Source: Geobacter sp.
GTDB lineage: Bacteria; Desulfobacterota; Desulfuromonadia; Geobacterales; Pseudopelobacteraceae
Direction: 5' to 3'
Assembly (NCBI GenBank): GCA_025360785.1
Contig: JANYBN010000207.1
Span: 1 to 64,000 of the forward strand
DNA length: 64,000 nt
Part shown: positions 1 through 64,000 of the stretch, piece by piece
Position numbering within the stretch: position 1 is the first letter of the stretch
Layout: each line of letters opens with the position of its first letter
The notes under the pieces: model-generated
Seen by the model: the letters and a program-made list of their open reading frames with translations, nothing else
What the model was told of the DNA's origin: nothing
Databases searched by the model: none
Made by a program: the position numbers and the translations under genes

Positions 1-204
1 GACGAGGTTGTGGACGCCGTCCGCCTCGTCCTGGAGAAAAATCCGTTCATCGACGCGGCACAGATAATGGTTAGCTGCAGAAAATACATAGTAACACTGG
101 AAGGTATTGTGAAGAGTAAAGTGCAACGTCAGATGGCAGAGGCGGATGCCTGGTACGTCTTTCATGTTGATCAGGTTGTGAATCTGCTGCAAAGCGAGGA
201 ATAA
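1..204 (+). CDS. BON-domain-like protein, C-terminal part (5' end outside window)
   Basis: Open frame from window start; DAVRLVLEKNPFIDAAQIMVSCRKYIVTLEGIVKSKVQRQMAE resembles the BON fold pattern (V.L.G.V.S...+..AE). Confidence 0.6.
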   Translation, partial: DEVVDAVRLVLEKNPFIDAAQIMVSCRKYIVTLEGIVKSKVQRQMAEADAWYVFHVDQVVNLLQSEE

Positions 205-320
205 CCAGAGGTAGATTCAGGGGATTCATACAGATGGTATTCAATCAAGAGTCAGAGGCCACCATCCGACACATATTGAAGCCTTGTGATACGCCATGAC
301 ACACCATGACATCTGCATAA

Positions 321-653
321 TCATTGAACAAAACCACCGGTACGAACTTCTGAGAGGACGCCGTTACGGAATATCAATGTATGCAACAGTGTCGAACCCT
401 GATTGTAACCCCACTCCTCCACCTCTATGTAGATAATTTTTGTACCAGTCCTGCTGTCACTCCTACTTAATTCAATCACCACCGGTTCCAGGCGTTTGAA
501 GGTGCCGGCAGGAGGGTCACATTTAGCTGCAACGGTTAAGACGCTGTCTCCGCTAGAAACAATATTACCGTTGGGACAGCGGAAATTATCGGCAAACGCC
601 TGTTCATTGGAAAACAAAAAAATAAAGAAAAAAACAACTAGAATCCACTTCAT
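321..653 (-). CDS. DUF2845-like exported protein
   Basis: Signal peptide, then FRCPNGNIVSSGDS...KCDPP and VEEWGYNQGS...L.FRNGVL pattern. Confidence 0.65.
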   Translation of the reverse strand: MKWILVVFFFIFLFSNEQAFADNFRCPNGNIVSSGDSVLTVAAKCDPPAGTFKRLEPVVIELSRSDSRTGTKIIYIEVEEWGYNQGSTLLHTLIFRNGVLSEVRTGGFVQ

Positions 654-679
654 AATCTTTCCTCAATCGCGGCTACTAC

Positions 680-1303
680 TCAATTATCGTTACAGAGTAG
701 ATTAGCGACCTCCCGCTCGTGATGCACAACGGTTTGCATCTGATCAATAATTGCCAGGAACAGCGGAGCTGCCTGTGGAATACAGAGCCCGTCAATAAGG
801 CGGATCTCATGGTCCTCTACAAACTCGATGCAGGACTGAGCCAGATTTTTACATTCATCTATCGTGTGGCGCCGAATCTCCTTGCAACCGTTATGTATAA
901 TAGCCCCCAGGCAGCCCAGGATTTCAGTTTGCCTATCAAAAATATGGCTGATCTGTATGACAGCCCTATCGGTAAACAGTACGTCGTCTTTGATCTGTTT
1001 TCGCAGAGTATCTTCAAGGCGACCTGTCATTTCGGCAATTATCTGAAAATGCGTCAGGATGCTGTGAAACCTGAGATAATGTTCTTTTTCAACTCCGGAT
1101 TTCCTAGACATCAGATCATCTATTTTCAATATTGACGAGCTGATCTCCCTCAAAAGGGGCTCCTGCTGGTTATTAAGTTGAATAAGAAGTCGTCCGCGCT
1201 GGTGCATAAAGGCCTTTCTGGCCGTATTTACCACGTCTATCAACTTGTACACAATCTGACCAAATTCATCTAACTGCTCTTGAATCTTGTGTCCTTCAGA
1301 CAT
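680..1303 (-). CDS. Helical PhoU-like / hypothetical protein
   Basis: 207 aa ORF, all-helical composition, HHERE near C-terminus; overlapping + strand ORFs lack family features. Confidence 0.5.
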   Translation of the reverse strand: MSEGHKIQEQLDEFGQIVYKLIDVVNTARKAFMHQRGRLLIQLNNQQEPLLREISSSILKIDDLMSRKSGVEKEHYLRFHSILTHFQIIAEMTGRLEDTLRKQIKDDVLFTDRAVIQISHIFDRQTEILGCLGAIIHNGCKEIRRHTIDECKNLAQSCIEFVEDHEIRLIDGLCIPQAAPLFLAIIDQMQTVVHHEREVANLLCNDN

Positions 1304-1779
1304 GGCTCATCTCCTGTCAAATAATATACCAATATCAGGTCATAAGAATGATGCTACTGACATCACGACCGTGCAAAGTTAAAGTCAGATGGATGACACT
1401 ATATTCATATCTCATGCCAAGTATTGCTTTGAGAATATCAAGTCATATCGAATTGTTAAGATCATATTCTAAGATTATGAAAGTAAGGTATTTCGAAGCA
1501 GGATGGTGAAATTATGGAGATTTCAGTTTAACCACTTAAAGAGTATGGAGTTTCAAGTAAGTTAATATTATTACCAATTGTTCGGTTTGTTACATCTATG
1601 AAAATTGCAAACATCTCCACACAATCAGCCATATGCAAAATAATTAACAATCCAGTTAATGCCGTAATAGCAACGAATCCCACGCAAATATACCAGCGTC
1701 TGATGCTGTAGCTTTAACATCCCTCGCCATTCCACATCATGCAACTTGCTGATATATCAAGTATATTTTCTAATTACTT

Positions 1780-1796
1780 TGGCATGACTTGTGATT
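1780..1796 (+). promoter_or_regulatory. GGCAY-N5-GTG motif upstream of the DUF3943 gene
   Basis: TGGCAT-GACTT-GTGATT. Confidence 0.45.
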
Positions 1797-1880
1797 ACCC
1801 TCCTGTCTCAGGGTAAATTCCATGATGGTATCTGTGCAGACTTGATCCTGCCTTCAACTTTTAATAATTGAGAGGTCTAT

Positions 1881-2837
1881 GTGCTCCTTCAGGTTGTCTG
1901 TTCAATAATCTGTAAAAAGAACGGACAAGTCGTTAAGGGCGCTTGTACTGTGTTGTTACTATTTGCAGCCAGCACAAGTTCATACGCGACCACTCTATGT
2001 TCGTCAGGTCAGGACATCGTTATGACTTCATCAGAGACAGCCTCTCTTGCGGCATCTGATGAAGATGAAGCTAACTGTGCACATGAGGCAGCCGCGAACC
2101 AGACGATCATGGCATCTACACCCGATCCTGACGGGACGATTACGGTGCCTTCCTCTGAAGCATCTGTTGGCAATACAACGTTGTTAACAGCAGCTGCAGA
2201 AAACCGTATCCCTGACTGGAACGGCATCTGGCGTGACACCGCGACTGTATTTGTCGGCCAGACCGTGGTTGCGGGGGTTTTATATATTCTGCCGGAGAAT
2301 ATTTCCAAATGGAGCAATGATCAAAAAAACAGCGGTATAACTAAGTATGGAAATAATTTTATTGATCCTGTCATTGATAATGATGAATTTTATATCAATT
2401 ACATCCTCCATCCCTACTGGGGAGCCACGTATTACACCCGTGGAAGAGAGCGAGGCTTGAATAAAGTTTATTCGTTCGCTTACTCTGCACTTATGTCTGC
2501 AATGTATGAGTTTGGTGTTGAGTGTATTTACGAGAAACCATCCATCCAGGATCTTATAGTTACACCTGTCGTCGGTTCACTACTGGGTGCATACATCTTC
2601 GAGCCTTGGAGAGAGTCTATCAAGAGCAAGCAGGATTTGCGCTGGTACGATCACGTGGTACTCATCGCGACCGATCCGATAGGCGTTCTCAGCCTGGGTG
2701 TTGAAAAACTGTTTGGCATAAAGTCCACCATCATAGTCGATTATTCCGTGCCGCAATTGCAGAAGAGTTCTACGGAATCCGCAACAACACCAAAAAGCAG
2801 CCGCATCGGAGTTGCCTTGCAGTTTCCCTTCAACTAG
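1881..2837 (+). CDS. DUF3943-type exported protein
   Basis: HPYWGATYYTRGRERGL motif and signal sequence. Confidence 0.6.
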   Translation: MLLQVVCSIICKKNGQVVKGACTVLLLFAASTSSYATTLCSSGQDIVMTSSETASLAASDEDEANCAHEAAANQTIMASTPDPDGTITVPSSEASVGNTTLLTAAAENRIPDWNGIWRDTATVFVGQTVVAGVLYILPENISKWSNDQKNSGITKYGNNFIDPVIDNDEFYINYILHPYWGATYYTRGRERGLNKVYSFAYSALMSAMYEFGVECIYEKPSIQDLIVTPVVGSLLGAYIFEPWRESIKSKQDLRWYDHVVLIATDPIGVLSLGVEKLFGIKSTIIVDYSVPQLQKSSTESATTPKSSRIGVALQFPFN

Positions 2838-2914
2838 TTGTCATTGACCTCTAAATCCACGCTTGGACTGATGCCGTTTCCCGGCACAAATCAAAAATCC
2901 TGGTATGAATACTT

Positions 2915-3871
2915 TTAATCTACAAGCTTCCAGGTAATGTCCGGGTTAAACAATTTCATTTTTCCAGCTATATCGGAGGTTTTGGGACCAAGATTTTTCT
3001 GATACACTTTGCCTCGCTGGTTCACGATAAAGGTCATGACGCCCGAGACACCCCATCGCGCCGGATACGCCACCAGAGCATACCCGGCCACCATATTGCC
3101 GTTGATAACGTAATTGAACCTGCCTCCCGGAGCACTGGGCCCTTGTTCCTTGAGGACACGGAAATAATAACCGTGATAAAGATGAGGGAATTTACCTTCT
3201 CCGCCGCCATATCCTTCTTCCTTTGCCTTTGCCGCCAACGCCCCCAGCGGGCTTACGTTCCCTACTTCGTCCTTCCAGAAAAGGCCGTTCTTCCTGCAGG
3301 GAGAACTGGTCAGGCGTTGAGCATATTTGGGAATCGGGTCTCCATCCGGCCCGCCCAGAGCGTAATACGCCCTTTGTGCCTCCACATAGGCCCGGCTGAC
3401 TTTGATGGCATTAAGTTCATTATGTCCGATGCGGCGGTTGAGAATTTCCTCCCGTCCGGCGGCAGTATCGAAGAACCAGGTATTGCCTTTTTTTATTACA
3501 GGTACGGGAAACGGCCATTTTTCGGCCCCGACACGAAGTATCACACGTTGATCTCCTTCGCGCACAAGTTCGGTACCTTCCATGACATGGGTGGCAAAAT
3601 ATTCGAATTCTTTTGCCTGCTCGACAGGATCTCCAGATGACAGCTCCTTTACGACCGGTCCGAAAATAGACTTCATAGCGTCGTGATCCCGATTTTTAGC
3701 TGCAGTTACCAGAGCATCCCTGGCTTCATCCGGCGATTCAAAAACACGCTGCTTTGTTTCTTGCGTGGCCGCTCGGCATTCCATGCCCGATAACAATGTT
3801 AAAGCCGATATTGCTATCAATATAAAACACCAAATGCTGACGTTCCGGATGATTCTTGCCCCGATTTTCAT
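2915..3871 (-). CDS. DUF2950 domain-containing protein
   Basis: YHGYYFRVLKEQGPSAPGG...GYALVAYPARWGVSGVMTFIVNQRGKVYQKNLG is characteristic. Confidence 0.85.
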   Translation of the reverse strand: MKIGARIIRNVSIWCFILIAISALTLLSGMECRAATQETKQRVFESPDEARDALVTAAKNRDHDAMKSIFGPVVKELSSGDPVEQAKEFEYFATHVMEGTELVREGDQRVILRVGAEKWPFPVPVIKKGNTWFFDTAAGREEILNRRIGHNELNAIKVSRAYVEAQRAYYALGGPDGDPIPKYAQRLTSSPCRKNGLFWKDEVGNVSPLGALAAKAKEEGYGGGEGKFPHLYHGYYFRVLKEQGPSAPGGRFNYVINGNMVAGYALVAYPARWGVSGVMTFIVNQRGKVYQKNLGPKTSDIAGKMKLFNPDITWKLVD

Positions 3872-3910
3872 ACTTGTTTTCCTTTCTTGCCGATTATCCT
3901 GTCAGGATCT

Positions 3911-5269
3911 TTACTGGCGTCGCCGCCGTTCATAACCATCGCTGACTCCCGGAGCGGAGCGTGGCGTTTGCTGTTCAACCGAAGGCGTTTGCATCATGGG
4001 CCGGACCTGTGAACCGGACGGCTGGGGAATTGATTGCCTTTGGATGTTCATATTACGTTGCACTGGCGAAGGAGATATATTCGGGACTGCCGGCATACTA
4101 CCCGGCGTACGTATCATATTTCCGCGGCTCGTCTGGCCACGATCCCGATACACCGATGCATCCCCGCTCTTTCCGTACCCTCCGTAACCGGTAAAGGGAG
4201 GAGATGGCTTGTCGTCCCTTCTTGCACGACTGCGTTCGATGTTTTTCTGTTCCAAGCCGCGAACCGCCCTGTCATCAATAACAGTCGAGCGTGACGGAAT
4301 CCTTACTCCTGTTGCAGAGCTGCCTTGTGAAGGAGATGGCAGTGCTACCGAAGGAGCACGCGGTGCTACAGTTTGATCTTTTCGATCCCCCGGTCTGATC
4401 TCACGCAAACCCGGCGTCGGGACTGTACGAATTCTCCGGGAGCGGATGCCTATACGAAGATCCTCGTGAAAACGATTTGAATCGAGCTGCATGACACCTC
4501 TATTCTTGTTTACATTGATATAATTTCTGTTGACGTAGACCCGGTTCCGCACTTGTACATGTGGCCGCGCCCTGTCGATCCAACCGGTGCCCTTCCAGCC
4601 GTGATAATAAATATGATGGCGCCGCCAATCGCAATCGCGATTTAGCCATACACCGATAGTGTATCCGACACCGAAACCTAAAAAACCATAGCCAGGATCG
4701 TACGCCAGAGCGGGGTCGTATTGAGGAACATATATTACATCAGGTTCCGCCGGGAGAATCCGGACCGCATCATCTTCCGTGATCACCTGCTGCTGGGTTG
4801 TAGACGCCAATGTTCCTGCGCTCTCTGCCTTGACCCGCAGTCTCTGTATCGCATCCATCACTTCCTGCTCCTGTTCCAGATAAGCCTGCCCTAATGACAC
4901 CGTCCAATCATACTTTCGATCCATCATAAACAGCACGTCCGGATAGTGGGCAACCGCCTTCACGCTGACGTCCCAGGACATATCGTCAATCTTCGAGGCC
5001 TTGCCGTACTGTCCGACGTAACGGGCGGCTTCATCAATCTGGTCGACAAAAGTCGCGGCCGGCAGAATCTGGGCTATGAGCGGATCAGGATACAATGCAA
5101 TCGGAGCCACTAACTCGTCCAACTCTTCAGGGGTAAACAGCGTATCGGATTGCAAAGCCGTAAAGTCCTCTGCTTCTGACAATTCCGGATCATCAGCCCA
5201 CAAAATATTCAGGTTCGGAACCAACGACATCAGTACAGTAGCCCATAACAGGAAGATGAGTATTTTCAT
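3911..5269 (-). CDS. DUF3300 domain-containing protein
   Basis: FTPEELDELVAPIALYPDPLIAQILPAATFVDQI and VIYVPQYDPALAY motifs. Confidence 0.9.
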   Translation of the reverse strand: MKILIFLLWATVLMSLVPNLNILWADDPELSEAEDFTALQSDTLFTPEELDELVAPIALYPDPLIAQILPAATFVDQIDEAARYVGQYGKASKIDDMSWDVSVKAVAHYPDVLFMMDRKYDWTVSLGQAYLEQEQEVMDAIQRLRVKAESAGTLASTTQQQVITEDDAVRILPAEPDVIYVPQYDPALAYDPGYGFLGFGVGYTIGVWLNRDCDWRRHHIYYHGWKGTGWIDRARPHVQVRNRVYVNRNYINVNKNRGVMQLDSNRFHEDLRIGIRSRRIRTVPTPGLREIRPGDRKDQTVAPRAPSVALPSPSQGSSATGVRIPSRSTVIDDRAVRGLEQKNIERSRARRDDKPSPPFTGYGGYGKSGDASVYRDRGQTSRGNMIRTPGSMPAVPNISPSPVQRNMNIQRQSIPQPSGSQVRPMMQTPSVEQQTPRSAPGVSDGYERRRRQ

Positions 5270-5319
5270 CTGTAACTCCGGTAAATCGGATGCATTGATA
5301 GGAAAATTACGTCTTCACA

Positions 5320-6210
5320 CTACCTGGATCCACCATCAATTCCACGTCTACCTCTTATTGCCGGCATCGCTTCCCTGCCACCCGGAGACATTCGATAACG
5401 CTGACTGTTGAATATCCTTCTGTCGCTTCTGGAAACACCGGTAGAAATTGAGCCTCTCATACGCATTGCACCGATTCCGGAATAGGTTCTTCCCCTGAAT
5501 CGGGAGATCGGATCCACCCTGAACATCCTGTGATTCCTGATGTCATGGAAATGGTTTGAGACAAAACCAACCCGACCATGAATGTGCACCACGCGGTGAA
5601 AATCGTTCAAAATAAAATATCCGGGATACCAGAAACCAAACCACCAGAAAGGATACGGCACCCATGAGTAGAGGTAATAATAATCGGGAGGTGGTTCGTA
5701 ATAGGTTACAATCGGCGGACCGGACGAATTGTAATAATTATTGATCGCCGCGTTGTCCGGATAGTTGTCCGGTCTTGGAGGTTTTGCCACCTCCACTTTG
5801 GCTCCGCTCGCCGGCCTTGCCGTCACCGCAAGTTCGGAACAGACCTCGTCAAGCTTCTTTAGCGCTTCATCGTTACTCATCGATATTTTGCCTGATGATG
5901 CCGAATCCCGCACCGATTTTTGTAGTTCGCCGATGATGTCCGGTGTTACAGGATAATCGGCAATCCAACCGTTTCGAGGGGCAATCCCTACATTACCGAG
6001 CACGGTTTCGGCCTCGACCTCGTCACTCGGAGACCCGACTGCCAGGGCACCGGCAAGCTTAATAGCCAAATCGCCCTCACGGACCATCGGTTGTTCGATT
6101 GGTGGCGGACTTGATATCGTTTGATCTGTTTGGGCAAAAGAGTAACCGGAAGACAGGGGAAAAACAATGTAGATCAACATAGCGATGATGCTTGCGGAAA
6201 CAACTTTCAT
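5320..6210 (-). CDS. Exported aromatic-rich hypothetical protein
   Basis: Start with GGAGG RBS at 6210; signal peptide; YYYLYSWVPYPFWWFGFWYPGYF segment; basic C-terminal tail. Confidence 0.7.
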   Translation of the reverse strand: MKVVSASIIAMLIYIVFPLSSGYSFAQTDQTISSPPPIEQPMVREGDLAIKLAGALAVGSPSDEVEAETVLGNVGIAPRNGWIADYPVTPDIIGELQKSVRDSASSGKISMSNDEALKKLDEVCSELAVTARPASGAKVEVAKPPRPDNYPDNAAINNYYNSSGPPIVTYYEPPPDYYYLYSWVPYPFWWFGFWYPGYFILNDFHRVVHIHGRVGFVSNHFHDIRNHRMFRVDPISRFRGRTYSGIGAMRMRGSISTGVSRSDRRIFNSQRYRMSPGGREAMPAIRGRRGIDGGSR

Positions 6211-6472
6211 AGACACCTCCATACTTGATCTCCTTATTACTGACATGGGGATTTTGGTTTTGTTGATTCAGACCATATTCCATATTCCATGCCATTGGAG
6301 GCAACCAAATAATGTACAAAATACGAAGTGTTACGGAAATTCCAGGAAGCTTATCTCAGTCAGTTTTTTATGCCACTGATTTAAGTATTTTTGATAACAT
6401 ACTGAATTTGAATGCAGTTCATCAGATTACAACATTATGACTTGTGTTGAATTTTTAACATTTACAGCCGTT

Positions 6473-7759
6473 TCATATCCACTCTACCTTGTCCCGCCCG
6501 CCATGCTTTGCTTTATAAAGTGCCTCATCAGAACGTTTCAGAATATCGTTTAAATCATCATCATTATCGTCAAAGGTTGACAACCCGATACTCACAGTCA
6601 CCATGATGCTTTCTCCGTCCACATCGAAAGCTTCTTCACGGATGCAGTTCCAAACCCGCTCGGCAACGAGTCGACTCGTATCGAAGTCGGTGTCCGGAAG
6701 CAATGCAACAAATTCCTCACCGCCATACCGGGCAAGCAGGTCATAATCGCGAAGTCCGGTTTGAATACGCTCGGCCACCCTTCTGATGATCTGGTCCCCG
6801 ACAAGATGGCCCTTGGTATCGTTTATTGACTTGAACAAGTCGATATCGATCATAAGGCACCCAAGGTGGGCATTCGGCTGTTTTTTTCTCCTGTTTCTCT
6901 GTACCCGATGGAACTGCTCGCTACCAGTTTTAAACAGATAACCGCGATTGGAAATGCCGGTCAAGTCGTCTGTAACGGCAATTTTCCCCAGGTAATCATG
7001 AAACAGACTAAGGCGATCGGTTACCTTTTTGATCAGAATATAGGCACAGCTAAACACACCAAGCACTACAACAAAAAGGATCCCCATTGCATAGAACACA
7101 CCTTTCCATACCTGATCACGATACTTGTCAACCTTCTGATAGACTTCGAAACACCCCTCAATTTTACCGGCTTGATCTTTGATAGGCACATAGGTTTCTA
7201 CCACATCCAGGTTTATAATTTCTTCTTCGGCCAGATCTCTCATCTTCTCTTTGATTTCCAGCCTGGAATCAATTTTTCCCGTCAGAGCATTCCCCAGACG
7301 CGTGTTATCACTGTCCACATCCCCGATTATCTTATGATCAGTGCTATAGACAACTTTTCGTTTGGAGTTGTAAACCTTGATCTTGACTATCTGGTACGGT
7401 TTTAAAAAACGACGCAGCCCCTGATCAATCTTTCTGAAGGCATTATCCGACCTTTCGACATACGTGTCAGAGGCCGCCACAATTCTAAAGAAGAAAGGTC
7501 TATACTCGTCTATCATTACTTCGCACAGATCTACGCTGTCCTCCTCGGCACTTTCGATGACAAAACCGCTGAAAATCCTGTAAAAGCCAAATGTGGAGAG
7601 AGTAATGATAACCAGCATGGAAATAGCTGAAGTGAGAATCAACATCCGGAGAAGATCTGAAGGGTGATGTTCCAGTAACGGAGCAGCGACTATTTCACCA
7701 CATTTTGAATTTTTGACATTTTCAAGATCATCTTTTTGTTGATCTATGTTCATGAGCAT
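6473..7759 (-). CDS. Membrane diguanylate cyclase (GGDEF)
   Basis: Two TM segments flanking a sensor region; DDLTGISNRGYL..., YGGEEFVALLP. Confidence 0.93.
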   Translation of the reverse strand: MLMNIDQQKDDLENVKNSKCGEIVAAPLLEHHPSDLLRMLILTSAISMLVIITLSTFGFYRIFSGFVIESAEEDSVDLCEVMIDEYRPFFFRIVAASDTYVERSDNAFRKIDQGLRRFLKPYQIVKIKVYNSKRKVVYSTDHKIIGDVDSDNTRLGNALTGKIDSRLEIKEKMRDLAEEEIINLDVVETYVPIKDQAGKIEGCFEVYQKVDKYRDQVWKGVFYAMGILFVVVLGVFSCAYILIKKVTDRLSLFHDYLGKIAVTDDLTGISNRGYLFKTGSEQFHRVQRNRRKKQPNAHLGCLMIDIDLFKSINDTKGHLVGDQIIRRVAERIQTGLRDYDLLARYGGEEFVALLPDTDFDTSRLVAERVWNCIREEAFDVDGESIMVTVSIGLSTFDDNDDDLNDILKRSDEALYKAKHGGRDKVEWI

Positions 7760-8027
7760 ACAATATTCCTCTTATACATCCTACTACTTGACAAACAAGG
7801 TCAACATTTTATCATTTTCAAAAAAAATTTACATCAGTGATTTTATCTGTTCAGCCCCTGCCACCACAACTAAAACCAGTCATCAGCAAAAATATTAACA
7901 TTCCCGTGGACGTCCGCTCTCACCGTATCCACTTTAACTATCCTGCCGATCCAGTAATTTATTTAACATCCGTCATTATTCATCCATCAGCAACATGCTG
8001 TTATTATGAATAGTTTAAATCATCACT

Positions 8028-8046
8028 TGGCATATTTTGTGTGAAC
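8028..8046 (+). promoter_or_regulatory. GGCAY-N5-GTG motif upstream of ybhB-rtcB-archease
   Basis: TGGCAT-ATTTT-GTGTGAAC. Confidence 0.5.
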
Positions 8047-8152
8047 AAAGTCTAAATAATAATATAAAAAGCACCATCGGAGACAGAAAATGAAGCTCTT
8101 GATTGCGATGATGGTGCTGACGCTGACTGTGCCAAACTTAAAGGAGATGCAT

Positions 8153-8602
8153 ATGGGAATGTTGACAATTTCAAGTCCGGCTTTTGATCATGGCGAAGCG
8201 ATACCTGCCCGCTACACCTGTGATGGAGCAGATATCAGCCCTCCCCTTGTCATCGGCAAGATACCACCGGCAGCGCAAATGCTTGCGCTGATCATGGATG
8301 ATCCTGATGCGCCCGCAGGTACATGGGTGCACTGGGTAGTATGGAACATCCCGGTGCAGACTACGGAAATCCCCGAGAACGGCCTTCCTCTGGGCGCCAG
8401 TCTGGGTAGGAACGACTGGAAGCGCAACAGCTATGGCGGCCCCTGCCCGCCATCAGGGACACATCGGTACTATTTTAAACTCTATGCCATCGACAGAACT
8501 CTTCAGCTGGCTGCTTCAACGACAAAAATCGATCTTGAGCGGGCCATGGAGGGGCATATTCTGGCAAAAGCTGAACTGATGAGAACCTGCCGGAGACGCT
8601 GA
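8153..8602 (+). CDS. YbhB/YbcL family Raf kinase inhibitor-like protein (PEBP)
   Basis: IPARYTCDGADISPPL, DDPDAPAGTWVHWVVWNIP, YGGPCPPSGTHRYYF; AAGGAG RBS before ATG 8153 (ORF also open from ATG 8090). Confidence 0.92.
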   Translation: MGMLTISSPAFDHGEAIPARYTCDGADISPPLVIGKIPPAAQMLALIMDDPDAPAGTWVHWVVWNIPVQTTEIPENGLPLGASLGRNDWKRNSYGGPCPPSGTHRYYFKLYAIDRTLQLAASTTKIDLERAMEGHILAKAELMRTCRRR

Positions 8603-8670
8603 ACAGCCCGATTACAGAAGTCAACCATTTGCAGTATCATCCTTACGAAATAAACAAATGGAGATACGCC

Positions 8671-10128
8671 ATGTCACTGCCTTTGCAGTTGCGTAAAATA
8701 TCTGACACGATCTGGGAACTCCCGGTTACCTACAAGGACGGCATGCTGGTTCCGGCGCGGATTATCGCCTCGGATTCGCTCATTGGCGGCATGGAGGCCG
8801 GGGTCTTTGACCAGGCCGCCAACGTTGCCTGCCTCCCGGGCATCCTCAACTATTCCTACTGTATGCCGGATGGGCATTGGGGGTACGGTTTTCCGATCGG
8901 CGGCGTGGCGGCTTTTGATCCGGCCACCGGCGTGATCTCACCGGGCGGAATCGGTTTCGACATCAACTGTGGCATGCGACTTTGCCTGACCACTCTTACG
9001 GAGGAAGAGGTGCGACCGCGTATCCGCGAACTGGTGGACCAGCTGTTTTTCGCGATCCCGACAGGCGTGGGCTGTACCGGTTTCGTCCGTTGTTCGCGCA
9101 GCAAATTCCGTCGGGTGATCGAGAACGGCTCCCGCTGGTGCCTGGAGAATGGTTTAGCGCTGCCGGAGGATCTGGAAATGACCGAGGAGGGTGGCTGTTT
9201 CGAGGGGGCCGACGCCGACGCATGCAGCGAAAAGGCCATAGAACGTGGATACGACCAGATCGGCACCCTGGGTTCCGGCAACCACTACTGCGAAATCCAG
9301 GTGGCGCGATCGGAGAACATTTTTGATGAAGCGACCGCCCGGGCCTTCGGCATCACCATCCCCAACCAGGTAGTGATCATGTTCCATTGCGGCAGCCGAG
9401 GCTTCGGCCATCAGGTGGCCAGCGACTACCTCCAGTCCTTTCTGAAGGTCATGACGACCAAATACGGGATAAAACTGCATGACCGCGAGTTGGCCTGCGC
9501 ACCCTTCCGTTCTCCCGAGGGACAGGCCTACTTTGCGGCAATGAAATGTGCTGCCAACATGGGGTTTGCCAATCGCCAGGTTATTCTCCATCGCATCCGC
9601 GAGGTGTTTTCCCGGGTTTTCAGCCGTTCACCCGAGGATTTGGGGATGCGCGTGGTCTATGATGTGGCGCACAACACCGCCAAGCTGGAGAAGCATCTGA
9701 TCGACGGCGAACAACGCGAGGTGCTGGTGCACCGCAAGGGAGCGACCCGTTCTTTTGGTCCCGGCATGCCCGGCCTCCCGGACTGTTACCGTGAGACCGG
9801 GCAGCCGGTCATCATCGGGGGCAGCATGGAGACCGGTTCCTACCTGCTGGCCGGGATGGCGAGCGCCGCCCCGACCTTCTACACCACCGCCCACGGGAGC
9901 GGCCGGACCATGAGCCGCCACCAGGCCAAAAAGATGGTTCAGGGCCGGAAGCTGCTGGATGATATGGAGCATCGAGGCATTCATGTCCGCACCGCCTCTT
10001 ACGGCGGTCTGGCCGAGGAGGCCGGCCTGGCCTACAAGGACATTGACGTTGTGGCACTCGCAACCGAGGAGGCCGGACTAAGCAGAAGGGTTGTAAAACT
10101 TGTGCCAATCGGCAATATCAAGGGGTAA
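8671..10128 (+). CDS. rtcB: RtcB-family RNA-splicing ligase
   Basis: MPDGHWGYGFPIGGVAAF, GGIGFDINCGMRL, GSGNHYCEIQ, HCGSRGFGHQ, VVYDVAHNTAK, HRKGATRSF. Confidence 0.95.
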   Translation: MSLPLQLRKISDTIWELPVTYKDGMLVPARIIASDSLIGGMEAGVFDQAANVACLPGILNYSYCMPDGHWGYGFPIGGVAAFDPATGVISPGGIGFDINCGMRLCLTTLTEEEVRPRIRELVDQLFFAIPTGVGCTGFVRCSRSKFRRVIENGSRWCLENGLALPEDLEMTEEGGCFEGADADACSEKAIERGYDQIGTLGSGNHYCEIQVARSENIFDEATARAFGITIPNQVVIMFHCGSRGFGHQVASDYLQSFLKVMTTKYGIKLHDRELACAPFRSPEGQAYFAAMKCAANMGFANRQVILHRIREVFSRVFSRSPEDLGMRVVYDVAHNTAKLEKHLIDGEQREVLVHRKGATRSFGPGMPGLPDCYRETGQPVIIGGSMETGSYLLAGMASAAPTFYTTAHGSGRTMSRHQAKKMVQGRKLLDDMEHRGIHVRTASYGGLAEEAGLAYKDIDVVALATEEAGLSRRVVKLVPIGNIKG

Positions 10129-10130
10129 GC

Positions 10131-10562
10131 ATGCCGTTTCGCTTTTTGGAAGAGATCGCCACCGCCGATGTTGCCTTCAAAGCCTGGGGGAATTCGCAGG
10201 AGGAACTGTTCATTTCGTGCGCCGCCGCACTGATGCGCACTATGGCAGAAGCGCCGGATCAGGTGGTACGGCGACAGGAAATTTCCATCCGGCTTGAACA
10301 TGAGGAACTGGATCTGCTGCTGTTTTCATTCCTGCAGGAATTGATCTTCTTCAAGGATGCCCGCCGACTGCTGCTGCATGCCGACAAGGTGGTGATAGAA
10401 GAGCATGATGGTATATTCATTCTGAATGCAATCGTCAGCGGTGAACAGATCGACGGCGGCAAGCATCACCTGCTTATAGATGTCAAGGCGGTCACGCTGC
10501 ACCGCTTTCAAGTTTTGTACAAAGGAAATGTCTGGAAAGCCGTGGTTGTGTTGGATGTGTAG
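10131..10562 (+). CDS. Archease
   Basis: FRFLEEIATADVAFKAWGNSQEELF and HHLLIDVKAVTLHRFQV; directly follows rtcB. Confidence 0.9.
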   Translation: MPFRFLEEIATADVAFKAWGNSQEELFISCAAALMRTMAEAPDQVVRRQEISIRLEHEELDLLLFSFLQELIFFKDARRLLLHADKVVIEEHDGIFILNAIVSGEQIDGGKHHLLIDVKAVTLHRFQVLYKGNVWKAVVVLDV

Positions 10563-10695
10563 ATAGTTAGTAAATGACAAAGGTAGAATTCTTCATTTTG
10601 ATCGGTGATCTATTCGAATCTCCCCGTTCCTCCCACCACTGAACATAAAATATCCAGACGTAATCAATCGTTATTGCAACGAATTCCCTGATCAG

Positions 10696-10709
10696 GTGAT
10701 ATAAATCAC
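10696..10709. promoter_or_regulatory. CRP/FNR-family-like dyad GTGAT-ATAA-ATCAC
   Basis: Near-perfect dyad about 107 nt upstream of the serine hydrolase start. Confidence 0.3.
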
Positions 10710-10815
10710 AACATTCAATTCTGTTCCCATGCTATGGTAACAGCTGCAAAGCCTCTCACGGTCCGGATAACTACGGATTCTCCTGATAATCAGCAGCACT
10801 CGACAAAGGTCCAAC

Positions 10816-12153
10816 GTGCGTCTTTTTTTCTATATAATTTTTCTCTGCCTGTTTTTTCCTACCTCTATCCTGTTTGCATCGGACGAAGCACCGGTTTTCG
10901 ACCGTACAGCTTCCATAGATCTTCTCGTAGATTGGGCCATTTCCAACAAGCTCATATCAGGCGGAGTTGTCGTAATAGGCAACCACGCAGGCATTCTCTC
11001 CAGTACTGCACACGGGCGGCTGTCTGGCCGACCGGATGCGCCGTTGCTCAACCAGCAGAGCATCTTCGATCTTGCCTCATTGACTAAGGTTATTGCAACC
11101 ACGCCAGCGGTGATGAAACTGTTGGACGAGGGAAAAATCACCCTGTCGGACCCCCTTTCTCGCTGGTTTCCTGAATTCAAGGGATCGGATCGTGAAAATG
11201 TCACAATCCTCAATTTGCTGACTCATACTTCTGGACTTACTGACTTTGATATGGGTACGGAACAGACCATGAAAACGGCCATTTTCAAGGCAGCAGCGGA
11301 GAAAAACAGACATCGAACGGGCAACAGCTTCAACTATGCCGATATCAACTTCATTCTGCTGGGAGAACTCGTCCATCGGGCTTCAGGGAAAACTTTGGAT
11401 GTCTACTGCCGCGACGAACTATTTGAGCCGCTTGTAACCCCTGAGACCATGTTTCTGCCGACATTGAATCTCACTGCCCGGATTGCACCGACGCTTGGAA
11501 TTGACAGTGGAACCGTTCAAGACAGGAATGCACGCCGTCTTGGCAGTGTGGCGGGACATGCAGGTCTCTTCAGTTCAGCACAGGACCTCTCAAGGTTTGC
11601 CCGTCTGCTGCTCGCCGGAGGTGCAATTGACGGCAGGCGCATCCTGTCAGAACGGGCGGTTGAACAAATGACCTCCCCGTTTCTTTGCAGCAACGGTTCC
11701 GTGGTGCGAGGCCTGGGATGGGACAAAAGCTCCCCCTTTTCAGCTCCGAAAGGGAAGTTGTTCTCAGATGCTTCCTTCGGTCACACCGGATACAGCGGAG
11801 CTTCAATATGGATAGATCCGGGGCAGGATTTATTCGTAATTATGCTGACAAACCGCCTGAACTACAGGGATATCAGAAGATTCAATCAGTTGCGCAGTGA
11901 TATCTCCACCCTGGCCGTCGCAGAGTTCGGGAAACCCTGCGACATTCAACAGCTGGCTGCAGTGCCGATAATCACAAATATATCATCGAACCTGCAACAT
12001 AAGGCAAAGCGAAACATTCCAGCCGTTTCACGCGGTATCACGCTGGTAGCGGCTTCATCCGAAGCAAATTCCAAAACGTATCGTCATTATCACTACAGCA
12101 AGAAAACCGGCAAAAGACTTCGGCGATCCCTCCATCAACATCAACGGGCTTAG
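10816..12153 (+). CDS. Serine hydrolase / class C beta-lactamase-like protein
   Basis: Signal peptide; FDLASLTKVIATTPAVMKL (SxxK), YADINFILLG (YxN), HTGYSGASIWIDP. Confidence 0.9.
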   Translation: MRLFFYIIFLCLFFPTSILFASDEAPVFDRTASIDLLVDWAISNKLISGGVVVIGNHAGILSSTAHGRLSGRPDAPLLNQQSIFDLASLTKVIATTPAVMKLLDEGKITLSDPLSRWFPEFKGSDRENVTILNLLTHTSGLTDFDMGTEQTMKTAIFKAAAEKNRHRTGNSFNYADINFILLGELVHRASGKTLDVYCRDELFEPLVTPETMFLPTLNLTARIAPTLGIDSGTVQDRNARRLGSVAGHAGLFSSAQDLSRFARLLLAGGAIDGRRILSERAVEQMTSPFLCSNGSVVRGLGWDKSSPFSAPKGKLFSDASFGHTGYSGASIWIDPGQDLFVIMLTNRLNYRDIRRFNQLRSDISTLAVAEFGKPCDIQQLAAVPIITNISSNLQHKAKRNIPAVSRGITLVAASSEANSKTYRHYHYSKKTGKRLRRSLHQHQRA

Positions 12154-12465
12154 AACACTTGAAACACGCACTACAAGACTAAACCAGGTGGGGTGGTCGC
12201 AGCCACTCATCTGCATCACTAGCCATGAGCAACGCGGATGCGAGGTGGTTCGGAGTCAAGTTCTTCATATAAATCCACTAACATCTCCCCCTCAATTATG
12301 TTTCTAAAGTAGTCATGCATAAATTTTTACATTTATGATGGCAGCTTTATCGTGCCTGACTTTCTCACAAATAAACCATCGTCATGTTCACTTCTTATAA
12401 CATAAACAGATTAACTTCTATTTGCGCAACACTCTGTTATTTAAGAGTTTAATCAGGGCAATGAT

Positions 12466-12484
12466 TGGCATATTTCGTGATAAT
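12466..12484 (+). promoter_or_regulatory. GGCAY-N5-GTG motif upstream of small exported protein
   Basis: TGGCAT-ATTTC-GTGATAAT. Confidence 0.5.
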
Positions 12485-12522
12485 AATCATTCAGGTATTA
12501 TATTCCCTCTGGAGGTGTTGTC

Positions 12523-12804
12523 ATGAAGAAAATGGTTATGAGTTTAGTGCTGGCAGTGGCATGTATGGGTCTTGGAACCGCTTTTGCTGAAGAAACTGAA
12601 ATGTCTAAAGCACAAAAGGATGAATGTCTGCTTATATCTAAACAGTGCAAAGATGAAACTATGTCCATTCAGGATAAGATGCAGAAACTTCAGGCGGAAA
12701 TTCAAAAGGGTAAAAGAGTTTATACTCCCGAGGAACTTAAGAAGCTTGAAAACAAATTGAATGAAACTCAAAAGATGCTTGATGAATTACTTACAGGACC
12801 TTAA
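12523..12804 (+). CDS. Small exported hypothetical protein
   Basis: Good RBS (GGAGG), signal peptide, coiled C-terminal helix. Confidence 0.8.
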   Translation: MKKMVMSLVLAVACMGLGTAFAEETEMSKAQKDECLLISKQCKDETMSIQDKMQKLQAEIQKGKRVYTPEELKKLENKLNETQKMLDELLTGP

Positions 12805-12852
12805 CCGGTTTTTAGCAGAAAGACTCTGATAAGAAACCGTTTGGGATATTAT

Positions 12853-12919
12853 GTGAACGTAGTTGATTTGTTGATCAGCCGTCACTTTGACCGTTACATC
12901 AACAAGTCAACTATGTCAC
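12853..12919. terminator. Large imperfect hairpin between convergent genes
   Basis: GTGAACGTAGTTGATTTGTTGAT ... ATCAACAAGTCAACTATGTCAC, followed by CTTTTCCTT. Confidence 0.5.
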
Positions 12920-12926
12920 CTTTTCC

Positions 12927-13775
12927 TTAGGTACCATTTGTTGGCAGCTCTTTTGGGATCGGTTCTACTGGTGGCGTTTCTTTCGGCGCAGCATCGCTAG
13001 GTGTCAGCTCCTTTGCCGGGACATGATCCGGTTGCGGAAGTTGTTGTTTAGGGTGGGTGTCTTTGGGCAACTCTTTCGGCCTGTGCGGTTCTTCCTCTTT
13101 GGTTGCCGCAAGGACATCTATGTCACCATAATAGCCTACTGTAGTCTCACCGGTATTGTCACTATCTGTCAAAATAGCGATGGCGCCTACTTTGGGAGCT
13201 TCCTCACCGAAAGCCTTGCGGTAATCGTCGGCATAATTACGTCTGTGCGTCACCCATTTCCCGGCCATTTCATTACCTGAATCAACGGCGATCATCACGG
13301 CATTTTTAGAATAGGGGCTGCGCAATGACTCACCTTTGGTCATCACGTTGCCCCACACATATTCAATTGCCCTGGTCCGCGAAAACAGTCCTCGTGAAAA
13401 AACCACATACAGGCGTGCGGCAAAATCGTGCCCATCTTTAGTACGTTCATTACCTTTCTTGACCGTGTGGTCAATCTTCCAACTCCAGCGAATGTCCGGA
13501 TAGCTTTTGGGATCGATGTTGATCTTGTGCAGCAGCCCGGAGGCCGAATTGACGCTTTTACCGATCAACACGCTTTTTCCGTTTTCCTTGATGAAGGAGT
13601 AATTGGTTTTTTTGGTGCCCCAAATGGTCTCTTCTTTCCAGCCATTCAGATCACCGGAACTGAATTTCCCAATATGCAGTTCCGGATCGCTGCCATAAAC
13701 ACGGCACATCGTGCCGGTCAGAGAGAGGAACAGGGCCGTAGCGGTAATGATGCGTTGCAGCTGTATTCGTTCCAT
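12927..13775 (-). CDS. DUF3047 domain-containing protein
   Basis: IRWSWKIDHTVKKGNERTKDGHDFAARLYVVF...IEYVWGNVMTKGE; DSDNTGETTVGYYGDI; Pro-rich C-terminal tail. Confidence 0.85.
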   Translation of the reverse strand: MERIQLQRIITATALFLSLTGTMCRVYGSDPELHIGKFSSGDLNGWKEETIWGTKKTNYSFIKENGKSVLIGKSVNSASGLLHKINIDPKSYPDIRWSWKIDHTVKKGNERTKDGHDFAARLYVVFSRGLFSRTRAIEYVWGNVMTKGESLRSPYSKNAVMIAVDSGNEMAGKWVTHRRNYADDYRKAFGEEAPKVGAIAILTDSDNTGETTVGYYGDIDVLAATKEEEPHRPKELPKDTHPKQQLPQPDHVPAKELTPSDAAPKETPPVEPIPKELPTNGT

Positions 13776-14108
13776 CAGACGTCCTTTGTCATTAATGATT
13801 TGCGTATATATTTAAAAAACATAATACCATCAGATAGTAACATAGCTCGCGCCGAATGCACTAGCAACTGCATATATTTTGCAGAAGCTTTTCGGCCGTA
13901 TGCAATCGGAACAAGACTCGACCTCGTCACAGATGTAATTATCAGAGCCTACGGTAAAACAATTAACTTCCAGAAAAAACGCCTGCTGTCCGTCAGATCT
14001 CAACAAAATGAATATATGACCATCTGACCTCGCACATTTGCTTACCATCCAGTCAATTGAAAAAATGTAGTAACAAGGCGATATCGTACATTATTTTTAT
14101 AACTACCT

Positions 14109-14128
14109 TGGCACAACAAGTGTAAACG
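14109..14128 (+). promoter_or_regulatory. GGCAY-N5-GTG motif upstream of the adenosine kinase-pncB-pncA operon
   Basis: TGGCAC-AACAA-GTGTAAACG. Confidence 0.5.
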
Positions 14129-14191
14129 CAATTCTTACGTACATATCTGGGCCGGTACGATTAGTAACCAGATAGCGCACAGGAGGAAAAC

Positions 14192-14680
14192 ATGAATCTG
14201 GAAATACATGACGTCAAGATTGATTATCCCGAGGGGTGCGGCATCATCATCGGTCAGTCCCATTTCATCAAGACCGCTGAGGATTTGTACGAGATTATTG
14301 TTACAACTGTGCCGCATGCACGCTTCGGGATCGCTTTCAGCGAGGCGTCCGGTCCCTGCTTGATACGCACCGAGGGAAACGACGATGACCTGGTAAAAGA
14401 GTGCATCACCGCACTTAAGTCAATCGGCGCTGGACATGTATTCTGCATCCTGCTGCGTGGAGCCTATCCTATCAATATTCTCAATCAAATCAAAAACTGC
14501 CCGGAAGTATGCACCATCTACTGCGCTACGGCAAATTCGCTGCAGGTACTGGTTGCTTCAACGCTTCAGGGTTGGGGGGTCATCGGGGTAATAGACGGCA
14601 TGCCGCCCAAAGGCGTGGAAACGGACGAAGAACGACAGGGACGCCACGAAATGCTGCGCAAAATCGGATATAAATTATGA
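14192..14680 (+). CDS. Adenosine-specific kinase (PF04008-like)
   Basis: FIKTAEDLYEIIVTTVPHARFGIAFSEASGPCLIRTEGND; GVIGVIDGMPPKGVE. Confidence 0.92.
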   Translation: MNLEIHDVKIDYPEGCGIIIGQSHFIKTAEDLYEIIVTTVPHARFGIAFSEASGPCLIRTEGNDDDLVKECITALKSIGAGHVFCILLRGAYPINILNQIKNCPEVCTIYCATANSLQVLVASTLQGWGVIGVIDGMPPKGVETDEERQGRHEMLRKIGYKL

Positions 14681-16158
14681 AACCCGACCCCGCACCGGCT
14701 CTACTGCGGCCGCAGGGAGACCACAGGCGCTACCCGTCACTTCTGACAGATTTGTATGAACTGACTATGATGGCCGGTTATCTGGAGAAGGGTATGGCGG
14801 AAAAGCATGCTGTCTTTGACCTGTTCTACCGCAAGAACCCCTTCGAGGGCGGCTATGCCGTATTTGCCGGGTTGGAGCCGGCACTTGACTACCTGGAGGG
14901 ATTGAGCTTTCAACCTGATGAACTTGAATACCTGCAGAGTTTAAGAATATTCAAGCCTCAGTTCATCGAATTTTTGCGCGAGTTTCGCTTCCGCTGCAAA
15001 GTGACTGCACCGCCAGAGGGAACGGTGGTCTTTGCCAACGAGCCGCTGCTGACGGTTGAAGGATCGCTGGCCGAGGCGCAGTTTGTGGAGACGGCGCTGC
15101 TCAATATCATTAACTTCCAGACCCTGGTGGCCACCAAGGCGGCCCGGATCACCCATGCCGCCGCCGGTGCTCCGGTGATCGAATTCGGGCTGCGCCGGGC
15201 CCACGGTCCGAATGGCGCCCTCTCCTGCGCCCGGGCTGCCTGTGTCGGGGGTGTGCGCAGCACCAGCAACGTTCAGGCGGGGATGGTCTATGATCTGCCG
15301 GTGCGCGGCACTCATGCACACAGCTGGGTGCAGGCCTTTTCGGATGAGCTGACCGCTTTTCGCGCCTACGCAGATGTTTTCCCCGACAACACGATATTAT
15401 TGGTAGATACCTACGACACCCTGAAGAGCGGGCTTCCCAACGCCATCACCGTTGCCCGCGAACTGCGGTCGAAGGGCCATGAGCTGAATGGTATCCGCCT
15501 TGATTCGGGAGACCTTGCATTTCTCTCACGAGAGAGTCGCCGAATGTTTGACGAGGCAGGCTTCCCGTTGGTCAAGATCGTGGCATCCAACGAACTTGAC
15601 GAATTCGTGATAGATTCGATCATGGACGAGGGTGGACAGGTGGATATCTACGGTGTCGGCACAAAGCTGGCAACCTGTGCAGGTTCGGGCGGCAGTGCTC
15701 TGGGCGGCGTCTACAAGCTTGTGTCAGTTAACGGCCTGCCAAAATTAAAGCTTACCAGCGACATCGCAAAGGCAACACTTCCAGGAAGCAAACAGCTCAT
15801 GAGGGCGTTGGGACCGGATGGCCGTTTTATCCAGGATATTATCTGCCTTGAGCAGGGCGATCCGTGCGGCGGCAAGTTGGTCTATGACCCCTGCAATCCT
15901 CTCCAGCACACACTGCTTCCGGCACATGTAACACTGCATAATATGCGGCAGGTTGTAATGGAAAAGGGTAGTCGAACACTTCCCCCGGAAACTCTGAAAG
16001 TAATGGCAGAACGAAGCGCGCGGGAATTGGCCGCGTTACCGCAGGGATGCCTCCGTTTCATCAACCCTCACCGCTACAAGGTGTCAATATCAGGGAGATT
16101 GAATGATCTGCGGAACAGGCTTATTGACCAGGTGCGAAGGAGCATGGGCCATGATTGA
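14677..16158 (+). CDS. pncB: Nicotinate phosphoribosyltransferase
   Basis: LLTDLYELTMMAGYLEKG, EFGLRRAHGPNGAL, GIRLDSGDLA, VDIYGVGTKLATC. Confidence 0.95.
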   Translation: MKPDPAPALLRPQGDHRRYPSLLTDLYELTMMAGYLEKGMAEKHAVFDLFYRKNPFEGGYAVFAGLEPALDYLEGLSFQPDELEYLQSLRIFKPQFIEFLREFRFRCKVTAPPEGTVVFANEPLLTVEGSLAEAQFVETALLNIINFQTLVATKAARITHAAAGAPVIEFGLRRAHGPNGALSCARAACVGGVRSTSNVQAGMVYDLPVRGTHAHSWVQAFSDELTAFRAYADVFPDNTILLVDTYDTLKSGLPNAITVARELRSKGHELNGIRLDSGDLAFLSRESRRMFDEAGFPLVKIVASNELDEFVIDSIMDEGGQVDIYGVGTKLATCAGSGGSALGGVYKLVSVNGLPKLKLTSDIAKATLPGSKQLMRALGPDGRFIQDIICLEQGDPCGGKLVYDPCNPLQHTLLPAHVTLHNMRQVVMEKGSRTLPPETLKVMAERSARELAALPQGCLRFINPHRYKVSISGRLNDLRNRLIDQVRRSMGHD

Positions 16159-16738
16159 GAATGCAGCATTACTGATAGTGGATGTACAAAACGATTTCTG
16201 TTCCGGTGGCACACTGGCGGTGCCGGATGGTGACCGCGTAATTGAGCCGATAAATCGCGCTGTGAAATATTTTACCGCAGCAGACCTGCCGATACTGGCC
16301 AGTCGTGATTATCATCCACCTGTTACTAAACATTTCAGAGAGTTCGGCGGCATCTGGCCGTCTCATTGTGTCCATGGCACCGATGGGGCTTCTTTTCATC
16401 CCGACCTTCGCCTCCCTAAAGAAACGATAGTGCTCACAAAAGGGATTAATCCTGAACTGGACGGTTACTCGGCATTAGAGGGGATAACCAGCGACGGCAG
16501 AATGCTGTCCGAATTATTACACGACCTGGGGGTAAGAAGGCTCTATATCTGCGGCCTTGCCACCGATTATTGCGTACTGTGCACAACCATGGAAGCTTTG
16601 CGTAGCGGGTTCGATGTTACCATCCTGACTGACGCCGTGGCTGGTGTGGACGTAGTTCCAGGAGAATCGGCCTGCGCCATTGAAGACATGAAAAACGCTG
16701 GGGCGCAACTGGCCACAGTGGAAGAGTTGCATACATGA
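16151..16738 (+). CDS. pncA: Nicotinamidase / isochorismatase family
   Basis: LLIVDVQNDFCSGGTLAVPDGD, ILASRDYHPP, ICGLATDYCVLCTTMEAL; start overlaps the pncB stop. Confidence 0.95.
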   Translation: MIENAALLIVDVQNDFCSGGTLAVPDGDRVIEPINRAVKYFTAADLPILASRDYHPPVTKHFREFGGIWPSHCVHGTDGASFHPDLRLPKETIVLTKGINPELDGYSALEGITSDGRMLSELLHDLGVRRLYICGLATDYCVLCTTMEALRSGFDVTILTDAVAGVDVVPGESACAIEDMKNAGAQLATVEELHT

Positions 16739-16843
16739 ACTAACACTGTAGCTTTATGCAGCTAAACTGTTATTTTTGAGCCAATATCATATTGTGAACA
16801 TACTAAAAATTATGGCATATTATCGATCATAAGCACAAACTGG

Positions 16844-16872
16844 AAAAGCCCCGGGAAAATTCCGGGGCTTTT
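16844..16872 (+). terminator. Rho-independent terminator
   Basis: AAAAGCCCCGG GAAAATT CCGGGGCTTTT. Confidence 0.85.
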
Positions 16873-17336
16873 CTATAAACGCTGATTGACGCTACATAGA
16901 GAATCTTTCTTCTAATCCGTCGGTAAACAGACTACTCGGGCCGAATTACATGTTCCATTAAGACCACATAACCCGGTAGACCTTTTGGCGGCCCCCTTTT
17001 TCAAGCAGTTGTTACACGCCTGGCGGATGTGAATACAAGCCTTCGGCCTCATCTCACGTGCGTCAATCAGCGCCATGTCTGGAATTCCATCTACCCGTTT
17101 ACGTAACTACCCATTGTCTCAATATATCCCGGGAAGACGCTTCAGGCTTCCCTCTACGACGAGGGCTTGCACACCACGCTTGCAACAGGTTTACAAGAAT
17201 CTATAAGTATCGGCAGATAACACAACGGCGTCCAACGTGAATCCCAGAACAATTTTTCAAAGAGCAATTTTCTCTTCTGATTATATTTTACGCCAATGCA
17301 TAAATGAGTCAAGCAGGTGAAGTATAAAAATATCTA

Positions 17337-17894
17337 TCAAGCCATTCCGACTGAATCATCTGTTGCCAGCGGAAAAGGCCTGACTGGAATATGTACTGCG
17401 CCTTGCGGAGTCATGCGACTCTGAAAAAGAATGAATTCATGCACGTTAAACGGTTTGAAGTTCAATTTCATATTATGTTCGAGAAATACATCAATCTCCC
17501 GTGAGGGTGACAGCTTCAGTCGGGCCAGAGTTATATGCGGAGAGAAGGGGCGTTCCTCCAGTTGAATGCCGCAAGAAAGCACAGATTTGCGTACCATGGC
17601 GGCAAGCGTCTCCAGATGAGGCTGCGGCTCCAACCCCATCCAGAGCACACGTGGCCGCCGACTATCGGGAAAGCAGCCGGTACCGCTGACATAAAGCCTG
17701 AAATCAGGCTGGTGAATCAGGGCGAGATTCATATTCAGGGACTCTAGGGTGCTATCTTCCACTTCACCCAGAAAAGCCAGGGTCAGGTGAATCTGTTCTG
17801 GAGATACCCACCTGGCACCCGGAATATCTGCCTGAAGACGGCCGATCATTCTTTTGAGATCGCCAGGGAGTTCTATGGCGATAAAAAGTCGCAT
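17337..17894 (-). CDS. thpR: RNA 2',3'-cyclic phosphodiesterase
   Basis: MRLFIAIELPG, HLTLAFLGEV (HxTx), FSPHITLARLK (second HxTx). Confidence 0.93.
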   Translation of the reverse strand: MRLFIAIELPGDLKRMIGRLQADIPGARWVSPEQIHLTLAFLGEVEDSTLESLNMNLALIHQPDFRLYVSGTGCFPDSRRPRVLWMGLEPQPHLETLAAMVRKSVLSCGIQLEERPFSPHITLARLKLSPSREIDVFLEHNMKLNFKPFNVHEFILFQSRMTPQGAVHIPVRPFPLATDDSVGMA

Positions 17895-19054
17895 GCAGCG
17901 ACCTCCCGTCGAGCGCCCGGAGTGTGTGGCACCCATTCTGGATTCAGCCGCTTCTGATCGGAATGCAGAAACCAACGATCCAACACGACATGACGGGTAA
18001 ACTTGCTGCAGGAGAGAAGCCTGGCACCGAGGAATCTCAAAAGCCCTGAGGAAACTGATGAAGAAGCAACTTTAAAGCTTCCGCTGCCGAAGTGAAGCTC
18101 CATCCGTGCCGCATACGGTTCAAGGTTCTCACGCCTGTAATCTCTGTTGGCCGCAAGGATCGTATCAGCGGCCAGCAGCGCCGATTCAATCGAAGGTAGA
18201 ATCCCTTCGCCGCTTTGTGGATGTGCGACACCGGCTGCATCACCGATCAGCAGTACTCCATCTCCCACACAGCTGCGCCTGTCTTGACCTCCGAAGACAC
18301 GATAGGCATGTCCCTGGAATCTGCCGTCAAAGCCGGAGGGGATGTCTCTGCGCACTGTGAGAAAACTGCAGAAGTCTCTCATATGCCGGGAAAAGTTACT
18401 GGTGTCCATACGTCCCAAACCGACATTGATATAGTTCGCTTTCCGGAACATCCATCCGTACCCCTTCATATCATGACAGAAATAGAGTGCCGGAGTGTCC
18501 GGCTTAATCTGACAAAATTGTTCCTCTTCCGGACTCATGGCGAATTCCGCAACCTGGGCGACGACTGCCTGCTCCCGACCGATGTCCGCTCCAAGCAGAC
18601 GCGCTACCGGGCAAAAATGCCCACCCGCCCCCACCAGCAATCTGGCTTTGATACGCCCGTTCACCAACCACCATCCGCCTTTATGACTCAATGATGTAAC
18701 CGCTTTTCCCAGTAACAGCCGTACTTTACTGCGCTGCAGAAGAAAATGATCAAATTCACTGCGCCGGATGCCGTAGCTGACAGTTGCGCCAAAGCGGGTA
18801 ACGGCTGTTGCCCGGTCTATAAGGCCGGTGCGGAAGTTGCTGATATCCTGGAGTACCCTTCCCTGACGATATTCGTCCACATTAAGCGCCAGTGTTTCAA
18901 ACACTGCCGGGGTTATCCAGCCTGCACAAGGTTTCTGACGTGGGAACATCTCTTTGTCCATCAGAAGTACATCAAGCCCACCCTGCCTCAACCTGCCAGC
19001 ACAGGTAGAACCCGCCGGGCCGCCTCCGACAACTAGAACGTCACAGGTTTTCAT
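17873..19054 (-). CDS. Geranylgeranyl-reductase-like FAD-dependent oxidoreductase
   Basis: CDVLVVGGGPAGSTCAGRLRQGGLDVLLMDKE; GDAAGVAHPQSGEGILPSIESA. Confidence 0.88.
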   Translation of the reverse strand: MKTCDVLVVGGGPAGSTCAGRLRQGGLDVLLMDKEMFPRQKPCAGWITPAVFETLALNVDEYRQGRVLQDISNFRTGLIDRATAVTRFGATVSYGIRRSEFDHFLLQRSKVRLLLGKAVTSLSHKGGWWLVNGRIKARLLVGAGGHFCPVARLLGADIGREQAVVAQVAEFAMSPEEEQFCQIKPDTPALYFCHDMKGYGWMFRKANYINVGLGRMDTSNFSRHMRDFCSFLTVRRDIPSGFDGRFQGHAYRVFGGQDRRSCVGDGVLLIGDAAGVAHPQSGEGILPSIESALLAADTILAANRDYRRENLEPYAARMELHFGSGSFKVASSSVSSGLLRFLGARLLSCSKFTRHVVLDRWFLHSDQKRLNPEWVPHTPGARREVAACDFLSP

Positions 19055-20331
19055 CAGGATTTACCGACAGGAGCCATGAGATGGGCTCTGTTCCATGGGA
19101 TCTGGTTGTTGGAAGGGCGAGAAAATACAACCTGAAACAGCTGCAAGGATCCTACTCTGAAATTGGCAACACAGCCGGACAGATAGAGGCGCCAGGCCCG
19201 TATGAAAACCTCGTCGAACATTTCTCGTACCTTGTTCAGGTTCTGTTCAAAACGCTCAAGCCAATGCTCGCATGTTTTTACATAATGCAGACGCAGATTT
19301 TCAATATCCAGAACGGTGAACGCCCAGGGCTCGAAAATCGCCATCATCTCCTTGAGAGTCGGCGGGTAACTGCCGGGAAACATCCTTTTCAGAAACCAGG
19401 GGCTCATAGGTTTCGCATAGTTTTGACCGATGGTATGAATCAGGCCGACGCCCTGCCCTGTCAAGGAACGATCTATTATCGTACCAAGTTCATGATAATG
19501 GTCAGGCCCGACATGCTCAAGCATACCCACTGATACAAAGGCGTCATATGATCCGGTAATATTGCGGTAATCGTCCTCAACATATTCGACCTGGCCCTCC
19601 AGGCCTTCATCTCTGGCTCGTTGGCGCGCATAATTGATCTGCTCATGCGAAATATTGTACGCCCTTACTTTGACCCCATACTGTTTAGCCATATAACGCG
19701 CAAGGGCACCCCACCCACACCCGGCCTCCACCACGGTCTGCCCCGGTTGCAGGCGCAATTTGCGGCAGATCAGATCCATCTTGGCAATCTGGGCGACATC
19801 CAGAGAGTCGTCCGGTTCAGGAAAATAAGCGCAGGTATAGAGCATTTCAGCGTCCAGCCATAGCTGGTAAAATTCGTTGCCGATATCATAGTGATGATGG
19901 ATATTCCGGCGTGATCCAGTAAGTGAGTTAAGACCCGGCTGATGACGGCGATACGCTTCAGGATCGGATATACGCCGGAATTTAGGCGATTTTTCCATTG
20001 ACCTGTAGACGGTTTCCATGAATTGCACCAGCCCACCCTCGATCTCGATCCGACCGGCGCTGTATTCATCGCCGAAATGGAGGAGCGGGTTGGTCATGAG
20101 CCGCCAGAGAGTGGACCTGTCATGAATTACCATACCTGCGGTCGAGTTAGCTCCTGGAGCAGGAAGTATCTTTCCATCCCACAGAACTATCCGCAACGAC
20201 GGATTACCAATGGCATGCAGGAATGTATGCACCATTAACGTATCGGTACCGTAAACCCTGCCACGATTGTTTGCCCGGCCCGCTAACTTATGGAACGGAA
20301 CAGCAAATGTGTTTGCCTTTGGATCATTCAT
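19054..20331 (-). CDS. Cyclopropane-fatty-acyl-phospholipid synthase family protein
   Basis: HHYDIGNEFYQLWLDAEMLYTCAYF; VVEAGCGWGALARYMAKQYGV; SVGMLEHVG. Confidence 0.95.
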   Translation of the reverse strand: MNDPKANTFAVPFHKLAGRANNRGRVYGTDTLMVHTFLHAIGNPSLRIVLWDGKILPAPGANSTAGMVIHDRSTLWRLMTNPLLHFGDEYSAGRIEIEGGLVQFMETVYRSMEKSPKFRRISDPEAYRRHQPGLNSLTGSRRNIHHHYDIGNEFYQLWLDAEMLYTCAYFPEPDDSLDVAQIAKMDLICRKLRLQPGQTVVEAGCGWGALARYMAKQYGVKVRAYNISHEQINYARQRARDEGLEGQVEYVEDDYRNITGSYDAFVSVGMLEHVGPDHYHELGTIIDRSLTGQGVGLIHTIGQNYAKPMSPWFLKRMFPGSYPPTLKEMMAIFEPWAFTVLDIENLRLHYVKTCEHWLERFEQNLNKVREMFDEVFIRAWRLYLSGCVANFRVGSLQLFQVVFSRPSNNQIPWNRAHLMAPVGKS

Positions 20332-20404
20332 GTTATCTATCCTTGTAGCTGCGGCTCATATCCGACATATTCGCACCGTTCCCTATGACAGTGACGAAAA
20401 ACGG

Positions 20405-20608
20405 CTAAACTTTCCGGACGTTTTCCGCCTGAAGCCCTTTCGGCCCCTTGACAACATCAAACGTTACCTTGTCGCCCTCGACCAGTGACTTGAACCCCTC
20501 ACCGGTAATCGCGGAAAAGTGTACAAACACATCAGCGCTGCCATCTTCCTGCTCAATAAATCCAAAGCCCTTACTGTCGTTAAACCATTTAACTGTCCCA
20601 TTTGCCAT
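20405..20608 (-). CDS. Cold-shock protein (CSD)
   Basis: [34 protein letters not shown]. Confidence 0.96.
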
Positions 20609-20719
20609 TCGAGTTCTCCTGTTAGTTCTGGATTTGAAATCATCTGTGTTACGCAGTACATCGCTGACTGGTAAATCGAATAGCAATAATGATACTGACA
20701 ACCAGACGGCGATATCTGT

Positions 20720-20737
20720 CTACACACTTTGTGCCAA
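20720..20737 (-). promoter_or_regulatory. GGCAY-N5-GTG motif upstream of the cold-shock gene
   Basis: Minus strand TGGCAC-AAAGT-GTGTAGA. Confidence 0.45.
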
Positions 20738-21029
20738 AAGCATCTCCACACAACATGTAAGATATCAGCTAGTTAAAGAATTGATGTAAATTTTGATTGT
20801 AAAATATTTATTCGGGATTTGAAGAGAGATTAGTGTTTGATGCCGGTAAATTAACTTCGGCTGGAATTGTTTACAGAATAAATTATTTACATGCGGCTCA
20901 TTTTATAACATTACCAAAAACGAGAAAAGTCCCGGATTCGATTCGGAGAGGTATATTAGAATCAGATGTTAAGCAAATGAATCAGAGAGGATATGCGAGG
21001 GGAAAGGTAAGTTATACATTGATAAATAA

Positions 21030-21063
21030 TAAAGGGACTCAGCATAATTGCTGAGTCCCTTTA
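21030..21063 (-). terminator. Terminator hairpin downstream of tRNA-Ala
   Basis: Perfect 14-bp stem TAAAGGGACTCAGC / GCTGAGTCCCTTTA. Confidence 0.8.
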
Positions 21064-21068
21064 TTTAT

Positions 21069-21144
21069 TGGTGGAGGTTAACGGGATCGAACCGATGACC
21101 TCGTCGCTGCCAGCGACGCGCTCTCCCAGCTGAGCTAAACCCCC
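21069..21144 (-). tRNA. tRNA-Ala (anticodon GGC), CCA encoded
   Basis: GGGGGTTTAGCTCAGCTGGGAGAGCGCGTCGCTGGCAGCGACGAGGTCATCGGTTCGATCCCGTTAACCTCCACCA folds as a cloverleaf. Confidence 0.97.
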
Positions 21145-21411
21145 ACAAGCTAAAGATTTATCAAGTTACGACTGCAAATCCGCTTTGCTAATCGTGCGAT
21201 CCGAAGTTGGCGCTCCAAGGTCGTCCGATGTTAATACAACAAAACAGCGACCCTCGTCAACATATATTTCGATAAACAGGTGTAGTTAGTAACTGACACA
21301 TCACACCTCCTGACGATTCACATTTAACGCACCAAGGTAGGCTCAAAAATACCCACCCGCACTATATTTAACATACTGAGCGATTAAGGCAGTACAGGCG
21401 CCTTTACGTAA

Positions 21412-21458
21412 CCGGGCAGATGCCTGGCGTAAAAAACAGACACCCGGCATCTGCCCGG
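21412..21458. other. Inverted repeat CCGGGCAGATGCC / GGCATCTGCCCGG
   Basis: Perfect 13-bp arms, 21-nt loop, upstream of the NHEJ operon. Confidence 0.7.
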
Positions 21459-21507
21459 CCTATTCTGCAACGTGGCGTGATTACAGATTAATTGCAATTT
21501 AGCCGTT

Positions 21508-21526
21508 AGGCATAATTCGTGGATTT
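21508..21526 (+). promoter_or_regulatory. GGCAY-N5-GTG motif upstream of the NHEJ operon
   Basis: AGGCAT-AATTC-GTGGATTT. Confidence 0.45.
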
Positions 21527-21569
21527 AAAACCGGAACGAAGAACAGAAACGTCTTGAAGGGAGATCGCT

Positions 21570-21764
21570 ATGACCTGGGAATACAAAATCATCTATATAG
21601 GCTTGGAAACTGAGGACGAAGATGAATATGAAACCAGGTTGCACAATGGCGTCCACGTTTTGAACGAACTGGGAAGCGAGGGATGGGAGCTGATCGGCTA
21701 CCTGCCGCACCTAATAACTGGAAAGCGCGCTAAATATCATGCCGTATTGAAGCGGCAATGCTGA
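21570..21764 (+). CDS. DUF4177-like small protein
   Basis: MTWEYKIIYIG...LNELGSEGWELIGYLP....HAVLKR. Confidence 0.85.
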   Translation: MTWEYKIIYIGLETEDEDEYETRLHNGVHVLNELGSEGWELIGYLPHLITGKRAKYHAVLKRQC

Positions 21765-21789
21765 TTTGAATTAACCCGGAGGAATAGCA

Positions 21790-22566
21790 ATGTCAGGAGG
21801 AACAATCTGGAAAGGATCGGTCCATTTCGGGGATATGGATGTGCCGGTGAAGCTTCATACTGCGGTCAAGGAAGAGCGGATTCAGTTTCATCTCCTTCAC
21901 CGGCGCGATCGTGTGAGATTGCACCAGCAGATGATCTGTGTATATGAAAAAACACCCGTACAGCCGGAAGCTCAGATCAAAGGATTTGAAGTGGAGGAAG
22001 GGAAATATGTCATCGTCGATCAGGAGGAACTGGAACAAACCACACCTGAAAGCAGCCGAATGATAGAAGTCCACGAATTCGTCAAGAGTTCACAGATCTA
22101 TCCTCTCTTCCTCGATCACGTCTACTATCTGGAGCCGGATTCAGAAATCTACGCATCAAGATATAACGAGCTTGTCGGGGCTTTGCAACGTATGTCCATG
22201 GCAGGGATCTGCACCTGGACCATGAGAAAGCGCTCCTATCTCGGAGCCGTTCAGGCAAGGGGAAAAATTCTGCGCCTGAGTACCTTGCGTTATGCCGATG
22301 AAGTGATTTCGGCGGCATCTCTGGAACTGCAGGAAATTCCCGTGTCCGAAAAGGAACTGAACATCGGGAGCGAGTTGATCAACCAGTTGACCGCGCCTTT
22401 TGAACCGCAGAAATTTAAGAATGAGCACCAGAAAAGGTTGCAGCAACTGATTGATAAAAAAGCCCGCGGCGAAAAAGTTGTACTCCTGCGCCCCAGGATC
22501 TTGCAGCCAACGGCACAGGACAAACTGCTTGAGGTTCTTGAAGCGAGTCTGAAAAAAGCCGCCTGA
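21790..22566 (+). CDS. ku: Ku protein, copy 1
   Basis: MSGGTIWKGSVHFGDMDVPVKLHTAVKEERIQFHLLHRRDRVRL; Ku fold through ...LINQLTAPFEPQKFKNEHQKRL. Confidence 0.95.
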   Translation: MSGGTIWKGSVHFGDMDVPVKLHTAVKEERIQFHLLHRRDRVRLHQQMICVYEKTPVQPEAQIKGFEVEEGKYVIVDQEELEQTTPESSRMIEVHEFVKSSQIYPLFLDHVYYLEPDSEIYASRYNELVGALQRMSMAGICTWTMRKRSYLGAVQARGKILRLSTLRYADEVISAASLELQEIPVSEKELNIGSELINQLTAPFEPQKFKNEHQKRLQQLIDKKARGEKVVLLRPRILQPTAQDKLLEVLEASLKKAA

Positions 22567-22579
22567 AGGAGAAAATATC

Positions 22580-23350
22580 ATGTGGAGCGGGACGGTCAGT
22601 TTCAGCCTGGTTGCGATTCCGGTGCGGTTGGTTAAAGCCGTCAAGCCCGGCCACATCACGTTTCGCACACTTCACCGCACAGATTACTCCCCCCTCGCGC
22701 GAAGGATGTACTGTCCAAAACACGAACAGATCGTCCCCCCTGATGAGATTGTCAGGGGCTACGAAATTGTTCCCGACCGATACCTGCCGATAACGGATGA
22801 GGAACTGGAGTCAGTGTCTCCGGAACGTAGTCGCACCATCGAGATTATCGAGTTCATCGATATGGATGAGGTTGATCCGATTTATTATGACCATCCATAT
22901 TATCTCGTTCCATTGAAAGGGGGCGAAAAAGCATATCGGCTGCTGGCCGAGGTGATGCGCCGGACGAACAGGGCCGGGCTCGCGAAATTCGTCATGGTTG
23001 AACGTGAATATCTCGTGGCGGTCATAAGCACCGAGGGGGCGCTGGCCATGATAACCCTCCATTACAGTGAGGAAGTACTGCCGGATGATGGCATTGCACC
23101 GAAGGAAGAGAAGATGGACGCCAAAGAGCTAAGCCTTATGGAACAAAGCATCAGGAACATGACAGCAGACTTTGATCCGGGAAAATATGCGAACAATCGC
23201 CGGGAAAGTGTCATGGAGCTTGTGAAGCTGAAGATGAAGGAACACGCTCCGGTGGAGGCCCCTGCAGTCGAAGAAGAAGCGGGAGTGGGCCCACCCGATC
23301 TGGTCGCGGCGCTGGAGGAAATCATGCGTGACGTGAAGAAGAGCCGATGA
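22580..23350 (+). CDS. ku: Ku protein, copy 2
   Basis: MWSGTVSFSLVAIPVRLVKAVKPGHITFRTLHRTDYSPLARRMYCPKH; IRNMTADFDPGKYANNRRESVMEL. Confidence 0.95.
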   Translation: MWSGTVSFSLVAIPVRLVKAVKPGHITFRTLHRTDYSPLARRMYCPKHEQIVPPDEIVRGYEIVPDRYLPITDEELESVSPERSRTIEIIEFIDMDEVDPIYYDHPYYLVPLKGGEKAYRLLAEVMRRTNRAGLAKFVMVEREYLVAVISTEGALAMITLHYSEEVLPDDGIAPKEEKMDAKELSLMEQSIRNMTADFDPGKYANNRRESVMELVKLKMKEHAPVEAPAVEEEAGVGPPDLVAALEEIMRDVKKSR

Positions 23351-24252
23351 GCCGCAAAGTCATTGAAATAGCCGGGAGAAGACTCGCCCTTTCCAACCTT
23401 GAAAAAGATCTCTACCCTTCCTGGGGTTTCACCAAGGCACACGTCCTGGATTATTACCGCCGGATTGCTGCGTTCATGCTGCCGCACCTGAAAGACCGGG
23501 CCTTGACCCTGAAGCGCTATCCCGATGGAGTGGGAAAGGCCTTCTTTTTTGTGAAACGTTGTCCTGACTACCATCCGGTCTGGGCGAAAACGGCCGAGGT
23601 CCGTCGCGGCAGCAGCAAAATGATGACGGTCTGTCTTGCCAACAATCTGGAAACACTGCTCTGGGTGGAGAACCTTGCGTCCCTTGAGCTCCATGTGCCG
23701 CTGTCCAGAACAGGTTCCCCTGAAACGCCCGATGCCATGGTCTTCGACCTGGATCCCGGCGAGCAGGCCACCATTCTGGATTGCGCCATTGTAGCGCTGA
23801 TACTGCGGATACTGCTCACCAGGCTGCGGCTTGCAAGCTATCCCAAAACCTCGGGCCAGAAGGGACTTCATGTCTATGTTCCCTTGAACTACCGGGAGGC
23901 GACGTTTGAGGACACAAAGATCTTTTCAAAAACGGTAGCGGTGATCATGCAGAAAAATTATCCGGATCTGGTGACCGCAAAAATGGCGAAGGAACAACGT
24001 ACGGGAAAGGTCTTTATCAACTGGTCCCAGAACGATGCGTCCAAGACGATGATCTGCGTCTATTCCCTGAGGGCCCGGGAAAAGCCTTTTGTTTCGTTTC
24101 CGTTAGAATGGAAGGAACTGGAGCGTCTGGTCAGGCAAGGTAAACCGGAAAGCCTGCAGGTCATGTATTCGGAAGCCGTGAGCAGGGTCGAAGAAAGTGG
24201 TGACCTGTTTCGGCAGGTGCTGATTAAAAAGCAGAAGCTGCCGCATCTATAA
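23347..24252 (+). CDS. LigD-type polymerase/primase domain protein (stand-alone POL)
   Basis: LSNLEKDLYPSWGFTKAHVLDYYRRIA, VFDLDPGEQA (DxD), PKTSGQKGLHVYVPL. Confidence 0.94.
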   Translation: MSRKVIEIAGRRLALSNLEKDLYPSWGFTKAHVLDYYRRIAAFMLPHLKDRALTLKRYPDGVGKAFFFVKRCPDYHPVWAKTAEVRRGSSKMMTVCLANNLETLLWVENLASLELHVPLSRTGSPETPDAMVFDLDPGEQATILDCAIVALILRILLTRLRLASYPKTSGQKGLHVYVPLNYREATFEDTKIFSKTVAVIMQKNYPDLVTAKMAKEQRTGKVFINWSQNDASKTMICVYSLRAREKPFVSFPLEWKELERLVRQGKPESLQVMYSEAVSRVEESGDLFRQVLIKKQKLPHL

Positions 24253-24352
24253 CATATTCGCAAAAACCTAAACCGGACAATGCTGACACAAACAAAACTT
24301 GTATGTTGTTATAAAGTTTTGCTCATATCAAATACTCATTGGACTTTCAAAG

Positions 24353-25957
24353 ATGGGATTACGGGAATATACAGCCAAACGGCAATTCGAGAAAACGCCC
24401 GAACCGAAGCCGGACTCTCATCAAGAGAAGCACCGTCTCGTGTTTGTTTTGCATAAGCACGCAGCCCGGGCTCTTCATTACGATCTCAGGCTGGAATTGG
24501 GAGGGGTTCTGAAAAGCTGGGCGGTGCCGAAGGGTCCCTCGCTTGATCCTGCCGTAAAAAGGCTGGCCGTTATGGTTGAAGACCACCCGTTTGATTACAA
24601 GGATTTCGAAGGCGTCATCCCGGAGGGGAATTACGGCGCGGGCAGCGTCATCATCTGGGACCGGGGCTTTTATCACCATCCTTTTGCAGGAGATGAGAAC
24701 GAAAACGAGCAGCTTCTTCTGAACGGATTACGAAAAGGTGATCTGAAGTTTGTGCTCGAAGGGGAAAAGCTTCATGGCGAATTTGCGCTGGTCAAGACGG
24801 GCAAAGACGGGAAGTCGTGGCTGCTCCTGAAAAAGAAAGATCGATATGCGGCCACAGGAGACATCCTCAAGGAGAACCTTTCTGTCGTGTCCCGCAAAAC
24901 GCTGGAGGAGACACTCGAAGCCGGCACTCAGAAATCTTTTCGACAAAAAAAAACAAGTCAGATCAGACTTCACGAAGCAATGGAAAACGAAGAGCTGAAG
25001 GATGCGCCGGTTAAGCCGATGCCGCACAATATAAAACCGATGCTCGCGACCCTGGTCAAGGAACCGTTTGACGATCCGGATTGGCTTTTTGAAGTTAAAT
25101 GGGACGGTTACCGCGCCGTAGCCGATATCCGGGACGGAAAAGCCTTTCTTTATTCCCGGAACGGGATCTCGTTCGAAGAAAAGTTTTATCCTGTTGTGGA
25201 GTCGTTGCGGAAATTCAGATTCGATGCCGTTCTGGACGGTGAAATCGTAGTCGTGGATGACCTTGGGATCCCTGATTTCCAGCTGCTGCAGCATTACCGG
25301 AAGTCGGAAAACGGTCATCTGCTCTACTACGTCTTTGACCTGCTGTACTTCCAGGGGCATGACCTGACCAACCTTCCCCTACTCAGGAGAAAAGAACTCC
25401 TGAAAAAAATTCTCCCGGTTCTCCCGAACATACGCTTCAGCGATCACGTATTGAAGGAGGGAGTCCTTTTTTTCAATGTCGTCAGGAAAAAAGGACTGGA
25501 AGGGATCATCGCCAAACATGCTCAGAGTACTTACCAAACAGCCGGAAGGAGCCGGCAATGGCTGAAGGTGAAGACGCGGCTCACGCAGGAAGGAGTGATT
25601 GCAGGATTCACGGAACCGGGAGTTGGAAGAAAGCATTTCGGCACCCTTATCCTGGGGGTATTCAAGGAGCAAGAACTGACCTGCATCGGTCATGCGGGAG
25701 GCGGCTTCACCACGAAGGAGCTGCAAGATATACACGAAAAGCTGGAACCCCTGATCCAAAAGGAATGCCCGTTTGACGTGAAGCCGGTTACCAATACCCC
25801 CGCCACCTGGGTGAAGCCGGAGCTGGTCTGCGAGGTTGTTTTCCACGGCTGGACCGACGAGGGAGTCATGAGACAGCCGGTATTCCTCCGGATGCGCGAG
25901 GACAAAACCGCCGGCGAAGTGGTGCAGGGCAACGACGGCAAAGGAGCTAAACCATGA
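24353..25957 (+). CDS. ligD: ATP-dependent DNA ligase D, PE-LIG architecture
   Basis: PE domain HKHAARALHYDLRLELGG...AVPKGPSLDP; ligase KWDGYRAVADIRDGKAFLYSRNG; start at ATG 24353. Confidence 0.94.
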   Translation: MGLREYTAKRQFEKTPEPKPDSHQEKHRLVFVLHKHAARALHYDLRLELGGVLKSWAVPKGPSLDPAVKRLAVMVEDHPFDYKDFEGVIPEGNYGAGSVIIWDRGFYHHPFAGDENENEQLLLNGLRKGDLKFVLEGEKLHGEFALVKTGKDGKSWLLLKKKDRYAATGDILKENLSVVSRKTLEETLEAGTQKSFRQKKTSQIRLHEAMENEELKDAPVKPMPHNIKPMLATLVKEPFDDPDWLFEVKWDGYRAVADIRDGKAFLYSRNGISFEEKFYPVVESLRKFRFDAVLDGEIVVVDDLGIPDFQLLQHYRKSENGHLLYYVFDLLYFQGHDLTNLPLLRRKELLKKILPVLPNIRFSDHVLKEGVLFFNVVRKKGLEGIIAKHAQSTYQTAGRSRQWLKVKTRLTQEGVIAGFTEPGVGRKHFGTLILGVFKEQELTCIGHAGGGFTTKELQDIHEKLEPLIQKECPFDVKPVTNTPATWVKPELVCEVVFHGWTDEGVMRQPVFLRMREDKTAGEVVQGNDGKGAKP

Positions 25958-26658
25958 AGCTACATATTGGCACAAGCGGATATGGGTATAAGGAATGGAA
26001 AGGGATTTTTTACCCTGAAAAGATCACGCCCAAGGAGATGCTGCACTTCTACGGAGAGCGTTTCAACGCGGTTGAAATTAATTATACATTCTATCACATG
26101 CCCACTGTGGCAGGCCTGTCATCATGGGCGGAACAGGTCCCCGACGATTTTTACTTCGCGCTCAAGGCGCCCCAGGTCATAACGCATCAGAAGCTGTTGA
26201 AAAATGTTGGCGAGGAGGCAAAGTATTTCTTCAAGACGCTGACAGTCCTGGAAAGGAAAATGGGGCCGGCCCTGTTCCAGTTCCCGGGGAGTTTTCGTTC
26301 TAATCCAACGTCACTGGAAGAATTTATCGCCCTGATTCCTGCAAATGTACACTGCGCCTTCGAGTTCCGCAGCAAGAGCTGGTTTAACAAGGAAGTTCTG
26401 GAACTTCTCCGTGCAAGGGGGTGCAGCCTGTGCACTGCGGATACTAACGAGAAACCGACAAACGAGATCATCAGCACGGCCCCATGGGGGTACCTGCGCC
26501 TGCGCCGAACCGATTATACCGAGGCTGATCTGTCCCAATGGCTGGACAGAATTTTGGCGCAGAAGTGGGAACAGGCTTTTGTATTTTTCAAGCACGAGGA
26601 AGAAGCCAAAGGGCCCGAACTGGCGCGGCAGTTTCGTGGGCTTGCCGATGCAAGGTGA
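25954..26658 (+). CDS. DUF72 domain-containing TIM-barrel protein
   Basis: MKLHIGTSGYGYKEWKGIFYPEKI...ERFNAVEINYTFY; HCAFEFRSKSWFN. Confidence 0.93.
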   Translation: MKLHIGTSGYGYKEWKGIFYPEKITPKEMLHFYGERFNAVEINYTFYHMPTVAGLSSWAEQVPDDFYFALKAPQVITHQKLLKNVGEEAKYFFKTLTVLERKMGPALFQFPGSFRSNPTSLEEFIALIPANVHCAFEFRSKSWFNKEVLELLRARGCSLCTADTNEKPTNEIISTAPWGYLRLRRTDYTEADLSQWLDRILAQKWEQAFVFFKHEEEAKGPELARQFRGLADAR

Positions 26659-26734
26659 ACCTTTACCCTGCCTGGATGGTTCTGCGCGCGACAATGATTA
26701 TTCCGATTTCAAATCAAGATACTTCGCCCGATAA

Positions 26735-27529
26735 TTGGAAATATCCATGGAAATGGTGGTTGTCTTTATAAAAAACGAAAAACCGCCCTGCTACGAAGCA
26801 CTGACGGCGCCGAACGTGCGTATCGAGTTCATACCGTTCCATGCGGCGGCTTCTGTCCGGGAACACACTATTGATCTGGCAGTTATTGACTGCGGCAACG
26901 ATTTTGAAGCCGGCTTGCGCGTTCTGAAAGAAATAAAACAGTGTCGTCCCGACCTACCTGTCATCTTCATAGCTGAGGCAAGTTCCGAAGAAGTAGTCCT
27001 GGAGGCTTTCAAGCTTGGTGCCAGGGACTACTTCAGGAAACCGCTCGACCTGTTCGCGTTAAGAGAAACTGCAGCAAAGATCCTGGGATTCAAACGGATT
27101 CGGACGGAAAACGGTCCGGAGCAATCCGGCAGGAGTAATGATGTGATCCGGGCGCAATTCCCTCTTTCCGATAATCTGCCGGAAAAAGTGCTGCGCGCAA
27201 TCAGCTACATTAATGACAATCTGTTTACCCCACTCTGTCTGGATTTGATTGCCCGGCAGGCCTGTCTGAGTAAATTTCATTTCTGCCGCCTGTTCAAACT
27301 CAACGTAGGGGTGAGTCCTAAGCAGTACTGCGTATTCCGGCGGATAGAGTACGCCAAACAGATTCTCTGCAGGCAAGGTCAGAATATTACTAATGCCGCT
27401 TTTGAATCCGGCTTCAACGACGTTACGGGGTTCATCAGACAATTCAAAAAAGCAACCGGAGTAACTCCCGGCGCCTACCGGGAATCCCAGGGTTCGGCTC
27501 TCACCAAAAACAGCAATATCCTCCGATAG
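26735..27529 (+). CDS. Response-regulator receiver plus AraC-type HTH protein
   Basis: LAVIDCGND...PVIFIAEASSEEVVLEAFKLGARDYFRKPLDL; C-terminal AraC HTH (LSKFHFCRLFK...GFNDVTGFIRQFKKATGVTPGAYR). Confidence 0.9.
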   Translation: MEISMEMVVVFIKNEKPPCYEALTAPNVRIEFIPFHAAASVREHTIDLAVIDCGNDFEAGLRVLKEIKQCRPDLPVIFIAEASSEEVVLEAFKLGARDYFRKPLDLFALRETAAKILGFKRIRTENGPEQSGRSNDVIRAQFPLSDNLPEKVLRAISYINDNLFTPLCLDLIARQACLSKFHFCRLFKLNVGVSPKQYCVFRRIEYAKQILCRQGQNITNAAFESGFNDVTGFIRQFKKATGVTPGAYRESQGSALTKNSNILR

Positions 27530-27635
27530 AAAAGCAACTCCCGCCAAGCATTATTCCACGCCTTCGTATGATAATTGTACCGACAGATCTATTGACGGGA
27601 ATCGTTTTCCCTAAAAAAAGGAAAAGGAGATTTTT

Positions 27636-29789
27636 ATGAAAACAAGCGAGAGGTCAGTTGCACTGAGTTTCTTAGCGGCAGTATTTATTATGGCTCAAAT
27701 GCTGGGTGGTGAGGCATTGGCGCAATCGAGCTATTACACAGGTCAAGGGTGTAATGGCTGCCATACCTCGGTTGTTACATGTAATGGTTGCCATGGACAT
27801 GGAGCCCATCCGAGCAGCGCCAAAAATGCCATCAATGTTGCAGGGACAACCAACAAAAGCTCCTATGCTCCCGGTGAGACCGTGACAGTCACCATTACCG
27901 GCGGATACCGTACCGGTTGGTTTAGGGCTGTTCTTTATAATCAGAACATGGTTGAACTGGCGAGATCAACCGGAAACGACAGCGGCGTAGGTAGCTCAAC
28001 CACATATCCCGCTACGTTGAGCGCTCCGGCGCCTACATCACCGGGCAGTTACAATTGGAAAGTTGCCTGGTACGGAAACCAGTATGATTCAGGAGGGGCT
28101 ACCTTCGGCTCCGGCTGGACCCCTGACGCCAATAATCCTGACCATGGCTCAGAGATTGTCAACATCGGCGCTGCTTTTACCGTTGCCACAGCCACTCTGC
28201 CTGCGCCAACAATCAGCTTGATTGACACCAACAGCCTTGTTCAGGGGACAACAAACCAGATCATTGCCATTACCGGTACCAACCTGACCGGCGCCACGAT
28301 TAAATTCAGTAATACCGGGATCAGTGCCGGACCCGCAACTGTCACCGCCACTTCAATACGTCTGCCGGTTAGTGTTGCCATCAACGCCGCCACCGGAGCG
28401 GGAACTGTCAGCATCTCCACCGGCAGCGGCAGCGCCTCTGTCCCCTTCAGCGTAACTTCTATAGCCATTCAGGCGCCGGCAATCAGTATGGTTACCCCCG
28501 ACAGCCTCATCCAGGGAGCAATCAATCAACCCGTAACCATTGCCGGAGCAAACCTTACCGGCGCCACAGTCAGCTTCAGCAACTCAGGCATCACCGGAGG
28601 CCAGGCTTCCGTCGCGGCAACGTCGATCAGACTCCCGGTCAATATAGCTGCCAATGCATCGAGCGGCGCGGGTATCATTACCGTCACCACGGCAGGAGGA
28701 AGCGCTTCCGGCACCTTCAGTGTCATGCCAAGAGCCAGTGCGCCGGTCCTGACAGTCTCTGCGCTCGTCAACGGGTCATACACAAATAACGCCACACTCA
28801 ACATCAGCGGCACCGTAACAGCTGCCGGCGGCGTTCAATCCGTCACTGTCAACAACCAGCCAGTTACTGTCATGTCCGACGGGTCTTTCACTACCGCCCT
28901 TACCCTTAATGCCGGTGCCAATACCATCACGGTTATCGCCACGGACAACAACGGCAATCAGAAAAGCGATATCCGCAGCATCAACTATGATCCGATTGCT
29001 CCAGTCCTGGCGGTTTCAACTCCAGCTGACAATAGTTCAAGTATTTTGTCCTATGTATTAGTGAGCGGCAGCATTAACGAGACTTCCACGATCGCCATCA
29101 CTGATAACGAAGGCAGCCCGCAATCCGCCACCGTAAATGGCAACAATTTCAGCTCCACCATTAATCTGGCACCAGGTGTGAATACTATTAACATAATAGC
29201 AACCGATCTGGCCGGCAACACATCCAGCGCCAAGCGAACCGTGGCCTACGATACCTCCAAGTTTATGCTTGCAATAACCAACCCTCCCCAGGATATGACC
29301 ACCAACCGGTCTGCACTGGTCCTGATGGGCAATGTCACTAATAGCTCAAAAGACATAACCGTTACCATCACCATGGCCGGCAAGTCTTACACCCAATTGG
29401 TCACAAACGGCATCTTCAAACAACGGCTTACCCTGACAAAGGCAGGGTTGTATCCCATCGCCGTCTCCGCCAAAGATGCTGCCGGTAACAACAGTACTGT
29501 AACCCGCAACGTGATTTACCGTCCTGCCAAAACAGGTGAGCGTGAAGACGACAATGGCTCAACCAGTGGCACAACAGGCGGCACAACCAATGGAACGACA
29601 GGTGGCACAACCAATGGTACAACCGGAACCGTCACCAGTCACCCCTTCGGCTGGACCAACCCGAAGAGCAGCCACCCGAATTATGTGGAAAAAAATGGTG
29701 TCAACGGCTGTGTCAGCTGCCACAGCATCGATCCGGCTTCCAAAGGACAGACAATGAGCTGCTACAATTGCCACGGCAAGCAATGGTAA
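27636..29789 (+). CDS. Exported c-type cytochrome with Ig/TIG-like repeats
   Basis: Signal peptide; four CXXCH motifs (CNGCH x2 near N-term, CVSCH and CYNCH near C-term) flanking repeated Ig/TIG-like modules. Confidence 0.85.
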   Translation: MKTSERSVALSFLAAVFIMAQMLGGEALAQSSYYTGQGCNGCHTSVVTCNGCHGHGAHPSSAKNAINVAGTTNKSSYAPGETVTVTITGGYRTGWFRAVLYNQNMVELARSTGNDSGVGSSTTYPATLSAPAPTSPGSYNWKVAWYGNQYDSGGATFGSGWTPDANNPDHGSEIVNIGAAFTVATATLPAPTISLIDTNSLVQGTTNQIIAITGTNLTGATIKFSNTGISAGPATVTATSIRLPVSVAINAATGAGTVSISTGSGSASVPFSVTSIAIQAPAISMVTPDSLIQGAINQPVTIAGANLTGATVSFSNSGITGGQASVAATSIRLPVNIAANASSGAGIITVTTAGGSASGTFSVMPRASAPVLTVSALVNGSYTNNATLNISGTVTAAGGVQSVTVNNQPVTVMSDGSFTTALTLNAGANTITVIATDNNGNQKSDIRSINYDPIAPVLAVSTPADNSSSILSYVLVSGSINETSTIAITDNEGSPQSATVNGNNFSSTINLAPGVNTINIIATDLAGNTSSAKRTVAYDTSKFMLAITNPPQDMTTNRSALVLMGNVTNSSKDITVTITMAGKSYTQLVTNGIFKQRLTLTKAGLYPIAVSAKDAAGNNSTVTRNVIYRPAKTGEREDDNGSTSGTTGGTTNGTTGGTTNGTTGTVTSHPFGWTNPKSSHPNYVEKNGVNGCVSCHSIDPASKGQTMSCYNCHGKQW
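29567..29630 (+). repeat. Imperfect 24-nt tandem repeat encoding GTTGGTTN
   Basis: GGCACAACCAATGG(A/T)AC(G/A)AC... repeated; T/G/N-rich linker in protein. Confidence 0.75.
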
Positions 29790-29830
29790 AGGGAGCCTGA
29801 AAATGCCGATTGTTATGACTACGATGCATA

Positions 29831-29862
29831 CCCCTGTGACAACCTGCAGGTTGTCACAGGGG
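29831..29862 (+). terminator. Perfect 32-nt palindrome after the cytochrome gene
   Basis: CCCCTGTGACAACCTGCAGGTTGTCACAGGGG; no strong T-tract follows. Confidence 0.55.
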
Positions 29863-29941
29863 TTATAGGTGTTATAATTCCGTGTGAGTGTGAGATGGAG
29901 GTAAGGGTGAGATCGGTCGACACTCGAAAGGAGAAACAGAT

Positions 29942-30730
29942 ATGGATCTCAACCTGAGCAATAAATGCGCCCTGGTGTCCGGTTCGACCAAAGGGATCGG
30001 GCAGGCAATCGCCATGGAACTGGCCGGCGAAGGCGCCAGGGTCATCGTTACCGGTCGTTCCAATGCAACGGTATTCATGGCTTTGGAGAACATCAGACAG
30101 CGTTTTCCAGAGGCCAGGCTTGAATGTTTCTCAGGCGACCTCACCGATGCCGCCACAGTTGCCGAACTGGTTGGATGCTTTCCCGATGTTGACATCCTCG
30201 TGAACAACCTGGGCATCTATGAACCCAAACCGTTCGAAGAGATCACCGACGATGACTGGGTTAGATTGTTCGAGATCAATGTATTGAGTGGCGTACGCCT
30301 GTCCCGGGCCTACCTGCCGGGGATGAAAAAACGCAACTGGGGCCGCATTGTCTTTATCAGCAGCGAAAGCGGTGTTCAGATTCCCACCGAGATGATTCAT
30401 TACGGCATGACCAAGACGGCGCAACTTGCTGTTTCGCGCGGGCTGGCGGAAACCTGCATCGGCACTGGAGTTACGGTGAATGCCGTTCTTCCCGGGCCGA
30501 CCCGCTCTGAAGGGGTGGAATCTTTTGTGGCTACATTGAGTGACGGCAAGCCATTTGAAGAGTTTCAAAAGGAATTTTTCCAAAACATCCGGCCATTCTC
30601 TCTGCTGCAGCGGTTCGCCGCTCCCGTAGAGGTGGCAAATCTGGTGGCCTATCTGTGCAGCCCGCTCTCATCCGCTACCAACGGGGCCGCCTTGCGGGTT
30701 GATGGCGGTATAATCAAGTCCTGTTTCTAA
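29942..30730 (+). CDS. SDR-family oxidoreductase
   Basis: ALVSGSTKGIGQAIA (TGxxxGxG-like), NNLG, YGMTKTA (YxxxK). Confidence 0.94.
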   Translation: MDLNLSNKCALVSGSTKGIGQAIAMELAGEGARVIVTGRSNATVFMALENIRQRFPEARLECFSGDLTDAATVAELVGCFPDVDILVNNLGIYEPKPFEEITDDDWVRLFEINVLSGVRLSRAYLPGMKKRNWGRIVFISSESGVQIPTEMIHYGMTKTAQLAVSRGLAETCIGTGVTVNAVLPGPTRSEGVESFVATLSDGKPFEEFQKEFFQNIRPFSLLQRFAAPVEVANLVAYLCSPLSSATNGAALRVDGGIIKSCF

Positions 30731-30807
30731 TACCTCAGACTTACTTAAAGGGAGATTCACGTGTCGATTCTTAGGCATCAATTGTTCCGTCACGCCTCAA
30801 GCCTTCC

Positions 30808-32250
30808 TCAACTTCTGCCCGACACATACCACTTCAGATAGGAAGTACCAGCTGTTGCCCAGTAATTCAACTCTCCCCACGAGCGGATAGAAGCCAGCCG
30901 CGCTAGTATGTAGGATGGTTTCAGATAGAACGAGCGGGTGAGGGAGCGCTGATGCTGCAACAGGTCTTCGGCACTGAAATGCTCTGTGCGCCAGCCGGGG
31001 CGTTTCCCGAAGATGACATAGTCCTCCCACCCGGTATTTTCATCGATATAACCTGCGGACATCATCTGTTCCCGCACCGGAGTACCTGGATAGGGAACAA
31101 TCACGGCAACCGATACAAACGTCCATGGCAGCATGGTAATTAGTTTCCGCGTTTCTTCCAGATCTTCCCATGTTTCAGAAGGGTCGCATCCAATAATAAA
31201 GTTACCCTCGATATGTTTGATACCTGCCTGCTTTGCCCATGTTACTGCGTTCCGCACTTGATCAACTGTGATTTTTTTTCCAATCAGATCAAGCATTCGC
31301 TGACTGCCTGACTCAACCCCGAAGGCGACTTTCTCGCAACCGCAGCGTTTCATGGTTTTTAGCAGATCAAGGGAGACCGTATTCACCCTGGTGTCACAAT
31401 TCCATGAGTTGATGCCGCTCCTCCCGAGAATTTCGCAGATGATCTCCGCCCGGTCCGGCATCAGCGTGAAGGTGTCATCTGCAATGACAATATGATTGAA
31501 GTGATGATCCCGCACCATTTGGCTTACCTCGTCTTCAATAAATGACGGTTCGCGAAAGCGCACGGTTCTGCCAAAAGTCGCCTGGATGGCACAAAAGGAG
31601 CACCCCACCGGGCAGCCTCTGGAGGTGAATAGTTCCGTTGAATGCAGTTTGTTGGAGAAACCGCGACTGGAGTGTCCGGCTTGTGTGGAATAATCAATCA
31701 GATCCCGTGCCGGGAATGGAATACTATCCAGGTCTGCTATCAGTTTCCTGGATTCAGTCACGGTCACGGTTTCGTTTTCTCGAAAGGCTAGCCCGTCAAT
31801 ATCACTATCGTTTCCGCCGTCACGGATCCGGATGCAGAGTTCCAGCAGCGTTCTCTCACCCTCACCAAATATCAGATAATCGAATGCCGAAAAACCTTGC
31901 AAGGTATGTTCCGGTAATGCGCTCGCATGGGAACCGCCAATCACCGTTTTTGTATCCGGTGACTGTGTTTTGATCGCTGCAGCGAGTTGGGCAGCGGATA
32001 TAACTGTAGGAGTAGCACAGGTAATACCAGCGACTGCCGGACGCATTCTTTGCAGGGCCTGCCGAAGATGGTGTTCATTAAATAGGGTGGTCTCATAATC
32101 GATAATAGCCACATCGAAACCGACCGTCCGGAGCATGGCAGCAAGGTATGCCAGGTTCATGGGTCGTGTATGGCTTAACAATGCTGAATCCTGCAGCGGA
32201 TCAGACGGGCGAAACAATAGTATTTGATTGGGATTAATAGCCATGTTCAT
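30808..32250 (-). CDS. B12-binding-domain radical SAM protein
   Basis: TSRGCPVGCSFCAIQ (CxxxCxxC), N-terminal B12-binding-like Rossmann region, IIGCDPSETWEDLEET. Confidence 0.92.
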   Translation of the reverse strand: MNMAINPNQILLFRPSDPLQDSALLSHTRPMNLAYLAAMLRTVGFDVAIIDYETTLFNEHHLRQALQRMRPAVAGITCATPTVISAAQLAAAIKTQSPDTKTVIGGSHASALPEHTLQGFSAFDYLIFGEGERTLLELCIRIRDGGNDSDIDGLAFRENETVTVTESRKLIADLDSIPFPARDLIDYSTQAGHSSRGFSNKLHSTELFTSRGCPVGCSFCAIQATFGRTVRFREPSFIEDEVSQMVRDHHFNHIVIADDTFTLMPDRAEIICEILGRSGINSWNCDTRVNTVSLDLLKTMKRCGCEKVAFGVESGSQRMLDLIGKKITVDQVRNAVTWAKQAGIKHIEGNFIIGCDPSETWEDLEETRKLITMLPWTFVSVAVIVPYPGTPVREQMMSAGYIDENTGWEDYVIFGKRPGWRTEHFSAEDLLQHQRSLTRSFYLKPSYILARLASIRSWGELNYWATAGTSYLKWYVSGRS

Positions 32251-34112
32251 CTTTCGGCCAGCTTTTTTAGTTTGTCGATGGTATCAGTGTCACCTGGCAA
32301 AAGTTGCAATATACTCATGTATTGAGAAATAGCCTGTTCTCGATGCCCCATTAATTCGTACAGTTCAGCAAGTTTTACGCGAGCCTCCGGTAAGGTGGGA
32401 TTTAATCGCACCGTCTGCTGTAATAGCGGCAACGCCTTGCTGTGCTTTTTCTGCAGCATGTATAACCGTACCAGGCTGTTGTATAGTTGCCCATCAGCAG
32501 GATGAATTTTTAATGCCCTTAAATATTCGGTTTCAGCCTCGTCAAAGCGGTTAATTGCAAGATAGATGCTGGTAATATTAAGGCTCGCCTGAATGTTGTC
32601 CGGCTCAAGGCGCACGGCGGTGGAAAGTGCATCCAGAGCTTTTTGGAACATCCTCTTATCGAAGTAGTGAGCACCTAAATTGAGATATGGCCTGATATCT
32701 CGTTGACATTTTTGTGCCGTATCCAACCAGAGCAGAATTGGATACCTCCAGAGGCTGTTTCTTACGGAGGCAAACGTTGACAGAGTTACAACAACTAAAC
32801 CAAGAACGACCGTGAACATGGAGACCCTGACTCGTCGCCGGTTATCGAAAATCAGTGCCATGACGGTGACGAAGACCCATATTAAACCGACAGATGGGAG
32901 GTACACCCTCTGCTCGACCAGATAATCATCGAGCGGAATGACGCTGGACTCGACCGAAAGAACTATAAAAAACCACAAGGCACCGAAAGCAATCAGACGA
33001 AGTCTGGTCCTGTAGGGTTCTTCAGCGGTTTTAGAACTATGGAGCAGATAAACTCCTGTTCCCAAAATGGCAACAATGAGTGAGAACGATAGTACCACTG
33101 AGGGCTGTAAGATGGACGTGTACAGGTTATTGTCATAGACGAGGCGCTGGTTGATCGGCATGATCAGAAGACGGATATAGGTGACAATGACCCGGAATTG
33201 GGTAATGAGATAATCCCATTTTGAGATCCCTGTGTAGTTGACAAGATTCATTGATTGTCCGACGGACGAATCGGTTGCATGTAAAAATACGGTATTAAGT
33301 TTCATGACCGTAACCGGTATTATCGACATTGTCAGCATGAAGGGAGCAAGTTTGATAATCCGCAGCTTCAAGCTGCCGCTAAAGAAGGTGAATTCGTAAA
33401 CAAGGATTATCATGGGAAGCGTAAAAGCTATTTCCTTGGTCTTCATCGCTATACAAGCGACGATAAAAGAGCCGGCATAAAACAGGGAGCGTCGCAACCT
33501 GGTCTGTGACCGTTCTGATACTATATAAAGAGCAAGCGACAAGAGATAAAAAAGTGCGGCAAGCGATGTAAAACGCTGGGTGATATAAGTAACAGATTGT
33601 ATCTGAAGCGGATGGCCTACAAATAGAAGAGCGGCAAAAAGCGGAACCAGACGTGTGATACTCAGGGATGGTTCCCCTGATTTATCCATGACTGGAGTAC
33701 GGGTATCGAGCGTATAACGGGTTATCAAATAAACCAGGAGGGCGTTGATAAAATGGACAAAAACATTGAATAGATGGTAACCAACAACATTGAAGCCATG
33801 CAGATAATAGTTTACCGCAAAGGTCCAGTAGGCAACGGGGCGCAACACCATATTTTTGTAAATATCTTCATTGAGCAGACTCTTGAAAGGTGTCATATCC
33901 GTGACAAAACTAAAGTTGCAGATTGCAGGGTTCAGAACAATGCATCCAAAGTCATCGTACACAAATGGTGCTGAAATAATTCTCGAATAAATAACACTTC
34001 CGACAGCCAAAATAAGAGCGACGTGAACAGTTGTGTTCTGCCACCATCGTTTCATATCCGGAACTTTTTGCTCCACATGTTTCGTGTTGTTGTCTTCCGG
34101 TTCATTTACCAC
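32247..34112 (-). CDS. Polytopic membrane protein with C-terminal TPRs (TMTC/O-mannosyltransferase-like)
   Basis: VYDDFGCIVLNP, multiple TM helices, TPR repeats in last ~200 aa. Confidence 0.82.
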   Translation of the reverse strand: MVNEPEDNNTKHVEQKVPDMKRWWQNTTVHVALILAVGSVIYSRIISAPFVYDDFGCIVLNPAICNFSFVTDMTPFKSLLNEDIYKNMVLRPVAYWTFAVNYYLHGFNVVGYHLFNVFVHFINALLVYLITRYTLDTRTPVMDKSGEPSLSITRLVPLFAALLFVGHPLQIQSVTYITQRFTSLAALFYLLSLALYIVSERSQTRLRRSLFYAGSFIVACIAMKTKEIAFTLPMIILVYEFTFFSGSLKLRIIKLAPFMLTMSIIPVTVMKLNTVFLHATDSSVGQSMNLVNYTGISKWDYLITQFRVIVTYIRLLIMPINQRLVYDNNLYTSILQPSVVLSFSLIVAILGTGVYLLHSSKTAEEPYRTRLRLIAFGALWFFIVLSVESSVIPLDDYLVEQRVYLPSVGLIWVFVTVMALIFDNRRRVRVSMFTVVLGLVVVTLSTFASVRNSLWRYPILLWLDTAQKCQRDIRPYLNLGAHYFDKRMFQKALDALSTAVRLEPDNIQASLNITSIYLAINRFDEAETEYLRALKIHPADGQLYNSLVRLYMLQKKHSKALPLLQQTVRLNPTLPEARVKLAELYELMGHREQAISQYMSILQLLPGDTDTIDKLKKLAER

Positions 34113-34176
34113 GCCATTACTCCCTGTTTTCGTGCGGCCTTAGCGCCCTCACTAACCGGTTCATAAATGAATCAAC

Positions 34177-34626
34177 CTATTGATTGGTCTTTTCATTCTG
34201 TAATAAGAACGGTTCAGACAATGTTTGTTCTACGGTTCTAATTCCGCAAATGACATCAAATGTGGCAACCTGCTTTGTCGTAGGTTCAAGTATTAATTCG
34301 GTCGTTTCATGATCGCATTTCAGCTTAACTCCTTCAGCCGTATAGCTTATAGAGCTTATTGACGCTAATTTTCTATTTTTGCAGTCTGCTATAAGTTGCA
34401 GAACCATAGATGAAGTTCCTTGATACCGCTCCGGATCAATAAAGTTCCATCTCACAGATGCCACTCTTATGTTGACCCCATTTTTAATATTATCCATATC
34501 AATGAAACAGGTATTGCCGTTATTAGGGTTATAAAAATATCTTACCTCTGCTGCTAAAACGAACGAGCTTAAAGCAAATATTAAAGAAAAGGTCGTTAGT
34601 GCAATTATTTTAAGTCGTTTCTTCAT
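34177..34626 (-). CDS. Exported hypothetical protein
   Basis: Signal peptide MKKRLKIIALTTFSLIFALSSFVLAAEV; single ORF. Confidence 0.65.
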   Translation of the reverse strand: MKKRLKIIALTTFSLIFALSSFVLAAEVRYFYNPNNGNTCFIDMDNIKNGVNIRVASVRWNFIDPERYQGTSSMVLQLIADCKNRKLASISSISYTAEGVKLKCDHETTELILEPTTKQVATFDVICGIRTVEQTLSEPFLLQNEKTNQ

Positions 34627-34702
34627 AAATTCCCCTTTTATTATATTGTCATAATTTTATTCCAAAAAGTTCACATTGATTTAAACCTGACTCATTGCAA
34701 TG

Positions 34703-35479
34703 TTACCTCGCCCGACTTTCGGGCGGCCGGCGTGCTTCCACAAAAAGTGAACTACCCAGAGGCATGGGAAAATATGGTAACAAGATATTCTCCACTTCAA
34801 TAGTTTTCAGCAACAGGAAATTAAGAAACGAATTTTGCGGTGAGACATCCGAATCCACAGAGCCGGCATCTGCCTGGTTCCGGCTGCTATATCCTGATAA
34901 CAGCCGATACATGGCAATGAAGGGAAAGAGAATGCTGACCCGATAACTTGCATATTTGATATTGAATCCGGACTCTCGCAGCCGCATCAACAAAGTATCT
35001 TTTGTATAACGTTCTCTGGTATGAACAGCAACATCGTGGGTGCTACGCAGAAACTCGTGGGCGACCAAATTCAGAATTAGCATGGCGCCAGGCTTGAGGG
35101 AATTACGCAAACGCCCCATAACCGCAACATCTTCTTTAATACCAGTGTGATACAGAACATCAATAGAGGTTATGACATCAAAAACTTCCGGCTCAAGTTC
35201 GAGTGTGTTCAGGTCAGCCTGAAAAACATTGCTGATGCCGCGTTGATGGCAAAGCCGTAGCGCCTCCTCCGACGCGTCGCACCCACTCACGTTGTGGCCA
35301 TTTTCGGCCAAAAGCTGACAGAGCCTTCCAGTACCGCAACCGGCATCGAATATTTTTAGAGGACGCCCCAAACGTTGCGATTCCAGCTTTATGGTCGCCA
35401 AAACAAGCTTATGAAGTCCGACATACCACCAATGGGAATCCTCGACTTCAAACATGCGTCTGTACTCAACCGGATTCAT
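34703..35479 (-). CDS. Class I SAM-dependent methyltransferase
   Basis: IFDAGCGTGRLCQLLAENGHNVSGCDASEEAL; ITSIDVLYHT. Confidence 0.92.
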   Translation of the reverse strand: MNPVEYRRMFEVEDSHWWYVGLHKLVLATIKLESQRLGRPLKIFDAGCGTGRLCQLLAENGHNVSGCDASEEALRLCHQRGISNVFQADLNTLELEPEVFDVITSIDVLYHTGIKEDVAVMGRLRNSLKPGAMLILNLVAHEFLRSTHDVAVHTRERYTKDTLLMRLRESGFNIKYASYRVSILFPFIAMYRLLSGYSSRNQADAGSVDSDVSPQNSFLNFLLLKTIEVENILLPYFPMPLGSSLFVEARRPPESRAR

Positions 35480-36603
35480 CTGGAGCCCCGTAAAAAAAGG
35501 CGAATCGCGTCAACCACACGCAGAGCGTCCTCTTCAGGGAGTTCCGGGTAGATTGGAAGTGAAAGAATGGAGTGCGCAAGCCGCTCCGTCACAGGAAGAT
35601 CACCTTCACAACCACCGAGAAAAGCATACCCCCGCATCAAATGGACCGGCCAGGGATAGTTGATCTTCGACTCTATCCCCTGTCCCGCCAGAAAGTTCAT
35701 CAAATCGTCCCGTCGCTCCGACCGGATGGTATATAGGTAATACTGGTGCGTACGCCCATCCCTGGTGGCAGGAAGACCTATACCGTCCAATCCGGCCAAC
35801 CCCTCGTCATATATACTGGCAATGCGCCGCCGACGTTCTATCGATGCATCCAAACCCGGCATCCTGATGTTGAGAATGGCGGCCTGAACTTCATCCAACC
35901 GGGAGTTGTACCCTTCTTCCTCTGCATAATAGAGGTTATCCATGCCGTACATCCGCAACCGCTTCAGCCGTAAAGCAAGATCAGGACGGGATGTAGTAAG
36001 CGCACCACCGTCGCCGAAGGCCCCCAATACCTTGGTTGGATAAAATGAAAACGCACCGGCGTCTCCAAGTGACCCGGCCATTTTCCCGTGGTATGTGGCA
36101 CCGCAAGCCTGGGCGCAGTCTTCAACTATGCTGAGATTGTTTTGCAGGGCAATTTTGAGCAGCGGTTGCATGTCAACCATCTGTCCGCACAGATGTACTG
36201 GCACAATGCAGCGGGTTCTTCTGGTCAGCTTTGCTTCCACAAGAGAAGCATCCATAAGGTAAGTGTCTTCCTCTACATCCACGAACACCGGCACGGCACC
36301 AACAGCCCGGATAGCGGCCACGGTAGGTACCGCAGTGTTGGAAACCGTTATCACTTCGTCACCCGGACCGACTCCAAGTGCCTTAAGGGCGAGAAAAGTG
36401 GCATCGGTGCAAGAATTGACACCCACTGCGGCCGAAACGCCACAATATGCAGCTAACTGTTCTTCGAAGTATGTAACCTGCTGGCCCAGAACAAGACGGC
36501 CGGATGAAAAAACACCGTCAACAGCCCGCAGATAGTCATCGCGATGGGTGTTATATTCCGAAAGATAGTCCCAGTAACGAACCTTTGATGTGTTGTTTGC
36601 CAT
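35476..36603 (-). CDS. DegT/DnrJ/EryC1 sugar aminotransferase
   Basis: VGVNSCTDATFLALKALGVGPGDEVITVSNTAVPT; SFYPTKVLGAFGDGGAL (PLP lysine). Confidence 0.95.
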   Translation of the reverse strand: MANNTSKVRYWDYLSEYNTHRDDYLRAVDGVFSSGRLVLGQQVTYFEEQLAAYCGVSAAVGVNSCTDATFLALKALGVGPGDEVITVSNTAVPTVAAIRAVGAVPVFVDVEEDTYLMDASLVEAKLTRRTRCIVPVHLCGQMVDMQPLLKIALQNNLSIVEDCAQACGATYHGKMAGSLGDAGAFSFYPTKVLGAFGDGGALTTSRPDLALRLKRLRMYGMDNLYYAEEEGYNSRLDEVQAAILNIRMPGLDASIERRRRIASIYDEGLAGLDGIGLPATRDGRTHQYYLYTIRSERRDDLMNFLAGQGIESKINYPWPVHLMRGYAFLGGCEGDLPVTERLAHSILSLPIYPELPEEDALRVVDAIRLFLRGSR

Positions 36604-36669
36604 TCTTTTCCCTTCTAAATGTGAATGCACTTTAAATGAGCGATAATCGCTGCAACATGCATCTTTCTC

Positions 36670-37647
36670 CTATAGTTCGCAGTTGTCATGAAACATCCCG
36701 GCCAACTCCGCCAGTTGCATGGTACGCAAATGTTCATTTCCCCATTGACCGCCATGTATCAAACTGCAGACATGCTCGATGGCGCCAAGAAAATGGTCGC
36801 TCGGCGGAGCGGTAAATGACTCGTCCCTGCCATTTACCGTCATAGTGATCCTGTTCTCCATATCAGCCGGGGTAGTGAAGGCCCGCTCGACTCTTATGTT
36901 CCCCAGTTCGCCGGTGATATCATAGAAAGATCTATAAGTCAGGCCAAATGCTGTTAAGAACGAGAAATTTTCTCCTGCTTCGGTGATAGAATCGGCCTGT
37001 AGCGACATGGTGAGGCCTTCACTTGCTTCCACGCTTCCGCGGAGGAAACGGTGCTTCTTCCCTTCAAGGAAATACAGGGCAGCGCTCAGCGGATAACGAT
37101 TCATGTCATGGAATGCGCCGCCCCCCATATCCTGGTCAAGCCGGAAATCGCCATCACCAGGACCCGGAAAAGCGAATTCGCTACGTAAGGAGAGAACCCG
37201 ACCGATTCGTCCCGCTGCGATAAACTCCTTAACAATTTTATGCTGTGGATGCTGCAGGTACATGAGGTTTTCGTAAAGGAGCCTGCCGTGATGTTCTGCT
37301 GCCTCCAGCATGCATTTGACTGAACCAGCGCTCAGACCAAGTGGCTTTTCGCACAGAACATGTTTTCCATGCTCCAGAGCGTTTATGCACCACTCTTCAT
37401 GGAGATGATTTGGAAGCGATATATAAACCAGGTCAATTTCAGGGTCGCTAAGTAGTTCCCGATACGACATTATCGCTGCCGGTAAATCGGCGGCCATGGA
37501 TGCGATCTTTTCCTGGCGCATACTCGCCAGAGCTGTAAGGCGCACATGATCACTCTTCAACAGAGCCGGGATGAACTTGCGGCGAGCGATATCGGAACAA
37601 CCCAGGATACCGATCCGGATCGCGACATCACCAGTCACAGAAGGCAT
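36670..37647 (-). CDS. Gfo/Idh/MocA family oxidoreductase (NDP-sugar ketoreductase-like)
   Basis: IRIGILGCSDIARRKFIPAL; DLVYISLPNHLHEEWCINALEHGKHVLCEKPLGLS. Confidence 0.93.
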   Translation of the reverse strand: MPSVTGDVAIRIGILGCSDIARRKFIPALLKSDHVRLTALASMRQEKIASMAADLPAAIMSYRELLSDPEIDLVYISLPNHLHEEWCINALEHGKHVLCEKPLGLSAGSVKCMLEAAEHHGRLLYENLMYLQHPQHKIVKEFIAAGRIGRVLSLRSEFAFPGPGDGDFRLDQDMGGGAFHDMNRYPLSAALYFLEGKKHRFLRGSVEASEGLTMSLQADSITEAGENFSFLTAFGLTYRSFYDITGELGNIRVERAFTTPADMENRITMTVNGRDESFTAPPSDHFLGAIEHVCSLIHGGQWGNEHLRTMQLAELAGMFHDNCEL

Positions 37648-39065
37648 GACAGAATACTTCGCGCACAAGAATTGACCTGTTCACCAAGGTGCAGCATAAA
37701 AATGACGTGCTCCAGGGGTAGCCATCGATAGTCCGTGGGAATAGACAACTCGGAACCGTGCGGCAACATAAGAATGCGGTGCTGGTGATATTCCCGATAG
37801 AAGCGCGCTCCCTCTTCCGTCTGTCGGCTATCATGGATCAGGCGAAAATGGACCGGGTTTACAAACTCCTCGAACAGGAAGGGTTTTATCAGTTTTCGGC
37901 TCCCCTCATAATTACCCTGGGTGAATTGAACAGTCGGCCCCAACTGCACAGTAGTCCGATTGCCGACTTCAGCCTTGGCCTGCATCAGCAACTCGATGCC
38001 ATTGTCGCCGTTTCTGACCAATAACCCTATGATCCCGGCAGCCAGGTTCTCGATGATCGGTTGCCCCCAACCCTGAGCCTCCCTTGTTCCTGAAGATACT
38101 TTGAGGCCGACAATCCTGAAAAAACGGTTTTCACGGTGAGAGAAGAATCCTTTTCCGTCAACTTCCCATTCCTTGAGATTGTTCAGCCCGATACGTCTTG
38201 CCAACATGTGATTTGCTGCTTTTCTGTCATCCAGCCACTGAAACGTTGCCCATATTTCTTCAGGATCACGAGCGGAGGTACGTTTCTTGATATTTTCCCC
38301 GCATGGCTTGGCTTCAATCACCTGAGCTGCAGAAAAGATAAGGCTTGACAGTATGCTGCGTGTGCAGGCGTTAACAAGATTCTCCCACTCAATCAGGCTG
38401 GCCACCTGCTTCAGTGTCAGCCAGATGAAGCCGACTGGAAGCTCCACCGGAAAATCGTCATCTACGGCTACGATCATGTTTCTATTTGACTTGTAGAGAA
38501 AGCGACCTCCATCTTCGGTCTGCATTCTGGCAAATATGACCCGCTCAGAAGCTGTAGGCATAAAGTGTTCCAGGAATAGTGGCTTTGATCCACCATGAGC
38601 GCCGGTATAATTACTGTAGGTAGCCTGAAGAGTCGGTGAAAGCTGTATTCCTCCGATGTTCCCGGGTTCTTCCTTGGACTGCAGGCAAAAATGTAAGACA
38701 CCATTAATAGATTTAGCCAAAATCCCGAGGATCCCGGTTTCAGGCTGCTCGATAATCGGCTGGTCCCATTCAAGCTCATTTTGATCAACCCTGTGACGAC
38801 AATGGATACCTATTACACTGAAAAAACGCCCGGTTTCATGCCTGATACTGCCGGTGTTTAAATCCCGTTTCCAGCCATCTATGGAATCAAGTGGAATAAG
38901 CATGGTCTTCAGGGACGCTGTTTGTCTGGCACGCATGATCCAGTCATTCACATAGGCGTCATCATGGAGCGTCAAATTGCTGCAATGCGAAGCAATGACT
39001 GCCGAAACATCGTCCGGGCGAATTCCGATAGCAGCGGTTAATCCTTCGGAATAAACATTACTCAT
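37635..39065 (-). CDS. NDP-hexose 2,3-dehydratase family protein
   Basis: Two repeated halves: HETGRFFSVIGI...GWxQPIIEQPE.GILGI / FFSHRENRFFRIVGLKV...GWGQPIIENLAAGIIGLLV; RTKxDGGRFLY-like motifs. Confidence 0.88.
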   Translation of the reverse strand: MSNVYSEGLTAAIGIRPDDVSAVIASHCSNLTLHDDAYVNDWIMRARQTASLKTMLIPLDSIDGWKRDLNTGSIRHETGRFFSVIGIHCRHRVDQNELEWDQPIIEQPETGILGILAKSINGVLHFCLQSKEEPGNIGGIQLSPTLQATYSNYTGAHGGSKPLFLEHFMPTASERVIFARMQTEDGGRFLYKSNRNMIVAVDDDFPVELPVGFIWLTLKQVASLIEWENLVNACTRSILSSLIFSAAQVIEAKPCGENIKKRTSARDPEEIWATFQWLDDRKAANHMLARRIGLNNLKEWEVDGKGFFSHRENRFFRIVGLKVSSGTREAQGWGQPIIENLAAGIIGLLVRNGDNGIELLMQAKAEVGNRTTVQLGPTVQFTQGNYEGSRKLIKPFLFEEFVNPVHFRLIHDSRQTEEGARFYREYHQHRILMLPHGSELSIPTDYRWLPLEHVIFMLHLGEQVNSCARSILSCLL

Positions 39066-40027
39066 CTGTTACGCTCCTTTTCAGCTGCATAACATTCAGG
39101 TTGGACAAGCTTTATCTCCCTGATAATAAACTGTGGTTCCTGATTGAGTTTAAGGTAGATTCTGCCAACATATTCGCCAACGATGCCGGTAGCCAAAAGC
39201 TGAAATCCCCTGAAGAACATGGTAACAGAGGTTAACTGCTCCATGTCGCTTGGGTCGCTCATATTAGGCAGCAGGTTCCTGATCATCAGGTCGGCTACGG
39301 AGTAGAGTCCCAACAGAGTCAGAATGAAGCCTACCACAGCCAATATCCGGATCGGAATCAGCGAATAGCTGACAATCATGTCTCCCCAGAGAGCCGCCAG
39401 CTTTTTCAAGGTATAGCCGGAAGTACCCGTCATACGATGGTCGTGGCGAATCTCTACTGTCCCGATGTTTTTGGTTATGCGTAGAATAATGGCATCAATA
39501 TAGGGGTTTGGGTTTTTATAGGTGATGAGCTCATCCACAAGAAAACGGTTCATGGCCTTAAAGCTTGACAGGTAGAGATTGGCAGGCTTATCCAGAATAA
39601 CCCGTGCCATGCTTCCGTTAAGGTAGCTGCCAAGGTTCCGGAACAGACTATCCTTCTTATCGGAATACTGACTGTACACCACGTCATAACCCTTCTGAAT
39701 CTCAGACACAAGTTTGTAAACCTCTTCAGGTGGGTTCTGGAAATCGTCATCCATAATGACCACATAATCACCCTTCGTAAGGTGAAGGCCGGCCATAACG
39801 GCATTGTGTTCGCCGAAATTGCGTGAAAGACGGGCATAGGTGATTGTCTCTGGGAACTCCGTCTGGATCCGCTTACAGACTGCATCGGTTTCGTCTAGGC
39901 TTAAGTCATTAATCAACACAATTTCAAGGAGATAGTCGGCAGCAAGATTTGTAATTAGTGCCAGACAAAGTTCTCCTATGGTTTTTTCCGCATTGTAGAC
40001 CGGTATGACAATCGAAAGCGACGTCAT
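39062..40027 (-). CDS. Family 2 glycosyltransferase with two C-terminal TM helices
   Basis: LSIVIPVYNAEKTIGEL; VIMDDDFQNPPE; GEYVGRIYLKLNQEPQFIIRE. Confidence 0.94.
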   Translation of the reverse strand: MTSLSIVIPVYNAEKTIGELCLALITNLAADYLLEIVLINDLSLDETDAVCKRIQTEFPETITYARLSRNFGEHNAVMAGLHLTKGDYVVIMDDDFQNPPEEVYKLVSEIQKGYDVVYSQYSDKKDSLFRNLGSYLNGSMARVILDKPANLYLSSFKAMNRFLVDELITYKNPNPYIDAIILRITKNIGTVEIRHDHRMTGTSGYTLKKLAALWGDMIVSYSLIPIRILAVVGFILTLLGLYSVADLMIRNLLPNMSDPSDMEQLTSVTMFFRGFQLLATGIVGEYVGRIYLKLNQEPQFIIREIKLVQPECYAAEKERNR

Positions 40028-40723
40028 GAAATCTCCTCTGTGTGGGGTACAAGCTTCACTAAAAAACACTTAGAGCGGCATGATACCGTTATATTGCAGC
40101 TATATGCCGAACCTAAACAAAATCATTTGAATGCTAAACAGTTTTGGCGGCAATTAGAAATTGGAAAAAATGGGAATTAAAATCAGCAGACTGGTGGTGA
40201 GCGGCCATGTAAAAGTCGAATATCGTTTGATATAACCGGATTAGAGAAGTATTTTTTGCAGATGTTGGACGATATGAACATTGGAATATGGTATTCTATT
40301 AATTCGTGCAGAACGTAGAAAGCAGGAGTGAAGTCATTTGTTGCAGAGCAGAGAAAACTTGAAGCTGATTTAGCATGGTAACTTAGTACTGCTCGGGGCC
40401 GGGATTTGGGCTTTGATGATTTGTCGAGTAAAGAAATCCGCATCCCAAGAAATATCTGGAAAAAAACTACCAAAACAATGGTTGCTCTTATGATGCTACG
40501 GTTTCTAATCATATTTTATTTTCTCTAAACATTATTTATAACATATCAAAATACTTGTCAATCTATACATTAGAAAACACATTATTTCAGCATATTGGTT
40601 GATACATTGTGAATACATAAATGCAATTGGTGGCGCATACGATGACGCCATAATAACAAAAATTTAAAACAAAACAAGCCTCTGGACTATATAAATTGAG
40701 AATTGTTTGCTTTTCTCGCATAT

Positions 40724-40751
40724 AAAAAAGGGGATGGCCAAAGCCATCCCC
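40724..40751 (-). terminator. Rho-independent terminator of the symporter operon
   Basis: GGGGATGGC(TTTG)GCCATCCCC followed by TTTTTT on minus strand. Confidence 0.85.
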
Positions 40752-40780
40752 ACTATATCACAATCAATAGAAATTATAAA

Positions 40781-42757
40781 TCAGTGATCGATAGCTTTGG
40801 CCATGCCGAGTCCGGTATTCTGGCGGACATAGACCTCGTCGAACATCTCTTCAGAACGTTTGTTGGGGAACATCAGGCATCCCAAAATAGCGGCGATGAA
40901 GCCGAGTGGGATCGAGATGAGGCCAGGGTTCTTCAGTTTCAGAATCGGCTCACTCAGACCCATGATGGATTTGCCGTCTTTGTCCAGCACATCTTTCTGT
41001 GCTTTGACAAGGGCCTTGGTGTCTTTCTCTGTCAGTACCTGACCAGATGCCTGTTTCTTCTCCATGGCTACAATGATTTTCTCGGCGCCTTTGGCGACCA
41101 GTTTCGGATAAGTCATGTTAGGGGAAACCATAACCAGACCGATGGAGGCGACCGTACCTACGACCAGGCCGGAGATGACACCGGCGGTATTGAACTTGCG
41201 CCAGAACAGCGACAGCACAACAACCGGCAGGTTACCGGAGGAGGCCACGGCGAAAGCCAGAGCAACCAGGTGGGCAACGTTGGCTTTTTCAGCCATGAGG
41301 CCGATGCCGATACCGACAACGCCGACTACCAGCGAGGTGATGCGGGCAGCCATAACCTGCTCATGCTGATCAGCATGGCCGTCCTTTACTACGTTAACCC
41401 AGATGTCGTGGGCGATAGCAGCGGATGCTGCCAGAACCAGACCGGAGACAACCGCCAGGATGGTGGCGAAGGCAACCGAGCAGAGGAACGCCAGGAAGAG
41501 GTCGCCAAGTATCGGAGCAATATCTGCACCCAGCTGCTGTGCCAGCATCAGAGTAGCCATGTTGCCACCCGGATCAACCGAGATGATCCCTTGTGGGGTC
41601 AGGTTGACGGCTGCGCCGAAACCGAGCAGGGTGGTCAGTACGTAGAAGCCGCCGATGATGAACATGGCGATGATAACGGATTTGCGTGCTGCCTGTGCGG
41701 TCGGTACGGTGAAGAAGCGCATCAGGATGTGCGGCATACCGGCTGTGCCCAGAACAAGAGCCATACCGAGGGAAATCTGGTCGAGCGGTGACTTCATGAA
41801 CAGACCAGGCTCAAGGAAGCGTTGTCCGGCCTCAATACCGTTGAGGGTAATACCGTCTTTCAGCACCAGCTTGGATACATGATCCTGAATATCCGGGCTG
41901 TTGACGATTGTTTCAAAGAAGTAAATCGGATTGAAACCGGCCTTGGCCAGAACCAGTACCGACAACAGGAAGGCGCCAGACATGAGCAGGCCGGCCTTGA
42001 TGATCTGTACCCAGGTAGTAGCGGTCATGCCGCCGAAGACGACGTAACCTACCATCAGGATACCAACGCCGATGATGGCGGTTTTGTACGGTACACCGAC
42101 CAGAAGTGCCATCAGCTTGCCTGCACCGACCATCTGGGCGGTCAGGTAGAAGGTGGAGACGGCTACGGTGGAGATGGCTGCTACGGCGCGAACCGGCTTA
42201 GGGTTGGTACGAAAGGAGAGGATGTCTCCCAGTGTGTACTTGCCGGCGTTACGGCAAGGCTCGGCAACAATCAGCAGAACCGTGATGTAGGCAACCAGCC
42301 AGCCGACCGAGTACATGAAACCATCGTAACCGTACAGCGAGATCAGGCCGGAAATACCCAAAAACGATGCAGCTGACATGTAGTCACCGGCAATGGCCCA
42401 GCCGTTCTGTGTTCCGGTGATACCACCGCCGGCGGCGTAAAAGTCGGCAGCGGTTTTAGTCTGGCGGGCGGCCCAGACAACAACGCCGAGGGTGATACCG
42501 ATGATGACGGCAAACATGGAGAGGGTGATAACCTTATTGGCTTTCAGCTCTCTCTTTTTAGCCAGTGGCGGTGCGACCGCAGGGGCCGGTGTCGTGGCGC
42601 CTGGAGCCGCTACTACAGCAGCGCCTGGTGCGGCCGGAGCCGAAACAGCGGGAGTTGAACCTGGAGCGACCGGGGCTGTCTTCGGCTCTTCAGCAAAGGC
42701 GGCTGCGGCAAAAGTAAGGGTTAAGCTTGCGGCGATGATGAAATTTTTATAAGTCAT
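40781..42757 (-). CDS. Sodium/solute symporter, cation acetate symporter (ActP)-like
   Basis: AADFYAAGGGITGTQNGWAIAGDYMSAASFLGISGLISLYGYDGFMYSVGW. Confidence 0.94.
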   Translation of the reverse strand: MTYKNFIIAASLTLTFAAAAFAEEPKTAPVAPGSTPAVSAPAAPGAAVVAAPGATTPAPAVAPPLAKKRELKANKVITLSMFAVIIGITLGVVVWAARQTKTAADFYAAGGGITGTQNGWAIAGDYMSAASFLGISGLISLYGYDGFMYSVGWLVAYITVLLIVAEPCRNAGKYTLGDILSFRTNPKPVRAVAAISTVAVSTFYLTAQMVGAGKLMALLVGVPYKTAIIGVGILMVGYVVFGGMTATTWVQIIKAGLLMSGAFLLSVLVLAKAGFNPIYFFETIVNSPDIQDHVSKLVLKDGITLNGIEAGQRFLEPGLFMKSPLDQISLGMALVLGTAGMPHILMRFFTVPTAQAARKSVIIAMFIIGGFYVLTTLLGFGAAVNLTPQGIISVDPGGNMATLMLAQQLGADIAPILGDLFLAFLCSVAFATILAVVSGLVLAASAAIAHDIWVNVVKDGHADQHEQVMAARITSLVVGVVGIGIGLMAEKANVAHLVALAFAVASSGNLPVVVLSLFWRKFNTAGVISGLVVGTVASIGLVMVSPNMTYPKLVAKGAEKIIVAMEKKQASGQVLTEKDTKALVKAQKDVLDKDGKSIMGLSEPILKLKNPGLISIPLGFIAAILGCLMFPNKRSEEMFDEVYVRQNTGLGMAKAIDH

Positions 42758-42773
42758 GTCGTATCCTCCTTTT

Positions 42774-43085
42774 CTAAAGATGAAGTTCGTCGATCAGTTC
42801 CCTGGTCAAACGGTCAAAGTCCTTGTTGGCCACGTGGGCATAGTACAGTGCCAGTGCCCAGGAGACAAAAAACTGGGAGAGGGCAAATACATATCCGAAG
42901 TTGATGACACCTATCATCTTGATCTTGAACAGACCCGGTGCATAGGCAGCTCCGATAGGGAGCAGGAAGTAATACACGCTGGAGAAGATCCACCAGCCAA
43001 AAAGAAATGCCTGTTTTTTGTGATGCAACTCTACAAATTTCGGGTTCTTTGCAATTGCTGCCCAGTCATACTGTTTATCTGCCAT
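42774..43085 (-). CDS. DUF485 domain-containing protein
   Basis: NPKFVELHHKKQAFLFGWWIFSSVYYFLLPIGAAYAPGLF; sits upstream of the symporter. Confidence 0.93.
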   Translation of the reverse strand: MADKQYDWAAIAKNPKFVELHHKKQAFLFGWWIFSSVYYFLLPIGAAYAPGLFKIKMIGVINFGYVFALSQFFVSWALALYYAHVANKDFDRLTRELIDELHL

Positions 43086-43183
43086 TAGTTACTCCTTTCA
43101 CATAAAGTTAATAGCCCAACTACGTAACTTCACAATTGCCGGTTGAAACCTCCTTTCATAAGGGATTTAACTCATAATCCTGA

Positions 43184-43948
43184 TTAAGCCGATATTTTCA
43201 TATAACCGAACTTCATGGATAGCTCATCAGCTCCTTCAATCATGGATGGAATAATTTCCAGCTCAAGCCTTTCCTGAAGCATCCTGAAAGACGGGGCAAG
43301 CAGGGTCAAGGCTCCGACAACTTTTCCAGCGTAATCTCTGATGACTACCGCAACTGCACAAATTCCTTCCCCAAGTCCGCCAAAATCTACCGCAACACCA
43401 TTTTTTCTGATTTCATCCAATTCAATTTCCAGCAATTGCGGATCGGGGATATTTCGCTTTTTATTACCCCTGCTACGCAGATCAATAGATGAAACCGATT
43501 TCAGAACTTTTCCTGCAGCGTTAGTAAAAAACGGGAAACGTTTTCCAACCAGGTCTATCGCTTTCACCTGCTGGAATGAGTCCACCATGTCAAGAAACAA
43601 CACCTCATCATTATTCATAACTGTAATATAAACAGCCTCGTTCAACTTGTGAGCCAGTTCCTCCATAACAGGATGGGCCAAGCGAATCAGATTAGTACTT
43701 TTTAGAATATGCTGTGCCATTTGAAAAGCCTGAAGACCGAGACTGTAGGTACCTGTCTGAATATCCTTCTCAACCAGACCTTTGTCTTCAAGTGTAGCCA
43801 ACAATCGAAAGGCCTTATTGTGACTTAATTCCAGTTTTTTTTCTATAACTGTAATCGAAGGACTATCCCCATCCTGTGCAAGAGTTTCGAGCAGGTCGAT
43901 GGCCTTGATAACGGCTTGTACCGAATAGGCACCCTTTTCTCTTGTCAT
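43184..43948 (-). CDS. IclR-family transcriptional regulator
   Basis: AVIKAIDLLETLAQDGDSPSITVIEKKLELSHNKAFRLLATLEDKGLVE. Confidence 0.94.
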   Translation of the reverse strand: MTREKGAYSVQAVIKAIDLLETLAQDGDSPSITVIEKKLELSHNKAFRLLATLEDKGLVEKDIQTGTYSLGLQAFQMAQHILKSTNLIRLAHPVMEELAHKLNEAVYITVMNNDEVLFLDMVDSFQQVKAIDLVGKRFPFFTNAAGKVLKSVSSIDLRSRGNKKRNIPDPQLLEIELDEIRKNGVAVDFGGLGEGICAVAVVIRDYAGKVVGALTLLAPSFRMLQERLELEIIPSMIEGADELSMKFGYMKISA

Positions 43949-44360
43949 AAAATAATCCTCTCATTGGCTATCATCAAAATCCAGGTAAATATAAAACCGT
44001 ATTACATTTGAAACAAGTATTTAGTACGATGTTATATATTTGTCAATAAGTTTTATTTATTTTATTTTTATTTAAATATAATGCTGCAATATCAGCATAG
44101 TACAATCAAAAATCTAATTGTTAAGTCGTCAGTATTAAAAACATATTTCGTAATATTTATTCATACTGGCTCATGTTACAGCCATCAACAACGGTCAGAT
44201 TTATAAACTATCAAACGGGTTTTAAAATATTTTTGATGTAAAAATATAACTGTAATTATGTGGTGAGAGTTCTATGAAACCTACCGTAATAGTATTCCAT
44301 ATAGTGGCAAGCAAGAAAAGAAGGCAGTGTTAATAATTTGATTTCAAACTAATCAAAAAC

Positions 44361-44843
44361 TTAATGATGCACCGCAAAATTATTTTCAATAAAAAGGGTC
44401 AGAGAATCGACAAGGAGAGGAACCGCATATTCTACAAGAGGACTAAGTTCAGTGCATATTTTCCGTGGTGGATCCACCGTAATACCCCATACATCCCAAT
44501 CGGGAAATGGGACTATATAATTGAGTGACTTGAGACCTCTCATCACTGCGCCGATATCAGTTTGATGAAACGATGGAGCAAGCGCTCGCGGCATATCAAC
44601 TCCGCGAATAATTTCACCGGCTGTGTATCCAGCTACAGCATCTACAAAAATGAAATGTTCAGCCTGATTAAGATAATCACTGATTTCGTAAAGATCCCCC
44701 TCAAGACAGTGAAAAACCAATCTGGAATTAGTGGAAATGCTTTCTTGCAGATTTTGCACGACCCTGATTCCCACCCCATCGTCACCAGCAAGGATGTTGC
44801 CAATACCGACAATTGCGAGCTTTGACTCATTCAGTTCTATCAT
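44361..44843 (-). CDS. Hydrogenase maturation protease
   Basis: LAIVGIGNILAGDDGVGIRVVQNLQ; FVDAVAGYTAGEI; start overlaps upstream stop (ATGA). Confidence 0.9.
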   Translation of the reverse strand: MIELNESKLAIVGIGNILAGDDGVGIRVVQNLQESISTNSRLVFHCLEGDLYEISDYLNQAEHFIFVDAVAGYTAGEIIRGVDMPRALAPSFHQTDIGAVMRGLKSLNYIVPFPDWDVWGITVDPPRKICTELSPLVEYAVPLLVDSLTLFIENNFAVHH

Positions 44844-45562
44844 CGATGCATTATCTTTACTTCGTAGCTGCACGATTCCGCAGATCTTTCTGCAGTAACA
44901 AGTTTCAACTGGGTTTTTGACATTTTCCCCAGATAACCTGACAGATAATTGAAAAAGAGCACGCAAAGTTCACCTCCAAGCGAGATGTTCTCCTGCTTAC
45001 AAAGCCCCCTAACAAAACATTCCTTCACGCAAACCTTTAAGTTGTCTGAGTCTTGCTTAAATTCAAGCCCCCATGCCGGAGCAAACTCTTTAATTGCGAG
45101 CTCAAAAGCTTCTTCCAGGTTTTTTGGTGGTCTGTATCGGGGCAGTTGAGTTGCAAGTGATCTCCCCGCCATAAGCCCCACAGAAGGAAGCCCAGCTCCG
45201 ACTACATCTTTAAGCACTGTTCCGACCGACAGAAGACGCACTGAAATATCACGCATGGCCTCATCGAGTCCAGTGGCGCTGGCGATATCTTCAAAGCTGG
45301 CCGGTTCGGAGACTGCAAGCTTGCTGACGATATTAGTGCAGTATGTATCATGATGAAAGCAGCTAGACAGGGCTGCACCCGTATGCTGTATAGCATCTGA
45401 CGGACAAATCTCGCTGCAACTTAGACATCCGAAACATTCTTTGGGCAGCGCCACTTCGGGAAGATCCTTGACGCTGTTAAAGCTGAAAACCTTTGTAGGG
45501 CAGATATCAACGCAGAGGCTGCAGCTTACGCACGCTTTCTCATCAATGCTGATAGTAATCAT
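44840..45562 (-). CDS. Two-[4Fe-4S] ferredoxin fused to a Cys-containing C-terminal domain
   Basis: CVSCSLCVDICP and CFGCLSCSEICP; C-terminal region CVKECFVRGLCKQENISLGGELC. Confidence 0.88.
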   Translation of the reverse strand: MITISIDEKACVSCSLCVDICPTKVFSFNSVKDLPEVALPKECFGCLSCSEICPSDAIQHTGAALSSCFHHDTYCTNIVSKLAVSEPASFEDIASATGLDEAMRDISVRLLSVGTVLKDVVGAGLPSVGLMAGRSLATQLPRYRPPKNLEEAFELAIKEFAPAWGLEFKQDSDNLKVCVKECFVRGLCKQENISLGGELCVLFFNYLSGYLGKMSKTQLKLVTAERSAESCSYEVKIMHR

Positions 45563-46962
45563 GAATCCGATCTCCTTGTGATTTTCCGGATTTCACAGCC
45601 GTTGTGTTGAATAGAAACATCCATAGGCATTCTACCGTAGACATGCGTTGCACATGACAAACATGGGTCAAAGCAGCGCAAGGCAAATTCCATTCCGTTC
45701 ATCAGAAGGTTATTGTCACCGGTTTTCAACAGATTTCTGGCAAGATTAGTGATTGACGCATCCATGACATCATAATTGTTTTGCGTTGCGACAATAAGAT
45801 TGGCCTGAAGCACTTTCCCATCCTTATCAGTGGTGTAATCATGAACCAGAATTCCGCGAGGAGCTTCAACTGCCCCAATATATCTGCCCTCCCGGGGTTC
45901 GGCCGGCGTTCTGAGAGGACCGCCGGAAAGCTCATGACCCGCTATCTCGGTCATTCTTTCTGCGGTATGAATCATTTCAACCAGCCGTGCTTCTATATAA
46001 TCAAGAGCAGAAGGTTGGGTACACCGTTTTTCGCGGAACGACTCAAGTGCTTCGTACGCCTTTGGCGTTGAAATCATGCCATTTACCAACAAGCGAGCCA
46101 ATGGACCAACAAAGTAGCTCTGTTCCGGCTCTCCCCGTAAGCGAACAGACTTCATATATGACCCAGGCATTACATGTTCTACAAAGTACTTGTCATATTC
46201 GGCGACTGGAATGCGTTGTTTCTTGCCTGTAGTGCTTGTGAGGACGAAATCGCCATGCAGATAGCTGTGACCGCCATCTTCGGAAAGCGCTAATGCAGGG
46301 AAATTAAGAGGTATTCCATTTCTGATTTCTTCCATTCCCGCCAGTCTCTGATGTAATGGCACGGCTATTTCTGAAATAAGCTCCAGAGCTTCACTGCCCC
46401 AAGCTGCAATAGTATCTAGTTCCTGTTTATCTGGCCGGCTCGACATACCACCGGCAATTACCGTTACCGGATGGATTCCGCGACCACCGACAATTTCAAC
46501 CGTGCGCTGACCAATACTTCGCAGCCGCAGCATTTTTTTGGCAATCTCTGGTTCAAGTCGAAGTAATTCAAATATATTGCGGGTTTTTGGATCAGCTCCG
46601 ATTCCAAGTAGAAGATCAGGGCCGGCAAGAACAAAGCAGCTTAGAGCGTGGGAGTGAAGCATATGTCCAGAATATAGAAGCTCCCGAAGTAACACAGCTT
46701 CGCGAGGTGGCGATATTCCCAGGCCTGTCTCGATTGCATTCACAGCGGCCAAAGTATGGGCAGCCGGGCAAACACCACATAATCGCGCGGTAATCTGCGG
46801 CATCTTGAAAAGTTCCATTCCTTCAAGAAGTTTTTCAAAACCTCTAATTTCCATTACCTGCAAGTGACCTTTTTCAACCTGTCCTTGATCATCCAGATCA
46901 AGGACTATTTTAGCGTGGCCCTCAATACGGGTAACCGGGTTGATAACGATTTGTTGCGCCAT
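45559..46962 (-). CDS. NiFe hydrogenase large subunit (group 3-like)
   Basis: RLCGVCPAAHT (L1) and DPCLSCATH (L2). Confidence 0.94.
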   Translation of the reverse strand: MAQQIVINPVTRIEGHAKIVLDLDDQGQVEKGHLQVMEIRGFEKLLEGMELFKMPQITARLCGVCPAAHTLAAVNAIETGLGISPPREAVLLRELLYSGHMLHSHALSCFVLAGPDLLLGIGADPKTRNIFELLRLEPEIAKKMLRLRSIGQRTVEIVGGRGIHPVTVIAGGMSSRPDKQELDTIAAWGSEALELISEIAVPLHQRLAGMEEIRNGIPLNFPALALSEDGGHSYLHGDFVLTSTTGKKQRIPVAEYDKYFVEHVMPGSYMKSVRLRGEPEQSYFVGPLARLLVNGMISTPKAYEALESFREKRCTQPSALDYIEARLVEMIHTAERMTEIAGHELSGGPLRTPAEPREGRYIGAVEAPRGILVHDYTTDKDGKVLQANLIVATQNNYDVMDASITNLARNLLKTGDNNLLMNGMEFALRCFDPCLSCATHVYGRMPMDVSIQHNGCEIRKITRRSDS

Positions 46963-46976
46963 CTATAGCCCCCTAA

Positions 46977-47903
46977 CTAATTTAACTTCGTGGTCTCGCC
47001 TGTCCATTCCATTATCTCGACAGTAGGTTTCTTGTAGATTGCCGGTGATGCAAGTGCATATGCGTAGAATGTTTTGGCGTTTTGCTCAATGTATGATGTT
47101 ACATCCGTCGTGTCTATTCCTGTCAGCATGTTCATTCGTTTTGCCACAAGAGTCCTTATATCAAGCTGTGGCTCATTGACAATATCGAGAGATGGGCCGG
47201 CGCAACCGCTACAAGCTGTCCCTCGTTTTGGACATGGAGCCAGGCAACGATTAAGTGTTACTGAGCCTAAACAAACCACCCCCTGGCTTAAGAAGCAGAT
47301 TTCCTGATCCTCTGCAGTCAACTCACCACGTTTAAGAGTGATATTTTCGCTTTTGCGCATTTTACGGGTGCAATCGGAACAGACCGGTTTTCCGGTTATT
47401 CTGGGAGCGCACGGATCAAGTACCGCCTTGATTGCAGCCGCGATAAAATAGGGGTGTGGTGGACAACCCGGCAGATATATATCTACCGGCACAACCTCAT
47501 CAATCGGAACGACGCACTCTTCCAGAGGGACAGCATTCATATCGGGACTCTCAGTGCCGGAATTGGTTGGGCCTGATCTATAAGCACAATTCATGACATC
47601 ACTGGATTCGTGCAGCCAACCAATGCCGGAGGGGCCTCCATATACGGCGCAGGTGCCAAAGGCAATCAAGGTTTTTACTTTGGATCGCATTTTTTTCAAC
47701 GCTACACGATCATGTTCGCTGCGTACAGCGCCCTCAACAATACCAATATCCGCCTCTGGGTAATCCTTTTCGTCCATAAGCACCGGAATTCTGACAAACT
47801 CAACATTTTCTAAGAGACCCAGCAGCTTTTCGTGGAGATCGACAACAGCCACGTGACACCCGGAACACCCGGAAAGCCATTCGGTTGCAATAGTTGCCTT
47901 CAT
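46977..47903 (-). CDS. NiFe hydrogenase small subunit (group 3-like)
   Basis: EWLSGCSGCHVAVVDLHEKL; GTCAVYGG; YLPGCPPHP; Cys-rich C-terminal half. Confidence 0.93.
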   Translation of the reverse strand: MKATIATEWLSGCSGCHVAVVDLHEKLLGLLENVEFVRIPVLMDEKDYPEADIGIVEGAVRSEHDRVALKKMRSKVKTLIAFGTCAVYGGPSGIGWLHESSDVMNCAYRSGPTNSGTESPDMNAVPLEECVVPIDEVVPVDIYLPGCPPHPYFIAAAIKAVLDPCAPRITGKPVCSDCTRKMRKSENITLKRGELTAEDQEICFLSQGVVCLGSVTLNRCLAPCPKRGTACSGCAGPSLDIVNEPQLDIRTLVAKRMNMLTGIDTTDVTSYIEQNAKTFYAYALASPAIYKKPTVEIMEWTGETTKLN

Positions 47904-48388
47904 TTAGCTACCTCCCAGATCATCTCCTTCAGACAGGCATTAGGGCCGGCATGAAGAATATCAAGTTTTACCTTAGTATTTGGCATAACCATTTCCATTG
48001 CGCCTGCGAAAACACCGTGGGACATATAGCAGAGGAGCATTTTTTGCTCATGAGCATATCTAAAAAGCGCATTTCGCACCATACATGTATGGAAAACAAG
48101 CCTCATACGTTTTTCTTCGCCGACCTCCTCAACCAGGGAATTTTTCTCGCCTTGAAATGGCTCAAAATCCCACCAGATACCTTTTTTGGCCAGCGCATTT
48201 TTTAATATTTCAACAGCCTTCACCGGATCGTCTGTTTTTTCAGCATCACGCACGGCTTCGATACCGAATTTCTTGCCCGCCAGAAAACCAAAGGACATAC
48301 TGCCGCGCCCCAGATTTTTCTCGGCGCCATGCGCAAGTGCTCCTATAAAATAGGAAACCTTATGCAGCTTCTCAATTTGATTTTTCAC
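47900..48388 (-). CDS. Hydrogenase-cluster accessory protein (V4R/ATC-hydrolase-like fold suspected)
   Basis: GTG start with AGGAGG RBS; last two codons overlap hydrogenase small subunit start; C-terminal CYMSHGVFAGAMEMV. Confidence 0.7.
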   Translation of the reverse strand: MKNQIEKLHKVSYFIGALAHGAEKNLGRGSMSFGFLAGKKFGIEAVRDAEKTDDPVKAVEILKNALAKKGIWWDFEPFQGEKNSLVEEVGEEKRMRLVFHTCMVRNALFRYAHEQKMLLCYMSHGVFAGAMEMVMPNTKVKLDILHAGPNACLKEMIWEVAK

Positions 48389-48556
48389 TAAGTACCTCCT
48401 GAACACCGGATTCGAAGCAATATTTTATATCCTTTAGTGAAACTTAGCTAAAGTACATGGCGAGTTATTTTTTGTCAACACCCTTAGAACCGGACTTGAC
48501 AATTTGTATACAATAGAATAAGAAGTAAGATGTTGTATAAGTTAAATTAAACTGTT

Positions 48557-49975
48557 TTGTTAACATTATTCCATTTACAAAAATCACTGAAAGAATCCGT
48601 GACAAATAACCGAGAAAAAAAAGTACTTATCGTAGATGACAATGAGTCCCTCCTGATGGCTTTGGAATATAGTATCCAACAGGCTGGGTATACTGTGTTA
48701 AAAGCTATTGATGGAGAGATAGCTTTCAAGATAGCCAACTCCGAAAATCCAGACATAATAGTTTCCGACATCACCATGCCTGAAATGGATGGCATTGAAC
48801 TCTGCAAGAAAATCCGTTCTGTCCCTCGACTTTCCGAGACTCCTTTCATTTTGCTTACAGCTCTCGGAGAACCAGATGAAAGGGTTAAAGGATTACGTTC
48901 CGGTGCAGATGATTATATCGTCAAACCTTTCGATATCGAGGAATTGATTGCTCGAATAGATATCATGTACAAAAACATTCAAAAAAGGCAATTTTCCAAT
49001 ACACTTTCAGGCAATCTCAAGGAATTGCCAATTATTGATATGTTACAGATATTGGCTCAAGCTCAGAAAGAAGGTGTACTTCGCATAAGTGCCGGTGACA
49101 AATCAGGACATATTTCTATCCGTGATGGAAATATTATGGATGCGTCATTTATGAATCACACAGGGGAAGATGCAATTGTCGAACTTTTCGGTCTTAGTGA
49201 AGGGCATTTCAACTACGAGCCTCAAAAAATAACGACCGAAGCAATGTCAGAGCCGGTTACATTCATCATTTTAGAAGTAATACGACTAATCGATGAGCGC
49301 CATGACCTTAATGACTACATCCCTAACTTTACTGATAAACTTGTTATTAATAGTACAACTTCCAAAACTGCTGATTCAGATGGGTTGGTTTTGGCGATAC
49401 AAAGAGGCGCGTATACCGGGCATGACCTCCGGAAAGCGGTAGGACTATCACTTATCAGAGCTGAACTAGGTATTGCCAGGCTAATACGTGACGGGGTGGT
49501 ACAGCTTGAACAGGATGAAAACAGGACTTTGATAACGCCTGTATTAAATTCTAAACCAATGCGTATACTGCTGGCTTTTGTCGACGCACCTTCCGCTAAA
49601 TTATTTCTCGAAAAGACCGCCAGCGCTTTTAATGTTCCCAACACAGGCGGAATAAAGTCTGGAATTGCGGATTTTCTGAAGATAAACGTATCTAATGTGA
49701 ATCTCCAGATCTTTTCTCTCAGGGGTGAAAAGAAATTTTCCTTTTTATGGGAACCGATGCTTCAGTCTTCACATGCAGTTATTTTTGTATCATGTTCTGT
49801 AGAGGACATAGAACATATCGAATTTTTTAAAAACAAACTATCAGCAACTAAGAAGATTCCATTTTGCTTGGTTTCTTCAGATAACACGCCGGTTCTTGAT
49901 GAGGTTGAATACTTGAATACCACTGATAAGATTACCGCTTTTTTTAACAAGCTCATAATAAACCATTGCCTCTAA
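48557..49975 (+). CDS. Response regulator with C-terminal DUF4388/PATAN-type domain
   Basis: VLIVDDNESLLMALEYSI...IIVSDITMPEMDG...IVKPF; LSGNLKELPIIDMLQILAQAQKEGVLRIS. Start is TTG 48557 or GTG 48599. Confidence 0.9.
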   Translation: MLTLFHLQKSLKESVTNNREKKVLIVDDNESLLMALEYSIQQAGYTVLKAIDGEIAFKIANSENPDIIVSDITMPEMDGIELCKKIRSVPRLSETPFILLTALGEPDERVKGLRSGADDYIVKPFDIEELIARIDIMYKNIQKRQFSNTLSGNLKELPIIDMLQILAQAQKEGVLRISAGDKSGHISIRDGNIMDASFMNHTGEDAIVELFGLSEGHFNYEPQKITTEAMSEPVTFIILEVIRLIDERHDLNDYIPNFTDKLVINSTTSKTADSDGLVLAIQRGAYTGHDLRKAVGLSLIRAELGIARLIRDGVVQLEQDENRTLITPVLNSKPMRILLAFVDAPSAKLFLEKTASAFNVPNTGGIKSGIADFLKINVSNVNLQIFSLRGEKKFSFLWEPMLQSSHAVIFVSCSVEDIEHIEFFKNKLSATKKIPFCLVSSDNTPVLDEVEYLNTTDKITAFFNKLIINHCL

Positions 49976-50021
49976 CTCATATTACTGTATAAAAGACAAC
50001 TAATTTAATAGGGAGAATGTA

Positions 50022-50393
50022 ATGGCGCTTTCCAAAGAAGAACTATTGACTCAAATTTTGAAAAATCTTCACACAAGCACTCCGGATATCGAAGGGGCTG
50101 CTGTCATTAGTCTTGATGGGCTTATAATGGCAAGTTCACTGCCAGCTTCAGTCGAAGAAGATACAGTTTCCGCAATGAGTGCTGCCCTCTATGGTATCGG
50201 TTCAAAAACTGCCGAAGAGTTGCAAAGAGGCGAAGTGGAACAGCTTTTTATCAAGGGCAGCAACGGGTATATGCTGATTACTCAGGCGGGCACCGAATCA
50301 GTACTTGGTGTCATGGCCAATGCGAAGGCCAAATTGGGCATAATTTTTCTTGATGTCAAAAGAGCTGCCGAAGAAATATCCAAGCTGATTTAA
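50022..50393 (+). CDS. Roadblock/LC7 domain protein
   Basis: GAAVISLDGLIMASSLPASVEEDTVSAMSAALYGIG...LITQAGTESVLGVMA. Confidence 0.92.
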   Translation: MALSKEELLTQILKNLHTSTPDIEGAAVISLDGLIMASSLPASVEEDTVSAMSAALYGIGSKTAEELQRGEVEQLFIKGSNGYMLITQAGTESVLGVMANAKAKLGIIFLDVKRAAEEISKLI

Positions 50394-50761
50394 TGGATAT
50401 CCTTACAGTTAAAAATGTATTTACTTCGATTCAGGAAAATGTACTTGGCCTAAAGGCTCTTTTCCTGATTACAGATGACGGTTTTCCCGTTGTCAGCACT
50501 ATCGAAACTGGTGATGAGGAGGTTCGTTCCACGGTAGTCGGGGCAATTTTGTGTGAGTCCGGCCAAAGAGGAATCAAAGAACTCAACCTTGGAACACTTG
50601 AGGCGGTTATAACTGTCGGGTCGGAGGGATATTTTGTTCTAACAAAACTACGGGACGGTATGCTCTTCATGGCTGTAGCATCCCAGGAAGCATCACTCGG
50701 ATTGGTCCTTTTTCGAGTAAAAAGAGCTGTTCCGATTATTCTTGAAGCACTCGGTACCTGA
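50393..50761 (+). CDS. Roadblock/LC7-like protein, second copy
   Basis: LKALFLITDDGFPVVSTIETGDEEVRSTVVGAILCESGQRGIKEL... Confidence 0.85.
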   Translation: MDILTVKNVFTSIQENVLGLKALFLITDDGFPVVSTIETGDEEVRSTVVGAILCESGQRGIKELNLGTLEAVITVGSEGYFVLTKLRDGMLFMAVASQEASLGLVLFRVKRAVPIILEALGT

Positions 50762-50893
50762 TAGGATTGCAACCCTAATCTCATCGACTGAGACATTTTA
50801 CAAAGCAATATCCAAACTTCTTCCAGCATCCTTCCAGAATCATTAAGATTTAAACACCATCAGCATGAATCCAATATCTGATTTTGAATCAAA

Positions 50894-51988
50894 TTGCATA
50901 TCAAATATTTGGCTAAATTGGAGAGATCCATGAGAGAATTGAACATGCCATCTGAAATAGCACAAGTATATCCGACTGATTTGGAAAAGTTGGCTAAACA
51001 GATTTTTGTCAGTATTAACAGCGGCATTATCGTAGTAGCTGAAAACGGCAAGGTACTAACAGCTAATCCCTATGCACTTAACAAATTTGGATTTTCACTT
51101 GAAGAACTGACCAGTGACATTCTAGATACATTTATCCCTGGCCTGCTGTCAGTCGCAACCGAAACACGAGGTGAGCGCGTCTTTGTCTTAAGTAATCAAA
51201 GGGAAATCAATCTCGGTTTTAGTATATCCCAACTGCAATACAGCGATAATCAAACCGGGAAAATCATCCATTTCAGGGATATGACAGAAATTGTCACTTT
51301 ACGGAATAAATTGGGAAGAAATGAGTATTTTTCCACCATTGGCAAAATTGCATCCTGGATTGCCCATGAAGTACGCAATCCAATATTTGTAATAGCTACC
51401 ATTGCAAAAATCCTTTTAAAACAATTCAAGGATCCGGAACAGGTTAAATTTGTTTCCTCTATACTCAAAGAAACCAAATCCCTAAATAATCTGGTAGAAG
51501 ACCTGTTGATTTATGGAAAGCCATTGGAGTTAAAGCTTGAAAGGGTACTTATTACAAAAGTCATATCTGAGATTGTTGAAGACATGGAATCATTCACCTC
51601 TGAATTGGGAGGGGTAATCGAGGTAGTATCAGACAGTAATTACCTTGTTGCCGATATTGATAAGGAAAGGTTAAAACAGGTTCTGTACAACCTGATAAAA
51701 AACGCCCTTGAGGCCGGAGCAACCAAAGTTATCATCGCAATAATTTCAGATATAAGAACGATTAAAATATCTGTCACTGACAATGGCAAAGGGATAAAAG
51801 CCTCGCATATTGATAAGATGTTTAACCCATTCATCTCAACTAAAAAAGGCGGCACCGGTCTTGGGTTATCTATCTGCAAAAAAATCATGGAAGATCACGG
51901 CGGGGATATTCAGATATTAAGCAAACCTGAAGAAGGGGTTCATATTCAAATAGAATTCAAAAGAGCTTCCGATCAGGTTACCTTTTAA
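50894..51988 (+). CDS. PAS domain sensor histidine kinase
   Basis: WIAHEVRNPIFVIATI (H-box), NLIKNALEAGA (N-box), VTDNGKGI, GGTGLGLSICKKIMEDHGG. Confidence 0.94.
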   Translation: MHIKYLAKLERSMRELNMPSEIAQVYPTDLEKLAKQIFVSINSGIIVVAENGKVLTANPYALNKFGFSLEELTSDILDTFIPGLLSVATETRGERVFVLSNQREINLGFSISQLQYSDNQTGKIIHFRDMTEIVTLRNKLGRNEYFSTIGKIASWIAHEVRNPIFVIATIAKILLKQFKDPEQVKFVSSILKETKSLNNLVEDLLIYGKPLELKLERVLITKVISEIVEDMESFTSELGGVIEVVSDSNYLVADIDKERLKQVLYNLIKNALEAGATKVIIAIISDIRTIKISVTDNGKGIKASHIDKMFNPFISTKKGGTGLGLSICKKIMEDHGGDIQILSKPEEGVHIQIEFKRASDQVTF

Positions 51989-52832
51989 CCCTCGGATCAA
52001 GCGCATCACGGATCCCCTCCCCTAGCAGATTATAAGCCAATACCGTAAATAAGATTGATAAACCGGGAAAGAGCGACAACCACCAGGCAAATTCTATATA
52101 ATCCTTGCCGGAGGTTAGGATGTTGCCCCAACTTGGAGTTGGGGGCTGCACACCGATTCCAAGAAACGACAGAGCCGATTCGGTAAGGATAGCCCCGGCA
52201 ATGCCTAGTGTTGCGGAAACAAGTACCGGCGATATAGCGTTAGGCAGGATATGGCGGAAAATGATACGGGTGTTGGAGCAGCCGATACAGCGAGCAGCCA
52301 ATATGTAATCCATCTCACGGATTGAAAGAGTTTCAGCTCGAACCAGACGCGCAACCCCCATCCATCCAGTCAGACCTATCACCATCATGATGTACCAAAT
52401 CGATGGTTCCAAAAAGGTGATTATCGCTAGAATCAGAAAAAATGCCGGGAAACAAAGCATTATATCCACCAACCTCATTAGCGTGGCATCAACTATACCG
52501 CTGAAGTATCCTGAAACCAAACCAACCACGGTTCCTATTGAAACGGCAATTCCAACTGCCACAAAACCGACCTTTAGTGAAACCCGTGAGCCGAACAGAA
52601 CCCGACTGAGAACATCTCTGCCAAGCTCATCGGTACCGAACCAATGCTGCCAAGATGGTGGTGACAGAACCTTAAATGCATTGATGGCGCTAGGATCGTA
52701 AGGTGAAATGAGCGGAGCCAGCATCGAGACAACAAACAATGCCAGTACTATAATGCCGCCGAAGAGAGCCATGCGGTTACGCTTTAGATGAGGCCAGAAG
52801 ATCGAAATAAGATATGAATGTTTATAGTCCAT
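51978..52832 (-). CDS. ABC transporter permease, OppC/DppC-like
   Basis: HWFGTDELGRDVLSRVLFGSRVSL; EAA loop AARCIGCSNTRIIFRHILPN. Confidence 0.94.
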   Translation of the reverse strand: MDYKHSYLISIFWPHLKRNRMALFGGIIVLALFVVSMLAPLISPYDPSAINAFKVLSPPSWQHWFGTDELGRDVLSRVLFGSRVSLKVGFVAVGIAVSIGTVVGLVSGYFSGIVDATLMRLVDIMLCFPAFFLILAIITFLEPSIWYIMMVIGLTGWMGVARLVRAETLSIREMDYILAARCIGCSNTRIIFRHILPNAISPVLVSATLGIAGAILTESALSFLGIGVQPPTPSWGNILTSGKDYIEFAWWLSLFPGLSILFTVLAYNLLGEGIRDALDPRVKR

Positions 52833-52835
52833 CCC

Positions 52836-53816
52836 CTACCCCTCTCCATGACGGATACGCGGATCAGCTAGGGCATAGCATAGATCTGCAATAAGATTGC
52901 CTATCAATGTCAAAAATGCGCCAATCACCAAGATACCCATGACTACGGGATAGTCTCGCGACATAACACCTTGATAAAATAGCTGCCCCATGCCTGGAAT
53001 GGCAAAAATGGTTTCAAAGATTACACTGCCGCCAATCAAGCCGGGAATCGAAAAACCAAGCAGCGTGATCAGAGGCAGCAGCGCATTGCGCAAGGCATGC
53101 TTCCAGATCACAACACGCTCAGACAGGCCTTTGGCACGTGCGGTGGTAATGTAATCCTGGCTGATAACATTCAGCATGGCAGAGCGCATGTAGCGCGACA
53201 GTCCCGCCAGGCTACCGAAAGATGCCACCATCACCGGCATAATCAGATGTTTTGCCATATCCCAGAGATAGTGCACCGTTCCCCAGGAATCACTACCCAG
53301 AGTATGCAGACCGGAAATGGGAAGCCAACCCAGTCTCACCCCAAAAAAGTACATCAGCAGCAGAGCCAGCCAGAAAGTCGGTATGGCAAAACCAATAAAA
53401 ACAAATACGGTGATTCCTTTATCAAGCCACGTATCACGTCTGGTAGCAGCCAATATTCCAATCGGAATGGCCAGACCGAATTCAAGAATAAGGGCAATTA
53501 CATTCAAAGAAATGGTGACAGGCAAGCGTTCCTTTATCTTGTCCACGACCGGACGATTGTCCGATGAAAACGACCGACCCAGATCAAGCTTGGCAATATT
53601 AGCAACCCAGCTAAAGTACTGCTCATGCAACGGTTTATCTAGACCATAAAATTTAGTCAATCGTTCACGGGCTTCTTTACCAACTTTGGGATTCATTGCC
53701 ATCTGCATTTCTACCGGTTCACCTGGCGCCAGATGAATCACAGAGAAAGTGATCAGGGTAATGCCGACCATCAGCGGAATCAGAATGAAAATGCGCTTTA
53801 TTAGATAGGTTGTCAT
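52836..53816 (-). CDS. ABC transporter permease, OppB/DppB-like
   Basis: [61 protein letters not shown]. Confidence 0.95.
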
Positions 53817-54019
53817 GACAGTGGATCTTTCATGGGTGTGGACCTCCTACAATTACAAAAAAAAGCCAAGCATGACGCCTAACTCATTTTCATATTTGCC
53901 GAGGTTGGAAGGGATCGAACTATATATACTTAAAAAAGCAAGCCTTGACAATACTATTCACTTTATTTTATCGACAATGTTTGCATTCATGAGTCGGCAT
54001 CTAACCGGAATTACTGTAG

Positions 54020-54310
54020 TTATTTAATTATAGCCGAGTTTCTATTCATCATTATTTCCTGTGGTTTATCTGACAAGGTAAGGTCTTTAAGTTCCTCATC
54101 GCCAGACATGTTTGCAGCACTCGATTTTGGTGATTTATATCGGTAGTCCCCTTTTGCATCTAATAGATCAACGGCCAGATCCACTTCAGATACATCTGGA
54201 GTCAAAGGACCTGATTTAGTCCGTAGTCTCTTTTTAGCTGCGTACGCAATGCTGCTTACAAGTAAAGCAGCAACAGTGATTGTAAAAATTGTTGAAAATC
54301 GTTTTTTCAT
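54020..54310 (-). CDS. Small exported/anchored hypothetical protein
   Basis: MKKRFSTIFTITVAALLVSSIAYAAKKRLR; single ORF. Confidence 0.6.
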   Translation of the reverse strand: MKKRFSTIFTITVAALLVSSIAYAAKKRLRTKSGPLTPDVSEVDLAVDLLDAKGDYRYKSPKSSAANMSGDEELKDLTLSDKPQEIMMNRNSAIIK

Positions 54311-54424
54311 ATTAACTCGCCTCGGAGCTGTTGTGGCTATCGATTGGATTCTACCATAATGTAACAGAATGTCATTTTTGTTCAACAAGCATACCATATA
54401 TACTTATGTTTCATGAATTAAGCA

Positions 54425-54458
54425 TAAAAAAGGCCACATCCGAAGATGTAGCCTTTTT
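54425..54458 (-). terminator. UUCG-loop terminator
   Basis: AAAAAGGCTACATC TTCG GATGTGGCCTTTTTT on minus strand. Confidence 0.88.
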
Positions 54459-54477
54459 AAAGCATTATAAATAAGAA

Positions 54478-54705
54478 TTACTTTGCAGCAGGAGCAGCTT
54501 CAACAGCAGCAGGAGCAGCAACTTCTTTTTTAGCTTTCTTTACTTTTTTAGCTTTCTTTACTTTCTTTACTTCTTTTTTCTCAGCTACAGCAGCATGAGT
54601 AGCGTCTGCTGGGGCAGCAACAGGAGCAGCATCAGCAGCAAAAACTACAGCAGAGAAAGACATAGCAACAAGAGCAGCAACGATTGTGGAAAGAACTTTT
54701 TTCAT
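54478..54705 (-). CDS. Exported Lys/Ala-rich low-complexity protein (histone H1-like tail)
   Basis: Signal peptide then KKEVKKVKKAKKVKKAKKEVAAPAAVEAAPAAK; GGAGG RBS; own terminator. Confidence 0.8.
   Translation of the reverse strand: MKKVLSTIVAALVAMSFSAVVFAADAAPVAAPADATHAAVAEKKEVKKVKKAKKVKKAKKEVAAPAAVEAAPAAK
54526..54561 (-). repeat. Perfect 18-bp tandem duplication inside the Lys-rich gene
   Basis: ttttttagctttctttac repeated twice head-to-tail. Confidence 0.9.
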
Positions 54706-54747
54706 GGGTAATACCTCCAGATAATTTAGTGAATCTATTTGTTAGTA

Positions 54748-54764
54748 AAGCACATGTTGTGCCA
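54748..54764 (-). promoter_or_regulatory. Sigma-54-like -24/-12 element upstream of the Lys/Ala-rich gene
   Basis: Minus strand TGGCAC-AACAT-GTGCTT; satisfies GG-N10-GC. Confidence 0.55.
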
Positions 54765-55060
54765 AACGTTAAAATACACGTAACATACTAATGGAACTAA
54801 CTTTATATATTTTTACAACGTCACTAAGACACTCAAATGCTCAATTCCATACCTTATTTAAGGCATATTCAAAACAGAACATTATCAGGTGTGTATCAAC
54901 GCCATAATCTAACAATTACTTCTTAGCAGGTTGATGACAGGGCTACAAAGTAAGACAAGGCTAGTTCAAACAAGGTTCAAATACGTGTCTTCAATTAAGG
55001 TTCAGATTCTGAAAAACAATTGCATACAAATAACATGATTCTATAATGATTTGAAGGGAT

Positions 55061-55288
55061 TTAATGTTTGAAGGGAACTAGGGTTTGAGGTGGAGATTGG
55101 TGAGTTATCGGATCTGAATCTATATTTCTTCCTTGCCTTATTGTGTCTATTCTTTTGTTATCACCATCGAGTGAAATAAGTCGCCAAATATGCCCACATT
55201 CACATTCTTTTATGGGGCTTTCCTTTGATGTAAATCCTCTAGCTTCATATACATCAAACTTCCTGCTTTGGCAATTCGGACATTTCAT
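55061..55288 (-). CDS. Small zinc-ribbon protein
   Basis: MKCPNCQSRKFDVYEARGF...KECECGHIWRLISLDG; GAGGATG RBS. Confidence 0.7.
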   Translation of the reverse strand: MKCPNCQSRKFDVYEARGFTSKESPIKECECGHIWRLISLDGDNKRIDTIRQGRNIDSDPITHQSPPQTLVPFKH

Positions 55289-55434
55289 ATCATCCTCTTT
55301 ATATATAACTGTATATTGTGAATCAACCTCTTTTTGGCAATAAATAATAAGTATACTTGTTATAATTATTTTTTCAACAGACTGTTATTTTGAACAAGAT
55401 GAGGTGGTATTCCCGAATAATCCCGATTAAATCA

Positions 55435-55470
55435 CAAAAAAACGGGTTTCACAAAGCCTGTGAACCCGCT
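55435..55470 (-). terminator. Terminator downstream of ispE and tRNA-Gln
   Basis: AGCGGGTTCACAGGCTTTGTGAAACCCGTTTTTTT on minus strand. Confidence 0.8.
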
Positions 55471-55477
55471 AGTTTAA

Positions 55478-55552
55478 TGGCTGGGGCGGAAGGGATCGAA
55501 CCTTCGAATGCTGGAATCAAAATCCAGTGCCTTACCGCTTGGCGACGCCCCA
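55478..55552 (-). tRNA. tRNA-Gln (anticodon TTG), CCA encoded
   Basis: TGGGGCGTCGCCAAGCGGTAAGGCACTGGATTTTGATTCCAGCATTCGAAGGTTCGATCCCTTCCGCCCCAGCCA folds as a cloverleaf. Confidence 0.97.
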
Positions 55553-55573
55553 ATAAGAAATATTGTAACCCAA

Positions 55574-56416
55574 TTAGAGAGTTTCCACTGTTGCCACAAA
55601 CCAGTTTGTGCCATTAATAATTTCATGACACGCAGTTTCTGCGACATCCAAACTTTTAAATATTCCAAAAACAGTTGGTCCACTGCCAGACATCATGCTG
55701 CCAATTGCACCTAAATCCATCAATCGGGACTTGATGTCGGCAATTATCGGAAATGCCGATATTGTTACCGATTCAAGGTCATTTGATAATATGGAAACTA
55801 CATCTTCAATTGACCCGAAAAACTCCGGCAGTTTATTCAGTTCACGCCTACTTGTCAACTGTAAAGATCGATAAACCCAGGCCGTTGAAACATGTACACC
55901 AGGATTTACCAACAGAATCCAGCACTTCGGTATATTGGGAAGAGGAGTGAGCTTTTCACCAACACCCTCCGCCAGCGCAGTTTTTTTGAAAATGAAAAAG
56001 GGAACATCAGCACCAAGTTTGCAGCCGATCTCCATAAGTTTTTTTTCAGTCAGGCGACATTGCAGCAGCTCATTCATTCCCATCAGAACTGAAGCCGCGT
56101 CGCTGCTTCCTCCACCCAGTCCAGCGGCTACAGGTATGTTCTTCTTGATCTCGATATTCACTCCGCATTCTGATCCGGTAATATCAAGCATTGCCCGCGC
56201 AGCTTTCCAAGTAATATTTCCAGGACCATCCGGAACTCCCTTTGAGTTACAGGAGACGTTGATTTCAGTGGAGTTTGTCACAGTAAGAGTTATTTCATCG
56301 CATAGATTCACGCGCTGCATGATCATGCGAAGATCATGATACCCATCGGGCCTCTTTCCAATGACATCAAGCAAATAGTTTATTTTTGCTGGTGCGAACA
56401 GGGTTAATGTATTCAA
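55574..56416 (-). CDS. ispE: 4-diphosphocytidyl-2-C-methyl-D-erythritol kinase
   Basis: APAKINYLLDVIGKRPDGYHDL; IPVAAGLGGGSSDAASVLMGMNEL; GSMMSGSGPTVFGIF. Confidence 0.96.
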   Translation of the reverse strand: MNTLTLFAPAKINYLLDVIGKRPDGYHDLRMIMQRVNLCDEITLTVTNSTEINVSCNSKGVPDGPGNITWKAARAMLDITGSECGVNIEIKKNIPVAAGLGGGSSDAASVLMGMNELLQCRLTEKKLMEIGCKLGADVPFFIFKKTALAEGVGEKLTPLPNIPKCWILLVNPGVHVSTAWVYRSLQLTSRRELNKLPEFFGSIEDVVSILSNDLESVTISAFPIIADIKSRLMDLGAIGSMMSGSGPTVFGIFKSLDVAETACHEIINGTNWFVATVETL

Positions 56417-56576
56417 GTGAACTCCGTAATGAGGCTTTTAAGAATATCGTGCTTGTTATAAGAATAAACCGTATTTTTGTCGAGCAAGAAGTTGATCTCT
56501 TAAATGAATTTGACAGTTTTGCGGACATTGTGCTACCTGTGAAAATGTAATTGTAGATATAAAAGGAGTTGAATCA

Positions 56577-57254
56577 ATGTTTAAAAATATTCGTGAGGAC
56601 ATCAATTCAGTTTTTGAACGCGATCCGGCAGCTCGAAATGTATGGGAGATAGTTTTCTGTTATCCTGGACTTCATGCGCTTTGGTTCTATCGGATAGCCC
56701 ATTGGTTCTGGATTCACGAGTTCTTTTTTGCCGGTCGCTTTACGTCCCACCTCGGACGCTTCATGACCGGAGTTGAAATCCATCCAGGCGCCAAAATCGG
56801 TAGGAAGTTTTTTATTGATCACGGCATGGGTGTAGTTATTGGTGAAACGGCTGAGATCGGCGATAACGTTACACTCTACCACGGTGTTACCTTGGGAGGG
56901 GTTACCTGGGACAAGGTCAAGCGGCATCCAACCCTGGAAGATAATGTTGTGATAGGCTCCGGCGCCAAGATATTGGGGCCGTTTACAGTTGGCAAGGGGG
57001 CCAAGATCGGTTCCAACTCAGTTGTGGTCAAGGCGGTCCCGGAGAACGCTACTGTAGTTGGGATTCCCGGCAGGATAGTCATGGAACAAGAGAAAAAAGA
57101 TGTTGGCAGGGCAGATCTGCAACATGGTCAACTACCTGACCCTGAGGCCAAGGCTATTGCCTGCCTGTTCGACCAGATTCGTGAACTTGAGCGAAAATAT
57201 GATGTTCTCGCGGCAGAACATGCAGAACTTAAAAGCAAGGTTATGGCTAAATGA
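56577..57254 (+). CDS. cysE: Serine O-acetyltransferase
   Basis: [28 protein letters not shown]; hexapeptide repeats [41 protein letters not shown]. Confidence 0.95.
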
Positions 57255-58078
57255 TAAAACGACAGACCACCATAAATCGAATTTTTAAAGTTTCCGGCAT
57301 CGGCTTGCACAGTGGCAAGGAAGTAACACTGGAGTTTCTACCCCGTCGTGAATTCGGCATCGCTTTTGTGTATGAAGGGCAACTTATTCCCGCCCGCTAT
57401 GACATGGTTGGTGACACACGTCTCTCAACCCAGATTGGCTGCGGAGGAGTTTCTGTTTCAACGATAGAACACCTTATGGCTGCGCTCTACTTTTCCGGCA
57501 TCACAAACTGTCTGGTCTATATCGACGGACCCGAAGTGCCGATTCTGGATGGTTCAGCCTGGGAGTTTTATCAGGGAATGTGGAAAGCCGGGGTGTACGA
57601 GTTCCCGGAGTCAGGAGTTTATTTAAAAGTACTGCGTCCCGTAGAAGTTCATCACAATGATTCCTGGGTCAAGGTCAAGCCGCTTAACACGCTGGAAATC
57701 ACCATGTCAATTGAGTTTCGCCCACCAGTAGGAAAACAGAAAAAACGGGTGACAGACGTCGAAAACGCCTTTGCGATAATCAATTCCCGTACGTTTGTGC
57801 TTCAGGAGGAAATCGAAGCAATTCGCAAGATAGGTCTGGCCAGAGGTGGATCGCTTGAAAATGCTGTAGTAATCGGGAGTGATGAAATAATAAATCCACG
57901 AGGTCTGCGCTATAAAAAGGAACTGGTCAATCACAAGATACTGGATTTGATCGGTGATTTTTACACCAGCGGTTATCGAATTCTCGGAAAAGTAGACGCC
58001 AACAAGACCGGGCATTATCTCAACAATCTGCTGCTCAAGGAACTTTTCTCAGATCCTCAGAATTACAGTATCTATTGA
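57251..58078 (+). CDS. lpxC: UDP-3-O-acyl-N-acetylglucosamine deacetylase
   Basis: [49 protein letters not shown]. Confidence 0.94.
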
Positions 58079-61000
58079 CCAAGAATTACTTCGCCGGTAT
58101 CAGTAAAGAGTTTTACCGGCAATTCAAATGCCCTGATAAAAATATTCAAGATCCCCTTCCCCATAGATTTTACCGGAATGGCACTAACCTGAGGATCAGA
58201 CCATTTTCCTTTAGCCTCGAAATATGCGGTCAGCAGATCCTTGTCTTTCCCTGTTAATAACCATCCAACAATCGGAATCCTGTTTACTATTTTGTCCACG
58301 GTTTGAAGCGGTTGGGCTCCGATGGTAAACTTCAACTCTTCTTTAACGATATCTGCACTGCCTATTATCGACATGTTGATGGCATTGCTGGTTATGAATA
58401 GATCCTGAGTGGAGAGGATGCCATCCTTAACTGCGAAACTCCCTTTAATGGAACTGTAAGGTATACCACCAGAAGCCATGTCAGGCAGCTTGAATTTGAG
58501 TAACTGAGAAACGTTTAAAATTGAAAACACTTTCGCTAGCGTGTTGAATTTTCGTAACGTCCCGTTGTTCATACTGAGACGAATATTCCCCAAAGCGTTC
58601 TTTTTAATTTCAACAAGAGTATTTCCTCGGGCCGTCAGATTTCCATTAAGTGTCAGAGCCCCTGTAATCTCACGAGTTATATCGAGAGCAGCGAAAAGCT
58701 TTTCTGCATCAGTTTTGAATATATCCACAGTAATATCATACCGATCACCCTGTACGCCACCCGGCGCTATTCTCCCCTTGGCGGCAAACTTGCCTCCAAA
58801 TACTCCAGCAGTAAAGTTTTGCAGATAAACAGTGCCATTCTCCTGTTGTGCAGTGGCATTCAATTTACTGAACACCAACTTTCCAAAATTGCCTGTTTCG
58901 ACATTGAGAGACAACTTAACATCTACTCCCTGACTTTTCTGGTTCTCAGACTTTTGTTGCGGTGACGCAAACATGCGCAGGTCATCCAGGTCAAGTTTTG
59001 AAGAGGTCACAGCTAATGTTGCCTGGCGTGTCCGACCGGTCATGTAAATACCATTAAGATTGAAATTGGATGAATTAAACAGGCCGGAAACACTGTGCAA
59101 TGCAATGGAATCATTGTGGAGAGATAAATCAGCTTTGAATCTCCTGATACTGGCATCCGGGCGGTCTTCTGCAAGGTTCATGTCACGCAGGTAAAGCAGT
59201 GATGATGAAAGCATAATGTCACCTACAGGGTTTTTAAGGCTCTTAATAGATGCTTTAATACTGATCACTGAGTCGCCATAGCGTGCTGCAATAACAGACG
59301 ATTCCAAACCGTTTCCCTTAAAAACAAGCATACCGCTGATGCCACTGACCTGTTTCATCTGCTCGTCAGGCAGGAAACTTAACCGGGTGAGATTTACCGT
59401 GCCATAATAATTCAGAGCACTCATATCGACTGGGTCCCCTCCGCCTTTAATGTTAGCCTGAATTATTCCATTGATATTATACTTTTTCCACATAGAGAGG
59501 ATTGGCAGGGCTTCATTCATCAGGAACTTGTTGGTCTGGAGATCAAAGCCGAGATACGGCGTGTCTCCATAGCCGATCTGACCGCTACCGGTTACAACCA
59601 TCGGTTGAAGATTATAGTTTAAGGATGTGATTTTAGTGGATTCCGCACCGATAACTGAGCTGAATTTCAGAGTATGCGGCATCGAGAGCGGTTTACTGAC
59701 GTAGCCATGGAGTGCATAGGAGGCCTGTTTGAGATCCCAATCTCCGTTCAACCTGAAAGCTGAATAATGACCACTGCCGCTAAGATGCAATGAAGAACTG
59801 TTGGTGTATTCCAGTTTTGGTATGCCGGCCATTTTAGCCAGCCACGCCATTTCAGGGGCGCGAGGCGATATATTCATATTTATTGGATAATCGGCAGGCT
59901 TGTCGGTGTTATATTCCGTAATTGACCCATTAAGTGAAAATGGTGATGTTCCGAAGTTTCCGCTCATGCCGACCAGATTAAAGTTTTTACCTTTTAATTC
60001 AACTATTCCTTTCAAGTCATTGAAAGACGGTGCTTTGTCGCCATAACTCAAAACCCCTCTCTCGACTGTACCTCGTATCAAAAGGGTGTTGTAATTCTGC
60101 CCGATCTCCATATGTGCGATCTGGCTTATCCGGCCGTCAAGGACACCGGTATCAAGCTTGAATACACCTGATTTAATCTTGTTTTCGATATAGTCGGAGG
60201 TGCCGCTGTCAATAAGTTTATACGGCACATAGTTTCTGACATTTTCATAGAGAAATGTTGACGGGGTGCTGGCCTTGGCAAGGATGCGTGGATCTTTGGT
60301 CAAGTAATCGTGCAGCTGGAAACTCCCCTTGATCCTGAACCCTTCCATGCTTAGGTCTACTGAGGAAATGTCAATCAGCTGTTTATTCAGCTTAACTGTA
60401 TAGTCAAGCTGAAGAGTCTTTGGCGAAAGGGCCGCATGGAATATGGTCGGCCAATTTACGGTAGCGGAACTGATCAGAACCTTGCCTTTGGCAGAGAAGT
60501 CCTGGGGCTTGCCTTTGAAACCGGCAGAAAAATCCAGTCTGCCGCCGGTGTTGCCAAACGGAACATACAGACCGAAATAGGGCCAGAACCTGCCAATTTC
60601 GACCTGTTTGAGCATCAGATCACCATCTATGACAGTTTCCATAAATGGTTTACCTTCAGGTGGGAGCTGAATGTCTCCGTTTATGGCTATGTGGGAAGGT
60701 GCACCGCTTGCTGCCGGGATGTCGCCGGCAAATTTAAGATGGCCTTTTTGACCGCGGCCCAGATTGTTGGCGGTAATGGAAATATTGCGCAGAATGGCGG
60801 TAAGAGGCTCTTTTCTCCCTGCAAGATCACTCCAAAGAATTGCCCCCTTGTTTATGCGGATCTTTTTGAAATTCAAACGCACACCATTATCTTTACCGGG
60901 TTTCAGCAGGTCGTCGATATTCAAAATGCCGTCTGCAGTTCGAAACAGTGAAATGGTTGTCTCATCAAGGATCAGGCTCTTTATCACGATTTTTTTTTCC

Positions 61001-61302
61001 AACAGCGGCAACAGAGCCAGTTGTAGGGTTATTTGACTGGCTGAAATAAAATCGGCGCCCCCGTCTCGTTCTTTGACGTTGAACGCTTTGAACTGTAAAG
61101 ATGGGCCGAAATTCCAGGTGAATGATCCGGAACTGAATTTGACAGGCCGGTTGAGACTTTGCTGTAGAGCCGTCACTATTTCAGTGCGATATGCATTTAC
61201 GTCCAACAGGTAGGGGAGAAATAAAGCCGTAGCAGTCACCATTGTCGCGACAATTACCAGAAGAATGCCTGATACTTTGATAAAACGGGATGTAATTTTC
61301 AC
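58072..61302 (-). CDS. AsmA-family large envelope protein
   Basis: N-terminal TM then ITSRFIKVSG...YRTEIVTALQQSLNRPVKFSSGSFTWNFGPSLQFKAFNV; C-terminal AsmA-like repeats. Confidence 0.9.
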   Translation of the reverse strand: MKITSRFIKVSGILLVIVATMVTATALFLPYLLDVNAYRTEIVTALQQSLNRPVKFSSGSFTWNFGPSLQFKAFNVKERDGGADFISASQITLQLALLPLLEKKIVIKSLILDETTISLFRTADGILNIDDLLKPGKDNGVRLNFKKIRINKGAILWSDLAGRKEPLTAILRNISITANNLGRGQKGHLKFAGDIPAASGAPSHIAINGDIQLPPEGKPFMETVIDGDLMLKQVEIGRFWPYFGLYVPFGNTGGRLDFSAGFKGKPQDFSAKGKVLISSATVNWPTIFHAALSPKTLQLDYTVKLNKQLIDISSVDLSMEGFRIKGSFQLHDYLTKDPRILAKASTPSTFLYENVRNYVPYKLIDSGTSDYIENKIKSGVFKLDTGVLDGRISQIAHMEIGQNYNTLLIRGTVERGVLSYGDKAPSFNDLKGIVELKGKNFNLVGMSGNFGTSPFSLNGSITEYNTDKPADYPINMNISPRAPEMAWLAKMAGIPKLEYTNSSSLHLSGSGHYSAFRLNGDWDLKQASYALHGYVSKPLSMPHTLKFSSVIGAESTKITSLNYNLQPMVVTGSGQIGYGDTPYLGFDLQTNKFLMNEALPILSMWKKYNINGIIQANIKGGGDPVDMSALNYYGTVNLTRLSFLPDEQMKQVSGISGMLVFKGNGLESSVIAARYGDSVISIKASIKSLKNPVGDIMLSSSLLYLRDMNLAEDRPDASIRRFKADLSLHNDSIALHSVSGLFNSSNFNLNGIYMTGRTRQATLAVTSSKLDLDDLRMFASPQQKSENQKSQGVDVKLSLNVETGNFGKLVFSKLNATAQQENGTVYLQNFTAGVFGGKFAAKGRIAPGGVQGDRYDITVDIFKTDAEKLFAALDITREITGALTLNGNLTARGNTLVEIKKNALGNIRLSMNNGTLRKFNTLAKVFSILNVSQLLKFKLPDMASGGIPYSSIKGSFAVKDGILSTQDLFITSNAINMSIIGSADIVKEELKFTIGAQPLQTVDKIVNRIPIVGWLLTGKDKDLLTAYFEAKGKWSDPQVSAIPVKSMGKGILNIFIRAFELPVKLFTDTGEVILGQ

Positions 61303-62606
61303 GTCGTCATCCCCTCAGCTGTGACCCTTATACGGCGGATTCTTTTTCGATCGACACTTTCCACTGTGAAGCGGGTATCCTCAAACAGGATACTTTCACC
61401 TGGTTGCAGCAGGTGACCGGCCTGTGCGAGCAGGAATCCTGCAATAGTAGTATAAGGAGCGTCTTCCGGCAGATGAAGATTGAGCCTTAGATTTACATCG
61501 CGGACAGTCAGCATGCCATCAAGCAGATATTCATTATTATCCTCAACACACTGTTCAGGGGAAACATCGTCAAACTCGTCATCTATTTCTCCCACAATTT
61601 CCTCAAGCAAGTCTTCCAATGTTATGATTCCTTCAAATCCACCATATTCATCTACAACAAAAACCATGTGGGTGCGTGATGACTGCATCAGCTTCAATGC
61701 TGTACTTAATTGAGCATTGGCCGGGATAAAGGTGGGTGGGTGAATCAGCCTGGCAAGAACAAATTCGGTTTTTTGCATTTTGGACAAAAACGGTTCCAGA
61801 TCTCTCCTGACAACAATGCCGATAATATTGTCGAGTTGATCCTGATAAACCGGCATGCGTGAAAATCCGAGCGAATTAAAGGCCATCTGCGTTTCATCAA
61901 GGGTTGCATTAACAGGAAGAGCAGCAACAGCATTTCGAGGTATCATGACTTCCTGTACTTCCGAGTCTGAAAACTCAAAAATACGATGAAGCATTTGCTG
62001 TTCATCTGCCTCCAACGTGCCGCTTGTGTGAGAAATATTAATAATTTGCCGTAGTTCATCTACAGTATATACACTGGCAGGGTTATCCGAGCTGTGTAAC
62101 CCGAACAATCTAACTGTGCTTCTACCGGCAAAATCAAGAATCTGTATCGGCCAACTGAACAGAGTGTGGAAAAGTCGCAATGGCCATGCGACAGCAAGGG
62201 CTACACGTTCTGCGCGTTCAAGAGCCAGTGTTTTTGGTGCTAGTTCACCTAGTACAATATGAAGGAAGGTTATACATGTAAAAGCGCCGACAAAGGCAAT
62301 TGTGTGTCGTACTGCATCAGAAACCAGACCTTTGAGTGGAAATTCCAGTAACCTGGAGAGAGCCGGTTCACCAATCCAGCCGAGTGCCAACGAAGCCATG
62401 GTGATACCGAGTTGAGTTGCGGATATGTATGAATTAAGATCGTCGAGCAACCCCAACAGAGTTACGGCACGAGCATTGCCACTTTCGACAAGAGAAACAA
62501 CCCGGGATTTGCGAACTGAAACCAGCGAAAATTCAGCAGCTACGAAAAAACCGTTTGCTGCAACCAACAACAGAACTAGAAAAAGTAATAAAAATGTATC
62601 ATTCAT
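61299..62606 (-). CDS. HlyC/CorC (CNNM)-family membrane protein with CBS pair
   Basis: DUF21 membrane region LVAANGFFVAAEFSLVSVRKSR; EVQEVMIPRNAV; VVDEYGGFEGIITLEDLLEEIVGEIDDEFD. Confidence 0.94.
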   Translation of the reverse strand: MNDTFLLLFLVLLLVAANGFFVAAEFSLVSVRKSRVVSLVESGNARAVTLLGLLDDLNSYISATQLGITMASLALGWIGEPALSRLLEFPLKGLVSDAVRHTIAFVGAFTCITFLHIVLGELAPKTLALERAERVALAVAWPLRLFHTLFSWPIQILDFAGRSTVRLFGLHSSDNPASVYTVDELRQIINISHTSGTLEADEQQMLHRIFEFSDSEVQEVMIPRNAVAALPVNATLDETQMAFNSLGFSRMPVYQDQLDNIIGIVVRRDLEPFLSKMQKTEFVLARLIHPPTFIPANAQLSTALKLMQSSRTHMVFVVDEYGGFEGIITLEDLLEEIVGEIDDEFDDVSPEQCVEDNNEYLLDGMLTVRDVNLRLNLHLPEDAPYTTIAGFLLAQAGHLLQPGESILFEDTRFTVESVDRKRIRRIRVTAEGMTT

Positions 62607-62737
62607 GGCTGCATATTCTATCGAGGAAGAGTGTGATGTCAACTGTAACATTCCAATTATTATTATCATTTGACCAATATTTTGATTCATGCTAGTTTTT
62701 CATACTTTATTTTCTTCGAAATGGAATTTCTTCTACG

Positions 62738-64000
62738 ATGCACATGCGGCTGATCATACTACTGTTCCTTCTGCTTCTCACCGCGTGCGCCGGCGTCGCC
62801 CCGGCTCCCGAAAACTCTGTACCTGCAGTTCCCAGGGTACATGATAAACATTCTCATTCATTATACCTTTTTTCCAGAGCGAAAATCGCTGTCCATGAAG
62901 GTGACTACCCCACTGCACTGAATTTGCTGCGCGAAGCAATTTCGCTTGAACCGGATTCGGCCAGAATGCATACAGAGATCGCCGACATCAAGCTCAAAAT
63001 CGGTCAGATACCTGAAGCCCTTGAATATATAAACAAGTCGATTGCACTTGACCCGACCTATCGCCCTCCGTATGTCCTTGGCGGCATCTTGATGTCATCA
63101 AGTGGAAAGGATTGGGAAGCGGCAGACTATTTGCGCAAAGCGGTCAAAATTGATCCCACCAAAGAAGATGCCTATCTACATCTGGCATTGTCTCTTACAC
63201 GTCTATTTGAATACGAAGAGGCTGTTTCCACACTCAAGGCGCTGGTTAAGCTCAATCCGGATTCCATTCTCGGTTATTATTATCTTGGGCGCACCTATAG
63301 CCAGATGAAGCTTTATAAAGATGCACTCGGGTATTTCACCAAAGTACTTGAACTTCGTCCTGATTTTGACCAGGCGGTTATCGATATGGCTGCAACGTAC
63401 GAGGCCATGGGCGACTATTCGCAAGCGATTGACACCTACCGTTCTCTGGTTGACCAGGAAGAACAACGTGCCGCCGTGCTGCAACGACTGATCCAGTTAT
63501 TGCTTCAGCAGCGCCGTTTTACCGAAGCGCTTGACTATCTCCGTTTGGCCTCTAAATCCGGATTGGGTGGCCAGGAAACATTACGAAAAATAGGACTCGT
63601 ACACCTTGAGCTTGAACAGTTTGATGAGGCAATTGCCGTATTTGGTGAGATGCTTGAAAAAGATCCTTCAGCTCATAATATCCGCATCTACCGTGGCATT
63701 GCATACGAGGAGAAAGGTGATCTTGATAATGCCTATTCCGAGTTCATTAAAGTTTCGCACAATTCTCCACAGTATTTTGAAGCGGTAAGTCATATCGCAC
63801 TAATTATGAAGGAGCAGGGTAAAATAGACAGGGCGATTGCTGTTTTCAATGAAGCGATAAATGCAAACAGTGGAAATCTTGAGCTATATCTGAATTTTTC
63901 GTCTCTTTACGAATCAATCGACAGGCCCCAGGCCGGCCTTGACATTCTGCTTGAAAATGAACGTCCATTTCAAAAAGAGCCCCGACTGCATTTCAGAATT
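62738..64000 (+). CDS. TPR-repeat lipoprotein, 3' end outside window
   Basis: My translation: MHMRLIILLFLLLLTACAGVAP (lipobox TAC) then multiple TPRs; open in frame to base 64000 (not in ORF track). Confidence 0.9.
   Translation, partial: MHMRLIILLFLLLLTACAGVAPAPENSVPAVPRVHDKHSHSLYLFSRAKIAVHEGDYPTALNLLREAISLEPDSARMHTEIADIKLKIGQIPEALEYINKSIALDPTYRPPYVLGGILMSSSGKDWEAADYLRKAVKIDPTKEDAYLHLALSLTRLFEYEEAVSTLKALVKLNPDSILGYYYLGRTYSQMKLYKDALGYFTKVLELRPDFDQAVIDMAATYEAMGDYSQAIDTYRSLVDQEEQRAAVLQRLIQLLLQQRRFTEALDYLRLASKSGLGGQETLRKIGLVHLELEQFDEAIAVFGEMLEKDPSAHNIRIYRGIAYEEKGDLDNAYSEFIKVSHNSPQYFEAVSHIALIMKEQGKIDRAIAVFNEAINANSGNLELYLNFSSLYESIDRPQAGLDILLENERPFQKEPRLHFRI

Follow-up and report, generated by a model that had tools for sequence, protein, structure and literature searches.

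We identified in the window, the 64,000-nucleotide stretch of Geobacter sp. DNA analysed here, an operon that probably represents a self-contained NHEJ system built on an obligate Ku1/Ku2 heterodimer, one that would be polar and might form a capped synapse. The textbook bacterial Ku is one protein that pairs with itself, whereas the Ku of human cells has two different partners. Bacterial Ku is treated as a homodimer, and three structural papers from 2025-2026 account for its function through symmetric arms that polymerise into filaments. Two arms dealt to two proteins would amount to a natural separation-of-function experiment, and a lineage of this kind makes the question of filament versus single synapse in end joining directly testable.

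Gene content and conservation of the operon

The genes ku1, ku2, a stand-alone pol and PE-LIG lie co-oriented on the plus strand at window positions 21790-25957 (Table 1). The genes, positions and single strand given in the initial annotation were all confirmed, and the ATGA overlaps it described are real, at ku2/POL (23347-23350) and at lig/DUF72 (25954-25957); POL and PE-LIG are separated by a 100 bp gap without overlap. Both Ku1 (232 bits) and Ku2 (246 bits) pass the TIGR02772 cut-off of 150 bits, and they are indeed clearly diverged, being approximately 33% identical, with a similar figure in relatives. The whole genome encodes exactly two Ku proteins, one LigD-type POL and one ATP-ligase domain, all inside the operon. 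Searches for promoters and terminators across this region gave hits at chance level only. PADLOC returned zero matches for any gene of the region, and a defence-system reading was dropped on this ground.

Table 1. Features of the Ku operon and its neighbours, in window coordinates.
Feature	Position	Strand	Length and basis
DUF4177 small protein	21570..21764	+	64 aa; PF13783
ku1	21790..22566	+	258 aa; PF02735/TIGR02772, 232 bits
Ku1 hairpin-1 loop, degenerate (FGDMDVP, residues 13-19)	21826..21846	+	Asp at Leu30 position
Ku1 alpha3, canonical (residues 187-200)	22348..22389	+	alignment; helix in AF2 model
ku2	22580..23350	+	256 aa; PF02735/TIGR02772, 246 bits
Ku2 hairpin-1 loop, intact (FSLVAIP, residues 8-14)	22601..22621	+	Leu anchor in 57/57 Ku2
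Ku2 alpha3, degenerate (residues 181-194)	23120..23161	+	alignment; helix in AF2 model
pol, LigD-type primase-polymerase, stand-alone	23347..24252	+	301 aa; PF21686 2.5e-82
PE-LIG, 3'-phosphoesterase + ATP-dependent ligase	24353..25957	+	534 aa; PF13298 + PF01068 + PF04679
DUF72 protein	25954..26658	+	234 aa; PF01904
Receiver-AraC protein	26735..27529	+	domain search

All three LigD domains expected of bacterial NHEJ are present with their catalytic residues, namely the DLD motif of POL (D134/D136), H36/H42/D44/R46/H78/Y82 of PE, and K249 of the ligase; those of PE-LIG match the residues given in PMC8656161, and the POL, PE and LIG catalytic residues are conserved at ≥98%. Bacterial NHEJ counts as conventional where LigD is a single three-domain polypeptide and as 'nonconventional' otherwise (PMC7719229), and this operon falls into the second class, since POL and PE-LIG are separate genes. 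As initially proposed, the polymerase is a protein distinct from PE-LIG. Single-Ku Geobacterales carry a fused PE-LIG-POL. A strict coupling of two Ku genes with a split LigD was nevertheless rejected, as two genomes of a sister lineage (G158 and G407) combine tandem Ku with a fused LigD, and one cassette (L141) has POL-PE-LIG in a single ORF.

The collection comprises 64 distinct Ku1 genes. They derive from Desulfobacterota, Nitrospirota and a number of further phyla, several candidate phyla among them, with the cassette sequences coming mostly from MAGs. The order ku1-ku2-pol-PE/lig, often followed by DUF72, is conserved across these relatives, and Ku2 follows Ku1 in 56 of the 57 loci with room to test, the lone exception (L150) being a frameshifted, decayed relic. 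Catalogue scans gave the same pairing pattern. When 12 cassette genomes were examined in full, 9 had no Ku besides the pair; of the remaining three, two carry Ku1 at the end of a contig and one is the relic. A plasmid origin of the cassette was rejected, Ku1/Ku2 occurring in no plasmid record above 60% identity, and a supposed natural Ku1-Ku2 fusion in one genome (G561; one 541-codon open frame) proved to be two separate ORFs. None of the papers searched dealt with Geobacter-type paired Ku, and this widely spread cassette appears, as far as we found, to be undescribed.

The initial annotation had suggested that the outer genes may belong to the system, which holds in part for DUF72, a frequent but not universal neighbour. 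It lies downstream in 28 of 45 cassettes and upstream in two more, approximately two thirds overall. The DUF72 protein matches 1vpq (E=1.4e-23), and its relative TM1631 is a predicted endonuclease-IV-like DNA-binding TIM barrel (PMC3828134). It may be an optional helper, possibly one that processes DNA; a dedicated role as an end-processing factor is a tentative idea that we rather doubt, and none of the papers searched linked DUF72 with LigD. DUF4177 and the receiver-AraC gene stand beside the cassette in 1/46 and 1/42 loci, respectively, in both cases only in the window, and so are not members of the system.

Synapsis interface and probable pairing of Ku1 and Ku2

In the published Ku-Ku synapsis interface, each arm combines a hairpin and helix contributed by one protomer with a further helix of the other, the hairpin-1 loop of B. 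subtilis Ku (bsKu) reading GLVNIP at residues 29-34 (PMC12784961). A canonical symmetric Ku carries a GLVN(I/V)P-type hairpin and a canonical alpha3 in one chain; here, these elements are split between two. The Leu30 hairpin anchor is present in 0/60 Ku1, 57/57 Ku2 and 68/68 single Ku proteins, and its replacement in Ku1 is mostly Asp or Glu (46/60). For alpha3 the pattern is reversed: Ile192/Gly193/Leu196/Leu200 of Ku1 correspond to bsKu 209/210/213/217, while Met187 and Ser190 of Ku2 replace Ala210 and Leu213. Leu213 is found in 62/62 Ku1, 0/57 Ku2 and 67/69 single Ku, and position 210 holds a small residue in all 62 Ku1 but mostly Met, Ile, Leu or Val in Ku2. Ku1 has lost hairpin-1 and alpha2, which belong to the same arm, and retained alpha3 of the other arm; in Ku2, the hairpin-1 and alpha2 parts of the synapsis surface remain and the alpha3 contacts are gone. 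Across three alignments, only 1-4 of 50,000 randomly drawn sets of columns, and none of the 224 circular shifts, equalled or exceeded the combined interface contrast; the partition was also significant in the G158 pair and the G407 pair, each taken alone. The inter-protomer metal sites described for Mtb Ku (His35/Cys48/Cys51; Asp26/His27/Asp28/Trp169/Glu172) did not separate heterodimer from homodimer.

The two proteins also differ in features that bear on DNA. The DNA-gripping Arg161 is kept in 62/62 Ku1 and lost in Ku2. The Ku1 tail is basic (median charge +6, positive in 62/62), similar to that of single Ku (median +6, negative in 0/71), and the Ku2 tail is acidic (median -3, negative in 45/57). 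Pfam detects only the Ku core in both, with no vWA or SAP domains, and both retain the Ku fold and the C-terminal helix. AF2 models of Ku1-Ku2 as one linked chain reached a pTM of 0.77 for the window and 0.83 for a second locus (L122), values that speak to compatibility rather than pairing preference because linked chains were modelled without a homodimer control; the best Foldseek matches of the linked model (9vnq, 9i91 and 8v53) confirm the monomer fold only. In the tree, Ku1 and Ku2 form reciprocally monophyletic sister clades that arose by one duplication. G158 and G407 contribute one member to each clade, and single-Ku genomes contribute to neither.

The heterodimer suspected in the initial annotation is supported by co-conservation, the tree and the interface partition, with AF2 adding compatibility alone, and on these lines of evidence we think it very likely that Ku1 and Ku2 physically associate. 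Since Ku1 lacks the hairpin anchor and Ku2 the partner helix, a homodimer of either would have no intact arm and a heterodimer exactly one. The two proteins would clasp each other as the protomers of homodimeric bacterial Ku do, forming a ring that threads the DNA end. Hairpin-1 and alpha2 of Ku2 together with alpha3 of Ku1 would make up the synapsis-competent arm. The opposite arm, from hairpin-1 and alpha2 of Ku1 and alpha3 of Ku2, would have lost its synapsis surface, with its Ku1 part retaining the minor-groove-gripping residues and Ku1 its usual basic tail. With one synaptic arm each, two heterodimers on broken ends should meet once, through their Ku2 arms, which would yield a discrete capped synapse as opposed to the filament of symmetric Ku, and POL and PE-LIG would jointly supply the LigD activities. 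We lean slightly towards such a single capped end-to-end synapse over a filament.

An alternative is that the heterodimer forms but that the changes in hairpin-1 and alpha3 reflect repacking with no loss of an arm, so that filaments are still made. Helix alpha3 doubles as an intradimer 'pillar' (PMC12784962), so dimer packing could account for its alteration in Ku2, and in one study's AF3 models assembly survives Ala at Mtb residues 12-15. In alpha3, filaments of Mtb Ku persist with S201A/Q197A (PMC12658125). However, mutation of the anchor experimentally abolishes oligomerisation: bsKu L30G and N32E and Mtb L13A/V14A lose it while keeping DNA binding, and repair is lost in the corresponding M. 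smegmatis mutant (PMC12784961; PMC12658125). The largely acidic replacements at Leu30 of Ku1, and the joint disappearance of hairpin-1 and alpha2 from the same arm with alpha3 of the other arm left in place, also argue against repacking, which we regard as possible but the less likely outcome.

Two further readings dispense with the heterodimer. Ku1 and Ku2 might be separate homodimers with different jobs, such as end protection and synapsis, encoded in one operon; a study of the three S. ambofaciens Ku proteins allowed for homodimers as well as heterodimers (PMC5124664), and the fold and C-terminal helix are kept in both proteins here. The absence of any intact arm in either homodimer makes this improbable, as do the near-complete linkage of ku1 and ku2, their joint loss in the L150 relic, and the absence of both clades from single-Ku genomes. 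A Ku1 with no ring role of its own, either decaying as a paralogue or regulating Ku2, might be read from its lower score against the Ku Pfam model and its missing conserved hairpin residues, but Ku1 is conserved as well as Ku2 (75% and 76% mean column identity in the collected set) and all 62 Ku1 proteins keep Arg161 and Leu213; we give this reading very little credence.

Comparison with other Ku systems

Similar to the cassette, the rhizobial Ku3/Ku4-type systems of A. fabrum pAt and the S. meliloti plasmids have two adjacent diverged ku genes, and a Ku3-Ku4 heterodimer was reportedly inferred genetically by Dupuy et al. in 2019. Both also show an asymmetric loss, one partner being without Leu30 and the other without the small residue at position 210: among alphaproteobacterial Ku3/Ku4-type pairs, Leu30 is lost in one partner in 10/10 and Ala210 in the other in 9/10. 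Nevertheless, the rhizobial pairs come from a separate duplication. AU tests rejected a single clade of Ku1/Ku2 and the rhizobial pairs (p = 7e-5) as well as a tree in which the first rhizobial Ku joins Ku1 (p = 0.0115), and orthology through a common duplication was rejected with them. Rhizobial alpha3 is little changed except at position 210, and the test over the whole interface was not significant in A. fabrum or Paracoccus, whose pairs match at positions 30 and 210 alone. Additionally, a LIG-only gene adjoins the ku pair in A. fabrum, unlike the POL and PE-LIG of the cassette. The Ku3/Ku4-LigD4 pathway of S. meliloti is reported to be distinct from Ku2-LigD2 (PMC12844678). Heterodimeric Ku may have evolved at least twice in bacteria by a similar route, one subunit losing the Leu30 anchor and the other the matching alpha3 position, to give a polar protein with one synaptic arm and a capped synapse, a proposal whose chances we judge to be even. 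Positions 30 and 210/213 offer a sequence rule that flags candidate heterodimeric Ku in genomes with two ku genes.

With the canonical Ku and LigD of B. subtilis, M. tuberculosis and single-Ku Geobacterales, the cassette shares the Ku fold, LigD domains and catalytic residues, and differs in its apparently obligate Ku pair, the split synapsis interface and the separation of POL from PE-LIG. Eukaryotic Ku70/Ku80 is a heterodimer of duplicated Ku, as the cassette pair very probably is, and the cassette, whose polarity is predicted, may serve as a prokaryotic parallel to its origin; the cassette proteins lack the vWA and SAP domains of Ku70/Ku80 and are partnered by bacterial POL and PE-LIG, and the eukaryotic duplication was a separate event (PMC11936186). 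The NHEJ system of Methanocella paludicola, with separate Lig, Pol, PE and Ku (PMC8073936), resembles the cassette in placing LigD activities on separate proteins with a stand-alone POL, whereas the cassette joins PE and LIG in one 534-aa protein and has two Ku.

The operon and its distribution

The genes described in the initial annotation were all confirmed at the coordinates tabulated here, as were the ATGA overlaps between ku2 and POL and between the ligase gene and DUF72, and POL is separated from PE-LIG by 100 bp. The host is a Geobacterales/Desulfuromonadales-type bacterium with a genome of 3.9 Mb; within its genus, the nearest named loci come from Geobacteraceae bacterium GWC2_53_11 and Desulfuromonadaceae bacterium STCSWMC_55. 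A whole-genome search found no Ku, POL or ATP-ligase domain outside the operon. All three LigD activities retain conserved catalytic residues: Asp134/Asp136 in the polymerase, Lys249 in the ligase, and His36/His42/Asp44/Arg46/His78/Tyr82 in the phosphoesterase, the last set corresponding at a constant offset to P. aeruginosa His42/His48/Asp50/Arg52/His84/Tyr88.

Features of the operon and its surroundings in the window
Feature	Position	Strand	Remarks
tRNA-Ala(GGC)	21069-21144	-
Inverted repeat	21412-21458		19 nt, stem-loop, 89% complementary; intergenic, upstream of the operon, between tRNA-Ala and DUF4177
DUF4177	21570-21764	+	flank of operon
ku1 (Ku1)	21790-22566	+
ku2 (Ku2)	22580-23350	+
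POL	23347-24252	+
PE-LIG	24353-25957	+
DUF72	25954-26658	+
Receiver-AraC gene	26735-27529	+	flank of operon
Downstream gene	27636-29789		717-aa secreted-looking protein; CxxCH haem-type motifs at both ends, repeated Ig-like/Glucodextran_B domains

Ku is present in 44 of 141 genomes of the order, either as a single gene or as two tandem genes in fixed order. A wider survey (a phylum sample, a named genome scan and 296 sampled Nitrospirota) also placed the pair in Desulfobacterota, Nitrospirota, Poribacteria, Abyssobacteria, FCPU426, Fibrobacterota and MAGs labelled Myxococcota. The cassette set comprises 64 distinct Ku1 genes, with counts limited to loci with enough sequence. Gene order, proposed earlier as a check among relatives, proved conserved: Ku2 lies directly 3' of Ku1 in 56 of 57 such loci, and by automatic count POL follows the pair in 51/54. 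Of the three misses, L088 has an extended POL frame and L141 a fused POL-PE-LIG gene, so POL is truly absent only from L150, which is also the lone exception to Ku1-Ku2 pairing. In this Nitrospirota MAG a frameshifted Ku1 relic (L150:2835-3537) stands without Ku2, POL or ligase; the cassette has decayed as one unit. An intact DUF72 gene lies upstream of the relic. PE-LIG was found in 47/49 cassettes. Among 12 cassette genomes searched in full, nine carry the pair as their sole Ku, two have Ku1 at a contig end, and one holds the relic. The single-Ku Geobacterales examined encode a LigD with PE-LIG-POL fused, and their Ku belongs to a different clade.

The L141 fusion, from a Syntrophobacterales MAG, joins cassette POL and PE-LIG in one 868-aa ORF with the mycobacterial POL-PE-LIG order (L141:9618-12224), which suggests that the separate proteins work as one LigD. 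Two other MAGs (L133:8811-9595, L144:8780-9521) have Ku2 broken into two frames, either by sequencing error or through early decay, with the remaining cassette genes intact. An intact cassette-type Ku1 near a contig end in an archaeal Candidatus Methanoperedens MAG (L138:3720-4490) reflects either horizontal transfer or contamination.

Synapsis interface and DNA grip in Ku1 and Ku2

Three structural papers concur on the contact that bacterial Ku dimers make across a break, each arm consisting of hairpin-1 (GLVNIP, B. subtilis 29-34) and alpha2 of one protomer with alpha3 of the other (PMC12784961, PMC12658125, PMC12784962). Oligomerisation is stopped and DNA binding retained in B. subtilis Ku L30G or N32E and M. 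tuberculosis Ku L13A/V14A; repair in the corresponding M. smegmatis mutant does not exceed that of a deletion (PMC12784961, PMC12658125, PMC12784962).

We examined, for each subunit, where the conservation seen in single Ku disappears (B. subtilis numbering). Leu30 occurs in 68/68 single Ku, 57/57 Ku2 and 0/60 Ku1, most of which have Asp or Glu there instead. The alpha3 residue Leu213 occurs in 67/69 single Ku, 62/62 Ku1 and 0/57 Ku2. At position 210, Ala is found in 68/69 single Ku and either Gly or Ala in all 62 of 62 Ku1, against a predominance of Met, Ile, Leu or Val in Ku2. Among all core columns, position 30 has the top divergence in one direction and position 213 ranks second (first in another run) in the opposite one. 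Over three alignments, the contrast between interface halves was equalled by 1-4 of 50,000 random column sets and 0/224 circular shifts, and the pairs of G158 and G407, two genomes with tandem Ku and a fused LigD, each show it individually.

Both arms of a Ku1 homodimer would pair a dead hairpin with a good alpha3, and those of a Ku2 homodimer the opposite; mapped on the structure, one complete arm would form only in the Ku1/Ku2 heterodimer. The Ku heterodimer suspected in the initial annotation is well supported, with this split between subunits as the main argument.

Ku1 retains each arm's second DNA-binding motif (B. subtilis 19-23, 36, 106, 126, 128, 161), which has eroded in Ku2; Arg161, for example, is found in 62/62 Ku1 versus 8/57 Ku2. 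Ku1 has a basic C-terminal tail (positive in 62/62, median +6), as does single Ku (negative in 0/71), but the Ku2 tail is acidic (negative in 45/57, median -3). From this asymmetry, judged at homologous positions, DNA gripping appears to fall to one arm and synapsis to the other.

For structure prediction, ku1 and ku2 were modelled as one chain, with the TGAA at the ku1 stop read as Gly and an alignment of 56 rows. The window chain reached a pLDDT of 82.7 and a pTM of 0.77, and a Candidatus Abyssobacteria Ku1-Ku2 chain with a 20-residue disordered linker reached 87.6 and 0.83. By our own estimate, two halves placed at random would give a pTM of about 0.5; values above this lend some confidence to the predicted arrangement of the halves. 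The best fold matches are Ku of B. subtilis and M. tuberculosis, followed by Ku70/80. These models, of heterodimer chains alone, show compatibility with a heterodimer rather than preference for it.

Origin of the Ku pairs

A maximum-likelihood tree recovers Ku1 (100/100) and Ku2 (100/99) as single clades. The first Ku of G158 and G407 falls beside Ku1 (100/95) and the second beside Ku2 (97/89), the two resulting groups being sisters (87/93), so the duplication predates the split of the cassette from its fused-LigD relatives. The Ku3/Ku4-type pairs of Agrobacterium, Sinorhizobium and Paracoccus are placed elsewhere; grouping such pairs with the cassette pair was rejected (AU p = 7e-5), as was joining their first Ku to Ku1 (AU p = 0.0115). 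At least two separate origins of Ku pairs follow from this. Two identical tandem Ku genes 5' of a fused LigD in G469, a genome of the same phylum (L094:8473-10563), could be a very recent duplication, possibly the start of such pairs, or an assembly artefact.

A Ku3/Ku4 heterodimer in Sinorhizobium meliloti was reportedly first deduced from genetics. A Ku3/Ku4-LigD4 pathway has been reported in this species (PMC12844678). We compared ten alphaproteobacterial pairs, including a S. meliloti pSymB pair and the non-tandem Devosia and Bosea pairs. One partner has lost Leu30, replaced by Glu in nine pairs and by Ala in one, and keeps Ala210; the other keeps Leu30 and has a bulkier residue for Ala210 in 9/10 pairs. 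The whole interface changed less than in cassette Ku1/Ku2, and the overall interface test on two of these pairs was not significant. The Devosia (convergent, L193:4917-6694) and Bosea (divergent, L197:1581-3322) pairs lie outside one operon, with Leu30 lost in one partner.

The cassette is a phylogenetically broad bacterial NHEJ system, independent of the rhizobial case, whose Ku would have two subunits. The specific mechanism proposed, a single synaptic arm, is testable with current methods.

Outer genes

The suggestion that the flanking genes belong to the system held in part for DUF72, which lies 3' of the cassette in 28/45 loci and 5' in 2 more, and failed for DUF4177 (beside the cassette in 1/46 loci) and the receiver-AraC gene (1/42), each found there in the window alone. 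The DUF72 protein is related to TM1631 (1vpq, 1.4e-23), whose suggested DNA repair role, resembling that of endonuclease IV, comes only from comparing structures and from simulation (PMC3828134). Its presence in about two thirds of NHEJ cassettes lends independent contextual support to this putative, unproven role. In L174 and L150, DUF72 lies on the opposite side of ku1.
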